A stretch of 64,000 bases of DNA from Eutreptiella sp. 'Long Island Sound 2002' (Eukaryota > Euglenozoa > Euglenophyceae > Eutreptiales > Eutreptiaceae), in NCBI GenBank assembly GCA_964036045.1, contig OZ038392.1, positions 17,319,612 to 17,383,611 of the forward strand. Reading direction: 5' to 3'. The notes beneath the pieces are model-generated. The model was given only the letters and a program-made list of their open reading frames with translations, was not told the DNA's origin and did no database searches. Position 1 is the first letter of the stretch. Each line of letters starts with the position of its first letter. This document shows positions 1 to 64,000 of the stretch, piece after piece. A program made the translations under genes and the position numbers.

Positions 1-2114
1 TGGGCGTTCAGGCCGCGGTAGTCGACCACGAGCCGCCACTCACCGGCAACCTTCTTGGGGACGACGAAGCAGGGAGAGGCCCACTCGGAGTGGCACGGCT
101 CAAGCCAGCCTCTCTGGATGAAGTCACGGAGGATCTTCTCCATGGCCTCTTTCCTCTCGCCCCTCAGGGCAAACTCCCGGTGCCGATACACACGGGGGTC
201 CTGCTTCAGTCGTATCTTGGCCTCGCCATACGGTCCACGCACCGGTGGGGGAAACACAGGCTTTCCGCTGAAGAAGGTCTCGCCATACTTCTGCTTCAGC
301 CTGGCCGTCAACGCCTGGATCTTGGGGCAGTCATCGGACTCCGCCTTGGCTTTTCCGGGCACTTGAACCACGGAGCTTACTTGAGGGGTAGCGACCCCGC
401 TCGCTTTCGGCTCAGGTGGTCTTCCCAGGTGGCCCAAAGGACCATCCCTGGTCTTGCCCCGGAACAGATCGCCGTAGGTGGGTGGGTTACCGCCAGGCGG
501 CTCGTCTTGGCTGGACATGTGATCCAGCACCCTCTGCACGAAGGTATTCCCGTCATAGGAACCGGAGACGATTGAGTCCACTTCCCACCAGGCTTTGTCC
601 TGGCCTTTGCCCTCACGCTGGTTTCCCCAGTCGTGAAAGGGCTGATCCATATACCCCTGAACCAGATCCCACTCCTCTTCAGTGAGGGGGTCTTCGGAGT
701 CCGATTCTTCGATGTCAACAGGGGGAACCGCAAAGCATTGCCTCCAAGGCTCTGCTATGATACGGTTGACACACACGAAGTCCGTGGTGTCGGCCTGATC
801 AAGGCCCCCATCCACATAGTGGAATTCTGTTGGCCATCTCTGGGGTGGCATGGGCTGTCCCTTAGCGTCCTGATAGACACTCTCTCCAGCCGGTAGGACG
901 ACCTTGTTCAAGGTCATGTTGGTCAATGAGGCTACCCAATGTCGGGTACTTTCCTCCTCGGTGCATCCCATAGGAACAACCAGCACTGCCTTGGAGCGGT
1001 CCTTGCGAATCTTCGCTATCGCTCTTGGAATGTCCCAACGGGGGCAATGGATCCACATCAATCCCTGATGCGGACCCCAGTGCTTCTTCCACGCGGAGTC
1101 CTGGGCGCTCCAGTACTTCTCACACACCCGCAGATGGGCGGAGGTTCCTGAAGAGAACGCATCCAGGGCCAGATCCGACGCTCCCAGGTCCGCGACCACT
1201 CGGTTCGCCACTTCCGGCCTTACGCCGTACTCCTGATTCGCTGGCCCAGTGGGCTCAGTGTCCAGCGCGGCCACTTCGAGCTGATTGCGTTCGGGGTGAA
1301 TCCATTGGCATTCCACATGGTGCTCAGGTGACGAAAGCCACGAGAGCTGGTCGTCCTGGTACAGGGTCATGGAGGCCTGGGCCGGGAGGACGCCGGAGTC
1401 CGTCTCCATCATGAAGTCGTACCCGACGATCATGTCCCAGTCCATCTCGGCCTCGTAGAAGCTACCGTGCAGGAGGATTTCCTTGCCGAGGTCTGGGCGG
1501 CTCAGCTCACGATGGTTCACGAACTGCAGCCCGATGGCCGCTTCCTTCGTGCCTCCCACCATGTACTGGCCGTTCGCCACCTTCAGCCTGACAGGCTTCC
1601 GACTGTCGGTCAGACACTCTGGTGGAAGTAGGCCAGCCTTGACCAAGCTGACTTGAGCTCCCGTGTCGACCAACACGTCGAAAACCTTTTCCACTTCCCC
1701 GCATAAGGCACGGACCTTAAGATGCAACTGCCGCTCGCGACCGACACGGCGCACGGCGTGCAAACTCAGGATCTCTGGCCGTTCCAGAAGCTCCACAAGC
1801 GACTGGTGCAGGTCGTGGACAATGGGCTCAGGCTGCCCATCTGCAGCATCCAGCTGCGGTCCGGGTGATCCTCCGATACTCTCGGATAGATCCTGTAGTA
1901 CATCAAACACGTTCTTGGTTGCGAAGGACGGACGGGTGCAAGGGTTCGTGCCTTCACTTGCCCTCACCCCGCCTCCGCGACTGGGCGCCAGACCGGGCCT
2001 TCCGCCCGCGGCAGTCCCCTTGTGTTTACCGACTCCCGACAGGGATGGTTCGGCGCTTCCCACGTCACCATCCTGCGACCGCCCTAGCTGGAGCCCTTGG
2101 CTGCAGGGGCTCCG
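1..2114 (-). CDS. pol: Pro-pol polyprotein of chromovirus A, partial (protease, Dam-like domain, RT N-terminus)
   Basis: This open frame continues in phase directly after the gag stop at 2115-2117 and stays open to the window edge, so it is incomplete at its C-terminus. A retropepsin active site, VLVDTGAQVSL, lies at about 1676-1647 (DTGA 1667-1656). Next comes a segment at about 1175-880 (LDAFSSG..., IHCPRWDIP, AVLVVPMG, HWVASL) that resembles the Dam-like methyltransferase domain known from DIRS elements. After that the frame is colinear with element B: linker with GDLFRGKTRDGP, FVVPKKVAGEWRLVVDYRGL at the edge (RT blocks 1-2). RNase H, integrase and chromodomain are presumably to the left. 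No ATG opens the frame; expression as a gag-pol fusion by stop-codon readthrough is inferred. Confidence 0.85.
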
Positions 2115-2117
2115 CTA
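2112..2117 (-). other. Candidate stop-codon readthrough site UAG-CGG between gag and pol (element A)
   Basis: The gag ORF ends in TAG at 2117-2115, followed by CGG, and the same frame continues open into the protease. This is the gammaretrovirus-type layout: one suppressible stop, no frameshift. CGG just 3' of the stop is the context of the tobravirus-type readthrough class (normally described with UGA). The event itself is inferred. Confidence 0.6.
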
Positions 2118-5100
2118 GGGGGCGTCGGTTGTCGAAGAGGGGGTGTTCTCCTCGGCCTCAACGTCGTTGATGCCCTTCTTTCTTCCCCCTTTACCTCCTC
2201 CTTTACCCTTCTTGTCCTTGTCCTTGTTCTGGTCATTCTGGTTGTTCTCCTTGTTCTTGTTGTCCGACCTGGGGACCCAGTTCCGCTTGATCTCCTGGAT
2301 CTCCTTGGCCAACTCGGTTCCCACCGACGACATCAGCTTGGCCAGCTCGTCCTTGTCCACCTCCATCTTGGCTTCCCGGATACCCGCGGGCGCACGCTTC
2401 TTCGACCCGTGTACCTTCTTGTAAGCCTCCGTGTCGGCCTTGTGGACGGGGCATGTTCGGTGGTCATGGTTGAAGCCTTTCTTCCTCCCATAACACACGA
2501 AACAGCCCTGCGGGTGAGCTCGTATGAACTCCCCAAAGGACAGCGGAGGGTCGCCAATGCGGCGAGGGTCCCTCTTCTCCTGCTTCCTCCAACCCTGCTG
2601 CAGGGGCTTCCAGTTTCCCGGCTTGTTCCCCGCGCTCAGGTTCCTGGCCACGAAGGCACAGACGGCCACCTCGGCGGGCTCATCGTCGTCGTCATCGTCG
2701 ACGAGAGTCTCATCGCCGCCGGCTCCCGCTGGGTCCATGGCGTCTTCCCCGTCAGGTCCCTCGCCAACGTAGTTGACGTCGCGGTCGCCGGGCCTCAACC
2801 CGCGGGTGTGGTGGAGGTTTCGGTACTCTTTGAGTACTTCCTCGCCAACCCACTCCAGGATCTCGTCGCAGCTCATCCGCGCCGGGATGGGCTGCAGACG
2901 GATGGTCTGGCCGCTCAACTCACAATCGTCAAGGCGCCATATCGCGGTCTTCTCGCGATCGCCCGAGACGGTGATGAGAAGAGCGTTCCGCAGGGAGTGC
3001 CGTTTGACATCCCGGGCCACGTTCTTCTTCGCCCAAGACACCACGTTCGTATGATACTCCTTGGGGAGCATCATCTTGACCGTGTGGTTGGACTTGGCCC
3101 GCTTGGATTCCTCCTTGGTGACTCTTTTGATCCATGCTTCCGGCAGCATGGAGAGCAGGCGAGCCTGCTCGTCACCCTCGTTCCAATCCTCCACGTTGCG
3201 GCGGAAGAGGGTGTATTTCCCTCGGAAGTCCCGCCACTCTCGTAGGCGGATCTCCCGTCCATCATGCTCAAGCTTGATGGACTTCCAGCGCTTGGCAGCC
3301 ACCTGCGGAGCGTCCACCCGCTCCTGCTCGTTGAGCCACTTCTTGGCGTCCTTGAGGGTCTTGATTTTCCCCTCCTTGGTCGCCACGAAGTATAGCTCGC
3401 CGAGCACTTCCGGCAGGCGGTACCTGAACCGTTTGAAGACATATCTCTCCGCATCCGCGGGAGGTTGGTCTTCAGTGACGGCCAGCCCCCAATCGTCCAG
3501 CTTCTCCAAGAAGCGGTCGAGGTTGAGGGGATTGCCGTCGTACATGGGGGGCTTGATGTCCTTCAAGTCTTCCCACACGGCGGCGTCCGCGGCCTTAGAG
3601 ACCATGAACGCCGGCCGCGAGGTCGACCGAGGTTCCCATCGGCCTCGCCCACGGACTCCCACGGCCGCCACGTCCATCTCCTCCATGGAATCCCTGTGGC
3701 TACGCCGCGGTTCCTCCACGTACGCTGAACCGAAATGTTCACGCCGTACTGCATCCATGTACGCATCCTCATCACGGCGCCGGCGGCTGCGTTCAGCGGC
3801 CTCCCGTCGTACACCACGCGGCGGGCTGATGTCGAACTCCTCCAGGTCCAGGTCCAGGTCCAGGTCCTCACCTTCACCGACATCCCACTCCACGTCTCCT
3901 CTGGGGACCTCATCCCTGAGTCCACCATAACGTCCTCCAGCCCTGGGGATTGGCGCCGGGGCTGGTGGCGGGCGTCGGGGGCGTACAGGCGTCCGCGGTG
4001 GAGCACGGCGGTTGTGGTAATCCGCGCTGAGCCACTCATCGCGCCATTCCTCACTGCCACTGCCGGGCGGCACGCGCTCGTTGCGGCGGCCCGCGCTGTG
4101 GTGAGAGGGGGCGGTGAGAGAGGGGGCACTGGCGCTGGGGCGACTCCTGGGGGCTCCGCCGGGGGCGTGGGGTCTGCCTGGACCTGGTCCGGGTCCCCAG
4201 CCGTCGTCCGACGAGCCAGACTCCAGGGGTGGGTGGTCGCTGCCGACTCTCCCACGGGCTTCCAGCGCATCCAGCCTCTCCTGCAGGCCGCTGACGACGT
4301 TGGTCAGCGACTTGGTCTCGGCCCTGGCGATGTCCAAGTCCTTCTGCGCGCGCGCGGCGACCGTGGAGATGCGAGCCATCTCGCTCTTGCCCGTGTCTAC
4401 CTCCAGCTCGAGCAATTGGACTCTCCTGCGGAGGTAGACAATCCACCGCCAGGTGGCATCCGGGACACCGTTCCCTGGCGGGTCGCCGGGGTCCCCAGGG
4501 GGTCCTCCAGGAGGGCCTCCGCCGGGTCCGCCCGGTCCAGGGGGTCCTCCCCCGCCCGGTGGTCCGCCTCCAGGGGGTCCACTTGGTGGGCGTCCTCCAG
4601 GGGGTCCTGAAGGTCCTCCGCCAGGGGGTCCCGGTGGGTCTCCGCCGGGTCGCCTCGGTGGGTCCGAGGATGGGCGCCTCCTCGTGATGCCGAAGTCCAT
4701 ATCGTCATCCTCGTCCATGTTGCCCCACCTGGGCGTCTTGGTCACGGAGGAGTCGGAGCTCCGGTAGGGAGGAGGGGGATCCTCATCCTCACCTTCCATG
4801 GGGACGTCTCCGCCACTTCCGCCCGTCCAAGCCACCACTTGGCGATGTCGACGGCCTCGTTCATCCCCGTCACTGGCGGTGAAGAAGGGGTCACTGTCGT
4901 GGGGGTGCCCACCCGCTGGCCTCCGCGGCCTCTCGGGGGTCTTCCCCTTGCCCTTCCTCCGTCGACGGGCGGTGGTGCTACCGCTTCCACTGCTGCCCGT
5001 GTCCGCCTCATCCAGCTTCATCCTGGAGGAGGCGTCCCCTTCGAAAAGCCTTCGAAGGGTCTCCACTCGCGATCCTCCCGGGGGAGTCTCGTGGCGGAGT

Positions 5101-6443
5101 TTGGCCTCTGCCTCCTCCATTGCGGCGGCGGTGGCTGCGGCAGCTCGCGCTTCGGCCTCTTCCCGAGCACGAGCCGCCTCGGCTTCCCGGGCCTGCAGCA
5201 GCTGCGCCTTCTGCGCCTCCAACGCCGCCAGCTCCGCCTCCGTCTTGGCCTTCTCCTCAGCGACCTTCCGTCGCGCGGCCTCGATGGCTTCCTTCTTGGC
5301 GGCGTCCTCCTGGGCCTTAGCCGTCGCTTCGGCGTGGGCCCTTTCCTCCGCCTCCTTCTTTGCCCTCCCTTGGGCAAGCGCCTCTTCCAGCGCCTTCACC
5401 TCGGCCTCCTTGCAGGCAATGGCCTCCTGCGTCAGGCGGGCTTCCTCGTCGACTGCCGCCAACTCACCGTTGACCTGGGCAGTTGCTGCACTATGGGCGG
5501 CCACGGCCGTGAGTCCAGCCGCGATGGCCGCCACGGTCTGGGTGTGGATGGCCATGCCATGCGCCCACTGCGCAGCCTCCTCCTGGGCGATGCCGGCGGC
5601 GCCCTCCACAGCAGCGCTGTACTGCTTGGCCCGTTGCCGGGCACCCCGACGGTTGCAGGGCACCCCACAGGCGCGCTCACAGGCGCGCGCCACGTCCCTT
5701 TCGGGAGCGACGCTGCTGCTGGAGCTGGCCTGGTCGGCCGGCGTCCTCCCGCGGTGGGCCGACTCGATGTCGCTGCTGGGGCCTGCTGAGGCCTGCCGGG
5801 CCTTCAGGAGCAGCGAACGGGGCTTGGCCTGGGTCTGCTTGGCGACTTGGATGTAGTCGCCAAGGGTGGTGGAGCCGGGGTGGTGTCCACCATTGGGCCG
5901 TTGGGGACTGGGGGCTGGGGTTCCGCCCTTGGCGCCTTGGGCGGCTTCGGCAGCCAGGGACTCCTGGTACTCCCGCCACCTCCGGTCCCTCTTCTTGTCC
6001 CCGGCGGACCGCTTCTCCGTCCCCGGAGACGCGCTGCTGCTGCCCTGCAGCCTGCGCTCGCTTCCCGGTTCCGGGAACTTCTTCTCGATCACGTCCCACA
6101 GGGAGACGTTGATCGAGGCGCCCGACGGGTAGGCGTTGGGGTCCTCGTCCTCCTCGATCCCGTCGGGGCGCAGCCCTTCGCCGGGCCTGTCCGGCCGGGT
6201 CCACGCCCTCCAGCGCCTCTGCTGGTGGCGGTACTCGTACCCCTCCGCCCGCAGCCAGTCCTCCACGGCCTGCAGGCGGTCGGGGGCGATGTCCGTGCGG
6301 AGCTCGAAGCTCCTGGGCATGCCCCCTTCGCACTGGGGGTTGCTGTGGCGGTAATGCTGGTCCCAAACCAACCCACGCAGCAGGCGTGCTGCATGGGGGT
6401 GGGGCCGCGGCCACGTCCTGCCCGCTTCCTGCCAATTCACCAT
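2115..6443 (-). CDS. gag: Gag-like structural polyprotein of chromovirus A
   Basis: About 1442 residues from the first ATG (6443-6441); the frame is open a little further upstream without ATG. This is very long for a gypsy gag. From N to C: a basic/acidic start, a long Ala/Glu/Lys coiled coil (about 5460-5090, EEAEARAAAATAAAMEEAEA type), a collagen-like Gly/Pro tract (about 4660-4470, repeated PPGGPPG), a second short coiled coil, an acidic stretch, then the conserved gag core (DLKDIKPPMYDGNPLNLDRF near 3550, QARLLSMLPEAWIKRV near 3140), and a zinc-knuckle-like motif C-x2-C-x8-H-x4-C near 2508-2447. The C-terminus is Lys-rich. The core plus knuckle supports RNA packaging; the N-terminal half looks like a lineage-specific extension. 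Confidence 0.85.
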   Translation of the reverse strand: MVNWQEAGRTWPRPHPHAARLLRGLVWDQHYRHSNPQCEGGMPRSFELRTDIAPDRLQAVEDWLRAEGYEYRHQQRRWRAWTRPDRPGEGLRPDGIEEDEDPNAYPSGASINVSLWDVIEKKFPEPGSERRLQGSSSASPGTEKRSAGDKKRDRRWREYQESLAAEAAQGAKGGTPAPSPQRPNGGHHPGSTTLGDYIQVAKQTQAKPRSLLLKARQASAGPSSDIESAHRGRTPADQASSSSSVAPERDVARACERACGVPCNRRGARQRAKQYSAAVEGAAGIAQEEAAQWAHGMAIHTQTVAAIAAGLTAVAAHSAATAQVNGELAAVDEEARLTQEAIACKEAEVKALEEALAQGRAKKEAEERAHAEATAKAQEDAAKKEAIEAARRKVAEEKAKTEAELAALEAQKAQLLQAREAEAARAREEAEARAAAATAAAMEEAEAKLRHETPPGGSRVETLRRLFEGDASSRMKLDEADTGSSGSGSTTARRRRKGKGKTPERPRRPAGGHPHDSDPFFTASDGDERGRRHRQVVAWTGGSGGDVPMEGEDEDPPPPYRSSDSSVTKTPRWGNMDEDDDMDFGITRRRPSSDPPRRPGGDPPGPPGGGPSGPPGGRPPSGPPGGGPPGGGGPPGPGGPGGGPPGGPPGDPGDPPGNGVPDATWRWIVYLRRRVQLLELEVDTGKSEMARISTVAARAQKDLDIARAETKSLTNVVSGLQERLDALEARGRVGSDHPPLESGSSDDGWGPGPGPGRPHAPGGAPRSRPSASAPSLTAPSHHSAGRRNERVPPGSGSEEWRDEWLSADYHNRRAPPRTPVRPRRPPPAPAPIPRAGGRYGGLRDEVPRGDVEWDVGEGEDLDLDLDLEEFDISPPRGVRREAAERSRRRRDEDAYMDAVRREHFGSAYVEEPRRSHRDSMEEMDVAAVGVRGRGRWEPRSTSRPAFMVSKAADAAVWEDLKDIKPPMYDGNPLNLDRFLEKLDDWGLAVTEDQPPADAERYVFKRFRYRLPEVLGELYFVATKEGKIKTLKDAKKWLNEQERVDAPQVAAKRWKSIKLEHDGREIRLREWRDFRGKYTLFRRNVEDWNEGDEQARLLSMLPEAWIKRVTKEESKRAKSNHTVKMMLPKEYHTNVVSWAKKNVARDVKRHSLRNALLITVSGDREKTAIWRLDDCELSGQTIRLQPIPARMSCDEILEWVGEEVLKEYRNLHHTRGLRPGDRDVNYVGEGPDGEDAMDPAGAGGDETLVDDDDDDEPAEVAVCAFVARNLSAGNKPGNWKPLQQGWRKQEKRDPRRIGDPPLSFGEFIRAHPQGCFVCYGRKKGFNHDHRTCPVHKADTEAYKKVHGSKKRAPAGIREAKMEVDKDELAKLMSSVGTELAKEIQEIKRNWVPRSDNKNKENNQNDQNKDKDKKGKGGGKGGRKKGINDVEAEENTPSSTTDAP

Positions 6444-8129
6444 GGCAGCGGGGGCGTAGATGATCTTGAGGTCCTTGACGTGCACTCGTTCAACTCAACG
6501 AACTGGTTGTGGTTGTTGAGGAAGGTGCTGCAGCACTGGATTGGAAGTGCGGCTGGTGCTGGTCAGCCGGTGGTTGTGGAGGTGGTTGACGGGGCCTTGC
6601 TGGTCGGCCGTTGGGACTCCGGGTCGGCCGATGGGGCTGATGCAGGAGTCCTGGTCTGTGCACCTCTTCCACGGGCGCTGCGCGGTCAGGACGATGTTCT
6701 GGACGGCGCTGCGGGTTCCGTGACGAACTCGGCGCTGTCGCTGAGTGGCGCTGCGAGCTGCTGCGCTGCGCTGCGAGACGCTGCGCTGCGCTGCGAGCTG
6801 CGAGCTGCGCCGCGCTGCTGCGACGCGCTGCTCGGGGTTGGTGGCCCCGAGTGGCACGCGAGGGTTGGGTAACCCCGCGGCGGTGAAACGCTTTTGACGC
6901 GTTCCCGTGGGGGGCCGGCCACGGGACGCTGCGGTGGACACACGCAAGTGAGCAGGCAGGCAAAGCACTACGCTCACAAGGGCATCAATGCGTTGTCATG
7001 TGACAAAGCGTTTCAGAATCCTTGCCACTCTGCAAAGAGGGAACGAAAGTATGTACAGCAACACATCAGGATATGTACACATGGGGTTAAGACTGGACTG
7101 GGGTAAGGGCATCAAGGGACAATAGACACTCAGTCCCAACTCATATCCCAATCCCAGGTCCGACCCTCTCAGTGGCTGGTAGGGGCGGGGGCTCAAACAC
7201 AACCCATGCCCTGCTCAGTCCGGACCCTGAAACCCTGCCAAAGGGAGAGGTGTCCCGCACAGCCACAGGCGAGTTCCTGGGAACCAATGGGCTCCAAGGC
7301 CAACCGACAGTGGCTCCCTATGCTCCCTTAACGGCAGGTCCCAACTCCCCCCTGAGTCAGAGATATGGCCCCGCCATTATCGCCCAGGAGTTGGTAGCTG
7401 AAAATGGGCTGTTTCAGCCCAAACTGAAATTAGCTTGAAAAACTCCAAAATTGACCCCTCGTCCGGACCCGCCAGAGGTAGGGACGAGGCAACTGACCCT
7501 ATGCCCTTCGAGTACAATCTCCCTGGAGCCCTCACCCAACCTGGTTCCCTCTGAGGTCCCGGCATCAGGGCAACACGGATGAGTCAAGTGGGGTCATGAT
7601 GCCAAAATCACCAAAATTGGCGTCATTCCCATGCGTGGCTCGCCCGGCCAAGGTAAGGCCAATGGCTCACAGGGTAGGAGGCAGGACCCAGGACTTATAT
7701 CTGAGTGTACAACTTGGATTTAGGTCCGGGCTCCCTATGGGCTTAGAGAAATGGGGCCGCCAATTGACCACACGGAAGGGGGAAATTGGGGTCCCAAAAT
7801 TGGGTCATTTTGGCTGCTTGAAATGAGCCAAAATTCGGTGTGCTCCCAATAGTATATCTCCACGCCGGCTTGGAGATCGGATCCGCCATTCCATACGCGA
7901 TCCACCGGGAGTCCAACGGAGACTCCCATGCCTTTGGCTCTCATAGATCTCCATGCTGCTTGGCGTGGTGACGATCCCAATTGGGTCCACAAATGCAAAA
8001 ATGGCAAAATTGCCCAAACTCAATTTGGCCTAGCGCCTTAACGAAGGCGGCTCCGCTTCGCCCACGTGGTGTGTGGACCATGGGGACCATTACCCATAAC
8101 ACCCATGTCATATATGGTCCATTGGTCCA
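6444..8129 (-). other. 5' leader of element A with primer-binding site
   Basis: Lies between the end of the LTR and gag. Immediately after the LTR terminal CA, the minus strand begins TGGACCAATGGACC (8129 downward). A TGG start one base after CA is the expected position and first triplet of a tRNA primer-binding site; I cannot name the tRNA. The leader is long (about 1.7 kb) and shows no convincing ORF. A GC-rich repetitive patch of GCTGCG/CTGCGC motifs lies near 6740-6830. Confidence 0.6.
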
Positions 8130-9838
8130 TGCGTCCGGCGTGCACGAGGGTTAGAACATGGTGCACGGCGGGCAGCAAAAGTGGAAAAATGCTCAAAATG
8201 GCCAAAATTGCGCACACTCATGGTTAGGGCAAATGAGGCACATGCCCGGCTCGGACCGGAGTGTGCCATAGGATTGGTATCAAGTCATATATGTCCAACA
8301 TATCTTTGGGGCGTCGCCCAACTCCTCCGGTATTGGGAATGGCAGGGTCGCCAAGTGAGCCCATGATTTGGGATAGTCCCAAATCGCCAACATGGCGGCC
8401 ACGGTATGCCAAGCCTAGGAGGAGTTATTCGCCGGGTCCAAGATATGTTGGCTACCGAAGTATGTACCCTCATAACATACTTGAGTCATGATGTCAATTG
8501 AGCGCAACGTTGAGATACACGGTCGCCACTTGACATCATGACGAGCCAAAAATGGCAAAATTGGCAAAAAGACACACAAAGGTGCCTTGAAAGGCGCATA
8601 TATATATTATAATATCTTCGCCTTGGGTTGAGTAATTAACTAATCCTTCTATACACAATGACTTGACACCAATGACCTTCGATCCCACATATGTGCTCCA
8701 CTTGGGGCGCTTTGAAAGGTAACGGGCGCTGCCTTCCAAGTGGGCACACGAAAATATGGAAAATTGTAAAACACACACCTTGCTCCCAACGCATCGCTTC
8801 GGGTTCACCACACAAGCTTCCCTTCACGAAGGTTAGGCTTGCAATTGACCGTAGGGAGTATGGAGAAGGGGCTTGCACAATATGAGGTCCATTGGCGGGC
8901 TTGTCTTGGAGCAATGAACCCGCCAAATGGGCACGCAACACAACTCATGGCACATACCAAATATTGCCCAAAAAGGCAGCTCCCACCACGATATGTCGTG
9001 CCCCTCCAAGGGCATAACTTTGTGTCAATCGCTCATAGGAACCCAAGGAGAGTTCCTATGCAACACCAACACTTGCGCGCTACACTCGAAAGTTATCTTA
9101 ACGCACGCAATATCATGGCCAATGAGTTGTAACGCAAACTCTACCCTCTTGACCATGATCCGTTACACTCGCGCGCATGTGTGGAAACGCAAGGCATATA
9201 AAGCTTCCTAAATTACGTCGGGAGTATTGTGAATACATCCCACGTTTCCTTATTGTCAATACTCGCAAGCGGCACGAGATATGACCTTCACAAGTGGCCT
9301 CACGAATCAACTTTGTTTTGCCCATATCTTTAAGACAAATGGAGGGCAAGATAAAAGGAAAGTTGATTCGTGCATACGGAAGCACGTAGGTCCACTCGAA
9401 AGAGGTCAAATCAAGTGCGGGGATGTCGAAGTCGAAAATCCGATTTCGACATCCTGAAAAATTCGGATTAAGGTTGCGAGTATTAATTATGAAAATTGCG
9501 GAAGCATCCATGCAGTTCCTGGCGACTTTGGAGCCTTCGTCGCGGATAGCGTTAAAATTTCCATTATAAACAGTTAAACTGGCGGTTACGGTAAAGTCGC
9601 GAACCAACCGCCAGCAGTCAAAACAGTGAGTATCGGAACGGAAGCATAAAAATTGACGGAAACAATATGAAAATAAAACCCTGTTGATTCCTGATATTCT
9701 GATACCCAAATCTCCGCTGGCGGTGCATCGGTTGCCGATGCGGGGCTTCACGGCACGGAACACGCCGTGCATGGGGTTAGTGGACCGGAGACCGGTTGTA
9801 TGCCGTAACCTGGCCATGGGGTTCTGGGTACCGCTTCA
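8130..9838 (-). repeat. 5' LTR of chromovirus A
   Basis: 1709 bp, starting TGAAGCGGTACCC at 9838 and ending CCGGACGCA at 8130 on the minus strand (TG...CA). It is the inverted counterpart of 25063-26783 along its whole length, with scattered substitutions and small indels. It was recognised as an LTR because the other copy sits directly after a polypurine tract downstream of element B's pol, and because homology stops at both TG and CA. Confidence 0.85.
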
Positions 9839-11816
9839 GTATGCGGCTGACCATCCCCATCCACTTCACGCCACGGGAACCTACATGGAAGTTCCTGGGT
9901 ATGCTCCTGGGTGTACACCTGGGTATGCACCCCTGAGTGGGTTGAGGAGAGGACCAGAGTCTCTGGGAGGCAGGAGTAGAGGATCGGGAAGATCCTCCAA
10001 CAGGTCCCTGACGCGGTCGGAGATCAACGAGGTGCTCCAAGGAGCCACTTCGAAAATCGTGAGCGACCTCACGCAAGAGATCAGGGAGAAACTGCAGCCC
10101 CTGATGATCCCGTCCCATGCGTCACCTACGACAGTGGGGATGTCACCCCACCGAATACAGGCTAACCACCTGGCGGCAGGGTTGACGAATACCCTGGGGA
10201 GCCTGAGGAGCCGACCGATGACGACTCCTGCAGCAGTACCAAGAAGCCCATTCGTCCCGAGGACAGCCCAGCCGCCCTACAGTCACGTGACGAACTCGAC
10301 GAGGGCCGAGCTGGACCAGCTGGGGCTGACAGCCCTAAGGGCTATGGTGGACGTGGAGCCTTATGGCTCCAGTGATCTAGGCGGAGACCCCTCCGATGAT
10401 GGGCCGCCTTCGATGACTTCTTCTTCGCCATCGGATGACGAAGACCCTGAGGACCCCGAGGACTCCAAGGGTAAGAAGAAGAAGAAGAAGAAGAAGACCC
10501 GACGCCCTGAAGGACGCCGAGCTCAGGAGGCGAAGGCTATTGCCACCTCCAAGATAGTGGTGAACCTGCCTGAATTCACAGGCAAGGACCTCAGCGAGTT
10601 CGCTGAGAACTTTGGCCGGTTCCTACGACTGACCGGCCAAACCCACGCGAGTGGGCGAGTGAAGTGCGACCTGCTCCTGCAGTGCTGCAAGACGAAGTAC
10701 CTGGAGAAGCAGGTCAGGCAGATCGTCACCAACTCCGCCACCTTTGCCGACGTGTTGGTTGCCCTGGAGAGGCAGTACCCAACCTACGAGACCGACCTCT
10801 CCATCAGGGCCGAGATCCAGAACCTGCCCGTGCTGCCGAACAACCCCAAACCCGGCAGGGTCTCCGAGCTGTTGGCGGACCTGGACCACTGGGCTGGGCG
10901 ACTGACGCCCGGTTCCTACAGCAGCGACGACCTGCTGTTTTGGTTGTGCTCCAAGCTCCCCCGTGAGCTATGGGACGAGTGCCGTCTGACGGCTGAGCGC
11001 AAGGCTAGATCCCTCCGCTACGAGGATCTATGCGTGCTACTCCTGGAGATGGCGCTGGAGAAGGAGAGCGACCAACACCTGAACCACTACCGTCCTGGTG
11101 GTGGAGGTTCTGGAGGCAAAGGGTACCAAGGGTCCCGACCTGGGCAGGGGACTACCCCCAAACACGCCCACGCCCGCCTAATGGAGAACGTGAAGGAGCT
11201 ATTCTGGTGTGATGCCAGAGATGAACAGGGCCACCTGCAGCATGCCTCCGACTGCGAGCAGCGAGACTGCTTTGTTGTCCAGGGGAAGCAGCAGGAAAAG
11301 ATCACCGGCGCCAAGGTGAAGATGCCGGATCATTACCGCTGCACCATCACGTGTGCATTCTGCGGTAAGCGGAAGCACTATGAGGACGAGTGCTACCATA
11401 AGCAACGCCTATCGGCGAAGCTTAAGGGGGAAGATCCTGGCAAAAGCTCAGGCAAAGGTGGAGGCAAGGCCAAAGGCAACGACTCCGGCAAGGGCAAGTC
11501 GAAAGGACGTGGTCAAGGTGGTCAAGACAAGGGTCAAGGCGGACGAGGAGGAGGCGCTAATCGCCAGAACGACAACAAGAACAAGGACAAGAACGGAGGT
11601 AACCCCAACCCTAATCCAGGGGGGAACTCCGAGCCCTCTGGAGGGCAGTCTGGACCTACCACACGCTCACAGACGCAGGCCCAGCAAGAACAAGGAGCCA
11701 AGCGTGAGCATGAAGGTGGTGACGACGGCAACGCCAAGAAGAGAAGCCTTTTCATGAGGATGGCCCGCAAATTGCGGAACAAGGGGTTCGAGGTGACCTG
11801 TCCCGCGGAGTTCTGA
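9839..11816 (+). CDS. gag: Gag of chromovirus C, 5' truncated
   Basis: The frame also runs upstream to 9684, but 9684-9838 is antisense LTR of element A, so the true gag begins at 9839 mid-gene. About 658 residues remain. After a Gly/Pro/Ser region (PGYAPGCTPGYAPLSG) and a Lys tract (about 10471-10500) comes the gag core (LPEFTGKDLSEFAENFGRFL near 10570, ALERQYPTYETDL near 10765, LCSKLPRELWDECRL near 10950). A canonical zinc knuckle CAFCGKRKHYEDEC (C-x2-C-x4-H-x4-C) lies at about 11352-11393, followed by a Gly/Lys/Gln-rich basic tail. It ends in TGA at 11814-11816 with pol in the same frame. Confidence 0.85.
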
Positions 11817-11819
11817 CGG
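11814..11819 (+). other. Candidate stop-codon readthrough site UGA-CGG between gag and pol (element C)
   Basis: The gag stop TGA at 11814-11816 is followed by CGG and the same frame stays open into the protease (DTGA at 11898). UGA-CGG is the classical tobravirus/furovirus type of leaky stop. Element A, an unrelated family, has UAG-CGG at the same place. Confidence 0.65.
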
Positions 11820-14800
11820 GGACGCTCTGGTGGCACCCAAGACCTGGTGTTTTGGGTACGTATCCGACTAGGGGGACGTGAATACCTGGGGGTACTGGAT
11901 ACTGGAGCCACAATATCGATAGTGGCCAAGAAAATTTTACCTTGTGGGAGCCTGAAGAACACCATGACCACCGCCGCTATACGGATGGGGGATGGACATG
12001 TGGTGCACAGCTGCGGGGACTGCGAAGTGGAGATACCTATGGGCTCCAAGACTATCGCCCATCGGTTCTATGTGATGGACACTGATGCCTTCGACTTTGT
12101 ACTGGGTACTGACTTCTTCGTGCAGCACTCCCAGATACAATCCCTGACGCTGCAAGCGCCCTACCTCCTGTACGTGGACCACGGCAGTGGCAGAGAGTCT
12201 GTGCCACTGGAGCAGTCGGAACATACCTCGAGTTACCTGAGACTATCGAAGGAGGAGCCCTCGAACATGATGGCGGCCTCCAAAACTGAGGACTATCAAC
12301 TATTGGGGGAAGTCCTAGACCAAGGTCTGAAGGAGTTGGGTTACTCTCGAGAAGACCTAAGTGTGGAACTGTTCGCCAGCGACAAGCAGCATGTACTGGA
12401 CCTATACTGCAGCAAGGGGAAGAACTGCAGCTACAAATTTTACTGGCCCTCTTTCGGGATGGCCTACGGGAACCCCAGATTCAGTGAACTGGGGAAGGTG
12501 CTGACCAAGGTGGCCTTGGAACGTTCCCGTATGGTCCTGTGTTCCCCCGATTGGGGAGCCCATGGGGGCAACGAGTACTGGCGAACCCTCCTTGACAAGC
12601 TGACTATCAGCTCTGTGCGGTTACCTGATGAGGCCATCTACGTGCCTCTGGGACGCAAGACGCCCATCGGGAAGCCCGGATGGGGGAGTATGCTCAGCGT
12701 GGTGGACGGAAGTCTTACCACCATCCCCTGGGAAGACCTGGACCCTACTCTGGTCCAGGCTATACAACGAGAAAGCGATGGACTCGCCTTGGGTGACTTG
12801 AAGGATCGTCTCCGACCTCAAGATGCTGTTGAAACTACACCCGGAGGAGATGAGTACGTCGTGACTGACACCAACGCCCCCAACTCTCCCTGTCATGTAC
12901 CTGTTCCTGATGGAGTCTCTGAGTGTGGACTATCTGAGCTACCTAGCTCTATCCACTCAGACGACGAAACTGAGCACGACGCCTTCTTCTTGCAGACTGC
13001 GGTGGAAGAAGTGGAGAACGCCGAGTACGTCGCCCCACTAAAACCCCTACTCTCCATGAGGGTGGAAGACCCCGTGGATGAAGAGCTGGACCCTCGATCC
13101 AGGCTCAGGGAGTATGTGGATTCCAAGAGGAAGTTGGTGGCGAAAAAGCTATGCTACGCGAAGCCTACCCGCAGCTCGTGGCCACTGAAGCAAGGACGTA
13201 TGGGAGACCTATCCCAACTGAAGGAGGACCTCGAACAGAAGATCACCACCTGGCAAAGGGAGGTAGATCTCAAGCTCATGAAGAGCGTGTGGGGTGCCCA
13301 TGTGAGGACCCCAGATGAGGACGACCTCTCGGAGGAATGTGTATGTGAACCCCCTAAAGCGTGCCTATGTTGCCATCGTCCACCGGAGATGGTTGAGGAA
13401 GACCTTCTGTATGCCTACCAAGGGCTGAAGGATGCTACCGCGGGCGAAGAGTCGGTGGAGGACCACCTCCCGACTTCTATTCAAGGGGCAAGCAACTTAC
13501 ACTCCGACGAGGATATGGAGGACAAGATCAAGGTACTGGACCCGCGGGTACAAAAGCTGATAAGGACCTATCTGGAGGTGTTCGGAGAACTACCCCCTCC
13601 AGCCTCATGCGACAAGCTGGTACAGATGGACCTCAAGCTGAAACCCGAGTTCGTGGGTCACAAGATCCGGAGGAGACCCTATCCAGCTCCTAAAGAGCAG
13701 GCCGACGAGATTGAGCGACAGATACAAGAATGTATCGACGCTGGCCTAGTCCTGGAGTACAAGGATGGGGACTACCCCCTACACTGCAGCCCCTGTTTCC
13801 TGGTGGCTAAACCTGGGTCTACAGCCAAACGGCTGGTAGTGGACTATGGAGAGCTGAACAAGAAGACGCTGAACCACTCACGGTCCATTCCCAATATGGA
13901 GTCTACCCTGGAGAAGATAGCCTCCTGTCGCTACAAGACCAAGATGGACAAGCGAAGTGGATTCTGGCAAGTGGACCTGACGCCCAACGCGCAGGAACTA
14001 CTGGCCTTCATCACCCCTCAGGGGAGGGTATTCAAGTGGAAGGTCATGCCATTCGGCGTGGCTAACGCCCCCGCTCTGTTCCAAGAGCTGATGAACAAGA
14101 TCTTGTCCATCCTACGACGGAGACCTAAGGTGCAGGAGCTTATATCCCGTGGGGCCCAGATGGAGGCTCACATCGACGATGTATGCCTCGGGACCAATAC
14201 CCAGGAGGATCACCTAATCCTCTTGGGTGAGTTCTTTGCGGTCTGCCAGGAGAACCACACACGACTCAAGCTGGAGAAGTGTGAGTTCATGCAGGAGACC
14301 ATGCAGTACCTGGGGTTTGACGTTGGCTATGGGTGGTGGACCCCAGCGGCCTCTAAGGCCAAACCCCTGATGGATGCCAAGGTACGACACGAAGACCCCA
14401 AGAAAGGACTTCATGATGTACGCAGTTTCATTGGGGCGTGCAACTTCTATCGCCGCCACATCAAAAACTTCACCTACACCAGCGCGGTACTGACTGACTT
14501 GATCAAGAAGAGTACTACTTGGCGCTGGGGCCCACAAGAGCAACAAGCGTTTGACGAGCTCAAAGACAAGGTAGCCAACGCTAAGTGCTTGGGCGTGCCT
14601 AGGGCACAAGGGGAGATTATCCTGGTGACCGACACCAGCAATGTGGGCGGTGGTGGAACGTTGTTCCAGTGGCAAGCACTAGAGAAGGAGGAGTTCGACT
14701 CGGCCATTTCCCAATGGGGGACGGAAGGTCTCAACCGAGATGGAACCCTCAAGCACAGCTACCCTGACGACAAGTGGGTCCTAGTACCTCTGGGCCACTG

Positions 14801-16745
14801 GAACTGGAAGTGGAACCAGGCCAGGGGGAACTACTCCACCTATGAGCAGGAACTGCTCGCGGGTATGCTGGTGCTATCCTCACAAGCACGACTGTTGGGG
14901 AGTAACCCTGTGGTCTGGCTATGCGACCAAGAACCGGTCCGCAGTTTCCAGAAGGGCCCCCCACCTGAGAAGGCCAAGCTACGTCGCTGGTGGACCTACC
15001 TCAGTCAACTACGGCTGACGGTACACCATATCCAGGGAGTGAAGAACGAGTGTGCCGACTACATCAGCCGCAACAACTTCGACGCCCTGATTGGTGCCCG
15101 GTCTGAAGCGCTGGCTAAGGAAGCGTTCAGCCGTATGGACGTACACCTGGACCTGAACATGACCATGATACGCCCCCTGGATGGACTCCAACAATCGGAG
15201 TACCTACAGGAGTTTGGGGATATCTACCGGCGCCTGGAGAAACGCCTTGAACCCCTCCTGGTCAACCAAGACCAGTGGAAGCGGGACAAGAGCTACCTCT
15301 GGCACGAGGACCGCATCGTGGTGCCTAGTGACCGAGTCCCAGCGCTGCTGAAGTGGACCCATGAGTCCAGTGGTCATGTGGGTGCTGACCGTACCCTGAG
15401 GCTGTTCAAGCAGTGGTTCCACACTACGTGGACTGACGACCAGCTGCGGAAGACGCTCCTGCCTATCGTGGACAAGTGCCCGTGCAGGTCCTGTAAACCA
15501 GGGGATATCAGGGACAGAGGTCTCTACTCGACCCTGCCCATCCCTCACTGTGCTAACAGTGTTCTATACGTGGACTACACGGAGATGCCGAAGTTCGGGG
15601 GCTATGACTTCGCCCTCGTGGTAACCTGTGGGTTGACCAGGTTTACCAGGGTGTTCCCATGTACCAAGCACATTACCGGAGAGGAGACTATCAAGATACT
15701 CCTGGAGGAGTGGTTTTGTGTCTATGGGGCGCCCAAGGAGATCAACTCCGATGAGGACGTACGAGTACGCTCAGATACTGGCTGGTACAAGAGGGTCCTG
15801 AGGTCCCTCAATGTCCAGGTATCTACGGGGATTCCCTACTCTCACACGAGCAACCCCCTATGTGAGCGACAGATTCGTGTCCTGAAGGAGAACGTCAGGA
15901 TATGGTGCAAAACTGAACGCACCAGAGACTGGGTGAGACTACTCCCCGTCATATCCTTGATGATGAACTCCCAAGAGAGTTCAGCTACTGGCTACTCGCC
16001 ACATGAGCTATTCATGGGGCGCCCGGCATGGTTCCTACATGCCCCCTATCCAGAGGACACCCATTCTTCTGTGGGTGAATGGGTCCAAGAGCAACAAGCG
16101 AAGGTGGACAAGGCCAAGGCTATGCTCCAGAGAGTGAGGGAGCGTCAGTGGAACAAGAAGAACAAGCACCGTGTACCGGCCACCTACCAAGAAGGGGACT
16201 GGGTGCTGGTGCACCACAGTCGACTACCCGCCTGGCCACGCTCTACCAGCGATGACCCATACTTCGGGCCGTACAAGATCCTATCTGTGGATGGACACCG
16301 TATCACCGTGCGGTGTTCTCCCCGTCTAGGGGGGACCCTGGTGTGCGCCGCTCAACACCTGAAGCGCTACCTTGATCCTGAAGACCTCTGTGGGGAGGAG
16401 TGGGAGCTGAACGACGAGGAAATCGCCGCTCTGGACCTACAAGGAGCTGCCAGCCCTATGGAAGTTGAAGGTGAACTCCCCGACATGAACGCCGAGGAGA
16501 TGGCTAAGGAGGGCTTCTACCTGGTGAAGTCTGTCCTACGCCACCGCTATCGCCAGGGTTGGCGCTTCCTCACCCTCTGGGAAGGGTTTGGAGTCGAAGA
16601 GGCCACCTGGGAGCCCTTCTCTGCATTTGTTCTACCTGAGGGACGCCTAAACTCAGTTCTGGTTGACTACTTGTCCCAGAACAACCTTGGTGAGTTGTTG
16701 AGGCTCGCTGAGATGCTTGCCTCCAAGAATAAAGCTAGGGACTGA
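11817..16745 (+). CDS. pol: Pol polyprotein of chromovirus C: protease, Dam-like domain, RT, RNase H, integrase, chromodomain
   Basis: Intact frame of about 1640 codons with no ATG at its start (first candidate codon GTG 11847). Retropepsin VLDTGATISIV at about 11893-11925. A DIRS-type methyltransferase-like segment follows (VELFASDKQHVLDLYC near 12370, MVLCSPDWGAHGG near 12530, YWRTLLDKL near 12575). RT spans about 13600-14340 with an unusual IDDV catalytic box at 14172-14183 instead of YxDD. RNase H (ILVTDTSNVGGGG) is near 14620. Integrase has the H...H...CPCRSC zinc motif (about 15360-15490) and D at 15573, D at 15750 and E at 15864, a DD37E spacing. The C-terminal chromodomain (WRFLTLWEGFGVEEATWEP) lies at about 16510-16680. 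It ends in TGA. Confidence 0.92.
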   Translation, partial: RGRSGGTQDLVFWVRIRLGGREYLGVLDTGATISIVAKKILPCGSLKNTMTTAAIRMGDGHVVHSCGDCEVEIPMGSKTIAHRFYVMDTDAFDFVLGTDFFVQHSQIQSLTLQAPYLLYVDHGSGRESVPLEQSEHTSSYLRLSKEEPSNMMAASKTEDYQLLGEVLDQGLKELGYSREDLSVELFASDKQHVLDLYCSKGKNCSYKFYWPSFGMAYGNPRFSELGKVLTKVALERSRMVLCSPDWGAHGGNEYWRTLLDKLTISSVRLPDEAIYVPLGRKTPIGKPGWGSMLSVVDGSLTTIPWEDLDPTLVQAIQRESDGLALGDLKDRLRPQDAVETTPGGDEYVVTDTNAPNSPCHVPVPDGVSECGLSELPSSIHSDDETEHDAFFLQTAVEEVENAEYVAPLKPLLSMRVEDPVDEELDPRSRLREYVDSKRKLVAKKLCYAKPTRSSWPLKQGRMGDLSQLKEDLEQKITTWQREVDLKLMKSVWGAHVRTPDEDDLSEECVCEPPKACLCCHRPPEMVEEDLLYAYQGLKDATAGEESVEDHLPTSIQGASNLHSDEDMEDKIKVLDPRVQKLIRTYLEVFGELPPPASCDKLVQMDLKLKPEFVGHKIRRRPYPAPKEQADEIERQIQECIDAGLVLEYKDGDYPLHCSPCFLVAKPGSTAKRLVVDYGELNKKTLNHSRSIPNMESTLEKIASCRYKTKMDKRSGFWQVDLTPNAQELLAFITPQGRVFKWKVMPFGVANAPALFQELMNKILSILRRRPKVQELISRGAQMEAHIDDVCLGTNTQEDHLILLGEFFAVCQENHTRLKLEKCEFMQETMQYLGFDVGYGWWTPAASKAKPLMDAKVRHEDPKKGLHDVRSFIGACNFYRRHIKNFTYTSAVLTDLIKKSTTWRWGPQEQQAFDELKDKVANAKCLGVPRAQGEIILVTDTSNVGGGGTLFQWQALEKEEFDSAISQWGTEGLNRDGTLKHSYPDDKWVLVPLGHWNWKWNQARGNYSTYEQELLAGMLVLSSQARLLGSNPVVWLCDQEPVRSFQKGPPPEKAKLRRWWTYLSQLRLTVHHIQGVKNECADYISRNNFDALIGARSEALAKEAFSRMDVHLDLNMTMIRPLDGLQQSEYLQEFGDIYRRLEKRLEPLLVNQDQWKRDKSYLWHEDRIVVPSDRVPALLKWTHESSGHVGADRTLRLFKQWFHTTWTDDQLRKTLLPIVDKCPCRSCKPGDIRDRGLYSTLPIPHCANSVLYVDYTEMPKFGGYDFALVVTCGLTRFTRVFPCTKHITGEETIKILLEEWFCVYGAPKEINSDEDVRVRSDTGWYKRVLRSLNVQVSTGIPYSHTSNPLCERQIRVLKENVRIWCKTERTRDWVRLLPVISLMMNSQESSATGYSPHELFMGRPAWFLHAPYPEDTHSSVGEWVQEQQAKVDKAKAMLQRVRERQWNKKNKHRVPATYQEGDWVLVHHSRLPAWPRSTSDDPYFGPYKILSVDGHRITVRCSPRLGGTLVCAAQHLKRYLDPEDLCGEEWELNDEEIAALDLQGAASPMEVEGELPDMNAEEMAKEGFYLVKSVLRHRYRQGWRFLTLWEGFGVEEATWEPFSAFVLPEGRLNSVLVDYLSQNNLGELLRLAEMLASKNKARD

Positions 16746-18120
16746 ACCTTACCCTTACCTGCCAAAGCGTATGTGTGAGTGTGCTAGTCCTAAGGTCCTG
16801 AGAGCAAGCCGCAGAAGTGGTGTCCTAATTATACCCAAGTCTGCGCCCTTGCTGAACCTGGAGGGTTGGCTTATTGATGCCACGGGGTACGCCCCGGGTC
16901 TCCCCTCCCCTATGCGCCCAATTTCTGTGCTGGCGCAAAACCTTGGGGGAATACCCAGAGTGTTAATCCAGGTATTGTTTTCCCTACCTACCTGTCTACT
17001 ACAGGGAGGGGTGGCCAAAAGCTATGAAGGCATGCAAAACGCCTGTTTGCTATGTGGCCAAAAACACTAACCTAACCCACTGTCACAGCCCACCAACCCA
17101 GCTAAAATTGCAGGAAAAGGGTGGGACAGTGACACGCCCCCTACAGGTCCTACACACCCTACAGTGGCACCATCCTGGTGGGCGAGCGCTGGGCAACTGG
17201 CTCTAGCCCCCACGCAGGACTACCACTCCTACACGCACACTCTACTTGGCGTTGCGAAGAGAAAGTTCTCGAGGGTCCTAGCGACCCACCTGTGAAATGA
17301 CAAGAGAACACAGCGCTGCTAAGCAACTGTGGCCTCACAGGGGACGCCACAACGCGTTTCCCCTGCAAGGGCTTGGAGGGAAGGAGTGCTCTCGTGTGCA
17401 AGGCGCAGATGTCGATGAAGTCGGACTCCCTGCTCTGCCACAGGCGGAGCGGAGTTACTTGTTTGTGGGATCTGCGCCCCTGTTTAGCAGGGCATAAAAA
17501 AATGCTGCTGCACCACTCACCCTACCTGCCCACCTGTAAAACAAAGGCAAATGAAAGGGCGTTTGCGGCGGAGGAACCAAGGCACACTCCAGGTATTATA
17601 CCCTTCTCAGTGTGCCCTATAATACGCTGTCCGCAAACACGCTGCATGGAGCAGCTACCCTTATCAAGCAAGCAAGCGTTAAGGGACTCCTCAGGTTCTC
17701 TTAAAGAACGTACCGAGGAGCCCCTGGGTAGCCTAAACAAGGTTTACCGTGCGCACTTCGCGTGGCCTACCCTTTAATGCGTGTGTGCATGCACGACTAT
17801 GCACAATCACGTGGGCAAACCTGCCCATCTCCACAACAATCTTGACTCCACCAGGGGGTGGCCCCGCCTGGGCGTACCTACCTTACCTACCGCTGGGAAG
17901 TGAAGCAAGGAGAGAAAACGAAAGGGGCGCACGCGAAGAACGTTGCTATGCACTTGTGTGTATGACTAATCACCCTGATCTGACCGCTAATCATCCGCAA
18001 TCTTACTAATCAATCCCTCTACCGCGTCCTATCGTGGTTATCGTTGTTAACGCTGCTACACGACTCGTTCACGGAGACACGAGACGAGCAATGTGTATGC
18101 GGCATGCAAGACGAGCATAC
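16746..18120 (+). other. 3' region of element C with polypurine-like tract; no gene seen
   Basis: After the pol stop there is no convincing ORF. AGGAAAAGGGTGGGACAG at 17112-17129 is purine-rich and is followed by TGACACGCCCCC, a plausible LTR start (17130). The second copy needed to confirm an LTR is not in the window, so the element's end is undefined. Confidence 0.4.
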
Positions 18121-19292
18121 CTGTAGTTTATACCTGATTCATTGAAGTCTTTTCAATTGATTTTCGAATTCTTGAATTTTTGAAGCTTCTATTAGTGTGG
18201 GTGGAATTTGTATGTTTGTTTATTAATGTGTGTCTCGTCATTTTCAAGACTACGTGATACATACGTTTATAATTCCATTATTTTTCCATTTTCCGGCGCT
18301 TCGCTAGGAGCCGCTCCTGCGCGCCGCCATTTTGGACGTATGAATTTCTGGATTTAAAAAATCCAGAGATGACTATAATTTCTATAAAAATGTGCTGAAA
18401 ATGCACAATTGGATTCTGCTCAAGTGTGTCGTTTCAGAAAAATTCTGCGCCGTCATTTGACGGATTTTGGTGTCGTCGCTTCGTTTTTGCGTGGATTCGT
18501 CCATAATTCTCCCATTCCTGCCTCTGCAGATACCCACGCGCAGCCTCGCTGAGTAGGCCGTGTTCGGGCCGAAACGCAGGTGCCTGGAGAGACTGAGCAG
18601 AACCAAGACCCCACCAAGGGGCAAATTAATTTCTTTTCGACTCCCTACGCCCTAAGACAGGTCACAGGTCGCCAGCAGGTTTACGAGAACCCATGCGAGT
18701 GTGTATAATGTGTCTTGCGTTTGGGTTGTGTCGACGCTGCGTCTTGGAGGAAGGGATGCATATGCACATGTTTGGCATGCTCCCAATCTAACCCAACCAA
18801 GCCACAGGAGCCCCGGCAGCGCCAAGAGCGCTGAGTCTTCTGTAGGAAACTGTACAATCAGAGCAGCAAAAGGACGCCAGCCATGGTGAGCGCCCATTTT
18901 TCAGTGTGAGGGAGACTGTAGGTATTTTAAAGTAGATGTGGAAACCAAGGAAAGGCCAAGAAAAATTCCCTTTTTCCTAAAATGCGACAGTGGTGGCCAC
19001 CACAGCACAAGGGGGGAGTAAGAAAAAGTGCTTTTCCATTGCTTTGGGACATACTCTAGTTGTATTAGAGATGCACTGAGCATCCATGCATTTTTATCTT
19101 AGTATTGGTCCAGCCAAAAGTGGTGAGAACACATTTTGACCTATGGAACCAAACACCCAATCAGGATATTGAGTGGACCCCTTAATCCCCTTTCAATCAG
19201 AAGTAAAACATCTTTTCCTGAGTTGACTGAGCACTGACATACCTAAGGTAGAACCTATGAATTTATCTATGTTTTTCCATGAATACTTATCT

Positions 19293-19365
19293 GCCCTAGT
19301 GGTATGCACCATAGGGGGTTAGGCACCTCTTTTTGAGAGGTCCTGGGTTCAATTCCTGGTCAGCC
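19293..19365 (+). repeat. tRNA-Lys(UUU)-like SINE head
   Basis: Contains a pol III B-box-like GGGTTCAATTCC (about 19346-19357) and an A-box-like TAGTGGTATGCAC. ACCTC-TTTTTGA-GAGGT forms a perfect 5-bp anticodon stem with a 7-base loop and anticodon TTT. The 5' and 3' ends do not pair as an acceptor stem, so this is a tRNA-derived element rather than a working tRNA gene. Confidence 0.5.
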
Positions 19366-19366
19366 T

Positions 19367-19404
19367 AACTAAGTAGGAAGATCCCAACTAAGTAGGAAGA
19401 TCCC
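19367..19404 (+). repeat. 19-bp tandem duplication after the tRNA-like segment
   Basis: AACTAAGTAGGAAGATCCC occurs twice back to back (19367-19385, 19386-19404), just downstream of the tRNA-like head; it may be part of the SINE body. Confidence 0.75.
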
Positions 19405-19864
19405 ATGTGACATGGCAGTGACCTCATCGCCACATACCATGCCACCTCAGCACATATGGGACCCAAAACAAAGAGTGCACATCTCCTAAGATGGCACTAT
19501 GGAGAGAGAGTGATCCTGAGGCAGTTTTCTAACTCTTTTCCCAAAACATTTCAGCTATCTCTGTGAATATGCATTCATTTGTATCCTGAGTTGCAGTTTC
19601 TGTGAATACCTAATCATCTTTCACTGTTTACACTGCAGCCCTTCATGCTTTGATCCTGAATTACCTTCTCTTTGCATACTGTTGGCTTGGGCTATCCTGG
19701 ATTGAGTTGGCTTTACTGTATTTCAACAAACAAAAGCTTTTCATCATCCAAAACCAGCAGCAGGACACCCTACAGCAACAACAAGCAGCAGGAGAAGCAA
19801 AAACACAGTGCTGAAAACACTATAAACTTTTCTGAGTGTCTATCAGGACGCTAAGGGACAGCCC

Positions 19865-22800
19865 ATGCCACCCCAGAGATGGCCAACGGAATTCCACTAT
19901 GTGGATGGGGGCCTTGATCAGGCCGACACCACGGACTTCGTGTGTGTCAACCGCATCATAGCGGAGCCTTGGAGGCAATGCTTTGCGGTTCCCCCCGTTG
20001 ACATCGAAGAATCGGAATCGGAAGAGCCCCTCACTGAAGAGGAGTGGGATCTGGTTCAGGGGTATATGGATCAGCCCTTTCACGACTGGGGAAACCAGCG
20101 TGAGGGCAAGGGCCAGGACAAAGCCTGGTGGGAAGTGGACTCGATCGTCTCTGGTTCCTATGATGGAGATACCTTCGTAAGGAGGGTACTGGACCACCTG
20201 TCCAGCCAGGACGAGCCAATCGGGGGTAACCCACCCACCTACGGCGATCTATTCCGAGGCAAGACCAGAGATGGCCCTTTGGGCCACCTGGGAAGACCGC
20301 CTGAGCCGAAGACGAGCGGGGTCGCTACCCCTCAAGTAAGCTCCGTGGTTCAAGTGCCCGGAAAAGCCAAGGCGGAGTCCGATGACTGCCCCAAGATCCA
20401 GGCATTGAGGGCCAGGCTGAAGCAGAAGTATGGTGACACCTTCTTCAGCGGTAAGCCTGTGTTTCCCCCACCGGTGCGTGGACCGTATGGCGAGGCCAAG
20501 ATACGACTGAAGCAGGACCCCCGTGTGTATCGCCACCGGGAGTTTGCCCTGAGGGGCGAGAGGAAAGAGGCCATGGAGAAGATCCTCCGTGACTTCATCC
20601 AGAGAGGCTGGCTTGAGCCGTGCCACTCCGAGTGGGCCTCTCCCTGCTTCGTCGTCCCCAAGAAGGTTGCCGGTGAGTGGCGGCTCGTGGTCGACTACCG
20701 CGGCCTGAACGCCCAAACGCAGCACGACAGCTATACGCTGCCCCTCATTGAGGACATGCTGCAAAAGCAACACCGGCGGAGGATCTTCACGGTGATTGAC
20801 CTGAAACATGGTTATCATCAGATGCCTCTCGCCGAAGAGTCCCGTGCCTGCACAGCCATGAGCACTCCACTTGGACCTCTCCAGTGGAAGGTGATGCCCA
20901 TGGGCGTCACCAACGGCAATGCGGCTTTTCAGCGGATGCTGGAGAACCTGCTTGAGCCGGTGCGTGACTGTGCGGACCCCTTCGTGGACGACGTGATCAT
21001 CGCGTCCGGGGACCCCAGCATGAGCTACGAGGAGCTCCTGGAGGCACGCGAGAGGGACGTCACTCGAGTGCTGGACCTTCTGGTTCGGCACAAACTCACG
21101 GGCAGCAGTGACAAGGCCACCATTGCGGTAAGCGAGGTGGTCTTCGCTGGCCACGTGGTCGGGAACGGGCAGCGAAAGCCCATACCTGGCAAGGTGGCTG
21201 CGATTGAGCACTGGGAAAAGCCCAAGACGGTCTCTGAGCTACGGGCGTATCTGGGGTTCTGCAATTACTACTCGGGGTATATCAAAATGTATGCCGAGTA
21301 TGCAGCCCCCATGACGACCATGCTCAAGGGCAACCGAGAGGAGACCAAGAAGGGGTCCAAGAAAGCTCTGGTCTGGACAGCTGAGTCCGACCGTGCCTTT
21401 GAGGGGATGAAGCAGGCGCTGCTATCCGCAGTGGGTCTGCACCTCGTGGATCCCGACCGAGGGTTCGTCCTGCGCACCGACGCTTCCGACTACGCCATTG
21501 GCGCTGTGTTGGAGCAAGTGCTTGACGACGGGAGGCACGTGCCCGTGGCCTTCTGGAGCCGAGTCCTGGCGGAAGGCCAGAGACGGACGTGGACGCCCCG
21601 TGAAAAGGAGGCGTATGCCATCGTCATGGCTCTCAGGAAATGGGCTGGGTACATAGCCCTCCATCCCGTCACCGTCTGCACCGACCATCAGAGTCTGCAG
21701 TCGTGGCACAAGGAGCACGTGGACACCCCCTCAGGTCCCGCCTCCCGACGGGCAAGATGGCATGAGACCTTGGCCAAGTTCGACCTTACGGTTGTTTACA
21801 TTCCTGGAAAGGATAACACCGTGGCGGACTGTCTCAGTAGGTGGGCCTATCCCGCCAGCAAGGGCATGCAGGACATCTCTGCCCATGGCGATGAGGCTGA
21901 GACCGCTGAAGCCAAGAGGATCATCGAAATGGAGCGCCTGATGGAGGAGGAGGGTGCTAAATGCTTCGTCGTCATGGCCGCAGATGCCCCCCTCGCGTCG
22001 AGGGTGAGCAGAGTGGTCAGTGTACTCGCCCCTGAGGGAGCTGAGTCCGACAAGCACCTCTTCCCGGAGTCTTGCCTCCAGGACGACTGGACCGACGATT
22101 ACGCCAAGTCTGAGGCCTTTGCGGCCGAGTATAGGGCTGTGACCGACCCTGACGACGGGCAGAAGTGGCCAAAGGGGCTGACTGAGGAAGATGGCAAGCT
22201 CTACCGGAATGGTAAGCTGCTAGTACCAGAGTCCCGGGTGCTCGAGTTGTGTGAAGCTTGGCACCACCACATGCTGCACCCAGGGGTCAAGAAGCAAGCT
22301 CTTGACATGCAGCGTCGGTTCGAGATCGACCATATCGTTCTCTACACCGCCATCAAGAAGGTCAGGAAGGGTTGCTCGGTCTGTCAGGCCTGCAATCCCG
22401 ACAACCGGAACGTCAAGGGGGAACCCCAACAGACCCCAGTTCCTGACCAGCCCATGGAGAGCGTGGCCATGGACGTCTTCTCCATGCCCGAAGTGCACAT
22501 TGGCAAGGAGACCTTTGACTGTGTGGTTCTCTGTGTGGACCGCCACAGCGGCTACGTTGTAGCCGTTCCGGCACGCAAAAAGGGGTTGCTTGCCAAGGAA
22601 GTGGCAGTCATGATGATTCGTCATTGGCTGACCGTCTTTGACATCCCCCGCACCATTTGCAGTGACCGAGGGCCCCAGTTTACTGGTGGCTGGTTCAAGG
22701 CTATGTGTTCCCTCATGGGGATACGTCATGCCAAGAGCGTCGCCTATCTCAGCCGGTCTAACGGCCGTGCTGAAGTGGCTGGACGGCAGCTGTTCGAGAA

Positions 22801-23584
22801 GCTGCGCAAGATCCACATCACCAATCCACGGCGGAACTGGTTTGAGGAGATGTGGCCTGCTCTGAAGGCCCATCATGACACCCCCACTCCGGGCGGTTTG
22901 TCCCCTCACCAGATTCTGTTCGGCAGGGACCCCCTGGGTAGGGGACTTCCCTTGTCTGGTGATGGCATGGCCATGGACGCCAAGGAGTTCTTCGCGCGGC
23001 AAGAGCAAACGGCGCGGGACATCCGCCAGCAGCTTGAGAAGGAGCATGCTGAGCGTCAGAAGTCCGCCCCGAGCTCGACAGCGCAGAAGTTCAGGGTGGG
23101 AGACCCGGTGTGGGTGATCAGACCCCGCCCCATGGGCACCCACCGCACCAAGACCTGGTTCACACCCGGCGAGGTGGTCCGCAGGATTGGTGAGGACACC
23201 TACCGCATCAAGGTGGGTCACGGACAGTTCCGGGAGCGCCATGAGAGTCAACTCCGTGTGCGTGAACCCGACCTCCGTGGCCAACATGTGTCCCTGAGCT
23301 ACGCCGCACATGAGGCCGACTCGGACGACGACTATGCTGAGCAGGACGACTATACAGTCGAGAAGATCCTGGCTCAGCGTCCGAAAGCCTCGGCACCCGG
23401 AGCTCTGGAGTTCAAGGTTCGTTGGCGAGGCTATGGGCCGTCCCACGACACCTGGGAACCCGTCTCCTCGTTCGTGCCGCGGGTCAATACTCCCTTCATG
23501 GAGTACATCCGCAAGCACAAGACCAAGATCCTCGTTTCGGACTTGGCAGCACTCACCCGGGCGATTGCAGCCAGGGGTGCCTGA
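19865..23584 (+). CDS. pol: Pol polyprotein of chromovirus B: RT, RNase H, integrase, chromodomain (N-terminally truncated)
   Basis: 1239 codons from an ATG that is internal to the family's pol, as shown by the colinear frame in element A. RT blocks: FVVPKKVAGEWRLVVDYRGL, FTVIDLKHGYHQMPL, and catalytic FVDD at residues 373-376. RNase H: LRTDASDYAIGAVLEQV. Integrase: zinc motif H-x3-H (HHHMLHP) and CSVCQAC, then D870, D934 and E970 (DD35E). A C-terminal chromodomain (YTVEKILAQ... FKVRWRGYGPSHDTWEP) lies near residues 1160-1215. The reading frame is unbroken although the copy lacks gag and protease, so autonomous activity is not expected. It ends in TGA. Confidence 0.93.
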   Translation: MPPQRWPTEFHYVDGGLDQADTTDFVCVNRIIAEPWRQCFAVPPVDIEESESEEPLTEEEWDLVQGYMDQPFHDWGNQREGKGQDKAWWEVDSIVSGSYDGDTFVRRVLDHLSSQDEPIGGNPPTYGDLFRGKTRDGPLGHLGRPPEPKTSGVATPQVSSVVQVPGKAKAESDDCPKIQALRARLKQKYGDTFFSGKPVFPPPVRGPYGEAKIRLKQDPRVYRHREFALRGERKEAMEKILRDFIQRGWLEPCHSEWASPCFVVPKKVAGEWRLVVDYRGLNAQTQHDSYTLPLIEDMLQKQHRRRIFTVIDLKHGYHQMPLAEESRACTAMSTPLGPLQWKVMPMGVTNGNAAFQRMLENLLEPVRDCADPFVDDVIIASGDPSMSYEELLEARERDVTRVLDLLVRHKLTGSSDKATIAVSEVVFAGHVVGNGQRKPIPGKVAAIEHWEKPKTVSELRAYLGFCNYYSGYIKMYAEYAAPMTTMLKGNREETKKGSKKALVWTAESDRAFEGMKQALLSAVGLHLVDPDRGFVLRTDASDYAIGAVLEQVLDDGRHVPVAFWSRVLAEGQRRTWTPREKEAYAIVMALRKWAGYIALHPVTVCTDHQSLQSWHKEHVDTPSGPASRRARWHETLAKFDLTVVYIPGKDNTVADCLSRWAYPASKGMQDISAHGDEAETAEAKRIIEMERLMEEEGAKCFVVMAADAPLASRVSRVVSVLAPEGAESDKHLFPESCLQDDWTDDYAKSEAFAAEYRAVTDPDDGQKWPKGLTEEDGKLYRNGKLLVPESRVLELCEAWHHHMLHPGVKKQALDMQRRFEIDHIVLYTAIKKVRKGCSVCQACNPDNRNVKGEPQQTPVPDQPMESVAMDVFSMPEVHIGKETFDCVVLCVDRHSGYVVAVPARKKGLLAKEVAVMMIRHWLTVFDIPRTICSDRGPQFTGGWFKAMCSLMGIRHAKSVAYLSRSNGRAEVAGRQLFEKLRKIHITNPRRNWFEEMWPALKAHHDTPTPGGLSPHQILFGRDPLGRGLPLSGDGMAMDAKEFFARQEQTARDIRQQLEKEHAERQKSAPSSTAQKFRVGDPVWVIRPRPMGTHRTKTWFTPGEVVRRIGEDTYRIKVGHGQFRERHESQLRVREPDLRGQHVSLSYAAHEADSDDDYAEQDDYTVEKILAQRPKASAPGALEFKVRWRGYGPSHDTWEPVSSFVPRVNTPFMEYIRKHKTKILVSDLAALTRAIAARGA

Positions 23585-25062
23585 TCAGCGCCCTGAGCTC
23601 TCCCCTGATGCATTATGAGCGCTTGTGAGGCCGACGGATCGTCCCTTACTTGCTTGCTCTCTTCCATCTTTCGGTGACCTGTCATTAGAGTGGCCATATA
23701 CCCCCCCCTGCTGAATCCAGAGGAGGATGGCCCCTCTCTTCTTCTATTCGTCACTCCCCCCCCCTGCTGAATCCTTGGGAAACCACATAGGGCGACTGAC
23801 CTTCATCTTTCTGAGCTCTTGGGGCCTTGAAGCCCATACGACATTGCGCAACGGATGCCGCTGTCATCGGCATTGCGATTTTTGGTGTGTGTTCTGGTCC
23901 CATGGCATTTGCGGGATCCAGACCAGTCGACGTGTGTCTGCAGACTATATATGGCCTGGACTCGGGCGTTATCCTGTCCACCCTCCTGCATTTGCCTTAT
24001 CCTGACCGTGGCGTGGTTTGGCACTCTGTCCAGAGTGTGTTTACACGCCTATTTACCCCGCTTGTTTTGCTTTTCTGCCCTCCAGGATATGTGCATCTGT
24101 ATGTTAAGTGTCATCAGCCCATCGCTGAGGGATGGACTGTTTTTCACCACGAATCGGGATACAGAGGCGCCTTGAGTCGCCGTGTACATGTTCATACAGC
24201 CTGGTCCAGCCTGGACCAGTACCCGAATACAGATTCTACTGTTTGAGTGCCCGTGATACCGTGTTGCCCTATTCGCTGTGATGTGTGGAGATCCTGATGG
24301 CGCCAGGCGGGAAGCGCAGTTGCTTGACTACACTCCCAGCGGTCCGCCACTGTCAGTCCCAGTGTGAGCCTACCGATTCGCAGACGCACTTGCATTCGGA
24401 TGGCGGCCTCCGGTGCTCCTGACCTCGGTCAGTCTGCCTGGGAAACTGGTGGTTTGAGGAGTCGACGCCTCCGCCCACACTGCATCAGGACTCCCTCATG
24501 TATGGCCTTCGTGGCGGTAGGGCAAGGGAAAAGACGGCCTTGATGCCCGATCCCTTCAGGAGGAGTTCCCTTAAGATTTGGGGTTCTTAAGGAGTTCGAC
24601 TATGGCACTCTGGACTCGCGTCGTATAGATATGGACATGGTGCGCCCGAGGAAGGACCCGTGGGGACTCTCCCCAGTCGGCGGGCCTTGGGAAGCTTGGG
24701 GTAGCCTGATGGATCTTTGTGGTCGCTCTCGACCTGTGGGACCACCTCGGTCGTCGTGTGTCGCCTATGTTGGCCGTGTATGCCGCTGCCACTGTGGTGG
24801 TGACCGTAGCAGCCGGCACCCGGTGCGCCTGGTATGGGTTAACGGGTCCTTTGGATGCCGAACAATCGCCGCCAGGACCCGGGACTTGATACTTGATACT
24901 ATACATATGCTACGAGCTTATACAACATCATACCTATCTTACTGTGACTTACTGAAGTGAGGATGTGACACCCCCCCCCCCCTTCAGGAAGTGGTCCTGG
25001 GTACCCGCTGCCATGCGTGGATGTTATCGAGACCCCCCCAGGGTTTGCTCTAAGGAGGGGGG
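23585..25062 (+). other. 3' untranslated region of element B with polypurine tract
   Basis: No convincing ORF. Contains two short CCCCCCCCTGCTGAATCC repeats near 23700-23770, a C13-14 run at about 24969-24982 and the polypurine tract AAGGAGGGGGG immediately 5' of the LTR. Confidence 0.65.
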
Positions 25063-26783
25063 TGAAGCAGTACCCAGAACCCCATGGCTAGGTTACGGCA
25101 TACAGCCGGTCTCCGGTCCACTAACCCCATGTACGGAAGGGAAGACGCCCCGTTCCGTGCCGTAAAGCCCCGCATCGGCAACCGATGCACCGCCAGCGGA
25201 GATTTGTATATCAGAACATCAGGAATCAACAGGGTTTTATTTTCATATTGTTTCCGTCAAGTTTTACGCTTCCGTTCTGATATTCACTGTTTTGACTGCT
25301 GGCGGTTGGATCGCGACTTTACCGTAACCGCCAGTTTAACTGTAATTAATGGAAATTTTAACGCAATCCGTCACGAAGGCTCCAAAGTCGCCAGGAACTG
25401 CATGGATGCTTCCGCAACTTTCATAATTAATACTCGCAACCTTAATCCGAATTTTTCAGGATGTCGAAATCGGATTTTCGACTTCGACATCCCCGCACTT
25501 GATTTGACCTCTTTCGAGTGGACCTACGTGCTTCCCTATGCACGAATCAACTTTCCTTTTCTCTTGCCCTCCATTTGTCTTGAAGATATGGGCAAAACAA
25601 AGTTGATTCGTGAGGCCACTTGTGAAGGTCATATCTCGTGTTGTTTGCGAGGAATGACAATAAGGAAACGTGGGATGTATTCACAATACTCCCGACGTAA
25701 TTTAGGAAGCATCATATGCCTTGCGTTTCCACACGTGCGCGCTAGTGTAATGGATCATGGTCAAGAGGGTAGAGTTTGCGTTATAACTCTTTGGCCATGA
25801 CATTGCGTGCGTTAAGATAACTTTCGAGTGTAGCGCGCAAGTGTTGGTGTTACATAGGAACTCTCCTTGAGTTCCTATGAGCGATTGACACAAAGTTATG
25901 CCCTCGGAGGGGCATGACATATCGTGGTGGGAGCTGCCTTTTGGGGCAATATGTGGTATGTGCCATGAGTTGTGTTGCGTGCCCATTTGGCGGGTCCATT
26001 GCTCCAAGACAAGCCCGCCAATGGACCTCATATTGTGCAAGCCCCTTCTCCATACTCCCCACGATCAATTGCAAGCCTAACCTTCGTGAAGGGAAGCTTG
26101 TGTGGTGAACCCGAAGCGATGCGTTGGGAGCAAAGTCTGTGTTTTGCAATTTTCCATATTTTCGTGTGCCCACTTGGGAAGTAGCGCTCGTAACCTTTCA
26201 AGGCGCCCCAAGTGGAGCACATATGTGGGATCGAAGGTAATTGGTGTCAAGTCATTGTGTTTAGAAGGATTAGTTGATTGCACGATCCAAGCCGAAGATA
26301 TTATAATATAATTGTGCACCTTTCAATGCACTTTTGTGTGTCTTTATGCCAATTTTGCCGTTTTTGGCTCGTCATGATGTCAAGTGGCGACCGTATATCT
26401 CAACGTTGCGCTCAATTGACATCATGACCCAAGTATGTTATGAGGGTACATACTTCGGTCCCCAACATATCTTGGACCCGGCGAATAACTCCTCTTGAGC
26501 TTGGCATACCGTGGCCGCCATGTTGGCGATTTGGGACCATCCCAAATCATGGGCCCACTTGGCGACCCTGCCATTCCCAAAACCGGAGGAGTTGGGCGAC
26601 GCCCAAAAGATATGTTGGACACATAGGACTTGATACCAATCCTATAGCACACTCCGGTCCGAGTCGGGCATGTGCCTCATTTGCCCCAACCATGAGTGTG
26701 CCCATTTTTGGCCATTTTGAGCAATTTTCAACTTTTGCTGCCCGCCGTGCACTATGTTCTAACCCTCGTGCACGCCGGACGCA
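25063..26783 (+). repeat. 3' LTR of chromovirus B
   Basis: 1721 bp, TGAAGCAGTACCC ... GCCGGACGCA, preceded by a polypurine tract. It is the inverted counterpart of 8130-9838. Flanking sequences differ on both sides, which fixes the boundaries. Confidence 0.87.
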
Positions 26784-26848
26784 TCGTCCTTCTGCATGGT
26801 GCTGACCAATGCTGCAAAAAGGATACATGCAGTAAAGTGTGCCAACGA

Positions 26849-27305
26849 CAAGAGGCGCGCTCCCAAACCCCACTCCAAGGTTGTGTCACCTAACCCAAAC
26901 AAAACCCAAACACGCTTCTATACACATATGGGCCCGTAATGGGCCATTGCCATGGCCTCAAAGACAAGAGGCGCGCTCCCAAACCCCACTCCAAGGTTGT
27001 GTCACCTAACCCAAACAAAACCCAAACACGCTTCTATACACATATGGGCCCGTAATGGGCCATTGCTAAGGCCTCAAAGACGAGAGGTGCGCTCCCAAAC
27101 CCCACTCCAAGCTTGTGTCACCTAACCCAAACAAAACCCAAACACGCTTCTATGCACATATGGGCCCGTAATGGGCCATTGCTAACGCCTCAAAGACGAG
27201 AGGCGCGCTCCCAAACCCCACTCCAAGCTTGTGTCACCTAACCCAAACAAAAACCAAACACGCTTCTATGCACATATGGGCCCGTAATGGGCCATTGTCA
27301 CGGCA
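26849..27305. repeat. 116-bp tandem repeat, about four copies
   Basis: Units begin near 26849, 26963, 27079 and 27195 (GACAAGAGGCGCGCTCCC and variants), differing at a few positions. Each holds an imperfect palindrome around ATGGGCCCGTAATGGGCCAT. The array lies between the LTR of element B and a splice donor of the adjacent minus-strand gene, so it is probably intronic to that gene. Confidence 0.9.
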
Positions 27306-27333
27306 CGGCAAAGAGGATGAAAAAGGCACATAC

Positions 27334-28332
27334 CTGACTCCTTACGTTTCGCTTCCTCCTCACGGTCCTTGGCTTCCTTGCGCTCCTTCATCCTCCGAAG
27401 GAGCTCCTCCGCACCCTTTCTCCCTAAACAAACCAACCAACAAATGTACAATATGCGGGAGAAAAAAGGGGCAAACAAGAAAAAATGCACAATGAACACA
27501 AAAAGGACAAGCAGACAAGTGACGCCACCACGGGGATACCTCGCTCGCTTGGCGTCTTGGGTGCACCCTCGGCGCGTGGCTCCGGCGAACGGCGTCTCCC
27601 CTCCCAGTCCTTCTTCCTTTGCTCCATTGTTGCTGTAAACAAGGGTTGACGGTGAAGGAACGGAACCATGTAACACGTGCCATGGTGCAATGGTGCGTAG
27701 CGGTGCATACCACATTCCGCCTCGGTTCGGGGTTCCGGAGAGTGCTTCGGCGTGCCCGGCGGAGTTGGACTTGGACTTGGACTTGGAGTACGAGCAATGT
27801 CAGCCAAGCGCTCAATCTCAATCTCTTCTTGCCATTGCGCGTGTGGGTCGTCTGGTTGGGGTCGTTGCGCGTGAAGTTGGTGGCGTTGTCGGTCGCCAAG
27901 GCTTTCATACCAATTGACATGCCACGGTTGGGCCCCATCAAAGGCGACCTCATCCTCGTCTGCAACACAAAGAATAGGTAGGATGAAGGTAGGATAGGGA
28001 AAGCACGCATTTTGCATGAAAATGACGTGAAACGCACAACCAAATCGAAATGTTTGCAACCACATACCATCCGGGTGGGACCACCAATATTTCGTGGGAG
28101 TCCATGCATCCGTCTCGTACGCCTCGTCCGGCAACTCGACTTCCTTGCCTCCCTTCCCAATTTTTCCCTTCCATGGCTGGTTAAATCCTTGGGAGGGCAG
28201 CACATGAGGGTCGTGGGGCGGCGATGGGGGTACTTGGATGGGTGCGCTGATTGGGTGGGGACCCGGAGCCTGGTCTGCGTCCTCGGGGTCCTTCCAGTCC
28301 CAATAAGCAGTGGCAGTGACTTTGGCAGACAT
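27334..28332 (-). CDS. Spliced hypothetical protein, 3 exons visible, 3' truncated
   Basis: Exon 1 28332-28068 (ATG at 28332), exon 2 27959-27540, exon 3 27423-27334. The donors are GTATGT, GTATCC and GTATGT; the acceptors are TTGCAG and TTTAG after pyrimidine-rich tracts. Intron lengths are 108 and 116 nt, and all three donors are phase 1, so the frame is continuous. Sequence begins MSAKVTATAYWDWKDPEDAD; exon 2 is Pro/Ser-rich (TPSPSPSPTPPGTPKHSPEP); exon 3 is a charged helix (RRMKERKEAKDREEEAKRKE). A last donor at 27333 leads into the 116-bp repeat and the LTR of element B, with no further exon recognised. Function unknown; a transposon-borne accessory protein is possible. Exon structure is inferred from splice motifs alone. 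Confidence 0.6.
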
Positions 28333-28544
28333 AGTTTGGCGAAATTAAGAGCTACAGAGCGCCAGGAAATGCACATCCCTTAACCTGGCACGCGATGCAT
28401 CTGTCCCTCCTGTCAGAAATGTACTGTGATAAAACAAAAAGGTTTTCAGTTCTGTCAAAATTTGATGTGCATGCGCGTGCGCAATGTGGGCAGATCCTTT
28501 AGTCCTACGCGTAGTCCTAAGCCGTAGTCCTGCATAGCCATTCC

Positions 28545-28873
28545 CGATTTCATGTATTGATAATTGTTGACTGATTTCTCGAATTTTCTTTCTGAGTGTC
28601 TCTATTTTTGATAGGGATGTAACAGCTTGTTTTTTGAACCAGCTACTGCTGGTTGACTTGGTTGGACTCTGGGGGACATGATCGCCATCGTGTTGCAGTA
28701 TTGATTTGGCGTGCTGATGATGCTTCGTGTGTTCGTGTTTATCTTGGCCATGGTTTTTTTTTGGGGATTTTCGTAAACTGGTACTGGGGAAAAATATTTG
28801 TGGCTGGCGAGTCCCAAAAACATCCTGAGGAGTTATTATCAAATAAACCCAAAGTATTACTGGTTTTATTACA
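28545..28873. repeat. Direct duplication, copy 1 (~325 bp)
   Basis: Nearly identical to 30704-31028, with a few substitutions and small indels (for example an extra ATCG before CCATCGTG). On the minus strand it encodes the C-terminal part of the fibre-like fragment plus a coiled-coil stretch (SSWFKKQAVTSLSKIETL). It lacks the repetitive N-terminal part seen next to copy 2. Confidence 0.9.
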
Positions 28874-30703
28874 GTTCAAAAAACTTTCTGTTCTGACCGG
28901 CTTGAGCAACGACCGAGTTCTGGAGTTCTGAGTTCAACCAGCGGAAAAGCTGCAGTCGTAACAAGCTGGATTTTTCATTTTTTCCTCCTCTCTTCGCAGT
29001 ACGTGGGGATTCACTATGAGGTGAAGCTGTTCCACAACGCTACCTCCGCTCTGTTGCCGATTTCGAGGACAAGGCCCTTTCGTTGGATGATTTCTGGGCA
29101 TTCCTTGCAGATACGGGGCCAGTTCCTCAGGGAGAACAAGATCAGTGACGGCCAGAAGCTTCGTGGAGAACGGCGTTCGCCGGCGGCTTTGGGGAGGCCC
29201 AATGGAGGGCCATCCCCTTCGAGTTGAAGCCTCGTTGTGGCAAACAACTTCAAAGCAGTGTTCGTACTCGGATTAAAGTCCAGTGTGTATACGTGCGTTC
29301 GAGCGTGCGTGCGTTTGGGCTCAGCGGCATTGGACAGCTCTGTTTGAGAGCTTGATTGGTTTGATTGGTGCTCTTGCGGCGGCGAGGCCGCGGTGTTTCA
29401 CGGCAGTGAGGCCGTGTTGCTTATATTTCAACTTGTTTATTTTTGGCGGCAGTGAGACCGCAGTTTTGGTTTTTTTCTTGCATGCAGACACCGTGCTGGT
29501 ACTAGGCACACCAGTACTGGTGCGGTGCTGACGAGCCCCGCACACGTGTGTATGTGTACTTTATACTCTCAGTTTTACTTGTATATTTATATTACTTTTT
29601 TGTTTTTTGGCAGACTTGACGCTGGCTGTTTTGTGGTGCTCATGAGCACCAGAGTTGGTCTGTTTTTGCTGGTTGTTGTTGGTGTTCGACAAGCCAGTGT
29701 CTTTTCCCTTACGTTCCCTGTTTGTCTGCAGACAGTGGTGTGGCAGTGTTTGCCCTGTCTTGAATCTACGTGATCATTTGATGCATCTAAGTGAAAATTG
29801 GGTCAGACGTTAACGGGAGCTCACAGCTTGAAGTCAGGTTTTTTGCAGTGTGTTTTGCTTATGCATATATGGCTTTGTCTTTGTTTCTGCTATCTCTCTA
29901 TAGATGTAGCGCTGTGGTAGTGAGCCTATGTCCAGTGGATCAGGATTTTGGGTTGAGCACTCAGATTGGAATTGGGAGTTTTTTTTTTCATATGACAAAG
30001 TAACCGACCGAAACACTTCTATTCCACCACACCACGTTGACAGCTACGCCCACAGTGACTTGCTGTATGTCCAGACTACCCCATTCTCACATTGTAGTAG
30101 ATATCATGTCACTGAGGTAGTCCCGTTGTCAGTAGTTCCATGTTTTGCAGTGTTGTGGCGTTTTCTCTTTGTTCACAGCTACAGTTCACAGTGATACAGT
30201 GTTAGCCATAAAGTTATGTGTATCAGGTACACAGCGACAGCCAACTGTGTGTGGGTAGTATTTCTGTTTTAAACTGCGGGCCTGAGCCCAATACATTTTC
30301 ACACATTTCTACACGAGGTACATGCTGGGTGGGCCCGGGGAGTTCTTAGTTGACCGTAGATGCACTTGTTGGTGTGTGCACGTTTGGTTGTGTGTTGTGC
30401 ACCAGCTGTGGCTCACATGCACTGCACTGAGATATGCACAGTGTGGGACAGCACAGTGTGTTGTCGGGTATCACAGTGTCTACACATGTCACAAACTGCA
30501 AATCCTCTTAGGTTTGTATCAGCGACAACATATGTGGGACAGTATGTTGTAGCTTAGAGGGGGAGTGTAATAGGATTTGTCAGTTTGTGTTTTAGTGGTC
30601 ATTTCTGATTTTTTAATTCTCTTTTTGTTGTATTTATTCTGCCCTGAGCGACTCTGCCGAGGTCGCGGGAGCGACAGATTGGCATTTAGATTAGTTTTGC
30701 TGG
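28874..30703. other. Non-coding T/G-rich stretch between the duplicated blocks
   Basis: No long ORF or recognisable domain on either strand. Composition and CACAGTG/GTGTGT-rich style resemble the interior of the LTR element at 46000-51800, so it may be derived from a similar non-coding element; no shared block was identified. Confidence 0.4.
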
Positions 30704-31028
30704 CGATTTCATGTATTGATAATTGTTTACTGATTTCTCGAATTTTCTTTCTGAGTGTCTCTATTTTTGATAGGGATGTAACAGCTTGTTTTTTGAACCA
30801 GCTACTGCTGGTTGACTTGGTTGGACTCTGGGGGACATGCCATCGTGTTGCAGTATTGATTTGGCGTGCTGATGATGCTTCGTGTGTTCGTGTTTATCTT
30901 GGCCATGGTTTTTTTTTGGGGATTTTCGTAAACTGGTACTGGGGAAAAATATTTGTGGCTGGCGAGTCCCAAAAACATCCTGAGGAGTTATTATCAAATG
31001 AAACCAAAGTATTACTGGTTTTATTACA
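30704..31028. repeat. Direct duplication, copy 2 (~325 bp)
   Basis: Counterpart of 28545-28873. This copy is contiguous with the repetitive viral-fibre-like sequence on its right, so it probably keeps the original context. Confidence 0.9.
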
Positions 31029-31612
31029 AGTTCCAAATGTAACTTTGCCGGCGCCGACGAAGGCTATACTAGGGGCATTATTAGGTTGAATCTGGTTTAC
31101 ACGCAGTGTAGTGACCGACAAGGGATCGAGTACAGTATTGTTGGATGTGCTTATGTCGACAGTCGTACTAGCACTACCATTGTACGTGGCTTTCTGTTGC
31201 CCGTCGACTCTTATTTCGAGCAAATGTGCCACACCGGTTGCTGTGGTTGCTAAAGTTGCATGGTCGGCATTTGTTGCTGTGGTTGCTGCAGTTTCATGGT
31301 CGGCATTTGTTGCTGTGGTTGCATGGCCAGCAGTTGTTGCCGTGGCTGCTGTAGTTGCATGGTTAGCATTTGTTGTCGTGGCTGTTGTAGTTGCATGGTC
31401 AGCATTTGTTGCTGTGGTTGCATGGCCAGCAGTTGTTGCCGTGGCTGTTGTAGTTGCATGGTCAGCATTTGGTGCTGTAGTTGCATGGAGAGCATTTGTT
31501 GCTGTTGTTGCTGCAGTTGTATGGTCAGCAGTTGTTGCAGTACCACTGAGATTGCCCGTAATATTCCCTGTGACTGTCAGCCCGCCCACGACCTTCACGG
31601 CACTGGTGTTAC
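30894..31612 (-). pseudogene. Fragment resembling a viral tail-fibre / adhesin protein
   Basis: The open minus-strand frame has no ATG. It starts with GLTVTGNITGNLSGTATTAD, then Ala/Thr/Asn repeats with His at 9- or 12-residue spacing (HATTATNAD, HATTTATATTAG), then LLEIRVDGQQKATYNGSAST, VLDPLSVTTLRVNQIQ and a tail with KTSNTLVSFDNNSSG. Xtvt-G-nitGnlsGtA followed by degenerate ATNAxxAT repeats and a LxV.GQ...(F/Y)xGSAs segment is typical of fibre proteins of phages and large DNA viruses. The frame ends at an A-run (about 30908-30916); beyond it another frame carries a coiled coil. There is no start codon, and it joins the transposase exon at 31613, so it is probably a captured or decayed fragment. 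Confidence 0.5.
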
Positions 31613-32070
31613 CGTGTCTCCCGGCCCACGGAAACACATGCCAAATGCTTTTGCAGCAGTGGCCGATCCTTTTTTCTTTTTGGATATCTCACGGACCACT
31701 CGTTGAATCGCGTGAAATAAGTCCAAACACAAATGGGCATCCGGGAAAAATTGTTTCCACACCAAGACCTCACCACAACATCTATCGAAGTGAACTTCCT
31801 CCACACATATGTTTGGCCGTTGAGCTATCTCCTCAAGGATGTCAGCCGGAATGGAGGCATCCTCAAGGAATCTCCAAGCCAAGACCATGCCTAGCTCATT
31901 GAGAACAAAGTATGCACCGTCGAAAAGTTTTTCAAAGTGATGGTCCACTTTGACCGTACACTTCCTGGCAATGTTGAATGTGTGGTCGGCTGATAGTTTA
32001 TGTGCCCCAAGAGACTTGAGGCAAGCATCATAGAAACCCTTTCCCCGAGCAGCCTCTTTGGCAATCATTG
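31613..32070 (-). pseudogene. C-terminal exon of a DDE-like transposase (same gene as 40193-40635)
   Basis: Begins after a plausible acceptor (TTGTTGATAG) at 32071 and ends at a possible donor CACG|GTAACA at 31613. Encodes about 150 residues including CVEEVHFDRCCGEVLVW and LCLDLFHAIQRVVREISK. An acidic residue, then LDLFHA(I/V)QR, then MxFRxxGD is the signature I associate with catalytic domains of a family of large eukaryotic transposases that carry an N-terminal Cys-rich domain like the one at 40193-40635. The remaining pieces are far apart because of later insertions. The coding text gives way to fibre-like sequence at the putative donor. Confidence 0.5.
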
Positions 32071-32522
32071 CTATCAACAAAAACTCACTCGGAGGTGCAC
32101 CCCAATCTGAGAATGGAAAATACCTCTCAGCATGACACCTATGATTTTACGCGCCACGCAAAACGTTGCGCCGCGCGCAAATTTCTGACCAGTTATTTGG
32201 GATTTTGCCAAGTATGTCGCGATTCCAACGGAAGCGATCAGCCACAGCACCTTTTTTTATTCCGTAGAATGTCCCTCCCTCGTAAAATTGTTGTTCAGAT
32301 ATCCAGATCAGAACTTTTCAAACGACCTTCACGTCACTTCTGCCCCTGGAGGCTTCCCAGCGACCTGGGAGCCTCAGACTCTTTTTGTCGTCCATCAGTG
32401 CACCAAACCATGTTCCCTTGCTTTGAAATCTAGCCTCCCCTCAGGCTACAGCCCACTACAAGTGCAGTTTTGGACCTCCTGGGTATAACAAGGTGGAGGT
32501 TGGGCCCAAAACCACGCCGAAA
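32071..32522. other. Intronic or intergenic sequence; no gene seen
   Basis: No coding signal. Contains an imperfect inverted repeat (GAGGCTTCCCAGCGACCTGGGAGCC region near 32349) related to hairpin arms in the neighbouring 184-bp satellite. Confidence 0.5.
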
Positions 32523-33278
32523 AGGTCATCTTGTGTGATTTCGAGGGTTGTGGCCTCCTGGGAGGCTCCAGGATGTCAGAATGCACCGTAATTTGTTGCA
32601 CGGAGCTGTTTTACAAAAGGTCTGAGGCTCCCAGGGCACAAAAACGCGGTCCACTTGCAACTCTGAAGCAGAAAAAGGCACTTTTTCTACCTTTTTACAA
32701 AAAAAAAGGTCCAGGTGTGTGACTTTGCTGGGTTGTGGGCACCTGGGAGACTCAAACTTTAAAGAATGCAAAGTCATTTACTGTACGGAGGCACCTTAAA
32801 AAAGTGCTGAGGCTCCCAGGTCTCAAAAACTTGTTACACTTGCAACTCTGAAGCAGAAAAAGGCACTTTTTCTACTTTTTTACAAAAAAAAGGTCCAGGT
32901 GTGTCACTTTGCCGGGTTGTGGGCACATGGGAGACTCAGAGTTTAAAGAATGTACAGTCATTTACTGTACGGAGGCACCTTAAAAAATTGCCGAGGCTCC
33001 CAGGTCTCAAAAATGCGGTGCACTTGCAACTCTGAAGCAGAAAAAGGCACTTTTTCTACTTTTTTACAAAAAAAAGGTCCAGGTGTGTCACTTTGCTGGG
33101 TTGTAGGCACCTGGGAGACTCAGAGTTTAAAGAATGTACAGTCATTTACTGTACGGAGCCACCTTACAAAAGTGCTGAGGCTCCAAGGTCTCAAAAATGC
33201 GGTGCACTTGCAACTTTGAAGCAGAAAAAGGCACTTTTTCTACTTTTTTACAAAAAAAAGGTCCAGGTGTGTCACTTT
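32523..33278. repeat. 184-bp satellite, left part (about 4 units)
   Basis: Units recur at 184-bp steps (TTTGCTGGGTTGTGGGCACC-like starts near 32724, 32908 and 33092; a diverged unit precedes). Each contains arms CACCTGGGAG and CTCCCAGGT that could form a hairpin, and a TTTTTTACAAAAAAAA tract. The array is interrupted at 33278 by the transposon and resumes in phase at 39486. Confidence 0.92.
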
Positions 33279-33293
33279 TGTAACTACGAAGCC
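33279..33293 (+). repeat. Left terminal inverted repeat of the palindrome-array transposon
   Basis: TGTAACTACGAAGCC, the exact reverse complement of 39471-39485; followed 6 bp later by ACATTCGCCAACT. Confidence 0.95.
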
Positions 33294-33520
33294 AAGAGAC
33301 ATTCGCCAACTTGCTTCGGAATGCAGCCAAATCATGGCGGGTGTCTATTATGTTGTTACACTGGCTACCTAGGGATTTTTTCCTCCTTTTTGGTGTAAAT
33401 GGAAACTTCTTACCCTGAAAAAACCCGGGTTTCATGCCCCTCTCGTGCTGAAAACACTCCTACACGGTACAAAAGTCCCAAAGTTGGCTTCCCGGGCCTG
33501 GGCTCGCGCAAATTCACAAG

Positions 33521-33638
33521 TTGGCGCGCCAAGTCGCAAGTTGGCGCGCCAAGTCCGGACTTGGCGCGCGCCAACTGGGAAGTTGGCGCGCGCCAAGTCC
33601 GGACTTGGCGCGCCAACTTGCGACTTGGCGCGCGCCAA
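33521..33638. repeat. Palindrome array 1 (6 cores)
   Basis: Six cores TTGGCGCGCCAA or TTGGCGCGCGCCAA separated by 8-bp spacers GTCGCAAG, GTCCGGAC, CTGGGAAG, GTCCGGAC, CTTGCGAC. Spacers 1 and 5 are reverse complements and spacers 2 and 4 are the same palindrome, so the array is itself a large inverted repeat centred on spacer 3. It lies between the left end and the 3' end of the transposase-like gene. Confidence 0.95.
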
Positions 33639-33822
33639 ATGTCCCCCCACCGATCAAACCATCGACTTGCATACCATTGTTGTCACTAGAAATTCCATCC
33701 CTCACCTGCCCTTGCACACTTGGCACGAAGAAAGCATTGTTCCATCTTTTTTTGATTAATGTGCAAAAGACTGCGAATGTGCAAGAAGCTGTCAAATCAA
33801 TCATATAAATCATATATAGAGG

Positions 33823-34850
33823 TCACATGCCTTGTTCAGCCTGGACGAAGACCCCCTTATTCTCTATGTACCCCCTTTGCTTCGTCCACGACGACTCCCA
33901 AACCGAAATTTTTTTATTATATAACCCCCAGTCCAGATTATCTGAGCGGATCACTTCCCCCCACCCCTTCCGCGTGCGATCCCCCTTGCCCCCCTTCACC
34001 CGCACTCTGGCCCCCCGCAGTCTGGACACCCGGCCGCCTTTACTTCCACCTCGAAAGCTGCGCTTTGAGATTTCACATTTCAGGGCTTTGTGCCGCCCCT
34101 CTCCTTTGAAGGCGGCAAAAATGGCAATGTGCCCCCACCTGCGGGCCCATCCCAACAGGTGGTCAATCCACAGATGGGCCCACAGGGTGACGTTCATTTC
34201 ACAGGCCTTATGGGCCTCCTTTTCAATTCTGTTCGCAGAATTTTCATGTCGGGCAACTGCAATGGTCCGGATGCACGAAGGAGGCCTGCCAGAGCTTTGT
34301 CCCGTCGAAGGAGATGCCCACCCACACGTTGTCCGTCAGGAACGTGGGGCCGTCACGGTGCCACATCACCTATGCCAGAAAACAGGCCGTGTGTAACGGG
34401 TCACCGTGAACGGTCGCCGGGAAACGCTTTGGTGCAGGGTGAAAATACCTGCAGCTTCTGCCACAGATTGCATGCGGCCCCAAAAATGTCATTGTCCTCG
34501 TCCGTCTGAAAATGGACCTCCGTGACACGGGGGGCGGACAATGCCTTTCGCACCTGCATCAGGGTTCCCCATGGGCACTTCCATTGGCTGTGTGCCCGGC
34601 TGTACTGCAGTTTGCGGAAGCTGTCGCCATTTTTGCGGCTCTCCCACAGAATGGCCGCGGCCAACAGCTCCAAATCGGGAGTGGGGGGTTTGCTCTCCCC
34701 GCAAACGAGGTGGATGCGGCGGCGGCCGGGTTTGACGTGTACTTCGCAATGTGGCCCCAAAATCTCCCCCACGACTTGGCGAAGGCGTGCCAGCCGCGCG
34801 CGCCTGTCGCGGTAGTTTGAGGGCGCCAGCTGCTCAAAGCGCCGCTGCAT
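33823..34850 (-). CDS. Transposase-like protein, two exons, one frameshift
   Basis: ATG at 34850 (MQRRFEQLAPSNYRDRRARL). Exon 1 ends at CAG|GTATTT (34449/34448); a 79-nt intron ends at CATAG (34370); phase 0. Exon 2 reads VMWHRDGPTFLTDNVWVGI..., then a single-base shift near 34262 is needed to reach the frame with ANRIEKEAHKACEMNVTLW, HLWIDHLLGWARRWGHIAIF and FKGEGRHKALKCEI; it ends in a stop at 33823. HxWxDH followed by FxxEGxHxxLK, a Gly-rich stretch and DN...D...GW resembles the C-terminal half of some eukaryotic cut-and-paste transposases; this is from memory of the motif, not a search. It is the only transposase candidate in this element. Confidence 0.5.
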
Positions 34851-34959
34851 GGTGCACAAACAAAGATCTGCGGCACGTGAGGACGTGGCAGGCGGGTTGG
34901 ATCATGCAACGGAACGTTATTGCACGTTTGCACACAGATGGCACACAGTTGGCAGGCAG

Positions 34960-35145
34960 TTGGCGCGCGCCAATTCAGGATTTGGCGCGCGCCAACTCGT
35001 CAGTTGGCGCGCGCCAAGTCCTGAGTTGGCGCGCGCCAAGTGGCAAGTTGGCGCGCCAACTTCCCATTAGGCGCGCGCCAACTCCCCTGTTGGCGCACGC
35101 CAAATCAGGATTTGGCGCGCCACATTACCACTTGGCGCGCGCCAA
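34960..35145. repeat. Palindrome array 2 (9 cores)
   Basis: Nine cores, mostly TTGGCGCGCGCCAA, with 8-bp spacers TTCAGGAT, CTCGTCAG, GTCCTGAG, GTGGCAAG, CTTCCCAT, CTCCCCTG, ATCAGGAT and one irregular spacer. Two cores have one substitution (TAGG..., ...GCACGCC...). It lies between the stop of the upstream gene (35169) and the start of the transposase-like gene (34850). Confidence 0.95.
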
Positions 35146-35168
35146 AACCATGCCCAGCCAGTGCCTGC

Positions 35169-38100
35169 TCATTTCTTCGACCGCTTGCTGCCCTGACTCT
35201 GACTCCCCTCGCTCTCTTCCACCCGCCTGCGCTTGGGGTCAAGCAGGTGCGCAACCGGGTGCTTGTCCAGCAGGCCCTTCAGCTCCGTGCGGGTGGCCTC
35301 TTTGACCCCCATGTTGCTGAGTGCAGAGTGCAACTCCACCGCCGCCGCCTGCAGGTACAGCACATGCTGCCCTTGGTCGAGGTCGGCACTACCCTCTGCC
35401 CCCCCCGCAACTGCACGCACCTGCGCCGTGGCGGTCACCTGCTGCTGCAACTCCCCCCTCTGCTTTTCCCACCCCTTCTCCCGCCGCTCCCACAAGGCGC
35501 GCTCACCGGTGAGCGCGTCCTGTGCCGTCTTGCGGGCGGCCTCCGCCGCCTTCAGCTGCTCGCGCAGCAGCTTGTTCTCCGCCTCCAGGCGGAGAATCTC
35601 CGCCTTCTCCCGTGCCCCCCCCCCGTCTCCCGCTGCCTGCGCTGCCTGTGGTGCCTCCCGGGGGGTGGTCGTGGGGCGAGGGCGCCTGGAGCCCCTAGCT
35701 TGCTGCTCCGTGCGGCCCTTGCTCTGCAGGGAGGGGTCCCCAGACACGTCAGATGCGGCCCTGCCCCCCTTCTCCCCCTTCGGCCCTTTCCCCACGAGCT
35801 GCTTCTGGAAGCGGAGCAGAAACGCCTGCGTTGCCTCCTTCAAGTGGGGGGCGGGGGCAATGGCCCGCACGTCGCTCCACTCACACTGCTTCCACCTCTG
35901 CAGCTGTCCCAGAGCGTCAATGCTGCAGAGGAGGAGCCGGTTGTGCGTGGAGGGGGGGCGCAACTGCACAAAGGGCACAACGGAGACAACCCATGGTTGC
36001 ACACCCCCCTTCCCCTGCACCACTGCCCAGAACGGGCACTCCACCACCCTATTCTGTCCCGAACCCCGCCGACTCACCTGCGCCTGGAACAGGCGGCTGA
36101 TGATCGTCCCTCCCCCATCGACGACGCCCACCGCCGTCGCCTGGGCGGACGTCACCTTCAGGAACTTGTCGGGGCTGTGCAAGGCGTCCCCGAAGTCCGC
36201 CGGTTCCGGGACCGCCGGAACGTCCCAATCCACCACCACGTCCACATCCACCTCCAACCCCTCCTGCTGCTCCTGCCGCTGCTCCTGCCGCTACTCCTGC
36301 CGCTGCTCCTGCCGCTGCTCCTGCGGCTGCCCCTCCACCTCCTCCGCCCCGGCCGGCACGGGCACCGGACGCGAGTCCACTTCCAATTGAAAATTGGCGT
36401 AGTGGATGGGGACCTGCAAATGCGCAACAACACAAGCATAAAACAATGCACACAACGACACCACTGCAACAGCGAAGACAAATTGAAAACCAGCCACAGA
36501 ACAACGTTTCCGATAAAACCCAACGAATTAAATTCAGGCGCCAAAACGGCACTTGGCGCGCGCCAACTAGCTATTTGGCGCGCCAAAACTTGACTTGGCG
36601 CGCGCCAAAACTGGACTTGGCGCACGCCAACCGAACACTTGGCGCACCAACCGGTGACTTGGCGCGCGCCAAGATGGAAGTTGGCGCGCGCCAAGATGGA
36701 AGTTGGCGCGCGCCAACTGCGAAGTTGGCGCGCCAATCTGCTATTTGGCGCGCGCCAAATTCGTGTCACGTGTGACAACATCGCATGCATGCAAGGCACC
36801 GCGCGGGCACACCTTCTCGCTGCAGGAGCAGATGGTGCGGCGGGCCTTGTCCACGCGGACGAGGTCCAACATCTCGGCGTCCTGGGAGCTCAGGAGCGGG
36901 GTGAAGTGGGCCATGGCCATCCAGGCCATGCGGCCGGCCCCTGGCTCCCGCACGAACGCAGCGCCCAGTGCGGCGAACGAGTACACCACCGTGCCGGCCG
37001 TGCAGCGCACGCGGCAGAAGTCGGTGGCCTCGGGGGGGGGAGGCCACCACTGGTGGATGTGCGGAGTGAGGCAGGCATCCGCTCTGGCCGCCTCGGCGGT
37101 GGGCCCCACGTGCGCGTGGTCGGTGGGGGTCAGAAACAGACCCGCAGACACCCCCTCTTGCAGGAGGAGGACGTCCCCCATGTAGGTCACCGGGGGGTCC
37201 AACGGCTGCTCAGCCTGCGACACGAAGCAGACTGGCTGGGGGATCGCGTCGGGAGTGAGGAAGTCCTCCTCTGCCGGGGGGGGGGGGCGGCCGGCCTCTC
37301 CTCCGCTTCCGCCGGCGCCTCCGCATCCGCCGGCGCCTCCGCATCCGCTGGCGCCGCCGGCATCTCCTCCTCCTCCCGTGCCGCACTCTGTGGGGGGGGG
37401 GCGGCATCCGCGTCAGCCGGCGCGGCCGGCCTCTCCTCCGCATCCGCCGGCGCCTCCGGCATGTCCACCTCGTGGGGGGCAGGCACGGGATCCTGGGGCC
37501 GGTACCTGTACGGGTCGGACCCATATGGGAGGCACAGAGGGGACCCGACCGCAGCCCCCTCGGCCAGAAGCTCGGAGGGCATCACCGGAACACTGTTCAT
37601 CAGCTCCGTTACACTCTCCGGCTCTACGGTCAGCATGCGCGACCGGTAGCCGACGGGTGCAAACGGGATGAACAGTATCCGGCCAGGCCCGCCCGCACCG
37701 CGGTGGATCACCGTCCCGCGGAGGAGCGTCACGCTGCGAAGCGGTTGGATAACAATATCCCACCGATGCGCAGCGTGATAGCCCCCCTGCGTGCCCGGGC
37801 ACACCTGGAGGGACTTGGACGGGGGAGAGGTGGTGAGGGGGATGAACACGACCATGCACTGCACTGACTGTTTCACAGACAGTGCAAAATCGCGGTGGGG
37901 GATCTGGAAAACCTCCCAGGGTTCTGCCTCCCACCGCTCGATGATCTTGGGGCACAAGGCCTCAAGTCCCTGCAGCGGTGGGAGGGAGAACCCCAGCAGG
38001 GCCAGAACAGCCTGCCAGAGGTCGTCTGGGAGCCAGTGGGGGACGCTGGAGACCGTCGTCTGATAGCGCCCCCCACCTTCCCCGGGGGCCTGGAGGTCCA

Positions 38101-39034
38101 CCTCCTCGAGCATCGACGGGTTGAGTACCACCGTGGCGAGCTCCGCCAGTCTGGCCCACAGATCCTCGGGGATGATGCGGTCATACTGGCGGTAGCCCGC
38201 CGCGGCAAAACCCTCCTCCGTGACGATGGGGGGGTTGGGGATGTCGTGGTTGGCGACGGGGTAGGAGTTGTGGAAGGAGGGGTGGGGGCAACCCATGCCA
38301 AGCATGGTGAAGGGGGCGTCGGTGCTGTAGAGGGTGGGGTGGGTGATGTCGGGGATGTGGGTGCGCAGGCGACGGTTGGTGGAGAACTCCGTGGGAGCTA
38401 CTACATCCCACGCCTGCACCTTCACCGTCTGGTACCGCACGACGGCGTCAGTGGCCGTGCGGTGCGTCCAGCCACTTTTTTTGACTGGATCCACCCACAG
38501 CCACTGCTCCTCGGGGTCGAGACCGTGAGGCGGCATCTCCTGCAGGTCGAGAACGTTAACGAACTCTTTTGACGCTGCAGCAGTGCACAGCTTCAGGGTC
38601 TTGTTGAAGGCCTCAAGGGTGACTTGAGAAAGCTTCAACTCGACCGCGAGCGTCGTGGGGTACCGGCCCATCACGGCACAGCAGAACCTGCTAAGAACCC
38701 CCCTGGTCAGGGCGAAGTTAACACGGGTGGCGTCAATTCGCCAGACCAAGTGGGGATTGCCCGGCTGGTCCCACTTGCCGAAGAGGGCGGCCTCCAGGGG
38801 TTCGCGGAGGGGGGGGAGCTGGGGGAAGGATTCGGCGTCCGGGGAGGTGAGGGTGTAGGGGATGGGAAAATAGCCCCCGGGGAAGTGCTCGGAGCCCACG
38901 TTGGCGATGTGGGCATCGACCATCGGCTGCACCTCGGGGTTAGGTGGTGCAGCGGGGGCTGGGGCTGGGGCAGACGTGGGGTCGGTGACTGTCACCTTCT
39001 TCCCCTTGCCCTTCTTGGGTTGCTTTGGAGGCAT
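35169..39034 (-). CDS. Large two-exon protein with 2OG-oxygenase-like signature and C-terminal coiled coil
   Basis: ATG at 39034 (MPPKQPKKGKGKK, basic). Exon 1 runs to AAG|GTGTGC at 36813/36812; a 399-nt intron (containing array 3) ends TTTGCAG at 36414; exon 2 runs 36413-35169 and ends TGA. Residues 375-460 read VFQIPHRDFALSV ... LLRGTVIHRGAGGPGRILFI: H380-x-D382, H444, R452, the spacing and context of a double-stranded beta-helix Fe(II)/2-oxoglutarate oxygenase (PhyH- or TET/JBP-like). A low-complexity EAPADAEERPAA tract follows, then a C12 run (complement of 37276-37287) where a 1-base shift restores the frame AEEDFLTPDAIPQ, then a Cys-rich patch (TICSCSEK). Exon 2 has RQEQ repeats with an in-frame TAG at 36293-36291, a VQPWVVSVVPFVQL core, a coiled coil (LRLEAENKLLREQLKAAEAA) and a basic end (KRSKK). 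Function unproven. Confidence 0.55.
36553..36758. repeat. Palindrome array 3 (10 cores, intronic)
   Basis: Ten cores TTGGCGCGC(GC)CAA with 8-bp spacers (CTAGCTAT, AACTTGAC, AACTGGAC, CCGAACAC, CCGGTGAC, GATGGAAG twice, CTGCGAAG, TCTGCTAT). Two cores carry G-to-A changes (GCGCACC). It lies within the inferred intron 36812-36414. Confidence 0.95.
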
Positions 39035-39104
39035 GATAACGTGAAATGCCTAGAAGGGAAAGGGAATGCATAAAGGGTGCAAAAGAAGAGGAAGAATGGG
39101 GCAC

Positions 39105-39255
39105 TTGGCGCGCGCCAAAACCGGAGTTGGCGCGCGCCAACTCAAGAGTTGGCGCGCCAAGTTGGCGCGCCAACTTGGCAGTTGGCGCGCCAACTCTTGA
39201 GTTGGCGCGCGCCAACTACCAAGTTGGCGCGCCAACTACCAAGTTGGCGCGCCAA
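39105..39255. repeat. Palindrome array 4 (8 cores, upstream of the oxygenase-like gene)
   Basis: Eight cores; spacers AACCGGAG, CTCAAGAG, G (one base), CTTGGCAG, CTCTTGAG, CTACCAAG, CTACCAAG. CTCAAGAG and CTCTTGAG are reverse complements, giving another nested inverted arrangement. It lies 70 bp upstream of the ATG at 39034 and 215 bp from the right TIR. Confidence 0.95.
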
Positions 39256-39470
39256 CTTTGACTTGGCTTCCAAAAAGTTCGCTTCGACCCAAAAAACCCA
39301 CATATTGCATCATAACAACAAAGCAACGCAACCAGAAGCTGTAAAATATCAATAGTTCCTCACGTTTCATGCACAAGGCGTAGCAACAACACAGTGCACA
39401 AGTACAAGCAAGTTGAATGCTCTCGACATGGAGTTGACCAGGAGTTGGCGAATGTACAGTATCTGGGGTG

Positions 39471-39485
39471 GGCTTCGTAGTTACA
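39471..39485 (-). repeat. Right terminal inverted repeat of the palindrome-array transposon
   Basis: GGCTTCGTAGTTACA, the exact reverse complement of the left TIR; the subterminal motif ACATTCGCCAACT (on the minus strand) is also present nearby. Confidence 0.95.
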
Positions 39486-39780
39486 TTGCTGGGTTGTGGG
39501 CACCTGGAAGACTCAAACTTTAAAGAATGCACAGTCGTTTATTGTACGGAGGCACCTTAAAAAAGTGCTGAGGCTCCCAGGTCTCAAGAAGTTGTTACAC
39601 TTGCAACTCTGAAGCAGAAAAAGGCACTTTTTCTACTTTTTTACAAAAAAAAGGTCCAGGTGTGTCACTTTGCTGGGTTGTGGGCACCTGGGAGACTCAG
39701 AGTTTAAAGAATGCACAGTCGTTTATTGTACGGAGGCACCTTAAAAAAGTGCTGAGGCTCCCAGGTCTCAAGAAGTTGTT
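39486..39780. repeat. 184-bp satellite, right part (about 1.6 units)
   Basis: Continues the array interrupted at 33278 (TTGCTGGGTTGTGGGCACCTGG at 39486, next unit near 39670) and stops at about 39780. Confidence 0.92.
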
Positions 39781-40192
39781 TTATTGCCTGTTTTATTTGT
39801 CTTTGATGGACAGCAATGTTTGTGAAATGTGCTCCAAAATAGAGGCTCATCCAAATGCTAAGGCTATTTCTGCAGGATTGATCCGAGATAAGGAGTACAC
39901 GGCTACGTTTCTTTTCACAGTGTTGTGGGTTAGTTTTTGCGTGCAACAACATTAAGATTTTCTCGTGACATTTTAAAAAAATGTTAATCATTCCGATATG
40001 CTCGGCAAATGGGCAAAAGAGTTTCATTTCATGTGATTTTGGTCGGCAACAATGACACACTTGGAGGTTTTTTGGCATTTCAGGTCAAAATTATTGTTCA
40101 AAATTTTTTTTAAAATTTTTTTCATAAATTTTTTTTGAAAAAAAAATGCTTTTTAGTTTTTTTTGTGGCGCAAAAAATGTTAGCTGGATGAA
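39781..40192. other. AT-rich non-coding stretch
   Basis: Nothing coding is recognised. Contains long A/T runs (40100-40160, AAAATTTTTTTT types). Probably intron of the split transposase gene. Confidence 0.5.
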
Positions 40193-40635
40193 CTACTTCA
40201 TTGTACCTCCCCTCGTACAAAGAAGCTTGGCTGTTGCACACATGCTTACACCCTTTGAAAGTCCTGTCAAGACAAGTCGAAGGACTTGCTTGTGCAAAGC
40301 ACTTTTTTGAAATAATATGAAAGGGAATGCCCTTTGTAGCTTGGGTGTCAATTGACTAGTTATATCCCAAGAATGATATATTTTACCACAACCTACCTCT
40401 TCACCGTTGATCTTATGCCGACATGCATAGCCTCTCATGAGAGGAATGCAATTCTCCTCTAAGAGGCATGCAATCCTTTGGTGCCACTTATGGACACGCA
40501 AAGGTTTTCCACATGAGCAAGACAAGTGAAACTTGTATTGTGTCAAGGGATCCCACACAAAAAAGGCAGGCTTGCCATTGGCACAGGTTGTCACCATCCT
40601 TCCCCAAAGGGTCTGCGTGTTCTTGATGAAATCCA
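40193..40635 (-). pseudogene. Cys-rich N-terminal exon of the split transposase gene
   Basis: Reads DFIKNTQTLWGRMVTTC, FHLSCSCGKPLRVHKWHQR, YACRHKINGEEVGCGKIYHSWD and LQRAFPFILFQKSALHKQV. CxCGKPLRxHKW...YxCRxK...C...SWD...FPxxL is the zinc-type domain that precedes DDE domains in a family of large eukaryotic transposases. The frame appears to start at MCSTTCLSDL, but those residues come from the inserted LTR; the genuine upstream codons continue across the insertion at 52508 onward. The catalytic exon is presumably 32070-31613. Confidence 0.55.
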
Positions 40636-41252
40636 AGTCAGATAGACAGGTCGTAGAACACATGTATATGCAAGTGTAAGAAGGAATGAGGTATAGTGGA
40701 CATACATAATAGGCGGCTCAGGAGAGATACATAGAACACAGTCACATGTGTTATGAGTAATGTGGTAAACCTGAGACTATGAATACCTTGGGTGTTCAAT
40801 GGTGTGCTTTTCTGGGAATCAGGGAACCCAATGCATAGTGTATGGTACCACACTGACTGGAGTGAGGTAGATATAGGATGAGTGGGAGAAGATAAGGCAA
40901 ACCCATACATGCATAGTAAAATAAGCATACGCTGTGTGTGTATAGTACAGTGACCGGTGCGTCTTGAATAATGGTGAATATGTGTTGTACACAGTGGTAC
41001 AGCATATCCAGACGGGTGCGCGTGCGCGTCAGTGCCATTGAAGTGTTGCAGAAATTGATGTCAGCATATGCAAGGGACACTGTCGTTATGTGTTTCTGTG
41101 CTACACAGCCTTTGTTAAAAGAATGATCTTGCGATTGCTTTCTTGCCTACTCTGGTCATGGGTCCGGAGGGTATTGTTCATGTTTTGTTTTGAGTTTAAA
41201 ATTTTTAAGGCATGATAAAGCAAATAGGGTTGTTAGAGCCCATAATCTAACT
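40636..41252 (+). repeat. 5' LTR of the non-coding LTR element
   Basis: 617 bp, AGTCAGATAG ... AATCTAACT. The termini form an imperfect inverted repeat AGTCAGA/TCTAACT instead of TG...CA. Confidence 0.92.
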
Positions 41253-41264
41253 GGTAGCAGAAAG
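41251..41264 (+). other. Primer-binding-site-like sequence
   Basis: CTGGTAGCAGAAAG abuts the 5' LTR end. TGGTAGCAGA differs by one base from TGGTATCAGA, the common initiator-tRNA-Met primer site of plant LTR elements; it overlaps the last LTR base. Confidence 0.55.
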
Positions 41265-43653
41265 GTCAAAGGCGAAAAGAAATATTCACTTAGAGAGAGT
41301 CAGTGGTAGTGTCGTCGCAGTCGAAGATAACAGTGTCTGATACGTCGTAAAATATGGCAAGACACAATAACGAGTTTTTGTCAGTCAGACTGAGGACTGA
41401 GGAACGATTGTAAGCCGCAAACCATTGACACAATGAAAATAAACAGCCAGAAAAATTCGAGTTTTAGGGCACCTGTAACAATTCACTGTTGGTAACAGTA
41501 GGTAGAGGTACCGGACTCGTGTCAGCGGGTAAGTTAGCACTTGGCAGCATGACTTAGAAGTATGACCACCACGCTCATGGCGCGTATGGTTGGAGAGAGC
41601 GTCCGCACAAGTTCTGCACAGGCCTTGCAACGTTTTCACGAATTCCTACGGTGTTATTGGCTCTGACGAGTCGACCAACTCATTTGGTATTTCAAGTGAT
41701 TCTTTTGACCCCAATGAGTCTTTCGATGACATTCCCAGCGAAATGCGGTCGTATGACGTTTGTGCCGCTATCTCCTGCAGTGTAAGCCCTGAGTGTTCGT
41801 ATTACTCCACTAGGGAACAACTGTCTCTCCCCGCTGCCTGTTCCTCCGCTGGAGCTTCCGGTGATGCCGCCAATACTCTTGAGCCCGCCTACCATGGGAG
41901 TTTATAGGAGTTTCAGATGTGCACTCCGAAGGTGGTCCAAAAAGATCAAATGCAGTTACGGTGTGAGCTGTGTTAACCACAGTGTCGTTCCTAGCAAGAC
42001 GGAGTACCAAGGGACACACGAACTCAAAGTGGCTCCAAGACTTTTGGATCCTGTTGAGAAAACCGAGGACGCGGAAACTCTGTTAGAAGCTATCGAACCA
42101 TCCTTTTGGCTTGTCTCAGTTTGCTTCAAGCATCTGAGCTATTGATGAAGTATGTGGTGTTTAGTTCGACGAGCTTATGCTTTTCGCACCCCACACTGAG
42201 ATCTTCTTCGAGGCGGTTTGATCCACATCAGCAACTTCGGCTTCGTGTATGTCCGTGTCATCTTAAGCAGTTGAGCATGCCTAGTTGTCCCACTGTGAAC
42301 TGAAGTTCTTTCAAGGAGGATTCCAACCTGCCCTATCCTGGTGAAGCCTTCGATCTTCTGGGTTCTTATTGGTTGGTTCTCGCAATCACAAAAACACCTC
42401 GGATCAAAAATGATTGCTTGGCAGTACGCTCCATATTCAGCTACGACGTGCATACCATTGTGCCTGGAAAGGATCTGTTGGAAACAAGGGTTGCTCAACT
42501 TCGAAGTGACAGTGACGAGCTACTTGACAGAGGCTGGAGCACTTCGGAGAGTTGCTATGCATCGTTCCTGACGACCCAGCCAGTGTTTGTTTGCTCAAGC
42601 CTTGCAACTGACAAACTGGCTGTTAGGTCCTAAGAACAAGGAAGAGTTCTGCCAATTCTCTAATGCCTCTACTCGTGGCCACTTCACCAGTGAAAACAGT
42701 TTGACATCGCTGGTCAGGCTGTTGTACCCATAGGTTTCGTCACTCTTAAGGTCAAAGCTGAGTTCTCTCATGCCCGTTGAGCTACGCTGGGCACTCTGGA
42801 CGGCTGCAGGAAACCTGAGATGTTGGCCAAGAGCACGAGAGTTCAGCTTGAAAACCATTTGGCCTCAGCACCCGTGGAGAGATGCTGGTTTTGGTGAAGA
42901 AGTCATAAAAAGTCCAGAAATGAAGGCTAGACTTTTGGTGAAGACTCCCAGTCGTTCTCTCCTTCGTACCATACATTCTGGTTCAGGCTCGGTCATGGTG
43001 AGCGGAAACGAACTTTTGAGTGTGTGTACCCGTACGTAGGGTGATTTGCCGATAAGCCAGCAGTTGCCAAATGACGTGTCCAGAACTGCGCGGGTCACGG
43101 TCAAGCTTAGTGAGTGATGTCACCGATGAGTTGGCAAAATCTAAACATATGTACGCGTAGGGCTTGACCCAGGCTACTCAGAAATGCCTTCGTTGCTTTG
43201 TTTTGACACGATTTACCCCATGGAGGGAGAGGGTTTTGCTCAAGAGTTCACTGCCCAGCTGCAGTTTTTTGCTGATTTCTGTTGAGTACCGGTCACGGTC
43301 GCGCTTCGGGAGAGGGTTTATTGGCTCACCACGCAAAAACCAAGTTGGTCATCTTGTAGAGGACGATCCACCCTACTCATATACACCAATTTTTCATGAA
43401 ATGGACATATCTACCCCAAACTATGAGGCGCGCACGTAGATGTAGCTCAAATCTGCATGCTGCCACAAATGGGGCCTGCTACACTAAAGGAGGGAGGGTA
43501 TACCTTCGGCGCATGGGGGCATTGCTCATGCTCTCACTAGGCCTTTTTGTCATCCCAACGGTGTCCATGGTGCCCCCAACCCCCTTTTTTTGGTCCCCCG
43601 CCCCCCTACCCACCCCTTTGTGACCCCCACCCCCCTCCCCAATCTACGACTCG
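41253..43653 (+). other. Interior of the LTR element, left part; no recognisable gene
   Basis: Only short ORFs on both strands, none with a domain I recognise. CCCCC-rich runs at 43570-43640 mark the approach to the PHD/DDE gene's 3' end. Confidence 0.5.
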
Positions 43654-45393
43654 CTACTCGCTGTCACTCCCAGCCATATTGGGCTGGGAGTCACCATCCG
43701 AGTCGTCATCGGACCTGGGCGCACACAAAGAGCATTGCCAGCGGCTGTCGCTCTGCTCGATGTAGGGGCCATCACGCCCCCAATCGAGCCCAAAGCAACC
43801 ATCATGGATCCAGCAGTCACATGCATCACACTGGGCCCAATTCTCAGTCTTGCCGGTGCCCACATCCTGGCCGCAGGGGCACGTGGTGCCGTCATCCCAC
43901 ATGTCGGGCTCGGGCGCCTTCCGCTTGGTGCCGCGGCGGGGTCGGGATGCCTGCGTGGCAGCCCGCTCCTCCTCTTTCTTCCGCTTCGCCTCCGCACGTT
44001 CCGCGTCGCGTCGCTGTTTGTCCTCCGCTGCCTTTTGTTTCTTTTCCTCTGCGGCCCGTTTGCGTTCCTCTTGTTTCTGTTTCCTGTCCTCCTCCTCTTT
44101 CCTCTTTTCGTCCCGTTTCTGCTCGCGCTCTCTCTTGCGTCGCTCCGCGTCTACCTTTTTCTGTTCTTTCTCATCCACCTCTACCTGCAGGTCCTGCACA
44201 ACCTCATCACCGGTCAGCTCTCCCCCTTGCACCAGCACGATGTCCAGGCGGCGGGGCTTCTTGTACCCGGGGGCGTCCGGTTTCTTCTTCCACAGGCGCT
44301 GACGCACCTTCAACCCCGGGGATACCTGAGTGCCCGCCGCCGTCATACCTGGTGGCGATGCGCCAACGCTGGTGCTGGCGCTTGAGCTCCGATTGGACAC
44401 AGCAGGGGTGGCAGGGGCACGGGGCGAAGAGGCGCTGGGAGAGGAAGGTACAGGCGCAGGCATGTCGGGGTCCCATTCCACCACGACGCGGACTTCCCGA
44501 ACGGGCCGCTCGGCTGCGGCAACCGCCAACTCCTCGCGGATTGCCGCGTCCTGTGCATCATCTTCGGCCTTCTGCATGGCCTTGCGGTTGCGATACCTAT
44601 CCAGCTTTTCGCTAATCTTTGGCCATGCAGGGGGCCAAAGACCCAGGTCGGCAAACCCGTTCCTAAGGTTATTCTCGGTAAGCCCTTTGTTGTATACCTC
44701 ACCAAACTCCTTCACGAATCGATCCATGTCCGATTTATAGCTATTCATATGCCCATCGAACACCTTTACGAACACCTGTTTCATGGGCCGGAAGCAATGG
44801 GTGTCCAACGGGCAAAGGAAATGCGTCGTATGCGGAGGAAGAAGGAACAGGTGGATGTGGTGCTCTCGGGCAAAGCGGATTGCCTCCAAGTCCACACGAC
44901 TCCGGTGCCCGTCTGTAAGGACAAGCACAGGCCGTGCTGCAGTCGGGCGCAAGCACGGAATCAAGACACTCTTCATATACTCCCGAAACCCGTCGTGCGT
45001 GTTGAATGCCTTGGGCACCCGGATGGCATATCCATGTTCCCCCAGGTTGCCCATCACGTTTCCCCCCCGGAGGAGGTAGCACGGCGGCAGTTGGACCCCG
45101 TCGGCCGTACCACCAGCCAGCACGGAGATCCACTCCCGCTCCTCCCGCTCCCCCCGCCCGGCCTTCTTCCCCTTGGTCCCCACAACCTTGCGACGGTTGC
45201 CATAACCGATGAAGGTACCAGCTTCATCGATAATGGCAACCTGGTCCTTGGATGTGATTCCCAATTTCCCTATGGTGTCTACGTATTTTTCGAACCAACG
45301 CTTGACGCTCTCCGGATTCTCCGCACGCAACCGCTCAAGCTTGGTGGCCTCTTTCATACGGTAGGCCACCTTAGGCCACCGTTTCACATACCT
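43654..45393 (-). CDS. pogo-type DDE transposase with C-terminal PHD finger
   Basis: Large exon. A plausible acceptor GCGCAG|GTATGTG at 45394 gives the start YVKRWPKVAYRMKEATK, so there is no own ATG at the beginning. DDE catalytic residues, counted from the GTG at 45387: D54 (VAIIDEAGTF), D159 (LVLTDGHRSR) and D195 (PPHTTHFLCPLD), a DD35D spacing typical of pogo/Tigger transposases. Then NNLRNGFADLGLWPP, a long charged Lys/Glu/Arg helix, and a PHD finger CPCGQD...CDACDCWIHDGC...WQCSLC. It ends in TAG at 43654. The N-terminal HTH/CENP-B-like domain was not found. It lies antisense inside the LTR element, probably as a nested insertion; I found no convincing TIRs. Confidence 0.85.
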   Translation of the reverse strand, partial: RYVKRWPKVAYRMKEATKLERLRAENPESVKRWFEKYVDTIGKLGITSKDQVAIIDEAGTFIGYGNRRKVVGTKGKKAGRGEREEREWISVLAGGTADGVQLPPCYLLRGGNVMGNLGEHGYAIRVPKAFNTHDGFREYMKSVLIPCLRPTAARPVLVLTDGHRSRVDLEAIRFAREHHIHLFLLPPHTTHFLCPLDTHCFRPMKQVFVKVFDGHMNSYKSDMDRFVKEFGEVYNKGLTENNLRNGFADLGLWPPAWPKISEKLDRYRNRKAMQKAEDDAQDAAIREELAVAAAERPVREVRVVVEWDPDMPAPVPSSPSASSPRAPATPAVSNRSSSASTSVGASPPGMTAAGTQVSPGLKVRQRLWKKKPDAPGYKKPRRLDIVLVQGGELTGDEVVQDLQVEVDEKEQKKVDAERRKREREQKRDEKRKEEEDRKQKQEERKRAAEEKKQKAAEDKQRRDAERAEAKRKKEEERAATQASRPRRGTKRKAPEPDMWDDGTTCPCGQDVGTGKTENWAQCDACDCWIHDGCFGLDWGRDGPYIEQSDSRWQCSLCAPRSDDDSDGDSQPNMAGSDSE

Positions 45394-45668
45394 GCGCCAC
45401 CATGACCAAGAAGCCGTGAAAGGCCGGTTTCTTCTTCGTTATCCGACTCTTCAACGTCACTGGCAGAAAACAGCAGTCCCTCTGAACTGCTCGACTGCTC
45501 CCTGCTCAAACCCACACTACTCTCTATTTCATAGAGTAGAGCAGCCGCAAAAGGATCCTTTTGAGCCAACCGGAGACTTGTGGAATCTGTCCACTTGAAG
45601 GACAAAGAAAACTGTCCTTCATCAAGACCAGGGTGGCTGTTTTCCATGGACACCGTTGAGAAAAACAA
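45394..45668 (-). CDS. Possible upstream exon of the pogo/PHD gene
   Basis: Open frame with acidic, Ser-rich composition (LSREQSSSSEGLLFSASDVE, ESDNEEETGLSRLL) ending near CAG|GTATGT at 45394/45393. That junction fits either a donor here or the acceptor of the next exon, so the relation to the transposase is unclear. No domain recognised. Confidence 0.25.
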
Positions 45669-45699
45669 GAAAACCGTAGTGAAAAGCAGGAGGTACCGT

Positions 45700-48600
45700 C
45701 AGTGCCGAAGAAAAAAAAAGGGCCCAACCAGAAAAAACCCCCTGGATCCGTCCCTCCTACCTAGCCTGGGTCCGTAGGTACCCGTAGAACCACAATTTAT
45801 AAGATTTGGTGCTATGTAGCGTGCAAACGAGCCGTGAATGTGACCCGCATCGAATATGCTCGCCATTTGGCAAGTCCCGCCTTTAGCGCACTTTCTGAGA
45901 GCGCTGTGTTCCCAGCGGCAGATCTGCCGATTTTTAGCACCAATTCTGGATCTTTTTACATCAATCGAGAGCCTGGCTCTCAATCTGTAGATCTATCCAG
46001 AAAAATCCAGCAGATCCCCAAAAAATATTGAGAAATCGACGCGACTGTGACCCACGGGCGGAAAATGCTCGGAGTTCGGCAAATCACCCTACCCACTGTT
46101 TGGCTACGTTGGACCATGCTGAAGATGATGTCCTACCTCCATGGCAGCTATGGTTGAAGATGCGTTTGTCGAGAACTGGGCCTTTCACACCGCCTACCTG
46201 TCCTCACCTACTTCACGTCAGTCGTTTTGAAAATTGGGGAGTGACAGAAGTATCTCTCTTCGTCATCACGAACAAACTACCAAGGTGCTGGCGATGGTTT
46301 TGCTTTGGGAACGAAGTCTGCAGTTCTCCCTATTTTCTTGATTGCTGGTACAGTTTTCATGTCTTTGGAATTGGTTGGAACTGCCATTGGTTCTGCCGCT
46401 CCCGAATCTTTGGCACTATTCAGTGGTTTCATCGCCCGCGCCAGACATCAGTGAAGACCAGGTGGTTCTCAGTGTTGTTAAGTTGAAGCACTCGTGGTGG
46501 ACTACGTTGGATACAGCCGGTTCACTGCTCGTCATGAGAGTTTCTCATTTCGTTGGCTGAGTACAAGAGTGCTCCATTTGTGGAGTAGGTGTTCTTTGGG
46601 GCTCGGAAGAACTTGGCCATTGTCAAGTACAACGTCGTGGAGTACATGCTCTGAAGCTGCAGATGCAGCCTGTCCCCAGTCTGGTGGAACTGAAGTCCTG
46701 CTGGTGCACTGCCTGCCCAAGTCCAAGCCCGAAGCCCACTCAAGGTCCCCTCAATGACTAGCTGTGAGCCCTGAGCCAGCGGCTACACTGGGAGCAGGGC
46801 ATGTGCTGTGTTGTACTGTGTGGGCGCAGTAGACTACAAGGTATTCATCAATATGGTTAGTGAGTTGGCGCCGGTTTCATCGTGTTGAAGAATTTTTGAG
46901 GTAGGTGGAGAGAGGGGCGAAGGCAACGCCGAACCCACCGGGTAACACACGTTGCGTGTTGTCTGTTCATCAGTAATTGGTCAGTTTTGTGGAACTGGTT
47001 GGCGAGACATGAGTCCATGGTCCAGAGTATTTGGAGAGATGTACCAAATGGGTATTGAGAGAATGAGTGACAAAGATGGCTTCATCACAGTTTTCCTTCT
47101 CTTTTTTTTGTTCCTTTCTCCTCAGGTTCATTTGCATGCAGCTCTTGCCAGGCAGCACATATCACCTGACAATGCAGACGACATACCCCTACCCCCCGCA
47201 AGAGACTTCCATTCATGTCGTCAATTAGTTTGAATAGCCAAAAGGTTTTGGGAGAGTTGCGGAGTGGATGCTCGCTAAAGCATAGGTCGGTGTGCGCAAG
47301 TAGTATGGATTGCAGTGGAGAGTCATGGCTGCACGTGGATCTTGATCTGTTGGAGAGTGTGAAGACTGTTCATTGGTGTTGTTCAAAATGTCCACAATGA
47401 GTATATACCAAAGTGCCAGGTGCTCTGTAAATAACATGAATGTCTGTCCGGGTCCAGCGAGTCTATCAGGCTGGCTGATATGGTAATCTTTGTGATTGGA
47501 GAAAAAGGTTTCACCTGTTTGCAGGGGCTAAACGTTGCTATTCCAACTGTGCCCTTTGCTTTGTCCCCTGTGGCAATTCGTACCCACAGTCTGTACGCCA
47601 TTGTCTGTTTCACTCCATGTCTGGCATGGCTAAAATACACAAAGGGGCAAGCCAGCAAAGTAAAAGGAGAGATGAGTAGTAGGTAAGAACACATGCGGCT
47701 GTGTTTCAGAAGCTGTCGTGATGACCACAAGGTTCCATCAGAACGGCGACCATTATCATGACTCGGTGCTTGTACTTTTAGGTTACCTGCAGTTAATCTT
47801 GAAACTACTGCAGACTCTTTGGCCCAGTGCTTTGCAACACTCGGAATCCCAGATTGTTGGTCACGGAGTGAGTGAAACGGTTGCGCTGAACAACGCCCAG
47901 ACTTCCTTGTTTTGCCCTACTTGCACGTCAAGTTAGTTGTCTGTTTGTTAGTTGCGCTGGCTCCTGTTGCTTTCAGGCGGATGTTTTGAGTTGTGAAAAT
48001 GTGTTTTAGCTCTTTCGCCCATGGTGCCTGTGCAATGATAGCCAATGCCTTGGGAATTTTGGCTGCGTGCTATGGGGTCTGGGACCTCAACAAGTTGTCT
48101 GCCTCGAAAAACAATGTTCCTGTTTGGCGATTAGAGGTGTAGGTATCTGTATTGGGCTTGCAACAAGGGGACGCAGGATCATTGAAAGTCTTGGTCACGC
48201 CGTTCTGCGGGAACTGTGTTGTGTTGAATGTCAGTCTTCCCGGTGGTGACGTATTGCCAAGATTTTTGCTGGCATCTCAACTGCACTTGTTTCCATATTG
48301 TTCGTCAGGCGGCACATCAACTCTCTTGGTGTCTCCGGCATTTTTGGCTCTTTTGTAGAAGCCTGTTGTGCTGTCCTGAGTGAGGAAGTTGTGTTGTGAC
48401 GGCGGGATGGTTGAGTGTTTAGTAATCTTTGGCCATGGGCACAGGCACCTTGCTTTGTGGCGTTTCAGTCTGAGGGTAATTTTCTTTGTGTGATGTGCAT
48501 TTTCTTCGCCACGGCCTTGAAGCCCAGCAAACAGATTCTGTTGTTGGGAAGGTGTGGAAGGACGGTTTGAGTTCATCCCGGAGCCATATCCATGGCGTTT

Positions 48601-51600
48601 CTCCTCACCATTTATGGCTCTTGGCACTCCCGTGTGGCGCACATGTCGAGCTGTTATGCACAACGAAGGAATCTCTTTTGCATTTGACTCAAACCATGCT
48701 CTGTTGATGGTTGCCACTGAGGCCTACGGTGCTAAGCACAGAGTCCATAGCTGTTGCTGGCAAGGCCGCAGGCCGTGTCTCTAACAAACTGGATGCAAGG
48801 TGTGCTCCTCAGCATAGTAAGTCGTTGGACCACTGTACGAACATGCAGCGCTTGCATATTGAAGGGTGAACTGCCTAGAGACTACACCTTTGTGCGGGCT
48901 TCAGAGCCAGTGACATTGGAGAAGTTCTTTGAGTAACTGTGCACACGTAGAGTGTATTATCCTGGGTGTGGCGAGAGATGTACAACTCTTTGGGGTAGGA
49001 GTGCCGGAGCAGCCGAGTCCACTGTTGCAAAAACGGGGCTGATGCAGAGCTATGCTGTGCGTCCCCTGAGCTATGGTTGTTGCCATGGCAACCGCCATTG
49101 CGTGTTCCCATACCGTATGCTTCAGTTTCCTGGTTTGTTGTGTGGTATGGCGAAGACAACCTGTGACAGCTCTGAGCCAGAAATGGGAGAAACGTGTGAA
49201 TATTGTACCCCTATCACTCTCTTGCTCCAATTGCTATCTCACTCTCCACTCTTTGAAGTGCTGCACGAACCTTGCGATTCCCACGTGTGTAGCAGTTCCT
49301 ACTGCATTCTTCACCCTGGCTGTCATGTCATTTCTCTGTATCTTTAGGACAGCCCTGGCGACTGGCTGCGCCAAACATTGCGCTGCAACAGCGAAACAAT
49401 CACAATGTCAGCGGCATGGGGGGGACGCAGCAAACGACGACACACCACGGGGGAGGGGGGGGGGGGGGGGGGCAGGGTGCCCGCAACAGAGGGGGGGGGG
49501 GGCAGCAAGAACTCTGTTGCAGCCAGCCTACCCCGGCCCAGAACCTGGCCAAGCAAACACTGTGCCCTGGCCCCATCCTGAGCCAGCGAAACATGTGTTG
49601 CTCTGGCCCAGTCAATCTGCGTTTGTACCGAGTGACAGTACAGCCTCACTTCAGTACCATAACCTCTTCTTTTGAGGTGGTAGGCATAGAAATATGCAGA
49701 GAAACATGAAGTTGTGTGTCTTTCTCTTTGTAACATATTGAACAAGGGATACAGGCCACTCAGCTTCAGTTTGAGTCCAACAGTGCAGTCCACTTTACTG
49801 TACAACCTTTACCATGAGCTGTAACAGCCACTACAGCACTGACAGCTCCATGAACATCCCATACAGGACAGCACAACTTTTACCATGAGCTGTAACAGCA
49901 ACTACAGCACTGACAGCTCCATGAACATCCCATACAGGACAGCACTGTTGCCAACCAAACAGGATAGTAAAATGGCACAGACCTGTTTCAGACAAGACCA
50001 CAAGACTGCCAACGACAGATATCAGTGGACCCAGCGTCAGAAACAGGAAGAAGACACTCCTGATATGAAGAAAGCAAAACCGCAGTGAAACAGTGGCAGT
50101 GGTACATGGCCACAATTACCAGAAAGGAGTCACAGCCCCACAGGACTGTACTCTTATGGACCAAATGTGGAGGGCAGTTAGCAGCACAGTGGGTGGTATA
50201 TTCAGAGAGGTAACCATACTTCCTGAAGCAACCCCTCTGGGCGAAGTATGTTCATGTTGCTGAGAGCTGCTCACTTCCCCCAGCAGTCTGTTGCTTGCTG
50301 GGTGTTATATAGTAAGAGAGGTAACCACGTGTTGTAGGCTCTCTGAAGTGACACACCAGCTGCAGCGGCAAACTGTAAAGTGTCAATATTACCAAGTTTG
50401 GTTAGTCGACAACTAAGATTGGTACATGATTGAAGCACATGTGTTTACTGAACTCTGAAGTTTCTGGTGGTACACTAGATACTGAGAGTGCAGTGTACAT
50501 TGATTTTACTGGTTCTATCTCTCTTCTGTTTCTTCCAAAGGTTGAACTTCGGTTCCATCTTGCCTATCCATGTCTACAGGTGTTAACGTTTGTGCCCTAA
50601 GCCTGTCAATAAGGTGTCTAGGCTCAGCCAGAGCTTAGTCAAGGGGAAGAGAGAAGAACCTAAGACAAGCCGAGTGAAACCTGAGCCATGCTTTTCTTTG
50701 AAGTTGACTGCTGTATTCCACACAGGGTAGTAAAAGAAATCCAGCTCAGGTGTTGTCATTGTTGTCATAGTGTGTGACTCCTCTCCTGCATAGAGCCCGC
50801 CAGCACTGACCACTCACAGTAGTTAGTGGGTTTGAGCGAGGGGGGGGGGGGGTGGGCACAGCACCACAACGCCATGGCCTTGCGGTGACACCACAAGAGG
50901 CTCAAACACTTCGACGCTACAGCCTTGGGGTGATACCACATATGACACATAGTGATATCTCAGAGAGTATTGTATATTTTCAGAGCAGTTTCTGGTTAAA
51001 TGTGTGTTGTAGTAAGGCAGGAAACTTTTCAAGTATGCTCCCGAAGTGACACACCTATTGTACATGCTGGTTAACTGTCTCACATCACAGTGAGTGATAA
51101 GTCCACACTACAGTAAGACTCCTGTGAAAGCCTGCGCCCGAGTAGCAGGTATTACACCAGTGGTGGGGAGTATATATAATGAGTCCCAGGGTACCATATC
51201 CTGAGGTATGTTGACTATGTACCCTTCATGACTTGAATTACCTATGGTTAGCAGCAATACTGCCCAGACAGAATAGAACCTCACCTGTGTGGGAGCAGGT
51301 AGGGTATTTCTGCAGGGCAGGGAACAGGGAGTGTCAGTGATAGCTTAAAGGTGCCATACCAGTTTTCAGAGCCAAACTGAATTCGTAAATATCCAGCTCA
51401 ACAGAGCTTTAGAAACACCAAGACTCAGGCAGTGTTTGTTTGTTTATATTGCACTTCCAATTTTTGTTTCTTCTGGTGTGTATGTACCGTCTCACCTTCA
51501 CTTTGTGGAGATATATATGCTTATGCTGACTTTCTGTGGACCACGCAAGCTCAGTGTTTGTTTGTAAGTAGGAACTCAAGTTATTCAGTCAACTGTGATT

Positions 51601-51880
51601 GACAGAGCAGCTAACTGTCAGTCAGAACTCAGTTTTCAGCTATCTTCTTCTCGTTATCCATTGTCAGGACTTCCGTGCAGCAACAGCAGGATACCCCCTG
51701 ACGATTTTAGTAAACAGTGTGCAACCATGCAGTGTTGCTTTTTTTTACAGTTCCGAGAAGACCCTGAAGTGCACATGTTTGCAGGGTATCTCCTTTTGTG
51801 CCAACAGGTATATGTTTATTGAACGCTCATTCCTCTGACCTGTTTCAAGGTGACAGAACCCAGGAATTCCAAGAGTTCAG
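45700..51880 (+). other. Interior of the LTR element, right part; no recognisable gene
   Basis: About 6 kb of T/G- and CACAGTG-rich sequence with short ORFs only. G-runs lie at 49445-49502 and 50841-50852, with one 71-bp tandem duplication near 49811. No gag, protease, RT or integrase motif was seen on either strand. Confidence 0.55.
49811..49946 (+). repeat. 71-bp tandem duplication
   Basis: ACCATGAGCTGTAACAGC... repeats at 49811 and 49882, with one substitution in the shared part (CCACTAC versus CAACTAC). Confidence 0.9.
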
Positions 51881-51890
51881 TCAAGGGGGG
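51880..51890 (+). other. Polypurine tract of the LTR element
   Basis: GTCAAGGGGGG directly precedes the 3' LTR, as expected for plus-strand priming. Confidence 0.7.
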
Positions 51891-52507
51891 AGTCAGATAG
51901 ACAGGTCGTAGAACACATGTATATGCAAGTGTAAGAAGGAATGAGGTATAGTGGACATACATAATAGGCGGCTCAGGAGAGATACATAGAACACAGTCAC
52001 GTGTGTTATGAGTAATGTGGTAAACCTGAGACTATGAATACCTTGGGTGTTCAATGGTGTGCTTTTCTGGGAATCAGGGAACCCAATGCATAGTGTATGG
52101 TACCACACTGACTGGAGTGAGGTAGATATAGGATGAGTGGGAGAAGATAAGGCAAACCCATACATGCATAGTAAAATAAGCATACGCTGTGTGTGTATAG
52201 TACAGTGACCGGTGCGTCTTGAATAATGGTGAATATGTGTTGTACACAGTGGTACAGCATATCCAGACGGGTGCGCGTGCGCGTCAGTGCCATTGAAGTG
52301 TTGCAGAAATTGATATCAGCATATGCAAGGGACACTGTCGTTATGTGTTTCTGTGCTACACAGCCTTTGTGAAAAGAATGATCTTGCGATTGCTTTCTTG
52401 CCTACTCTGGTCATGGGTCCGGAGGGTATTGTTCATGTTTTGTTTTGAGTTTAAAATTTTTAAGGCATGATAAAGCAAATAGGGTTGTTAGAGCCCATAA
52501 TCTAACT
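51891..52507 (+). repeat. 3' LTR of the non-coding LTR element
   Basis: 617 bp; I noticed three substitutions relative to the 5' LTR (for example CACATG/CACGTG and TTGATG/TTGATA). Confidence 0.92.
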
Positions 52508-52560
52508 ATCCATATTGTAGTTACTGAAGTATGGGGGGTCCTTTTTGGATCCCCCTCCCC
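52508..52560 (-). pseudogene. Continuation of the split transposase exon beyond the LTR insertion
   Basis: On the minus strand, sequence just outside the right target duplication reads SKKDPPYFSNYNM in the same phase as DFIKNTQTLW at 40635. The duplication ATCCA accounts for the joint. The exon's start further right was not resolved. Confidence 0.4.
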
Positions 52561-52562
52561 GT

Positions 52563-53462
52563 GCTTGTGGAGTCAACCACAACCAAAATAACAACAGCAC
52601 TAATGCTTTCATTTTAGTGCGTGTGATGAAATGGTAGAAAATTTTAAAATGAAGGGGATAAGTATATCAAAAACAACAGTACAGGTGGAAAAAAAAAGCA
52701 GTTCCCAAATACTGGTACAAAGGCGACCATATACTGGCATTCCCGGAAAAAACCGCGGCACCGCGGTATAAACTGCAGTATATTCCGCGGCATTCCCCGG
52801 CGCCGCGGTATATACCGGTATATTTATTGCCAGAGCGGCACCCTACCCTTTTGAACTTTTGTAAAAAAGCGCTTCTGAAGCTGCAAAAAGCGCAGTTTTG
52901 TAAAACAAAGAATTTGGAAAACAACGAGCAGCGAAAAACGCGATTTTATAACATGAGGCTTACAGACCGGCAAAATTTTTGCGCATGGAGGGTGCACAGT
53001 ACAGCCATAGGGTAACTGTACGTTTTGCGCACATCAATTCACCACTGTGCGTGTAATAGGCGAGTTTGAGCATCAGCCACACATAGCACAACAGAAACGA
53101 AACATACATATTGGTTAGAGCTTGCACGACACGCGTAGCGTGTTTTTACCTTGCTTTGCAGTCTTTTGCACGCTCTTGGTGCCTCGCAAGGTCTGGCTTG
53201 GGCTAGCATTCAGGCAGGATTCAGGAGGGAAACAGGCCGTCACGTTTGCAAAATAGCAGCGTACGCCGCGTCTTGCACACGTAAAAACTCCGAATCCAAG
53301 TAGGATAGAGGGTAAAACCGTCATAAGGGACAAATTTAAGGTTTGGGAGGTAGGGAGAACCTTTCTTGCTCGCTCTGTAGGACAGCATGTATGCATAGCG
53401 GAGGCGCCGCTATATGCGTCAGTGTCCCCTGTTTAGCTGTAGTGAGGTTTTCTGGCGGAATG
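52563..53462. other. Non-coding stretch with a CCGCGG/GGTATATACC palindrome cluster
   Basis: No coding signal. A distinctive cluster lies at 52750-52830; the rest is unremarkable. Confidence 0.5.
52750..52830. repeat. CCGCGG and GGTATATACC palindrome cluster
   Basis: Several CCGCGG palindromes (ACCGCGGCACCGCGGTAT, TTCCGCGGCAT, GCCGCGGTATATACCGG) in 80 bp, alternating with TATATA. It may be the end of a MITE or hAT-like element; no partner end was found. Confidence 0.7.
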
Positions 53463-53690
53463 CTTCGTGAATCGTCCAGTGATGAGGACGTGCAACAGTA
53501 TGCCGTCCGGCTTCTACCCCCCCCCGATCTGCCCCCCACCCTGCTGGCTCCACTTTTTGAGAGCGTGATGTCTGCCTCGCGAGCGGGCAGCACTCATCGT
53601 GAGTGCGATGAGGACATCACATGTACCACCGGTGCCCAGCATAGAACATTGAAAGAGAGACCAATATTGTCCGGTTACTGGTGGCAATTT
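53463..53690 (+). CDS. Short unrecognised ORF
   Basis: From ATG at 53463 (MLRESSSDEDVQQYAVRLL) to TAG near 53690; Ser/Asp-rich start then PPPDLPPTLLAPLFESVM. The acidic start resembles N-terminal exons of transposases, but nothing identifies it; it may be non-coding. Confidence 0.25.
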
Positions 53691-53927
53691 TAGGAAATCT
53701 GTACCGACGTGCATGCGATATGCTTCGGTCCGTCGCTTGGAAGTTTTCGAAAACCCTTGGAAAGATGCTCGGAAGTTTTGGCAGCTAGATCGGGTCCCAA
53801 AACGCAACCAATATCGGTAGGAATGTTCCATGGGCTTCCCAGCCGACCGTGCCGGGGGAGCTCGGAAGAAATTTTTCAGCCCGAACCCAGTGGAATTTTG
53901 GTTGGATGCTTGGTACCTACCTTGCCT

Positions 53928-54165
53928 GCAAGATGCCATGGAGAACAGCACGTTGAAGCTAATGTTTGTCTACCCTTTGTCTGCTTTGCCTACAAAACTG
54001 CATGGAGAACACTGTGCTCAAGCTTATGATTGCTTCCCCTTTGTGCTCCTTTGTGAATTTGGACTTTTGCTTTTGACATGTGCAACGCCAGTTTGATCCT
54101 TGGTGGCTGCTTTGCCTACAAACTTGCATCGAGAACACTGTACTCAAGCTTATGAATGTTTGCCC
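53928..54165 (+). repeat. Imperfect tandem repeat, three units
   Basis: TTTGCCTACAAA.CTGCAT(G/C)GAGAACACTGT.CTCAAGCTTATGA blocks occur at about 53987 and 54109, with a diverged unit at about 53921. They lie just upstream of the unrecognised gene, possibly in its leader or first intron. Confidence 0.7.
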
Positions 54166-54307
54166 TTTGTGCCTTGTGATGCTTTGTGCCTGCTTTTGTG
54201 GTTTTCTTTTTGCATGTGTGTCGCTTTCTCACCTAGGCCCCTTTGAGTAGACTCACTAATGTATTCCCTTTTTGTGCTCAGAACACTTTCTGTCACCTGC
54301 AACAGAC

Positions 54308-56080
54308 ATGTCTGGTAGTCAAGGCAGTGCCGCTAGTGCCTCGTCTTCGTCCGCTCAGCCCCCCCAGCCCGTTCAGCAGCTCCCGGAACCAGATTTGGAG
54401 CTTGAGGGCGAGCTCATTGACGCGGACACAGCCAATACCGAAGTTCCCGAACCGGGTGATACACAATCGCGCCTCCAACACGCCCTAGCAGCACTGTGCC
54501 TGCGGCATAAGCCGTCGGGGACCATAGAACCCAGAATGCTAAGGGTTTTTTTGGACAGGGTCGTCCCTGATGCATACTGCATCCAGCCCAAGGATACCTT
54601 GCCGGCTATGCTTATGCATAAGCATTTTTCAATCCCTGTCTTGACGACACGGGAGGCTGTGGGCAAGACAAGCCCCAGCAAACATGAGACCTCGTACGGT
54701 GTACAATACAGAAACCTCTGCATTGTTGGTCCGGATCCGAAATACAACACGGACCGGACCTTTGCAGAGGAATCTGAAGAGAGGCTGCGTGTACATTACA
54801 TGTACTTGAAATCAATACTGTCCACACACCCGGACAGTACCATTCGCGAGTTAAAGTGGACCCAGAGCGATGTAGTTACTTGGTTCAAAGAGGCCAAGAT
54901 CAAGAAGCGGTCCAAAAAAGTAGTTTCCTGCAACGTGCAGTTCCCCCCCCTCTCATTTATTCATGTTCCGTTCGAGGTTTTGAGGGTTATCATAAACGAT
55001 GCCTTCTGCGAGTCCCCACATGCAACGATTCACAGCGCCCTCAGAGCCACCATCACAGGTGCACATGTGGTAGAGGTTTTCAGGGAAAAGGACGGCTGGC
55101 GGGTGTGGGACCAAGCCCCCTCAGGCACGTGGGAAAAGGTGGTTACCCCCCCCGACGGTGAGGTTTTCAGAACAGACCAGCAACCCACGTACCATGCGCA
55201 CGGTGTCTTGTGGGGCATTGAGTTTCTTTTGGCCCCAGCCCCCAAACCTTCTTCCGAGGGCGCACCAAAGCGGCAGCGACTTACCATCTTAGGTGCATGG
55301 TTGCAGGCCAAGGGTGAGGGCCAGGGCCAGGTTGGGACCGCAGAAGCCCCCCCCCCCTGCCTAAGCTGGGGATGCACTGTGTTGGGTTTTCATCAGCCCT
55401 CTTTTTCGCTCTGATGTCTTCCATCTCTGCTGCCCTGGCTGCCCGCGCCCAGCCACCAGCTCCTGCCGCCGTCCCCATCTCCTCGGGTCGACTGGCTGAA
55501 CTTGGGAGTGGGAACCCCAGCGCCGATAGCAGTGCCGGTGCCAGCAACCCTTCGCCAGCCACCCCCGCTTTGTGGGAGGCGCCAGCAGTCGGAGGAGCAG
55601 CAAGAGCAGCAGCAGCAGAGCCCGCCGCCGCAGCAGAAGATGCGGAGGACCCCAAGGGCATGCGGGCTGCCCACTGCGCAGCTTTGTTGGCGGCTGTTGC
55701 AGCTGTGCAAGTCCAGATGGTGCTTGCACAGCTGAGTAAGAAGACAGTGACCTGGTTCGCGGCCGGGGCACGCTACGGGCCAGAGGGGGAGGGGGTGGTG
55801 GTGTGGGTGACTCGGGGGGCCGTGACCTCCCGCAGGCAAGTGGAGCATCGTGCTCCAATTGGGCAGACGCCCCCAAACGTGGCCAAGGTGGTTCTGGACC
55901 TGGCCATTTCTGACCGGAGTGTGGCAGTGTGTGGGGAGTTGGGGGTTCCGGACCAGTTGAGGAAACTGGTCCTCAAGGAGTACCGATCACCAGCCGATCG
56001 GTACTCCAAGTTGAGAGGGCAGTTTGAGCAGGCCTGCCAGTCCTTCAAGAAGGCTGAGCAGGCTGTCCGGGAGGGGGTGG
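54308..56080 (+). CDS. Unrecognised protein, broken by a frameshift at a C-run
   Basis: First ATG 54308 (MSGSQGSAASASSSSAQPPQ), just after a good acceptor-like CCTTTTTGTGCTCAG. The first frame runs to 55412 and contains LCLRHKPSGTIEPRMLRVFL, WTQSDVVTWFKEAKIKKRSK, IHVPFEVLRVIINDAF and VVEVFREKDGWRVWDQAPSG. At the C10 run (about 55350-55360) a one-base shift joins the second frame, which is open to 56121 and holds an Ala-rich stretch, AVQVQMVLAQLSKK, GVPDQLRKLVLKEY and FEQACQSFKKAEQAVREG. The last codons before 56121 read into the 149-bp satellite. No family recognised; composition and neighbours suggest a transposon gene. The shift could be a sequencing error in the homopolymer. Confidence 0.5.
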
Positions 56081-56092
56081 GGGGGAACCTCG

Positions 56093-56258
56093 AAACCTAC
56101 CAAAACAGTGGCGCAGAGTGAGGGGGCGGATAGTCGAGCACACTTTGGACCCTTAGATCTCGAAACTGGTTGGAGCAATCCTGGCAAAAAAAGGTTCTGG
56201 TGAAAGGTACTGGTTGGGGCTTTCCATACATGGTTTCCTCGAAACCTACCAAAACAGT
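56093..56258. repeat. 149-bp satellite, left part (about 1.1 copies)
   Basis: Same unit as 62639-64000 (GGCGCAGAGTGAGGGGGCGG, CACACTTTGGACCCTTRGATC). It is interrupted at AAAACAGT (56251-56258) by the PAT-like element. Confidence 0.92.
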
Positions 56259-56377
56259 ATCTTAGCTCAGCCGTGCCTGAGCTTTGGTTTTGCTCGTCGG
56301 GTGGTGTGTGTGTGTGCATGCGTGTGTGCAGTGAGCCTCTGTACTTGTAGAGCATTTTTGCTTGTTGGCAGCAGACC
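56259..56377 (+). repeat. Split direct repeat A1
   Basis: ATCTTAGCTCAGCCGTGCC ... TTGCTTGTTG, essentially identical to 62366-62483. Confidence 0.92.
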
Positions 56378-56436
56378 ATAGGTGGTCACACGTAGAGCCT
56401 GCTCCGTGACACTTTGGAACGACCCGGTCTGTGAAT

Positions 56437-57486
56437 ATGTCAGTTGACGATTTTGCCGTCTTCGCGAAGGGAACAATTTGTTCCCAGTTCATTGATAGCG
56501 TTCCCATGCTAGAGATAGCCAGGGCTGCCTCGCAGGTGGAGATGAAGCTGTCGGTGCTGCTGGAACGCAGGTCAGAGTGGGAGGCTAGTTTCGTCGCCAA
56601 GTACGGAATCGAGTTGGGGGAGGTGGGGCTGGTGAAGATGATCGCCTCGTATTGCGTCATGGCCCAGTGCGACCTGGATGTGGCGTTGCTGGGCTTTGTC
56701 AAGGTGGAGGTACCACCCCAACAGCTGCAGACGGTGTCGCCAGAGCTTCAGGAGCTCAAGCAGTTGGTTCAGGGACAGGCCCTTGTGATGGAGGGCCTGC
56801 GCAAGCAGTTGGAGGCGGTCAGTGCCAAGGCCGAGGCGGAGTCCAAGAGGAAAATGGCGAAGGTCCCGCCGCTGTGTAAAGCGGAAATCGTGAAGGTGAG
56901 GGAGTTGGATTCTAAGCCCCAGTGGATCTTCGCCAGCCTTCTCGCGCTGTCCACCTTGTTGTGGCGCAGGGAGGTGCCCCAACACGAATACGTCTCCAAG
57001 TACAAGGACAAGGAAAAGTTCACGGACGCCATCCTGGACGAGCTGGCGCCGGTGGTGGACGCGGACTCCGCGGACACGGAAGTGTGGCAGCTGGAGTCCA
57101 TGGATGATGACGAACTTACGCGCCTTCGGAGTTTTGTCCAGGCGGTCTGGACGTTCACGGTGACTAGCCTGTCGGCGTACAGGGGCAAGAAGGGTTTGGA
57201 CCCCGGACAGGTCGGCGAGGGGTCGGACGCGCCCGAGGATGCGTCCGATGTGCCTGTGCTGTCCGCTGGTTGTACGGGAGCGGCGGAGGAGGAGGTGGTG
57301 GGGCGGCGGCTGCAAGCCATGAAGGGTAAGTTCCGCGTTGAGGGGGGCCGCCGCCTGTACACCGCCAAGCCGGGCGCCGAGCCGATGGACGTCACCAATG
57401 CCCCGGTGACAGCGTGTCGGGCATGCAAGAACGCTGGGAGGGGAGTGAAACGGCATTGGTTTCACGAGTGCCCCGGCTTTGACTGA
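56437..57486 (+). CDS. gag: Gag-like protein of the PAT-like element
   Basis: About 349 residues from ATG 56437 (MSVDDFAVFAKGTICSQFID). Contains a helical region (LKQLVQGQALVMEGLRKQLE), a core with FASLLALSTLLWRREVPQHE and FVQAVWTFTVTSLSAYRGKK, and a C-terminal metal-binding-like motif CRACKNAGRGVKRHWFHEC (C-x2-C ... H-x3-H ... C pattern). Position after the left repeat and before the recombinase, with a terminal zinc motif, fits DIRS-type gag. It ends in TGA at 57484-57486; the recombinase frame follows in phase. Confidence 0.7.
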   Translation: MSVDDFAVFAKGTICSQFIDSVPMLEIARAASQVEMKLSVLLERRSEWEASFVAKYGIELGEVGLVKMIASYCVMAQCDLDVALLGFVKVEVPPQQLQTVSPELQELKQLVQGQALVMEGLRKQLEAVSAKAEAESKRKMAKVPPLCKAEIVKVRELDSKPQWIFASLLALSTLLWRREVPQHEYVSKYKDKEKFTDAILDELAPVVDADSADTEVWQLESMDDDELTRLRSFVQAVWTFTVTSLSAYRGKKGLDPGQVGEGSDAPEDASDVPVLSAGCTGAAEEEVVGRRLQAMKGKFRVEGGRRLYTAKPGAEPMDVTNAPVTACRACKNAGRGVKRHWFHECPGFD

Positions 57487-58971
57487 TGGGGAAGCTGCCC
57501 CATCCGGCCCATCCCTCCCGAGCCCCGGGGGGCCTTGGTGGTTCTCGGACCGTCGGACTTCCGGGATGGCGAGGACGTGGTCTGGCGCCTGGTGTGGGCA
57601 GCGTGGAGACGGATATGGAAGGAGGATGAGATCACCTCCGTGGACGCCCTGCAGGCATCCTCCTGGGCAAAAAGCACCATGGGTACGTATTGTACCCACT
57701 TCCGCAAGATGGCCCTCTGGGTGGGCTACACGCCCACATCCGAGCTTGAACGAGCGGCGTGCCGCTACGTTTTCCAGTTATGGGGCCTGGGGTACTCGGG
57801 AAGCTCCCTCAAGGTCGCAGTGTCGGCGTTCCGGGCGCTGGAGGACATGGGATGGCTACCCGCGTTCGTCAGTCGCCGGGTCTGGCGCTGTGCCAAGTGG
57901 GCGCCCACGGAGCCGGCCCTACGGCCCTACGCAGGTTTGGACGACCTCCGCAACTTCGCGCTGGCTTGCACGGAGCGACCGCAGTGGACCGTCTATGGGA
58001 TGGCAGTCCTGGCATTCACCTGCCTTCTGCGGGTGGGTGAGGCCGCGCCCCTCCGTAGGGGGGGATCCCGGTGTCGGGGATTGGCGTTCCGCACGGTCAA
58101 GGTGGCGCCGCGCATCGTGCGCAGGCGACTCGGGAAGTATGCCCAAGAGTGGCTGGGCTGGCTCGATGCCACGGGGGCCACGTCTGCTGTCGTCGGAGCG
58201 CAATTCTGTCCGCAGGGACCAGCTTTCATGCAGTCGGTCATGGCTGCCGCGTTGGGGGGCAGCGACAACCCCCACGCCAGGTGGCACGCATGGAGGCGAG
58301 GGGGCTCCGCGGCCCTGCGATGGTTGGGGCTGCCCATCAAGTGGCTGGCTTGGTGGGGGCGGTGGCTTTCGGAGACGGTGGCAGTCCACTACGCCGACGC
58401 GCCCGACGACTTCGTCGTCACGACCGAGGCTGTCCTCCCCTGGCCCCCTGATAACCATGCAGGAGAGTTCGTTTGGCGCGCCGTGTCCCTCCGGGACGTT
58501 TTCCCGAAGGAGCTCCTGGAGCTCTGTGCCCCTGATGCCGATGAGCCCCCACAATGGGGAGGTGACGGGGATAGGTCGGCAGGAGGTCGGGGTGGATCGT
58601 GCCCTGGGGAGTCCGCGAGTCCTGCCGCTGCGGAAGCTGCTGGGAGGGAGGACCGGGCTGGCGCACGTGACCCGGGGGCCCCTCCGGCCCTTACGGCTGT
58701 TGAGGGGTCCTCAGGACGCGGGCGCCGGCCGCGGGGGGACGGGGGGGGGGAAGTCATTGATGTGGATGCAGACCCCCCACCTGCCTCCGCAGCAGGCTCC
58801 TCCATCAGGCGGCTGCGCATCGCGGCCCGCAGGACGGGTGAGGTCGCGTCCGTCTTGGGCAAGCGGAAGGCCGCGGGCCCGGCCAGGATTGTGGGTGCGG
58901 CTGCCCGAACGGCAATTTCCCGTCGCGTCGGAGCTGGGTCAGTGGGTGCGGGAGCGCCTTCGGACCGGTGA
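57487..58971 (+). CDS. Tyrosine recombinase of the PAT-like element
   Basis: The same frame as gag continues open after its UGA. The recombinase domain starts at about 57535 with no early ATG (first in-frame ATG 57679). Catalytic residues counted from 57535: R166 (FTCLLRVGEA), H251-x-x-R254 (RWHAWRRGGS), W274 (LAWWGRWLSE) and Y286 (VAVHYADAP). These match the R...HxxR...H/W...Y set of phage-integrase-type recombinases used by DIRS/PAT elements for integration. The last third is Ala/Gly/Pro-rich low complexity with a G-run (58739-58748) and overlaps the RT frame. Expression as a gag fusion by readthrough is inferred; initiation at 57679 would lose part of the N-terminal domain but not the catalytic residues. 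Confidence 0.85.
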   Translation, partial: WGSCPIRPIPPEPRGALVVLGPSDFRDGEDVVWRLVWAAWRRIWKEDEITSVDALQASSWAKSTMGTYCTHFRKMALWVGYTPTSELERAACRYVFQLWGLGYSGSSLKVAVSAFRALEDMGWLPAFVSRRVWRCAKWAPTEPALRPYAGLDDLRNFALACTERPQWTVYGMAVLAFTCLLRVGEAAPLRRGGSRCRGLAFRTVKVAPRIVRRRLGKYAQEWLGWLDATGATSAVVGAQFCPQGPAFMQSVMAAALGGSDNPHARWHAWRRGGSAALRWLGLPIKWLAWWGRWLSETVAVHYADAPDDFVVTTEAVLPWPPDNHAGEFVWRAVSLRDVFPKELLELCAPDADEPPQWGGDGDRSAGGRGGSCPGESASPAAAEAAGREDRAGARDPGAPPALTAVEGSSGRGRRPRGDGGGEVIDVDADPPPASAAGSSIRRLRIAARRTGEVASVLGKRKAAGPARIVGAAARTAISRRVGAGSVGAGAPSDR

Positions 58972-60958
58972 GTGGGACGCCTGGTTGTGCTCCCTGCGGG
59001 CTTGTCTGCCCCGCGCACCGCCTGGTTTACTGGAGCGTCGCCTGTTGCAGTTTCTGGAGTGGGGCAGTGAAGCTGCCCGTGATCTCAGACGGCCGGAGTT
59101 TCTGCGAGTCTTGGCTGTGGCTTTGTCCTCATTTAGCCCTGAGGTTTGGGAGTCGCTCTTGCATGATTCGACGTCGCCCAAATTGCTTATGCAGCGTATC
59201 AGGGAGGAGGTATTGGCGCGGGGTTTGGGGCCGGTGGGGCGTGTGGATATCCCCCGCGAGGTCTGAGATAGTTGTGTGCCGGACGGCTTCGCAGAATTGG
59301 TAGGCAGGCAGTTTTCTGGGATAATTCCCCCATCGGATGAGGCGGTGGTCATGATGAGGGCATTGCGGGACCAGGGTTTGCTTTTCCCCCTGCCGCCGGG
59401 GTCACCTGGGCCCAATGGGGGTGTTTTTGCGATACCCAAGACGGAGGAGAAGTGCAGTTTGATTGTCAATCTGGTGCCCCTTAATGAGGAGATGCGGTCT
59501 CGGCCGGAGAAGTTCTCCCTCCCCTCTGTGGAGGTGTTGGCCCTTTTGGCGCAGGTGGCACAGCAAGGGTCCTCCTTTTTCCTCCCCTCTTTTTATGCCC
59601 GAGCGCGTTGCATGAGGCCGGTGTGGGATATTCTGTCCCTGCCGGGGGGGGGGGGGGAAGAGCTGTGCATGTGCCACATCGACCTGAGTAATTGCTTTTG
59701 GTCACTTCAGCTGCCGCGCGAGTTCTGGGGGGCCTTTCGCGTCTCGGATGGAGAGGGGGGGGTGTTGGCTTTCCGGTGCTTGCCCTTTGGGTGGAAGTAC
59801 AGCCCCCTCCTGTGCCAGCGAGTGTTAGAGGGTCTGGTGGCCGGCGCGGGGCTGTTGGGGGTGCTGGTTTTAATTTACTTGGATGATGTCCTGGTTGTGG
59901 GGCGCGGCCGCGCGCGTGTGCGAGAGCAGACGGCAAGGGCGGCGGAGGCGTTGCGCCGTGCAGGTGCTGTAGTCAGCCCAAAGAGTACGTTAGAGCCTGT
60001 GCAGCGGCTGGTGTGGCTGGGGAAGGATATTGATTTGCAGGGGGGGGAGGTGCGGACTGCTGGCAACGCGTGGGAAGCTCTGTTTGCGCATTGGTTGAGG
60101 TTGTCTGTGGGACCCTGTAGGGTAAAACGGCTGCAGCAGTTCTTGGGGCGGGCACAGTGGATATGTCGCCCGGGTTCTGGGCACAGTCCGCACCTGTCTG
60201 GTGTGTGGGCTCATGTGCTCTGGGCGCCCCCCCGGCTGCCGTTTACCCCAGTGCGTTTGCTTAAGTCTATGTGCGTGGCGTGCGTGCTTGCCAGGAGGCA
60301 ATGGTCAGTGGTGTCCCTCCCCAGGGTGGTGAAGCGATCGCCGTTGGTTGTTTACGTCGACGCGGCGCTGGACGCGGGTGAATACCGGCTGGGCCTGTTT
60401 TCGATGGATGTGGGTTCTCGATCGGTTGTGCCCGCGGAGCAACCGCCCAACCAGCAGTGTGCGGAGGCTGCCGCGCTGCTCTGGGGCTTGAAGCTCATCC
60501 TCAATGTAGGCGTTCGGGAGGCCCATTTGTTTGGGGATAATGCGGCGGCGCTAGTGCAGTTCCTTCGGTGTAAGGCCAAGGTGGGGCGTAAATTCCAGCA
60601 GTCCATTCTGAAGCGTTTCCGCTACCTGTGGGCGTCGTGCCCAGGCTTCACGGTATATATGCACTGGGTGCGTGGTTCACATAATCCCGCTGATCCTATC
60701 AGTAGGTTGAGTGACAACTTCAATGGAGATCTGGGTTTGGCGCGCGAGGTGGCGGCGCGCAGGGTTGGGGATCTCTGGGCCTTTCCCGATAGGCGCACGG
60801 TTTTTTTGTGGACCCTGGGGGTGCCTATGGGGCCCTTTGTTCTGCCGCATTCGTGGAGAGCGGGCCTGTGGTCCCCGGGGGGTGGTGAAGGGGGGGCGGA
60901 GTTCCACGAGGTTTTTTTGCAGTACCGCTTGGAGGAGTCGGTGGGTGCTATGACTTGA
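58900..60958 (+). CDS. Reverse transcriptase-RNase H of the PAT-like element, with one in-frame UGA
   Basis: N-terminal domain (LGQWVRERLRTGEWDAWL, LLQFLEWGSEAARDLRRPEF) in the +1 frame relative to the recombinase, overlapping its end. TGA at 59264-59266, then the same frame continues as a 560-codon RT. Numbered from 59276: NGGVFAIPKTEEKCSLIVNL (blocks 1-2), MCHIDLSN (D136), FRCLPFGWKYSP, YLDD 201-204, then RNase H D362, E397, D421 and D473 (HNPADPIS). Alignment-free recognition is strong: CLPFGWxxSPxxFQ-like and HIxLxxNxxADxLSR-like motifs are those of DIRS RTs. It ends in TGA at 60956. A possible start at the ATG near 59351 would omit the N-terminal domain. The internal UGA may be a mutation or a recoding site. 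Confidence 0.85.
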
Positions 60959-61011
60959 TGTCGTGTAGTGCCGGCGCCTGCTTGTAGAGCTCGTTTCTCT
61001 TGGTGCATGTG

Positions 61012-61530
61012 ATCATGACCCGGCGCCGCCGTAACCGCCGTGCGCGTAGCGGCGGGCGGAAGCGGGGCAAGAGCCGCTCGCGCAAGCGTTCGGAGGAGGC
61101 CGTTCAGCGGCGCGCGGCGCGGCGCCGCGCCGCGCTGCGGGAGAAGTTGGGAGCCTTGGTGGGCCGCAGGGCCTGTCACCGGGTGCTCCTCCGGAATGGG
61201 GTGCGGCTGTACGTCGCGTATGGCGTGCCAGAAGATCCCGGGGAGAGGGACGACTTCCTGGGTGCCGCGGCCATGGACATCGCCAAGCGGGTTCGGGGGC
61301 AGGCGACGCGGCGCACCACCGCGGTTGGGGACCCCGGGGTGAAGCCGGGGGGCAGACACACTTGCGGGGGGATGTGGGATGTGGTGACGGGGTCGAGGGG
61401 AGGTCAGAGGGTGGTGGTGTCGCTGACGGACTGGAACGGGGGTCGTCGTACCCCCGTCCCGTATCTATGGGTGCAGGGGTCTTATCCCTTGGTGGTGAGA
61501 ATAGCTGGCCACTTCAGGCCGTTGGTGTAG
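61012..61530 (+). CDS. Arginine-rich accessory ORF of the PAT-like element
   Basis: From ATG 61012 (MTRRRRNRRARSGGRKRGKS): about 60 very Arg-rich residues, then a folded-looking part with RVLLRNGVRLYVAYGVPED, FLGAAAMDIAKRVRG and WDVVTGSRGGQRVVVSLTDW; ends TAG. It follows the RT ORF by 54 bp. No family recognised; the basic N-terminus suggests nucleic-acid binding or nuclear/nucleolar targeting. Confidence 0.5.
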   Translation: MMTRRRRNRRARSGGRKRGKSRSRKRSEEAVQRRAARRRAALREKLGALVGRRACHRVLLRNGVRLYVAYGVPEDPGERDDFLGAAAMDIAKRVRGQATRRTTAVGDPGVKPGGRHTCGGMWDVVTGSRGGQRVVVSLTDWNGGRRTPVPYLWVQGSYPLVVRIAGHFRPLV

Positions 61531-62274
61531 TCTGTTTTTTGGGTGGTCAGCCGGTCTCCGAGGGGCTGGGGTGGGAGTGTGCGCTCACCCTTTGCTTTGC
61601 GTTCTGTGTCAGGTCTCTGAGTGCCACCCTGGGATGGCCGGGCTGCTTTGCGCCCGGGCATTGCTCGCGCATTTGTGGGCGTTTTTTGGCTTCCACGGCT
61701 GCGCCAATGTTCTGGTTGTTGTGTGTGGCTCGTATTCTCTCTGCGTTTTGGCAGGTCCAGTGTGCGCAGGCGGGAGCCCTCCGGGCGATTGTCTGTAGAG
61801 GCGGCCCTGCCCTGCGTGGATGTCGCGGGCTGGTTTTGTGGTTATGGGCCGGGCGTTGGTCCTTTGGCCTGCACCGCTGCCACTTTGTTGTGGGTCCGGG
61901 GTCCATGCTTTCTTAGGGTTGGAGCTGGGTTGGGCGCTGGCCCGCCTTTTTGAGATCTGCTGCGGATCTCAGGGGTGCTGCCCTGGGCTGACCGGGCAGC
62001 TCTGCGGCAGGGCGGCAGTGCCTGACGGTCGCTGTACATTTACCGCTTCCTCATTGGCGGCGGCAGGGGTCGTCCAAGCTCTCTTGGGCTTGGTCTGCGG
62101 ACGCCTGAAGCCTGGCGGGTGGCGCCGGTGTGTGCGGGGCGCCTTTGGCGATTTATGTTTGGGGCGGCCGTATACTTCGAGGGTGTGGCGTGCGTTGCGC
62201 ATGGGAGCCGCTGGGTCTCAGACCCGCGGGGGGGGGGGGGGGGGGGGTTATGCGGCAGTTTGGCATGAACGAGA
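61531..62274 (+). other. 3' untranslated region of the PAT-like element
   Basis: G/T-rich, no convincing gene; contains a G18-20 run at about 62228-62247. Confidence 0.6.
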
Positions 62275-62366
62275 CCCACGAGGAGGCGGCACACTGACGA
62301 GATGTGCCACAGGAGACGTGCGTGTTTTGCCTCGTGTTTGCGTGTTTGCTTGTGGTTTTAGCAAAA
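62275..62366 (+). repeat. Split direct repeat B1
   Basis: CCCACGAGGAGGCGGCACAC ... TTTTAGCAAAA, identical over its length to 62547-62638, directly abutting A2. Confidence 0.93.
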
Positions 62367-62483
62367 TCTTAGCTCAGCCGTGCCTGAGCTTTGGTTTTGC
62401 TCGTCGGGTGGTGTGTGTGTGTGCATGCGTGTGTGCAGTGAGCCTCTGTACTTGTAGAGCATTTTTGCTTGTTGCCAGCAGCC
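62366..62483 (+). repeat. Split direct repeat A2
   Basis: Copy of A1 next to B1. The B1-A2 junction represents the circle junction of the replication intermediate in PAT-type models. Confidence 0.92.
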
Positions 62484-62546
62484 CACCCGTCCCACCCAAT
62501 GACGCTATTTGCGACTTCTATTGCCCATACCGGGCTTTTGTGACTG

Positions 62547-62638
62547 CCCACGAGGAGGCGGCACACTGACGAGATGTGCCACAGGAGACGTGCGTGTTTT
62601 GCCTCGTGTTTGCGTGTTTGCTTGTGGTTTTAGCAAAA
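62547..62638 (+). repeat. Split direct repeat B2
   Basis: Right end of the element; followed at once by satellite sequence GCGCAGAGTGAGG. Confidence 0.93.
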
Positions 62639-64000
62639 GCGCAGAGTGAGGGGGCGGATAGTCGAGCACACTTTGGACCCTTGGATCTCGAAGCTGGTTG
62701 GAGCAATCCTGGCAAAAAAAGGTTCTGGTGACAGGAACTGGTTGGGGCTTTCCATACATGGTTTCCTTGAAACCAACCAAAACAGTGGCGCAGAGGGAGG
62801 GGGCGGATAGTCGAGCACACTTTGGACCCTTGGATCTCGAAACTGGTTGGAGCAATCCTGGCAAAAAAAGGTTCTGGTGAAAGGTACTGGTTGGGGCTTT
62901 CCATACATGGTTTCCTCGAAACCTACCAAAACAGTGGCGCAGAGTGGGGGGGCGGATAGTCGAGCACACTTTGGACCCTTGGATCTCGAAGCTGGTTGGA
63001 GCAATCCTGGCAAAAAAAGGTTCTGGTGACAGGAACTGGTTGGGGCTTTCCATACATGGTTTCCTTGAAACCAACCAAAACAGTGGCGCAGAGGGAGGGG
63101 GCGGATAGTCGAGCACACTTTGGACCCTTGGATCTCGAAACTGGTTGGAGCAATCCTGGCAAAAAAAGGTTCTGGTGAAAGGTACTGGTTGGGGCTTTCC
63201 ATACATGGTTTCCTCGAAACCTACCAAAACAGTGGCGCAGAGTGGGGGGGCGGATAGTCGAGCACACTTTGGACCCTTGGATCTCGAAGCTGGTTGGAGC
63301 AATCCTGGCAAAAAAAGGTTCTGGTCACAGGAACTGGTTGGGGCTTTCCATACATGGTTTCCTTGAAACCAACCAAAACAGTGGCGCAGAGGGAGGGGGC
63401 GGATAGTCGAGCACACTTTGGACCCTTGGATCTCGAAGCTGGTTGAAGCAATCCTGGCAAAAAAAGGTTCTGGTGAAAGGTACTGGTTGGGGCTTTCCAT
63501 ACATGGTTTCCTTGCAACCAACCAAAACAGTGGCGCAGAGTGAGGGGGCGGATAGTCGAGCACACTTTGGACCCTTGGATCTCGAAGCTAGTTGAAGCAA
63601 TCCTGGCAAAAAAAGGTTCTGGTGAAAGGTTACTGGTTGGGGCTTTCCATACATGGTTTCCTTGCAACCAACCAAAACAGTGGCGCAGAGTGAGGGGGCG
63701 GATAGTCGAGCACACTTTGGACCCTTGGATCTCGAAACTGGTTGGAGCAATCCTGGCAAAAAAAGGTTCTGGTGAAAGGTACTGGTTGGGGCTTTCCATA
63801 CATGGTTCCTTTGAAACCAACCAAAACAGTGGCGCAGAGGGAGGGGGCGGATAGTCGAGCACACTTTGGACCCTTGGATATCGAAACTGGTTGGAGCAAT
63901 CCTGGCAAAAAAAGGTTCTGGTGAAAGGTACTGGTTGGGGCTTTCCATACATGGTTCCTTTGAAACCAACCAAAACAGTGGCGCAGAGGGAGGGGGCGGA
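62639..64000. repeat. 149-bp satellite, right part (about 9 copies, continues past the window)
   Basis: Units recur every 149 bp (GCGCAGAG at 62639, 62788, ...). Two subtypes are visible, with GACAGGAACTGG...CTTGAAACCAACC or GAAAGGTACTGG...CTCGAAACCTACC, and they alternate between 62639 and 63380, giving a 298-bp higher-order unit. Long minus-strand open frames here are a by-product of the repeat. Confidence 0.95.

Follow-up and report, generated by a model that had tools for sequence, protein, structure and literature searches.

Arrays of outward-facing half-sites with a constant 8-bp gap in a DNA transposon of Eutreptiella

To our knowledge, few systems are known in which a transposon writes its own anti-silencing code. 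VANDAL transposons are Mutator-like elements, and their VANC proteins are DUF1985 proteins. In Arabidopsis, the VANDAL/VANC system is described, in excerpts of two papers, as combining short family-specific motifs, tandem arrays in noncoding regions, and extra element proteins (PMC5735166, PMC10398659). CACTA elements carry subterminal arrays bound by a companion protein other than the transposase, with motifs that diverge between subfamilies (excerpt of PMC2613891), and activation of Spm by TnpA correlates with DNA demethylation (excerpt of PMC10398659). In fungi, some DNA transposons carry a TET/JBP cargo gene that is thought to counter silencing (excerpt of PMC12730594), and in Brassicaceae, transposons have spread E2F-binding words (excerpt of PMC12595863). 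A literature search on palindromic anti-silencing arrays returned nothing, which is not a claim of absence from print.

The arrays described here lie in a 64,000-nt stretch of the genome of Eutreptiella sp. 'Long Island Sound 2002' (the window, in whose coordinates array positions are given), within an element that has three genes, A, B, and C. The likeness to VANDAL is that three families in this genome carry arrays of different half-sites in the gaps between genes, plus extra proteins. Unlike the arrays here, the VANC21 motif YAGTATTAY is not palindromic, and the excerpted texts do not mention a fixed two-turn geometry for VANC (PMC5735166, PMC10398659). Products A, B, and C have no Pfam match to the VANC family (DUF1985) or to a Mutator-like transposase, in searches where HMMER filters drop most matches with E above about 0.1.

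As in En/Spm (CACTA), there are subterminal arrays: the distance to the nearer element end is 242 bp for array 1 and 230 bp for array 4. The element departs from CACTA in its termini, which read TGTAAC..., and in its target duplication of 2 bp rather than 3 bp (five of six flank pairs); it departs from En/Spm in having arrays upstream of internal genes as well and a strict everted spacing of 8 bp. Neither exon of gene C in a fuller copy (L013) has a Pfam match to a Tnp2-type transposase domain. Unlike the Brassicaceae E2F sites, the words here match the E2F consensus only in part, with the full consensus mostly absent, and they differ between families. Compared with the fungal TET/JBP elements, the oxygenase likeness of product A is a weak sequence resemblance, and the excerpted account of those elements does not mention motif arrays (PMC12730594).

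The transposon and the geometry of its arrays

The element that carries the arrays is a DNA transposon: it has terminal inverted repeats, a target duplication, and many dispersed copies. The whole copy in the window spans 6207 bp (33279..39485, no strand assigned). Its left terminal inverted repeat, TGTAACTACGAAGCC (33279..33293, plus strand), and its right one (39471..39485, minus strand) match perfectly over 15 bp. The insertion is flanked by a TT duplication, and its uninterrupted counterpart is a neighbouring repeat near 33072 (flanks compared by eye). The duplications in four other copies are TG, AT, TG, and TA, whereas the flanks of the L006/L007 pair do not match. The insertion target is a 295-bp repeat with 184-bp spacing, seen in the window at 32535-33381 and 39480-39774.

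A search with the left 242 bp of the element gave 643 first-look candidates. Of these, 40 were scored, and all 40 are listed as 100% identical, with 29 sharing the top score, which indicates that the element family moved recently. The window copy itself is non-autonomous, judging from the loss of about 0.8 kb of gene C exon 2 and from the end of gene A, which lies in another frame.

All three genes are on the minus strand and each has an array ahead of it. Array 1 (33521..33638) has 6 cores near the left end and is largely a 53-bp perfect inverted repeat. Array 2 (34960..35145) has 9 cores upstream of gene C, array 3 (36553..36758) has 10 cores upstream of gene B, and array 4 (39105..39255), towards the right end, has 8 cores ahead of gene A; none of the arrays is assigned a strand. 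An earlier note on this DNA had counted 33 cores in four arrays, and both the number and the positions hold. The cores comprise 17 exact 14-mers, 11 exact 12-mers, and 5 with one mismatch (28 of 33 exact), while dinucleotide-preserving shuffles of the window contain a mean of 0.01 (12-mer) and 0.00 (14-mer) cores.

The same words are abundant in the 2.28 Gb (2205 contigs) covered by the genome-wide counts. Counts are 4684 for the 14-bp core and 3751 for the 12-bp core, compared with 1 and 241 for the respective reversed controls. The pair CGCCAA-N8-TTGGCG occurs 7312 times against 95 for the reversed control, whereas its N9 version occurs 122 times against 504. A scan of viral contigs for exact 14-bp core pairs at N8 found none.

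Spacer length is nearly invariant, as the earlier note had claimed: 28 of 29 internal spacers in the window are 8 bp, and the sole odd one, in array 4 at 39161, is 1 bp. The preferred bases that it reported inside the spacer are also present, with A at base 7 in 27/28 and T at base 2 in 20/28 window spacers by hand count. Across the window and the other sampled loci, base 7 is A in 319/340 and base 2 is T in 294/340 of the 8-bp spacers, a set drawn from 351 gaps shorter than 60 bp with cores of up to 3 mismatches admitted; by our reading, 35 of the 340 adjoin a degenerate leftmost core of array 1. Exact cores in the sampled loci are 12 bp (n=150) or 14 bp (n=182) long, and none is 10, 16, or 18 bp. 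Centre-to-centre steps are thus 20, 21, or 22 bp, in agreement with the proposed repeat of 20-22 bp. Mean steps in arrays 1 to 4 are 21.0, 21.5, 21.3, and 20.7 bp (the last with the 1-bp spacer taken as 8), a period of 20.7-21.5 bp that is close to the suggested two helical turns.

The constant distance in these arrays is the 8 bp between outward-facing half-sites. In the window element, 27 everted pairs CGCCAA...TTGGCG were counted, all but one of them with a gap of 8 (26/27), and inward-facing pairs have gaps of 0 (n=11), 2 (n=19), or 13 (n=1), counting half-site gaps below 20 bp; mononucleotide shuffles gave none at gap 8 or 2. The fixed unit thus spans the spacer, since the everted gap is nearly constant and the core interior measures 0 or 2 bp. 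The earlier note had extended the core by the preferred spacer bases to an 18-bp palindrome. The conservation of spacer bases 2 and 7 stands, but the palindrome is probably not a rigid binding unit, because its half-sites are 0 or 2 bp apart while the everted gap is fixed at 8 bp in three families.

Encoded proteins

Gene A has a main open frame of 615 aa (37187..39034, minus strand) with no Pfam match and a weak resemblance to 2OG-oxygenase motifs. Its C-terminal part, in a different frame in the window copy (36741..37412, minus strand), encodes a Cys-rich end common to related families, a homology tested on the counterpart P0031. The oxygenase-like motifs of product A in the window copy are HRD and HRGAGG. 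The signature of 2OG-Fe(II) oxygenases is HxD...H in a double-stranded beta-helix fold. The first motif is not constant: P0001 has HRE, P0008 HHD, and P0013 HRN, and the TTAGCG/TTGACG family retains neither. Comparison of product A with oxygenase profiles is weak (probability 0.3%, E 0.23). Gene B is an open frame with a coiled coil (35169..36290, minus strand) and a sub-threshold Leu_zip match (E 0.11).

Gene C resembles a transposase gene in position, size, and D/D/E-like and C..C motifs seen by eye, without a match to a known family. Its exon 1 region (34401..34901, minus strand) is an open frame for the N-terminal part of the protein, and the exon 2 remnant (33823..34335, minus strand) is roughly 0.8 kb shorter than in L013, a size estimated from frame lengths. 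In the fuller L013 copy, gene C has two exons and the motifs DGTK, ADTKAQ, CWLCG, LHGVHR, and FKGEGRH, which are largely kept in relatives.

None of the products A, B, and C reaches the Pfam cut-off. Below it, the best matches are DciA (E 0.035) for window gene C exon 1 and Leu_zip (E 0.038) for gene B of L013, with matches requested up to E 1 or 5. An NCBIfam search with the three products returned nothing, and PDB searches with A and C gave meaningless matches (E 0.93 and 1.1) or none. Predicted models are of very low confidence, with a mean pLDDT of 35 for product A and 44 for the transposase-like protein, and are unusable at that quality.

Other frames lie outside the element in the window. 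A DDE_1 transposase frame (43654-45438, minus strand, E 2.5e-8), which we take to be pogo-like, has a sub-threshold C-terminal PHD match. A frame at 40193-40717 (minus strand) contains DUF6729 (E 2.8e-7). A further frame at 30894-31688 (minus strand) encodes a long repeated ADHATT-like peptide, fibre-like by eye, with a sub-threshold Plasmodium_HRP match only.

Conservation among copies and related families

Arrays recur in the other copies of the element. On contig C1, 11 of 12 regions have arrays of two or more cores and one (L008) has a lone core, in a set picked from the core listing and so blind to array-less copies. All four arrays are present in L005, L016, and the L012/L013 pair, and one to two are present in the stretch sampled for the others. 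Array 1 is found in 30 of 30 left-end copies, the window among them, with 1-7 cores (up to 2 mismatches allowed) and a single core in L027; these copies were picked by the sequence adjoining array 1 and cannot give a fair count of copies without arrays. Array length varies by whole units, which indicates that units are truly gained and lost.

Divergence from the window was measured at twelve loci, of which ten were aligned (L009 and L010 gave no 300-bp alignment); L008, L012, L014, and the short left-end loci L017-L046 were left out. Cores differ at 41/2346 positions (1.75%) and the other spacer bases at 93/910 (10.2%), in line with the expectation of the earlier note that cores change more slowly than spacers; changes private to the window are counted in each comparison. 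Spacer bases 2 and 7 behave like the core (5/306, 1.6%), and together with it they differ at 1.7%. By comparison, the 150-bp flanks differ at 272/6971 (3.9%), coding sequence at 516/15555 (3.3%), and the remainder at 136/5126 (2.7%). Core divergence lies below flank divergence in 10 of 10 copies, with small counts in the closest copies (L013: core 5/320, free spacer 3/126). Two copies with unit turnover, L005 and L011, supply 62 of the 93 free-spacer differences, and their units are reshuffled, so some aligned spacers are not orthologous. This share indicates that homogenisation contributes, as well as selection, to the contrast between cores and spacers.

CpG changes amount to 22/446 in the cores, 18 of the 22 being of the deamination type, and to 326/2180 elsewhere in the element, 157 of them of that type, in a tally that counts changes private to the window copy repeatedly. 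In the window, 3 of the 5 imperfect cores carry a CpG to CpA change. The cores are conserved, yet they are not evidently free of methylation on a permanent basis, since most core CpG changes are of the deamination type.

A search with the transposase found relatives at 44-50% identity. Two more families were read in the same genome, the P0048-type (L050-L053) and the P0052-type (L054-L057). Termini are alike in the three families (TGTAACTACGAAG, with changes), transposases are homologous, and half-sites differ. A stretch within 2 mismatches of the window terminal repeat is present in 6 of 8 loci (L050, L052-L056) and absent from L051 and L057. The half-site is TTTGCG in the P0048-type and TTAGCG or TTGACG in the P0052-type, and both types have arrays at two places, the gap ahead of the transposase and the 3' part of the element. 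Counting gaps below 20 bp, the everted gap is 8 in 10/10 and the inverted gap 2 in 7/7 P0048-type pairs at four loci, and the corresponding P0052-type figures at L055-L057 are 15/15 and 18/18; L054 is excluded because a different element fills that gap, and loci inside one family are copies rather than independent evidence. ACCGGTC/GACCGGT palindromes cluster 3' of the P0048-type transposase at L051:3190-3900 and rank among the commonest 7-mers in one of four copies.

Among the three families, the transposases are 40-51% identical in exon 2 and 35-41% in exon 1. Gene A is 27.5% identical to its P0052-type counterpart over 269 aa (E 1e-22) and shares its Cys-rich end with the P0048-type (27% over 113 aa), so that its homology spans all three families. 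Gene B of L013 is 34% identical to a P0048-type protein over 101 aa, a homology seen between the window type and the P0048-type. On these figures, the companion proteins A (27%) and B (34%) seem to evolve faster than the transposase in its catalytic part, a contrast that is clear for exon 2 only, exon 1 (35-41%) being nearer to A and B. One protein, P0050, probably comes from another assembly, since it is just 46% identical to its best match listed in this genome.

A different element inside the L012/L013 copy carries arrays of TTATCG half-sites with an inverted gap of 2 and an everted gap of 5. The N8 rule is therefore not universal to such arrays, and the finding suggests that CG-rich half-site arrays are not restricted to one transposon group here. 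The inserted element spans L012:6207-9901 and L013:1-1306 and has other genes. Its 724-aa protein has sub-threshold matches to PhyH (E 0.012) and 2OG-FeII_Oxy_3 (E 0.069), and its third frame (L013:184-795) is oxygenase-like by eye, without a Pfam match.

A candidate operator system and its alternatives

The main reading, to which we give a probability of roughly 60%, is that the arrays are operator-like sites for a dimeric protein encoded by the element, serving activation or anti-silencing and perhaps transposition too. The most likely binder of the everted pair CGCCAAnTnnnnAnTTGGCG, with its gap fixed at 8 bp, would be a dimer of product A or of product B, the coiled-coil protein. Neighbouring dimers would meet at the core with a step of about 21 bp, all on the same side of the helix, and may fill the array cooperatively. 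Binding before each gene and near both ends would keep the element open and expressed, through activation or by clearing silencing marks, and might assist in building the transposition complex as well. By analogy with TnpA of maize Spm and VANC of Arabidopsis (PMC10398659, PMC5735166, PMC2613891), such binding would probably activate the element or lift its silencing, and it may contribute to transposition. A swapped half-site with the geometry kept, as seen in the related families, is what co-evolution of the protein and its sites would produce. The constant ruler with a changing word, together with the seemingly faster divergence of the companion proteins relative to the catalytic part of the transposase, favours a binder made by the element over one supplied by the host. 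Some observations weigh against the main reading: products A and C match no known family, most core CpG changes are of the deamination type, the TTATCG element has an everted gap of 5, and near-identical left ends hold anywhere from 1 to 7 array-1 cores, so that mobility in trans does not seem to depend strictly on a long array 1.

It is unlikely that the arrays are transposase-binding or subterminal sites that act only in assembly of the transposition complex, like the subterminal repeats of other DNA transposons. The closeness of arrays 1 and 4 to the ends would suit such a role, and excerpted text on CACTA describes subterminal arrays, variable among related families, as presumed binding sites of TNPA-like proteins (PMC2613891), but arrays 2 and 3 are internal and stand upstream of genes. 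The lone array-1 core of L027 also speaks against this role, though the copy need not have moved in that state. An improbable alternative makes the arrays sites for a host transcription factor, with E2F/DP as the best candidate, so that the element would be expressed in dividing cells. The E2F consensus is TTTSSCGC, most of which TTGGCGC fits, but the third T of TTT is rare: spacer base 8 is T in 35/340. The words TTTGCG and TTAGCG/TTGACG of the related families replace bases that the consensus requires while N8 stays, which would be hard for a fixed host factor. The infrequent T before TTGGCG and these altered bases led us to reject E2F as the main explanation, even though transposons have amplified E2F sites in Brassicaceae (excerpt of PMC12595863).

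There is an equally small chance that the arrays are a by-product of recombination, in which GC-rich palindromic units grow and homogenise by unequal exchange or gene conversion without a bound protein. The turnover of entire units (1-7 cores), the inverted repeat of 53 bp within array 1, reverse-complement spacers common to different units, and free spacers that differ more than the flanks all fit such a process. It leaves unexplained why the 8-bp gap stays constant while spacer bases change, why bases 2 and 7 are conserved, and why gap 8 recurs in families with other half-sites, for which pure exchange gives no reason. The earlier note had offered selection for dimer binding or array growth by gene conversion; the slow cores and spacer bases 2 and 7 are in keeping with the former and unit turnover with the latter, but the rigid 18-bp palindrome drops out of the proposal.

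An operator-like array bound by a companion protein would also be compatible with a wider proposal, which we hold tentatively and at somewhat less than even odds. The three families may form an undescribed group of DNA transposons with a TnpA/VANC-like system, in which a conserved ruler (everted 8 bp, about 21 bp per dimer) is combined with a half-site that is re-coded in each family together with its companion protein, giving each family a private channel for activation or anti-silencing. With a geometry this regular, and a word this clearly exchanged between related families within one genome, sites and protein could be matched and put to a direct test. Such matching would show how a selfish element alters its recognition code yet keeps its function.
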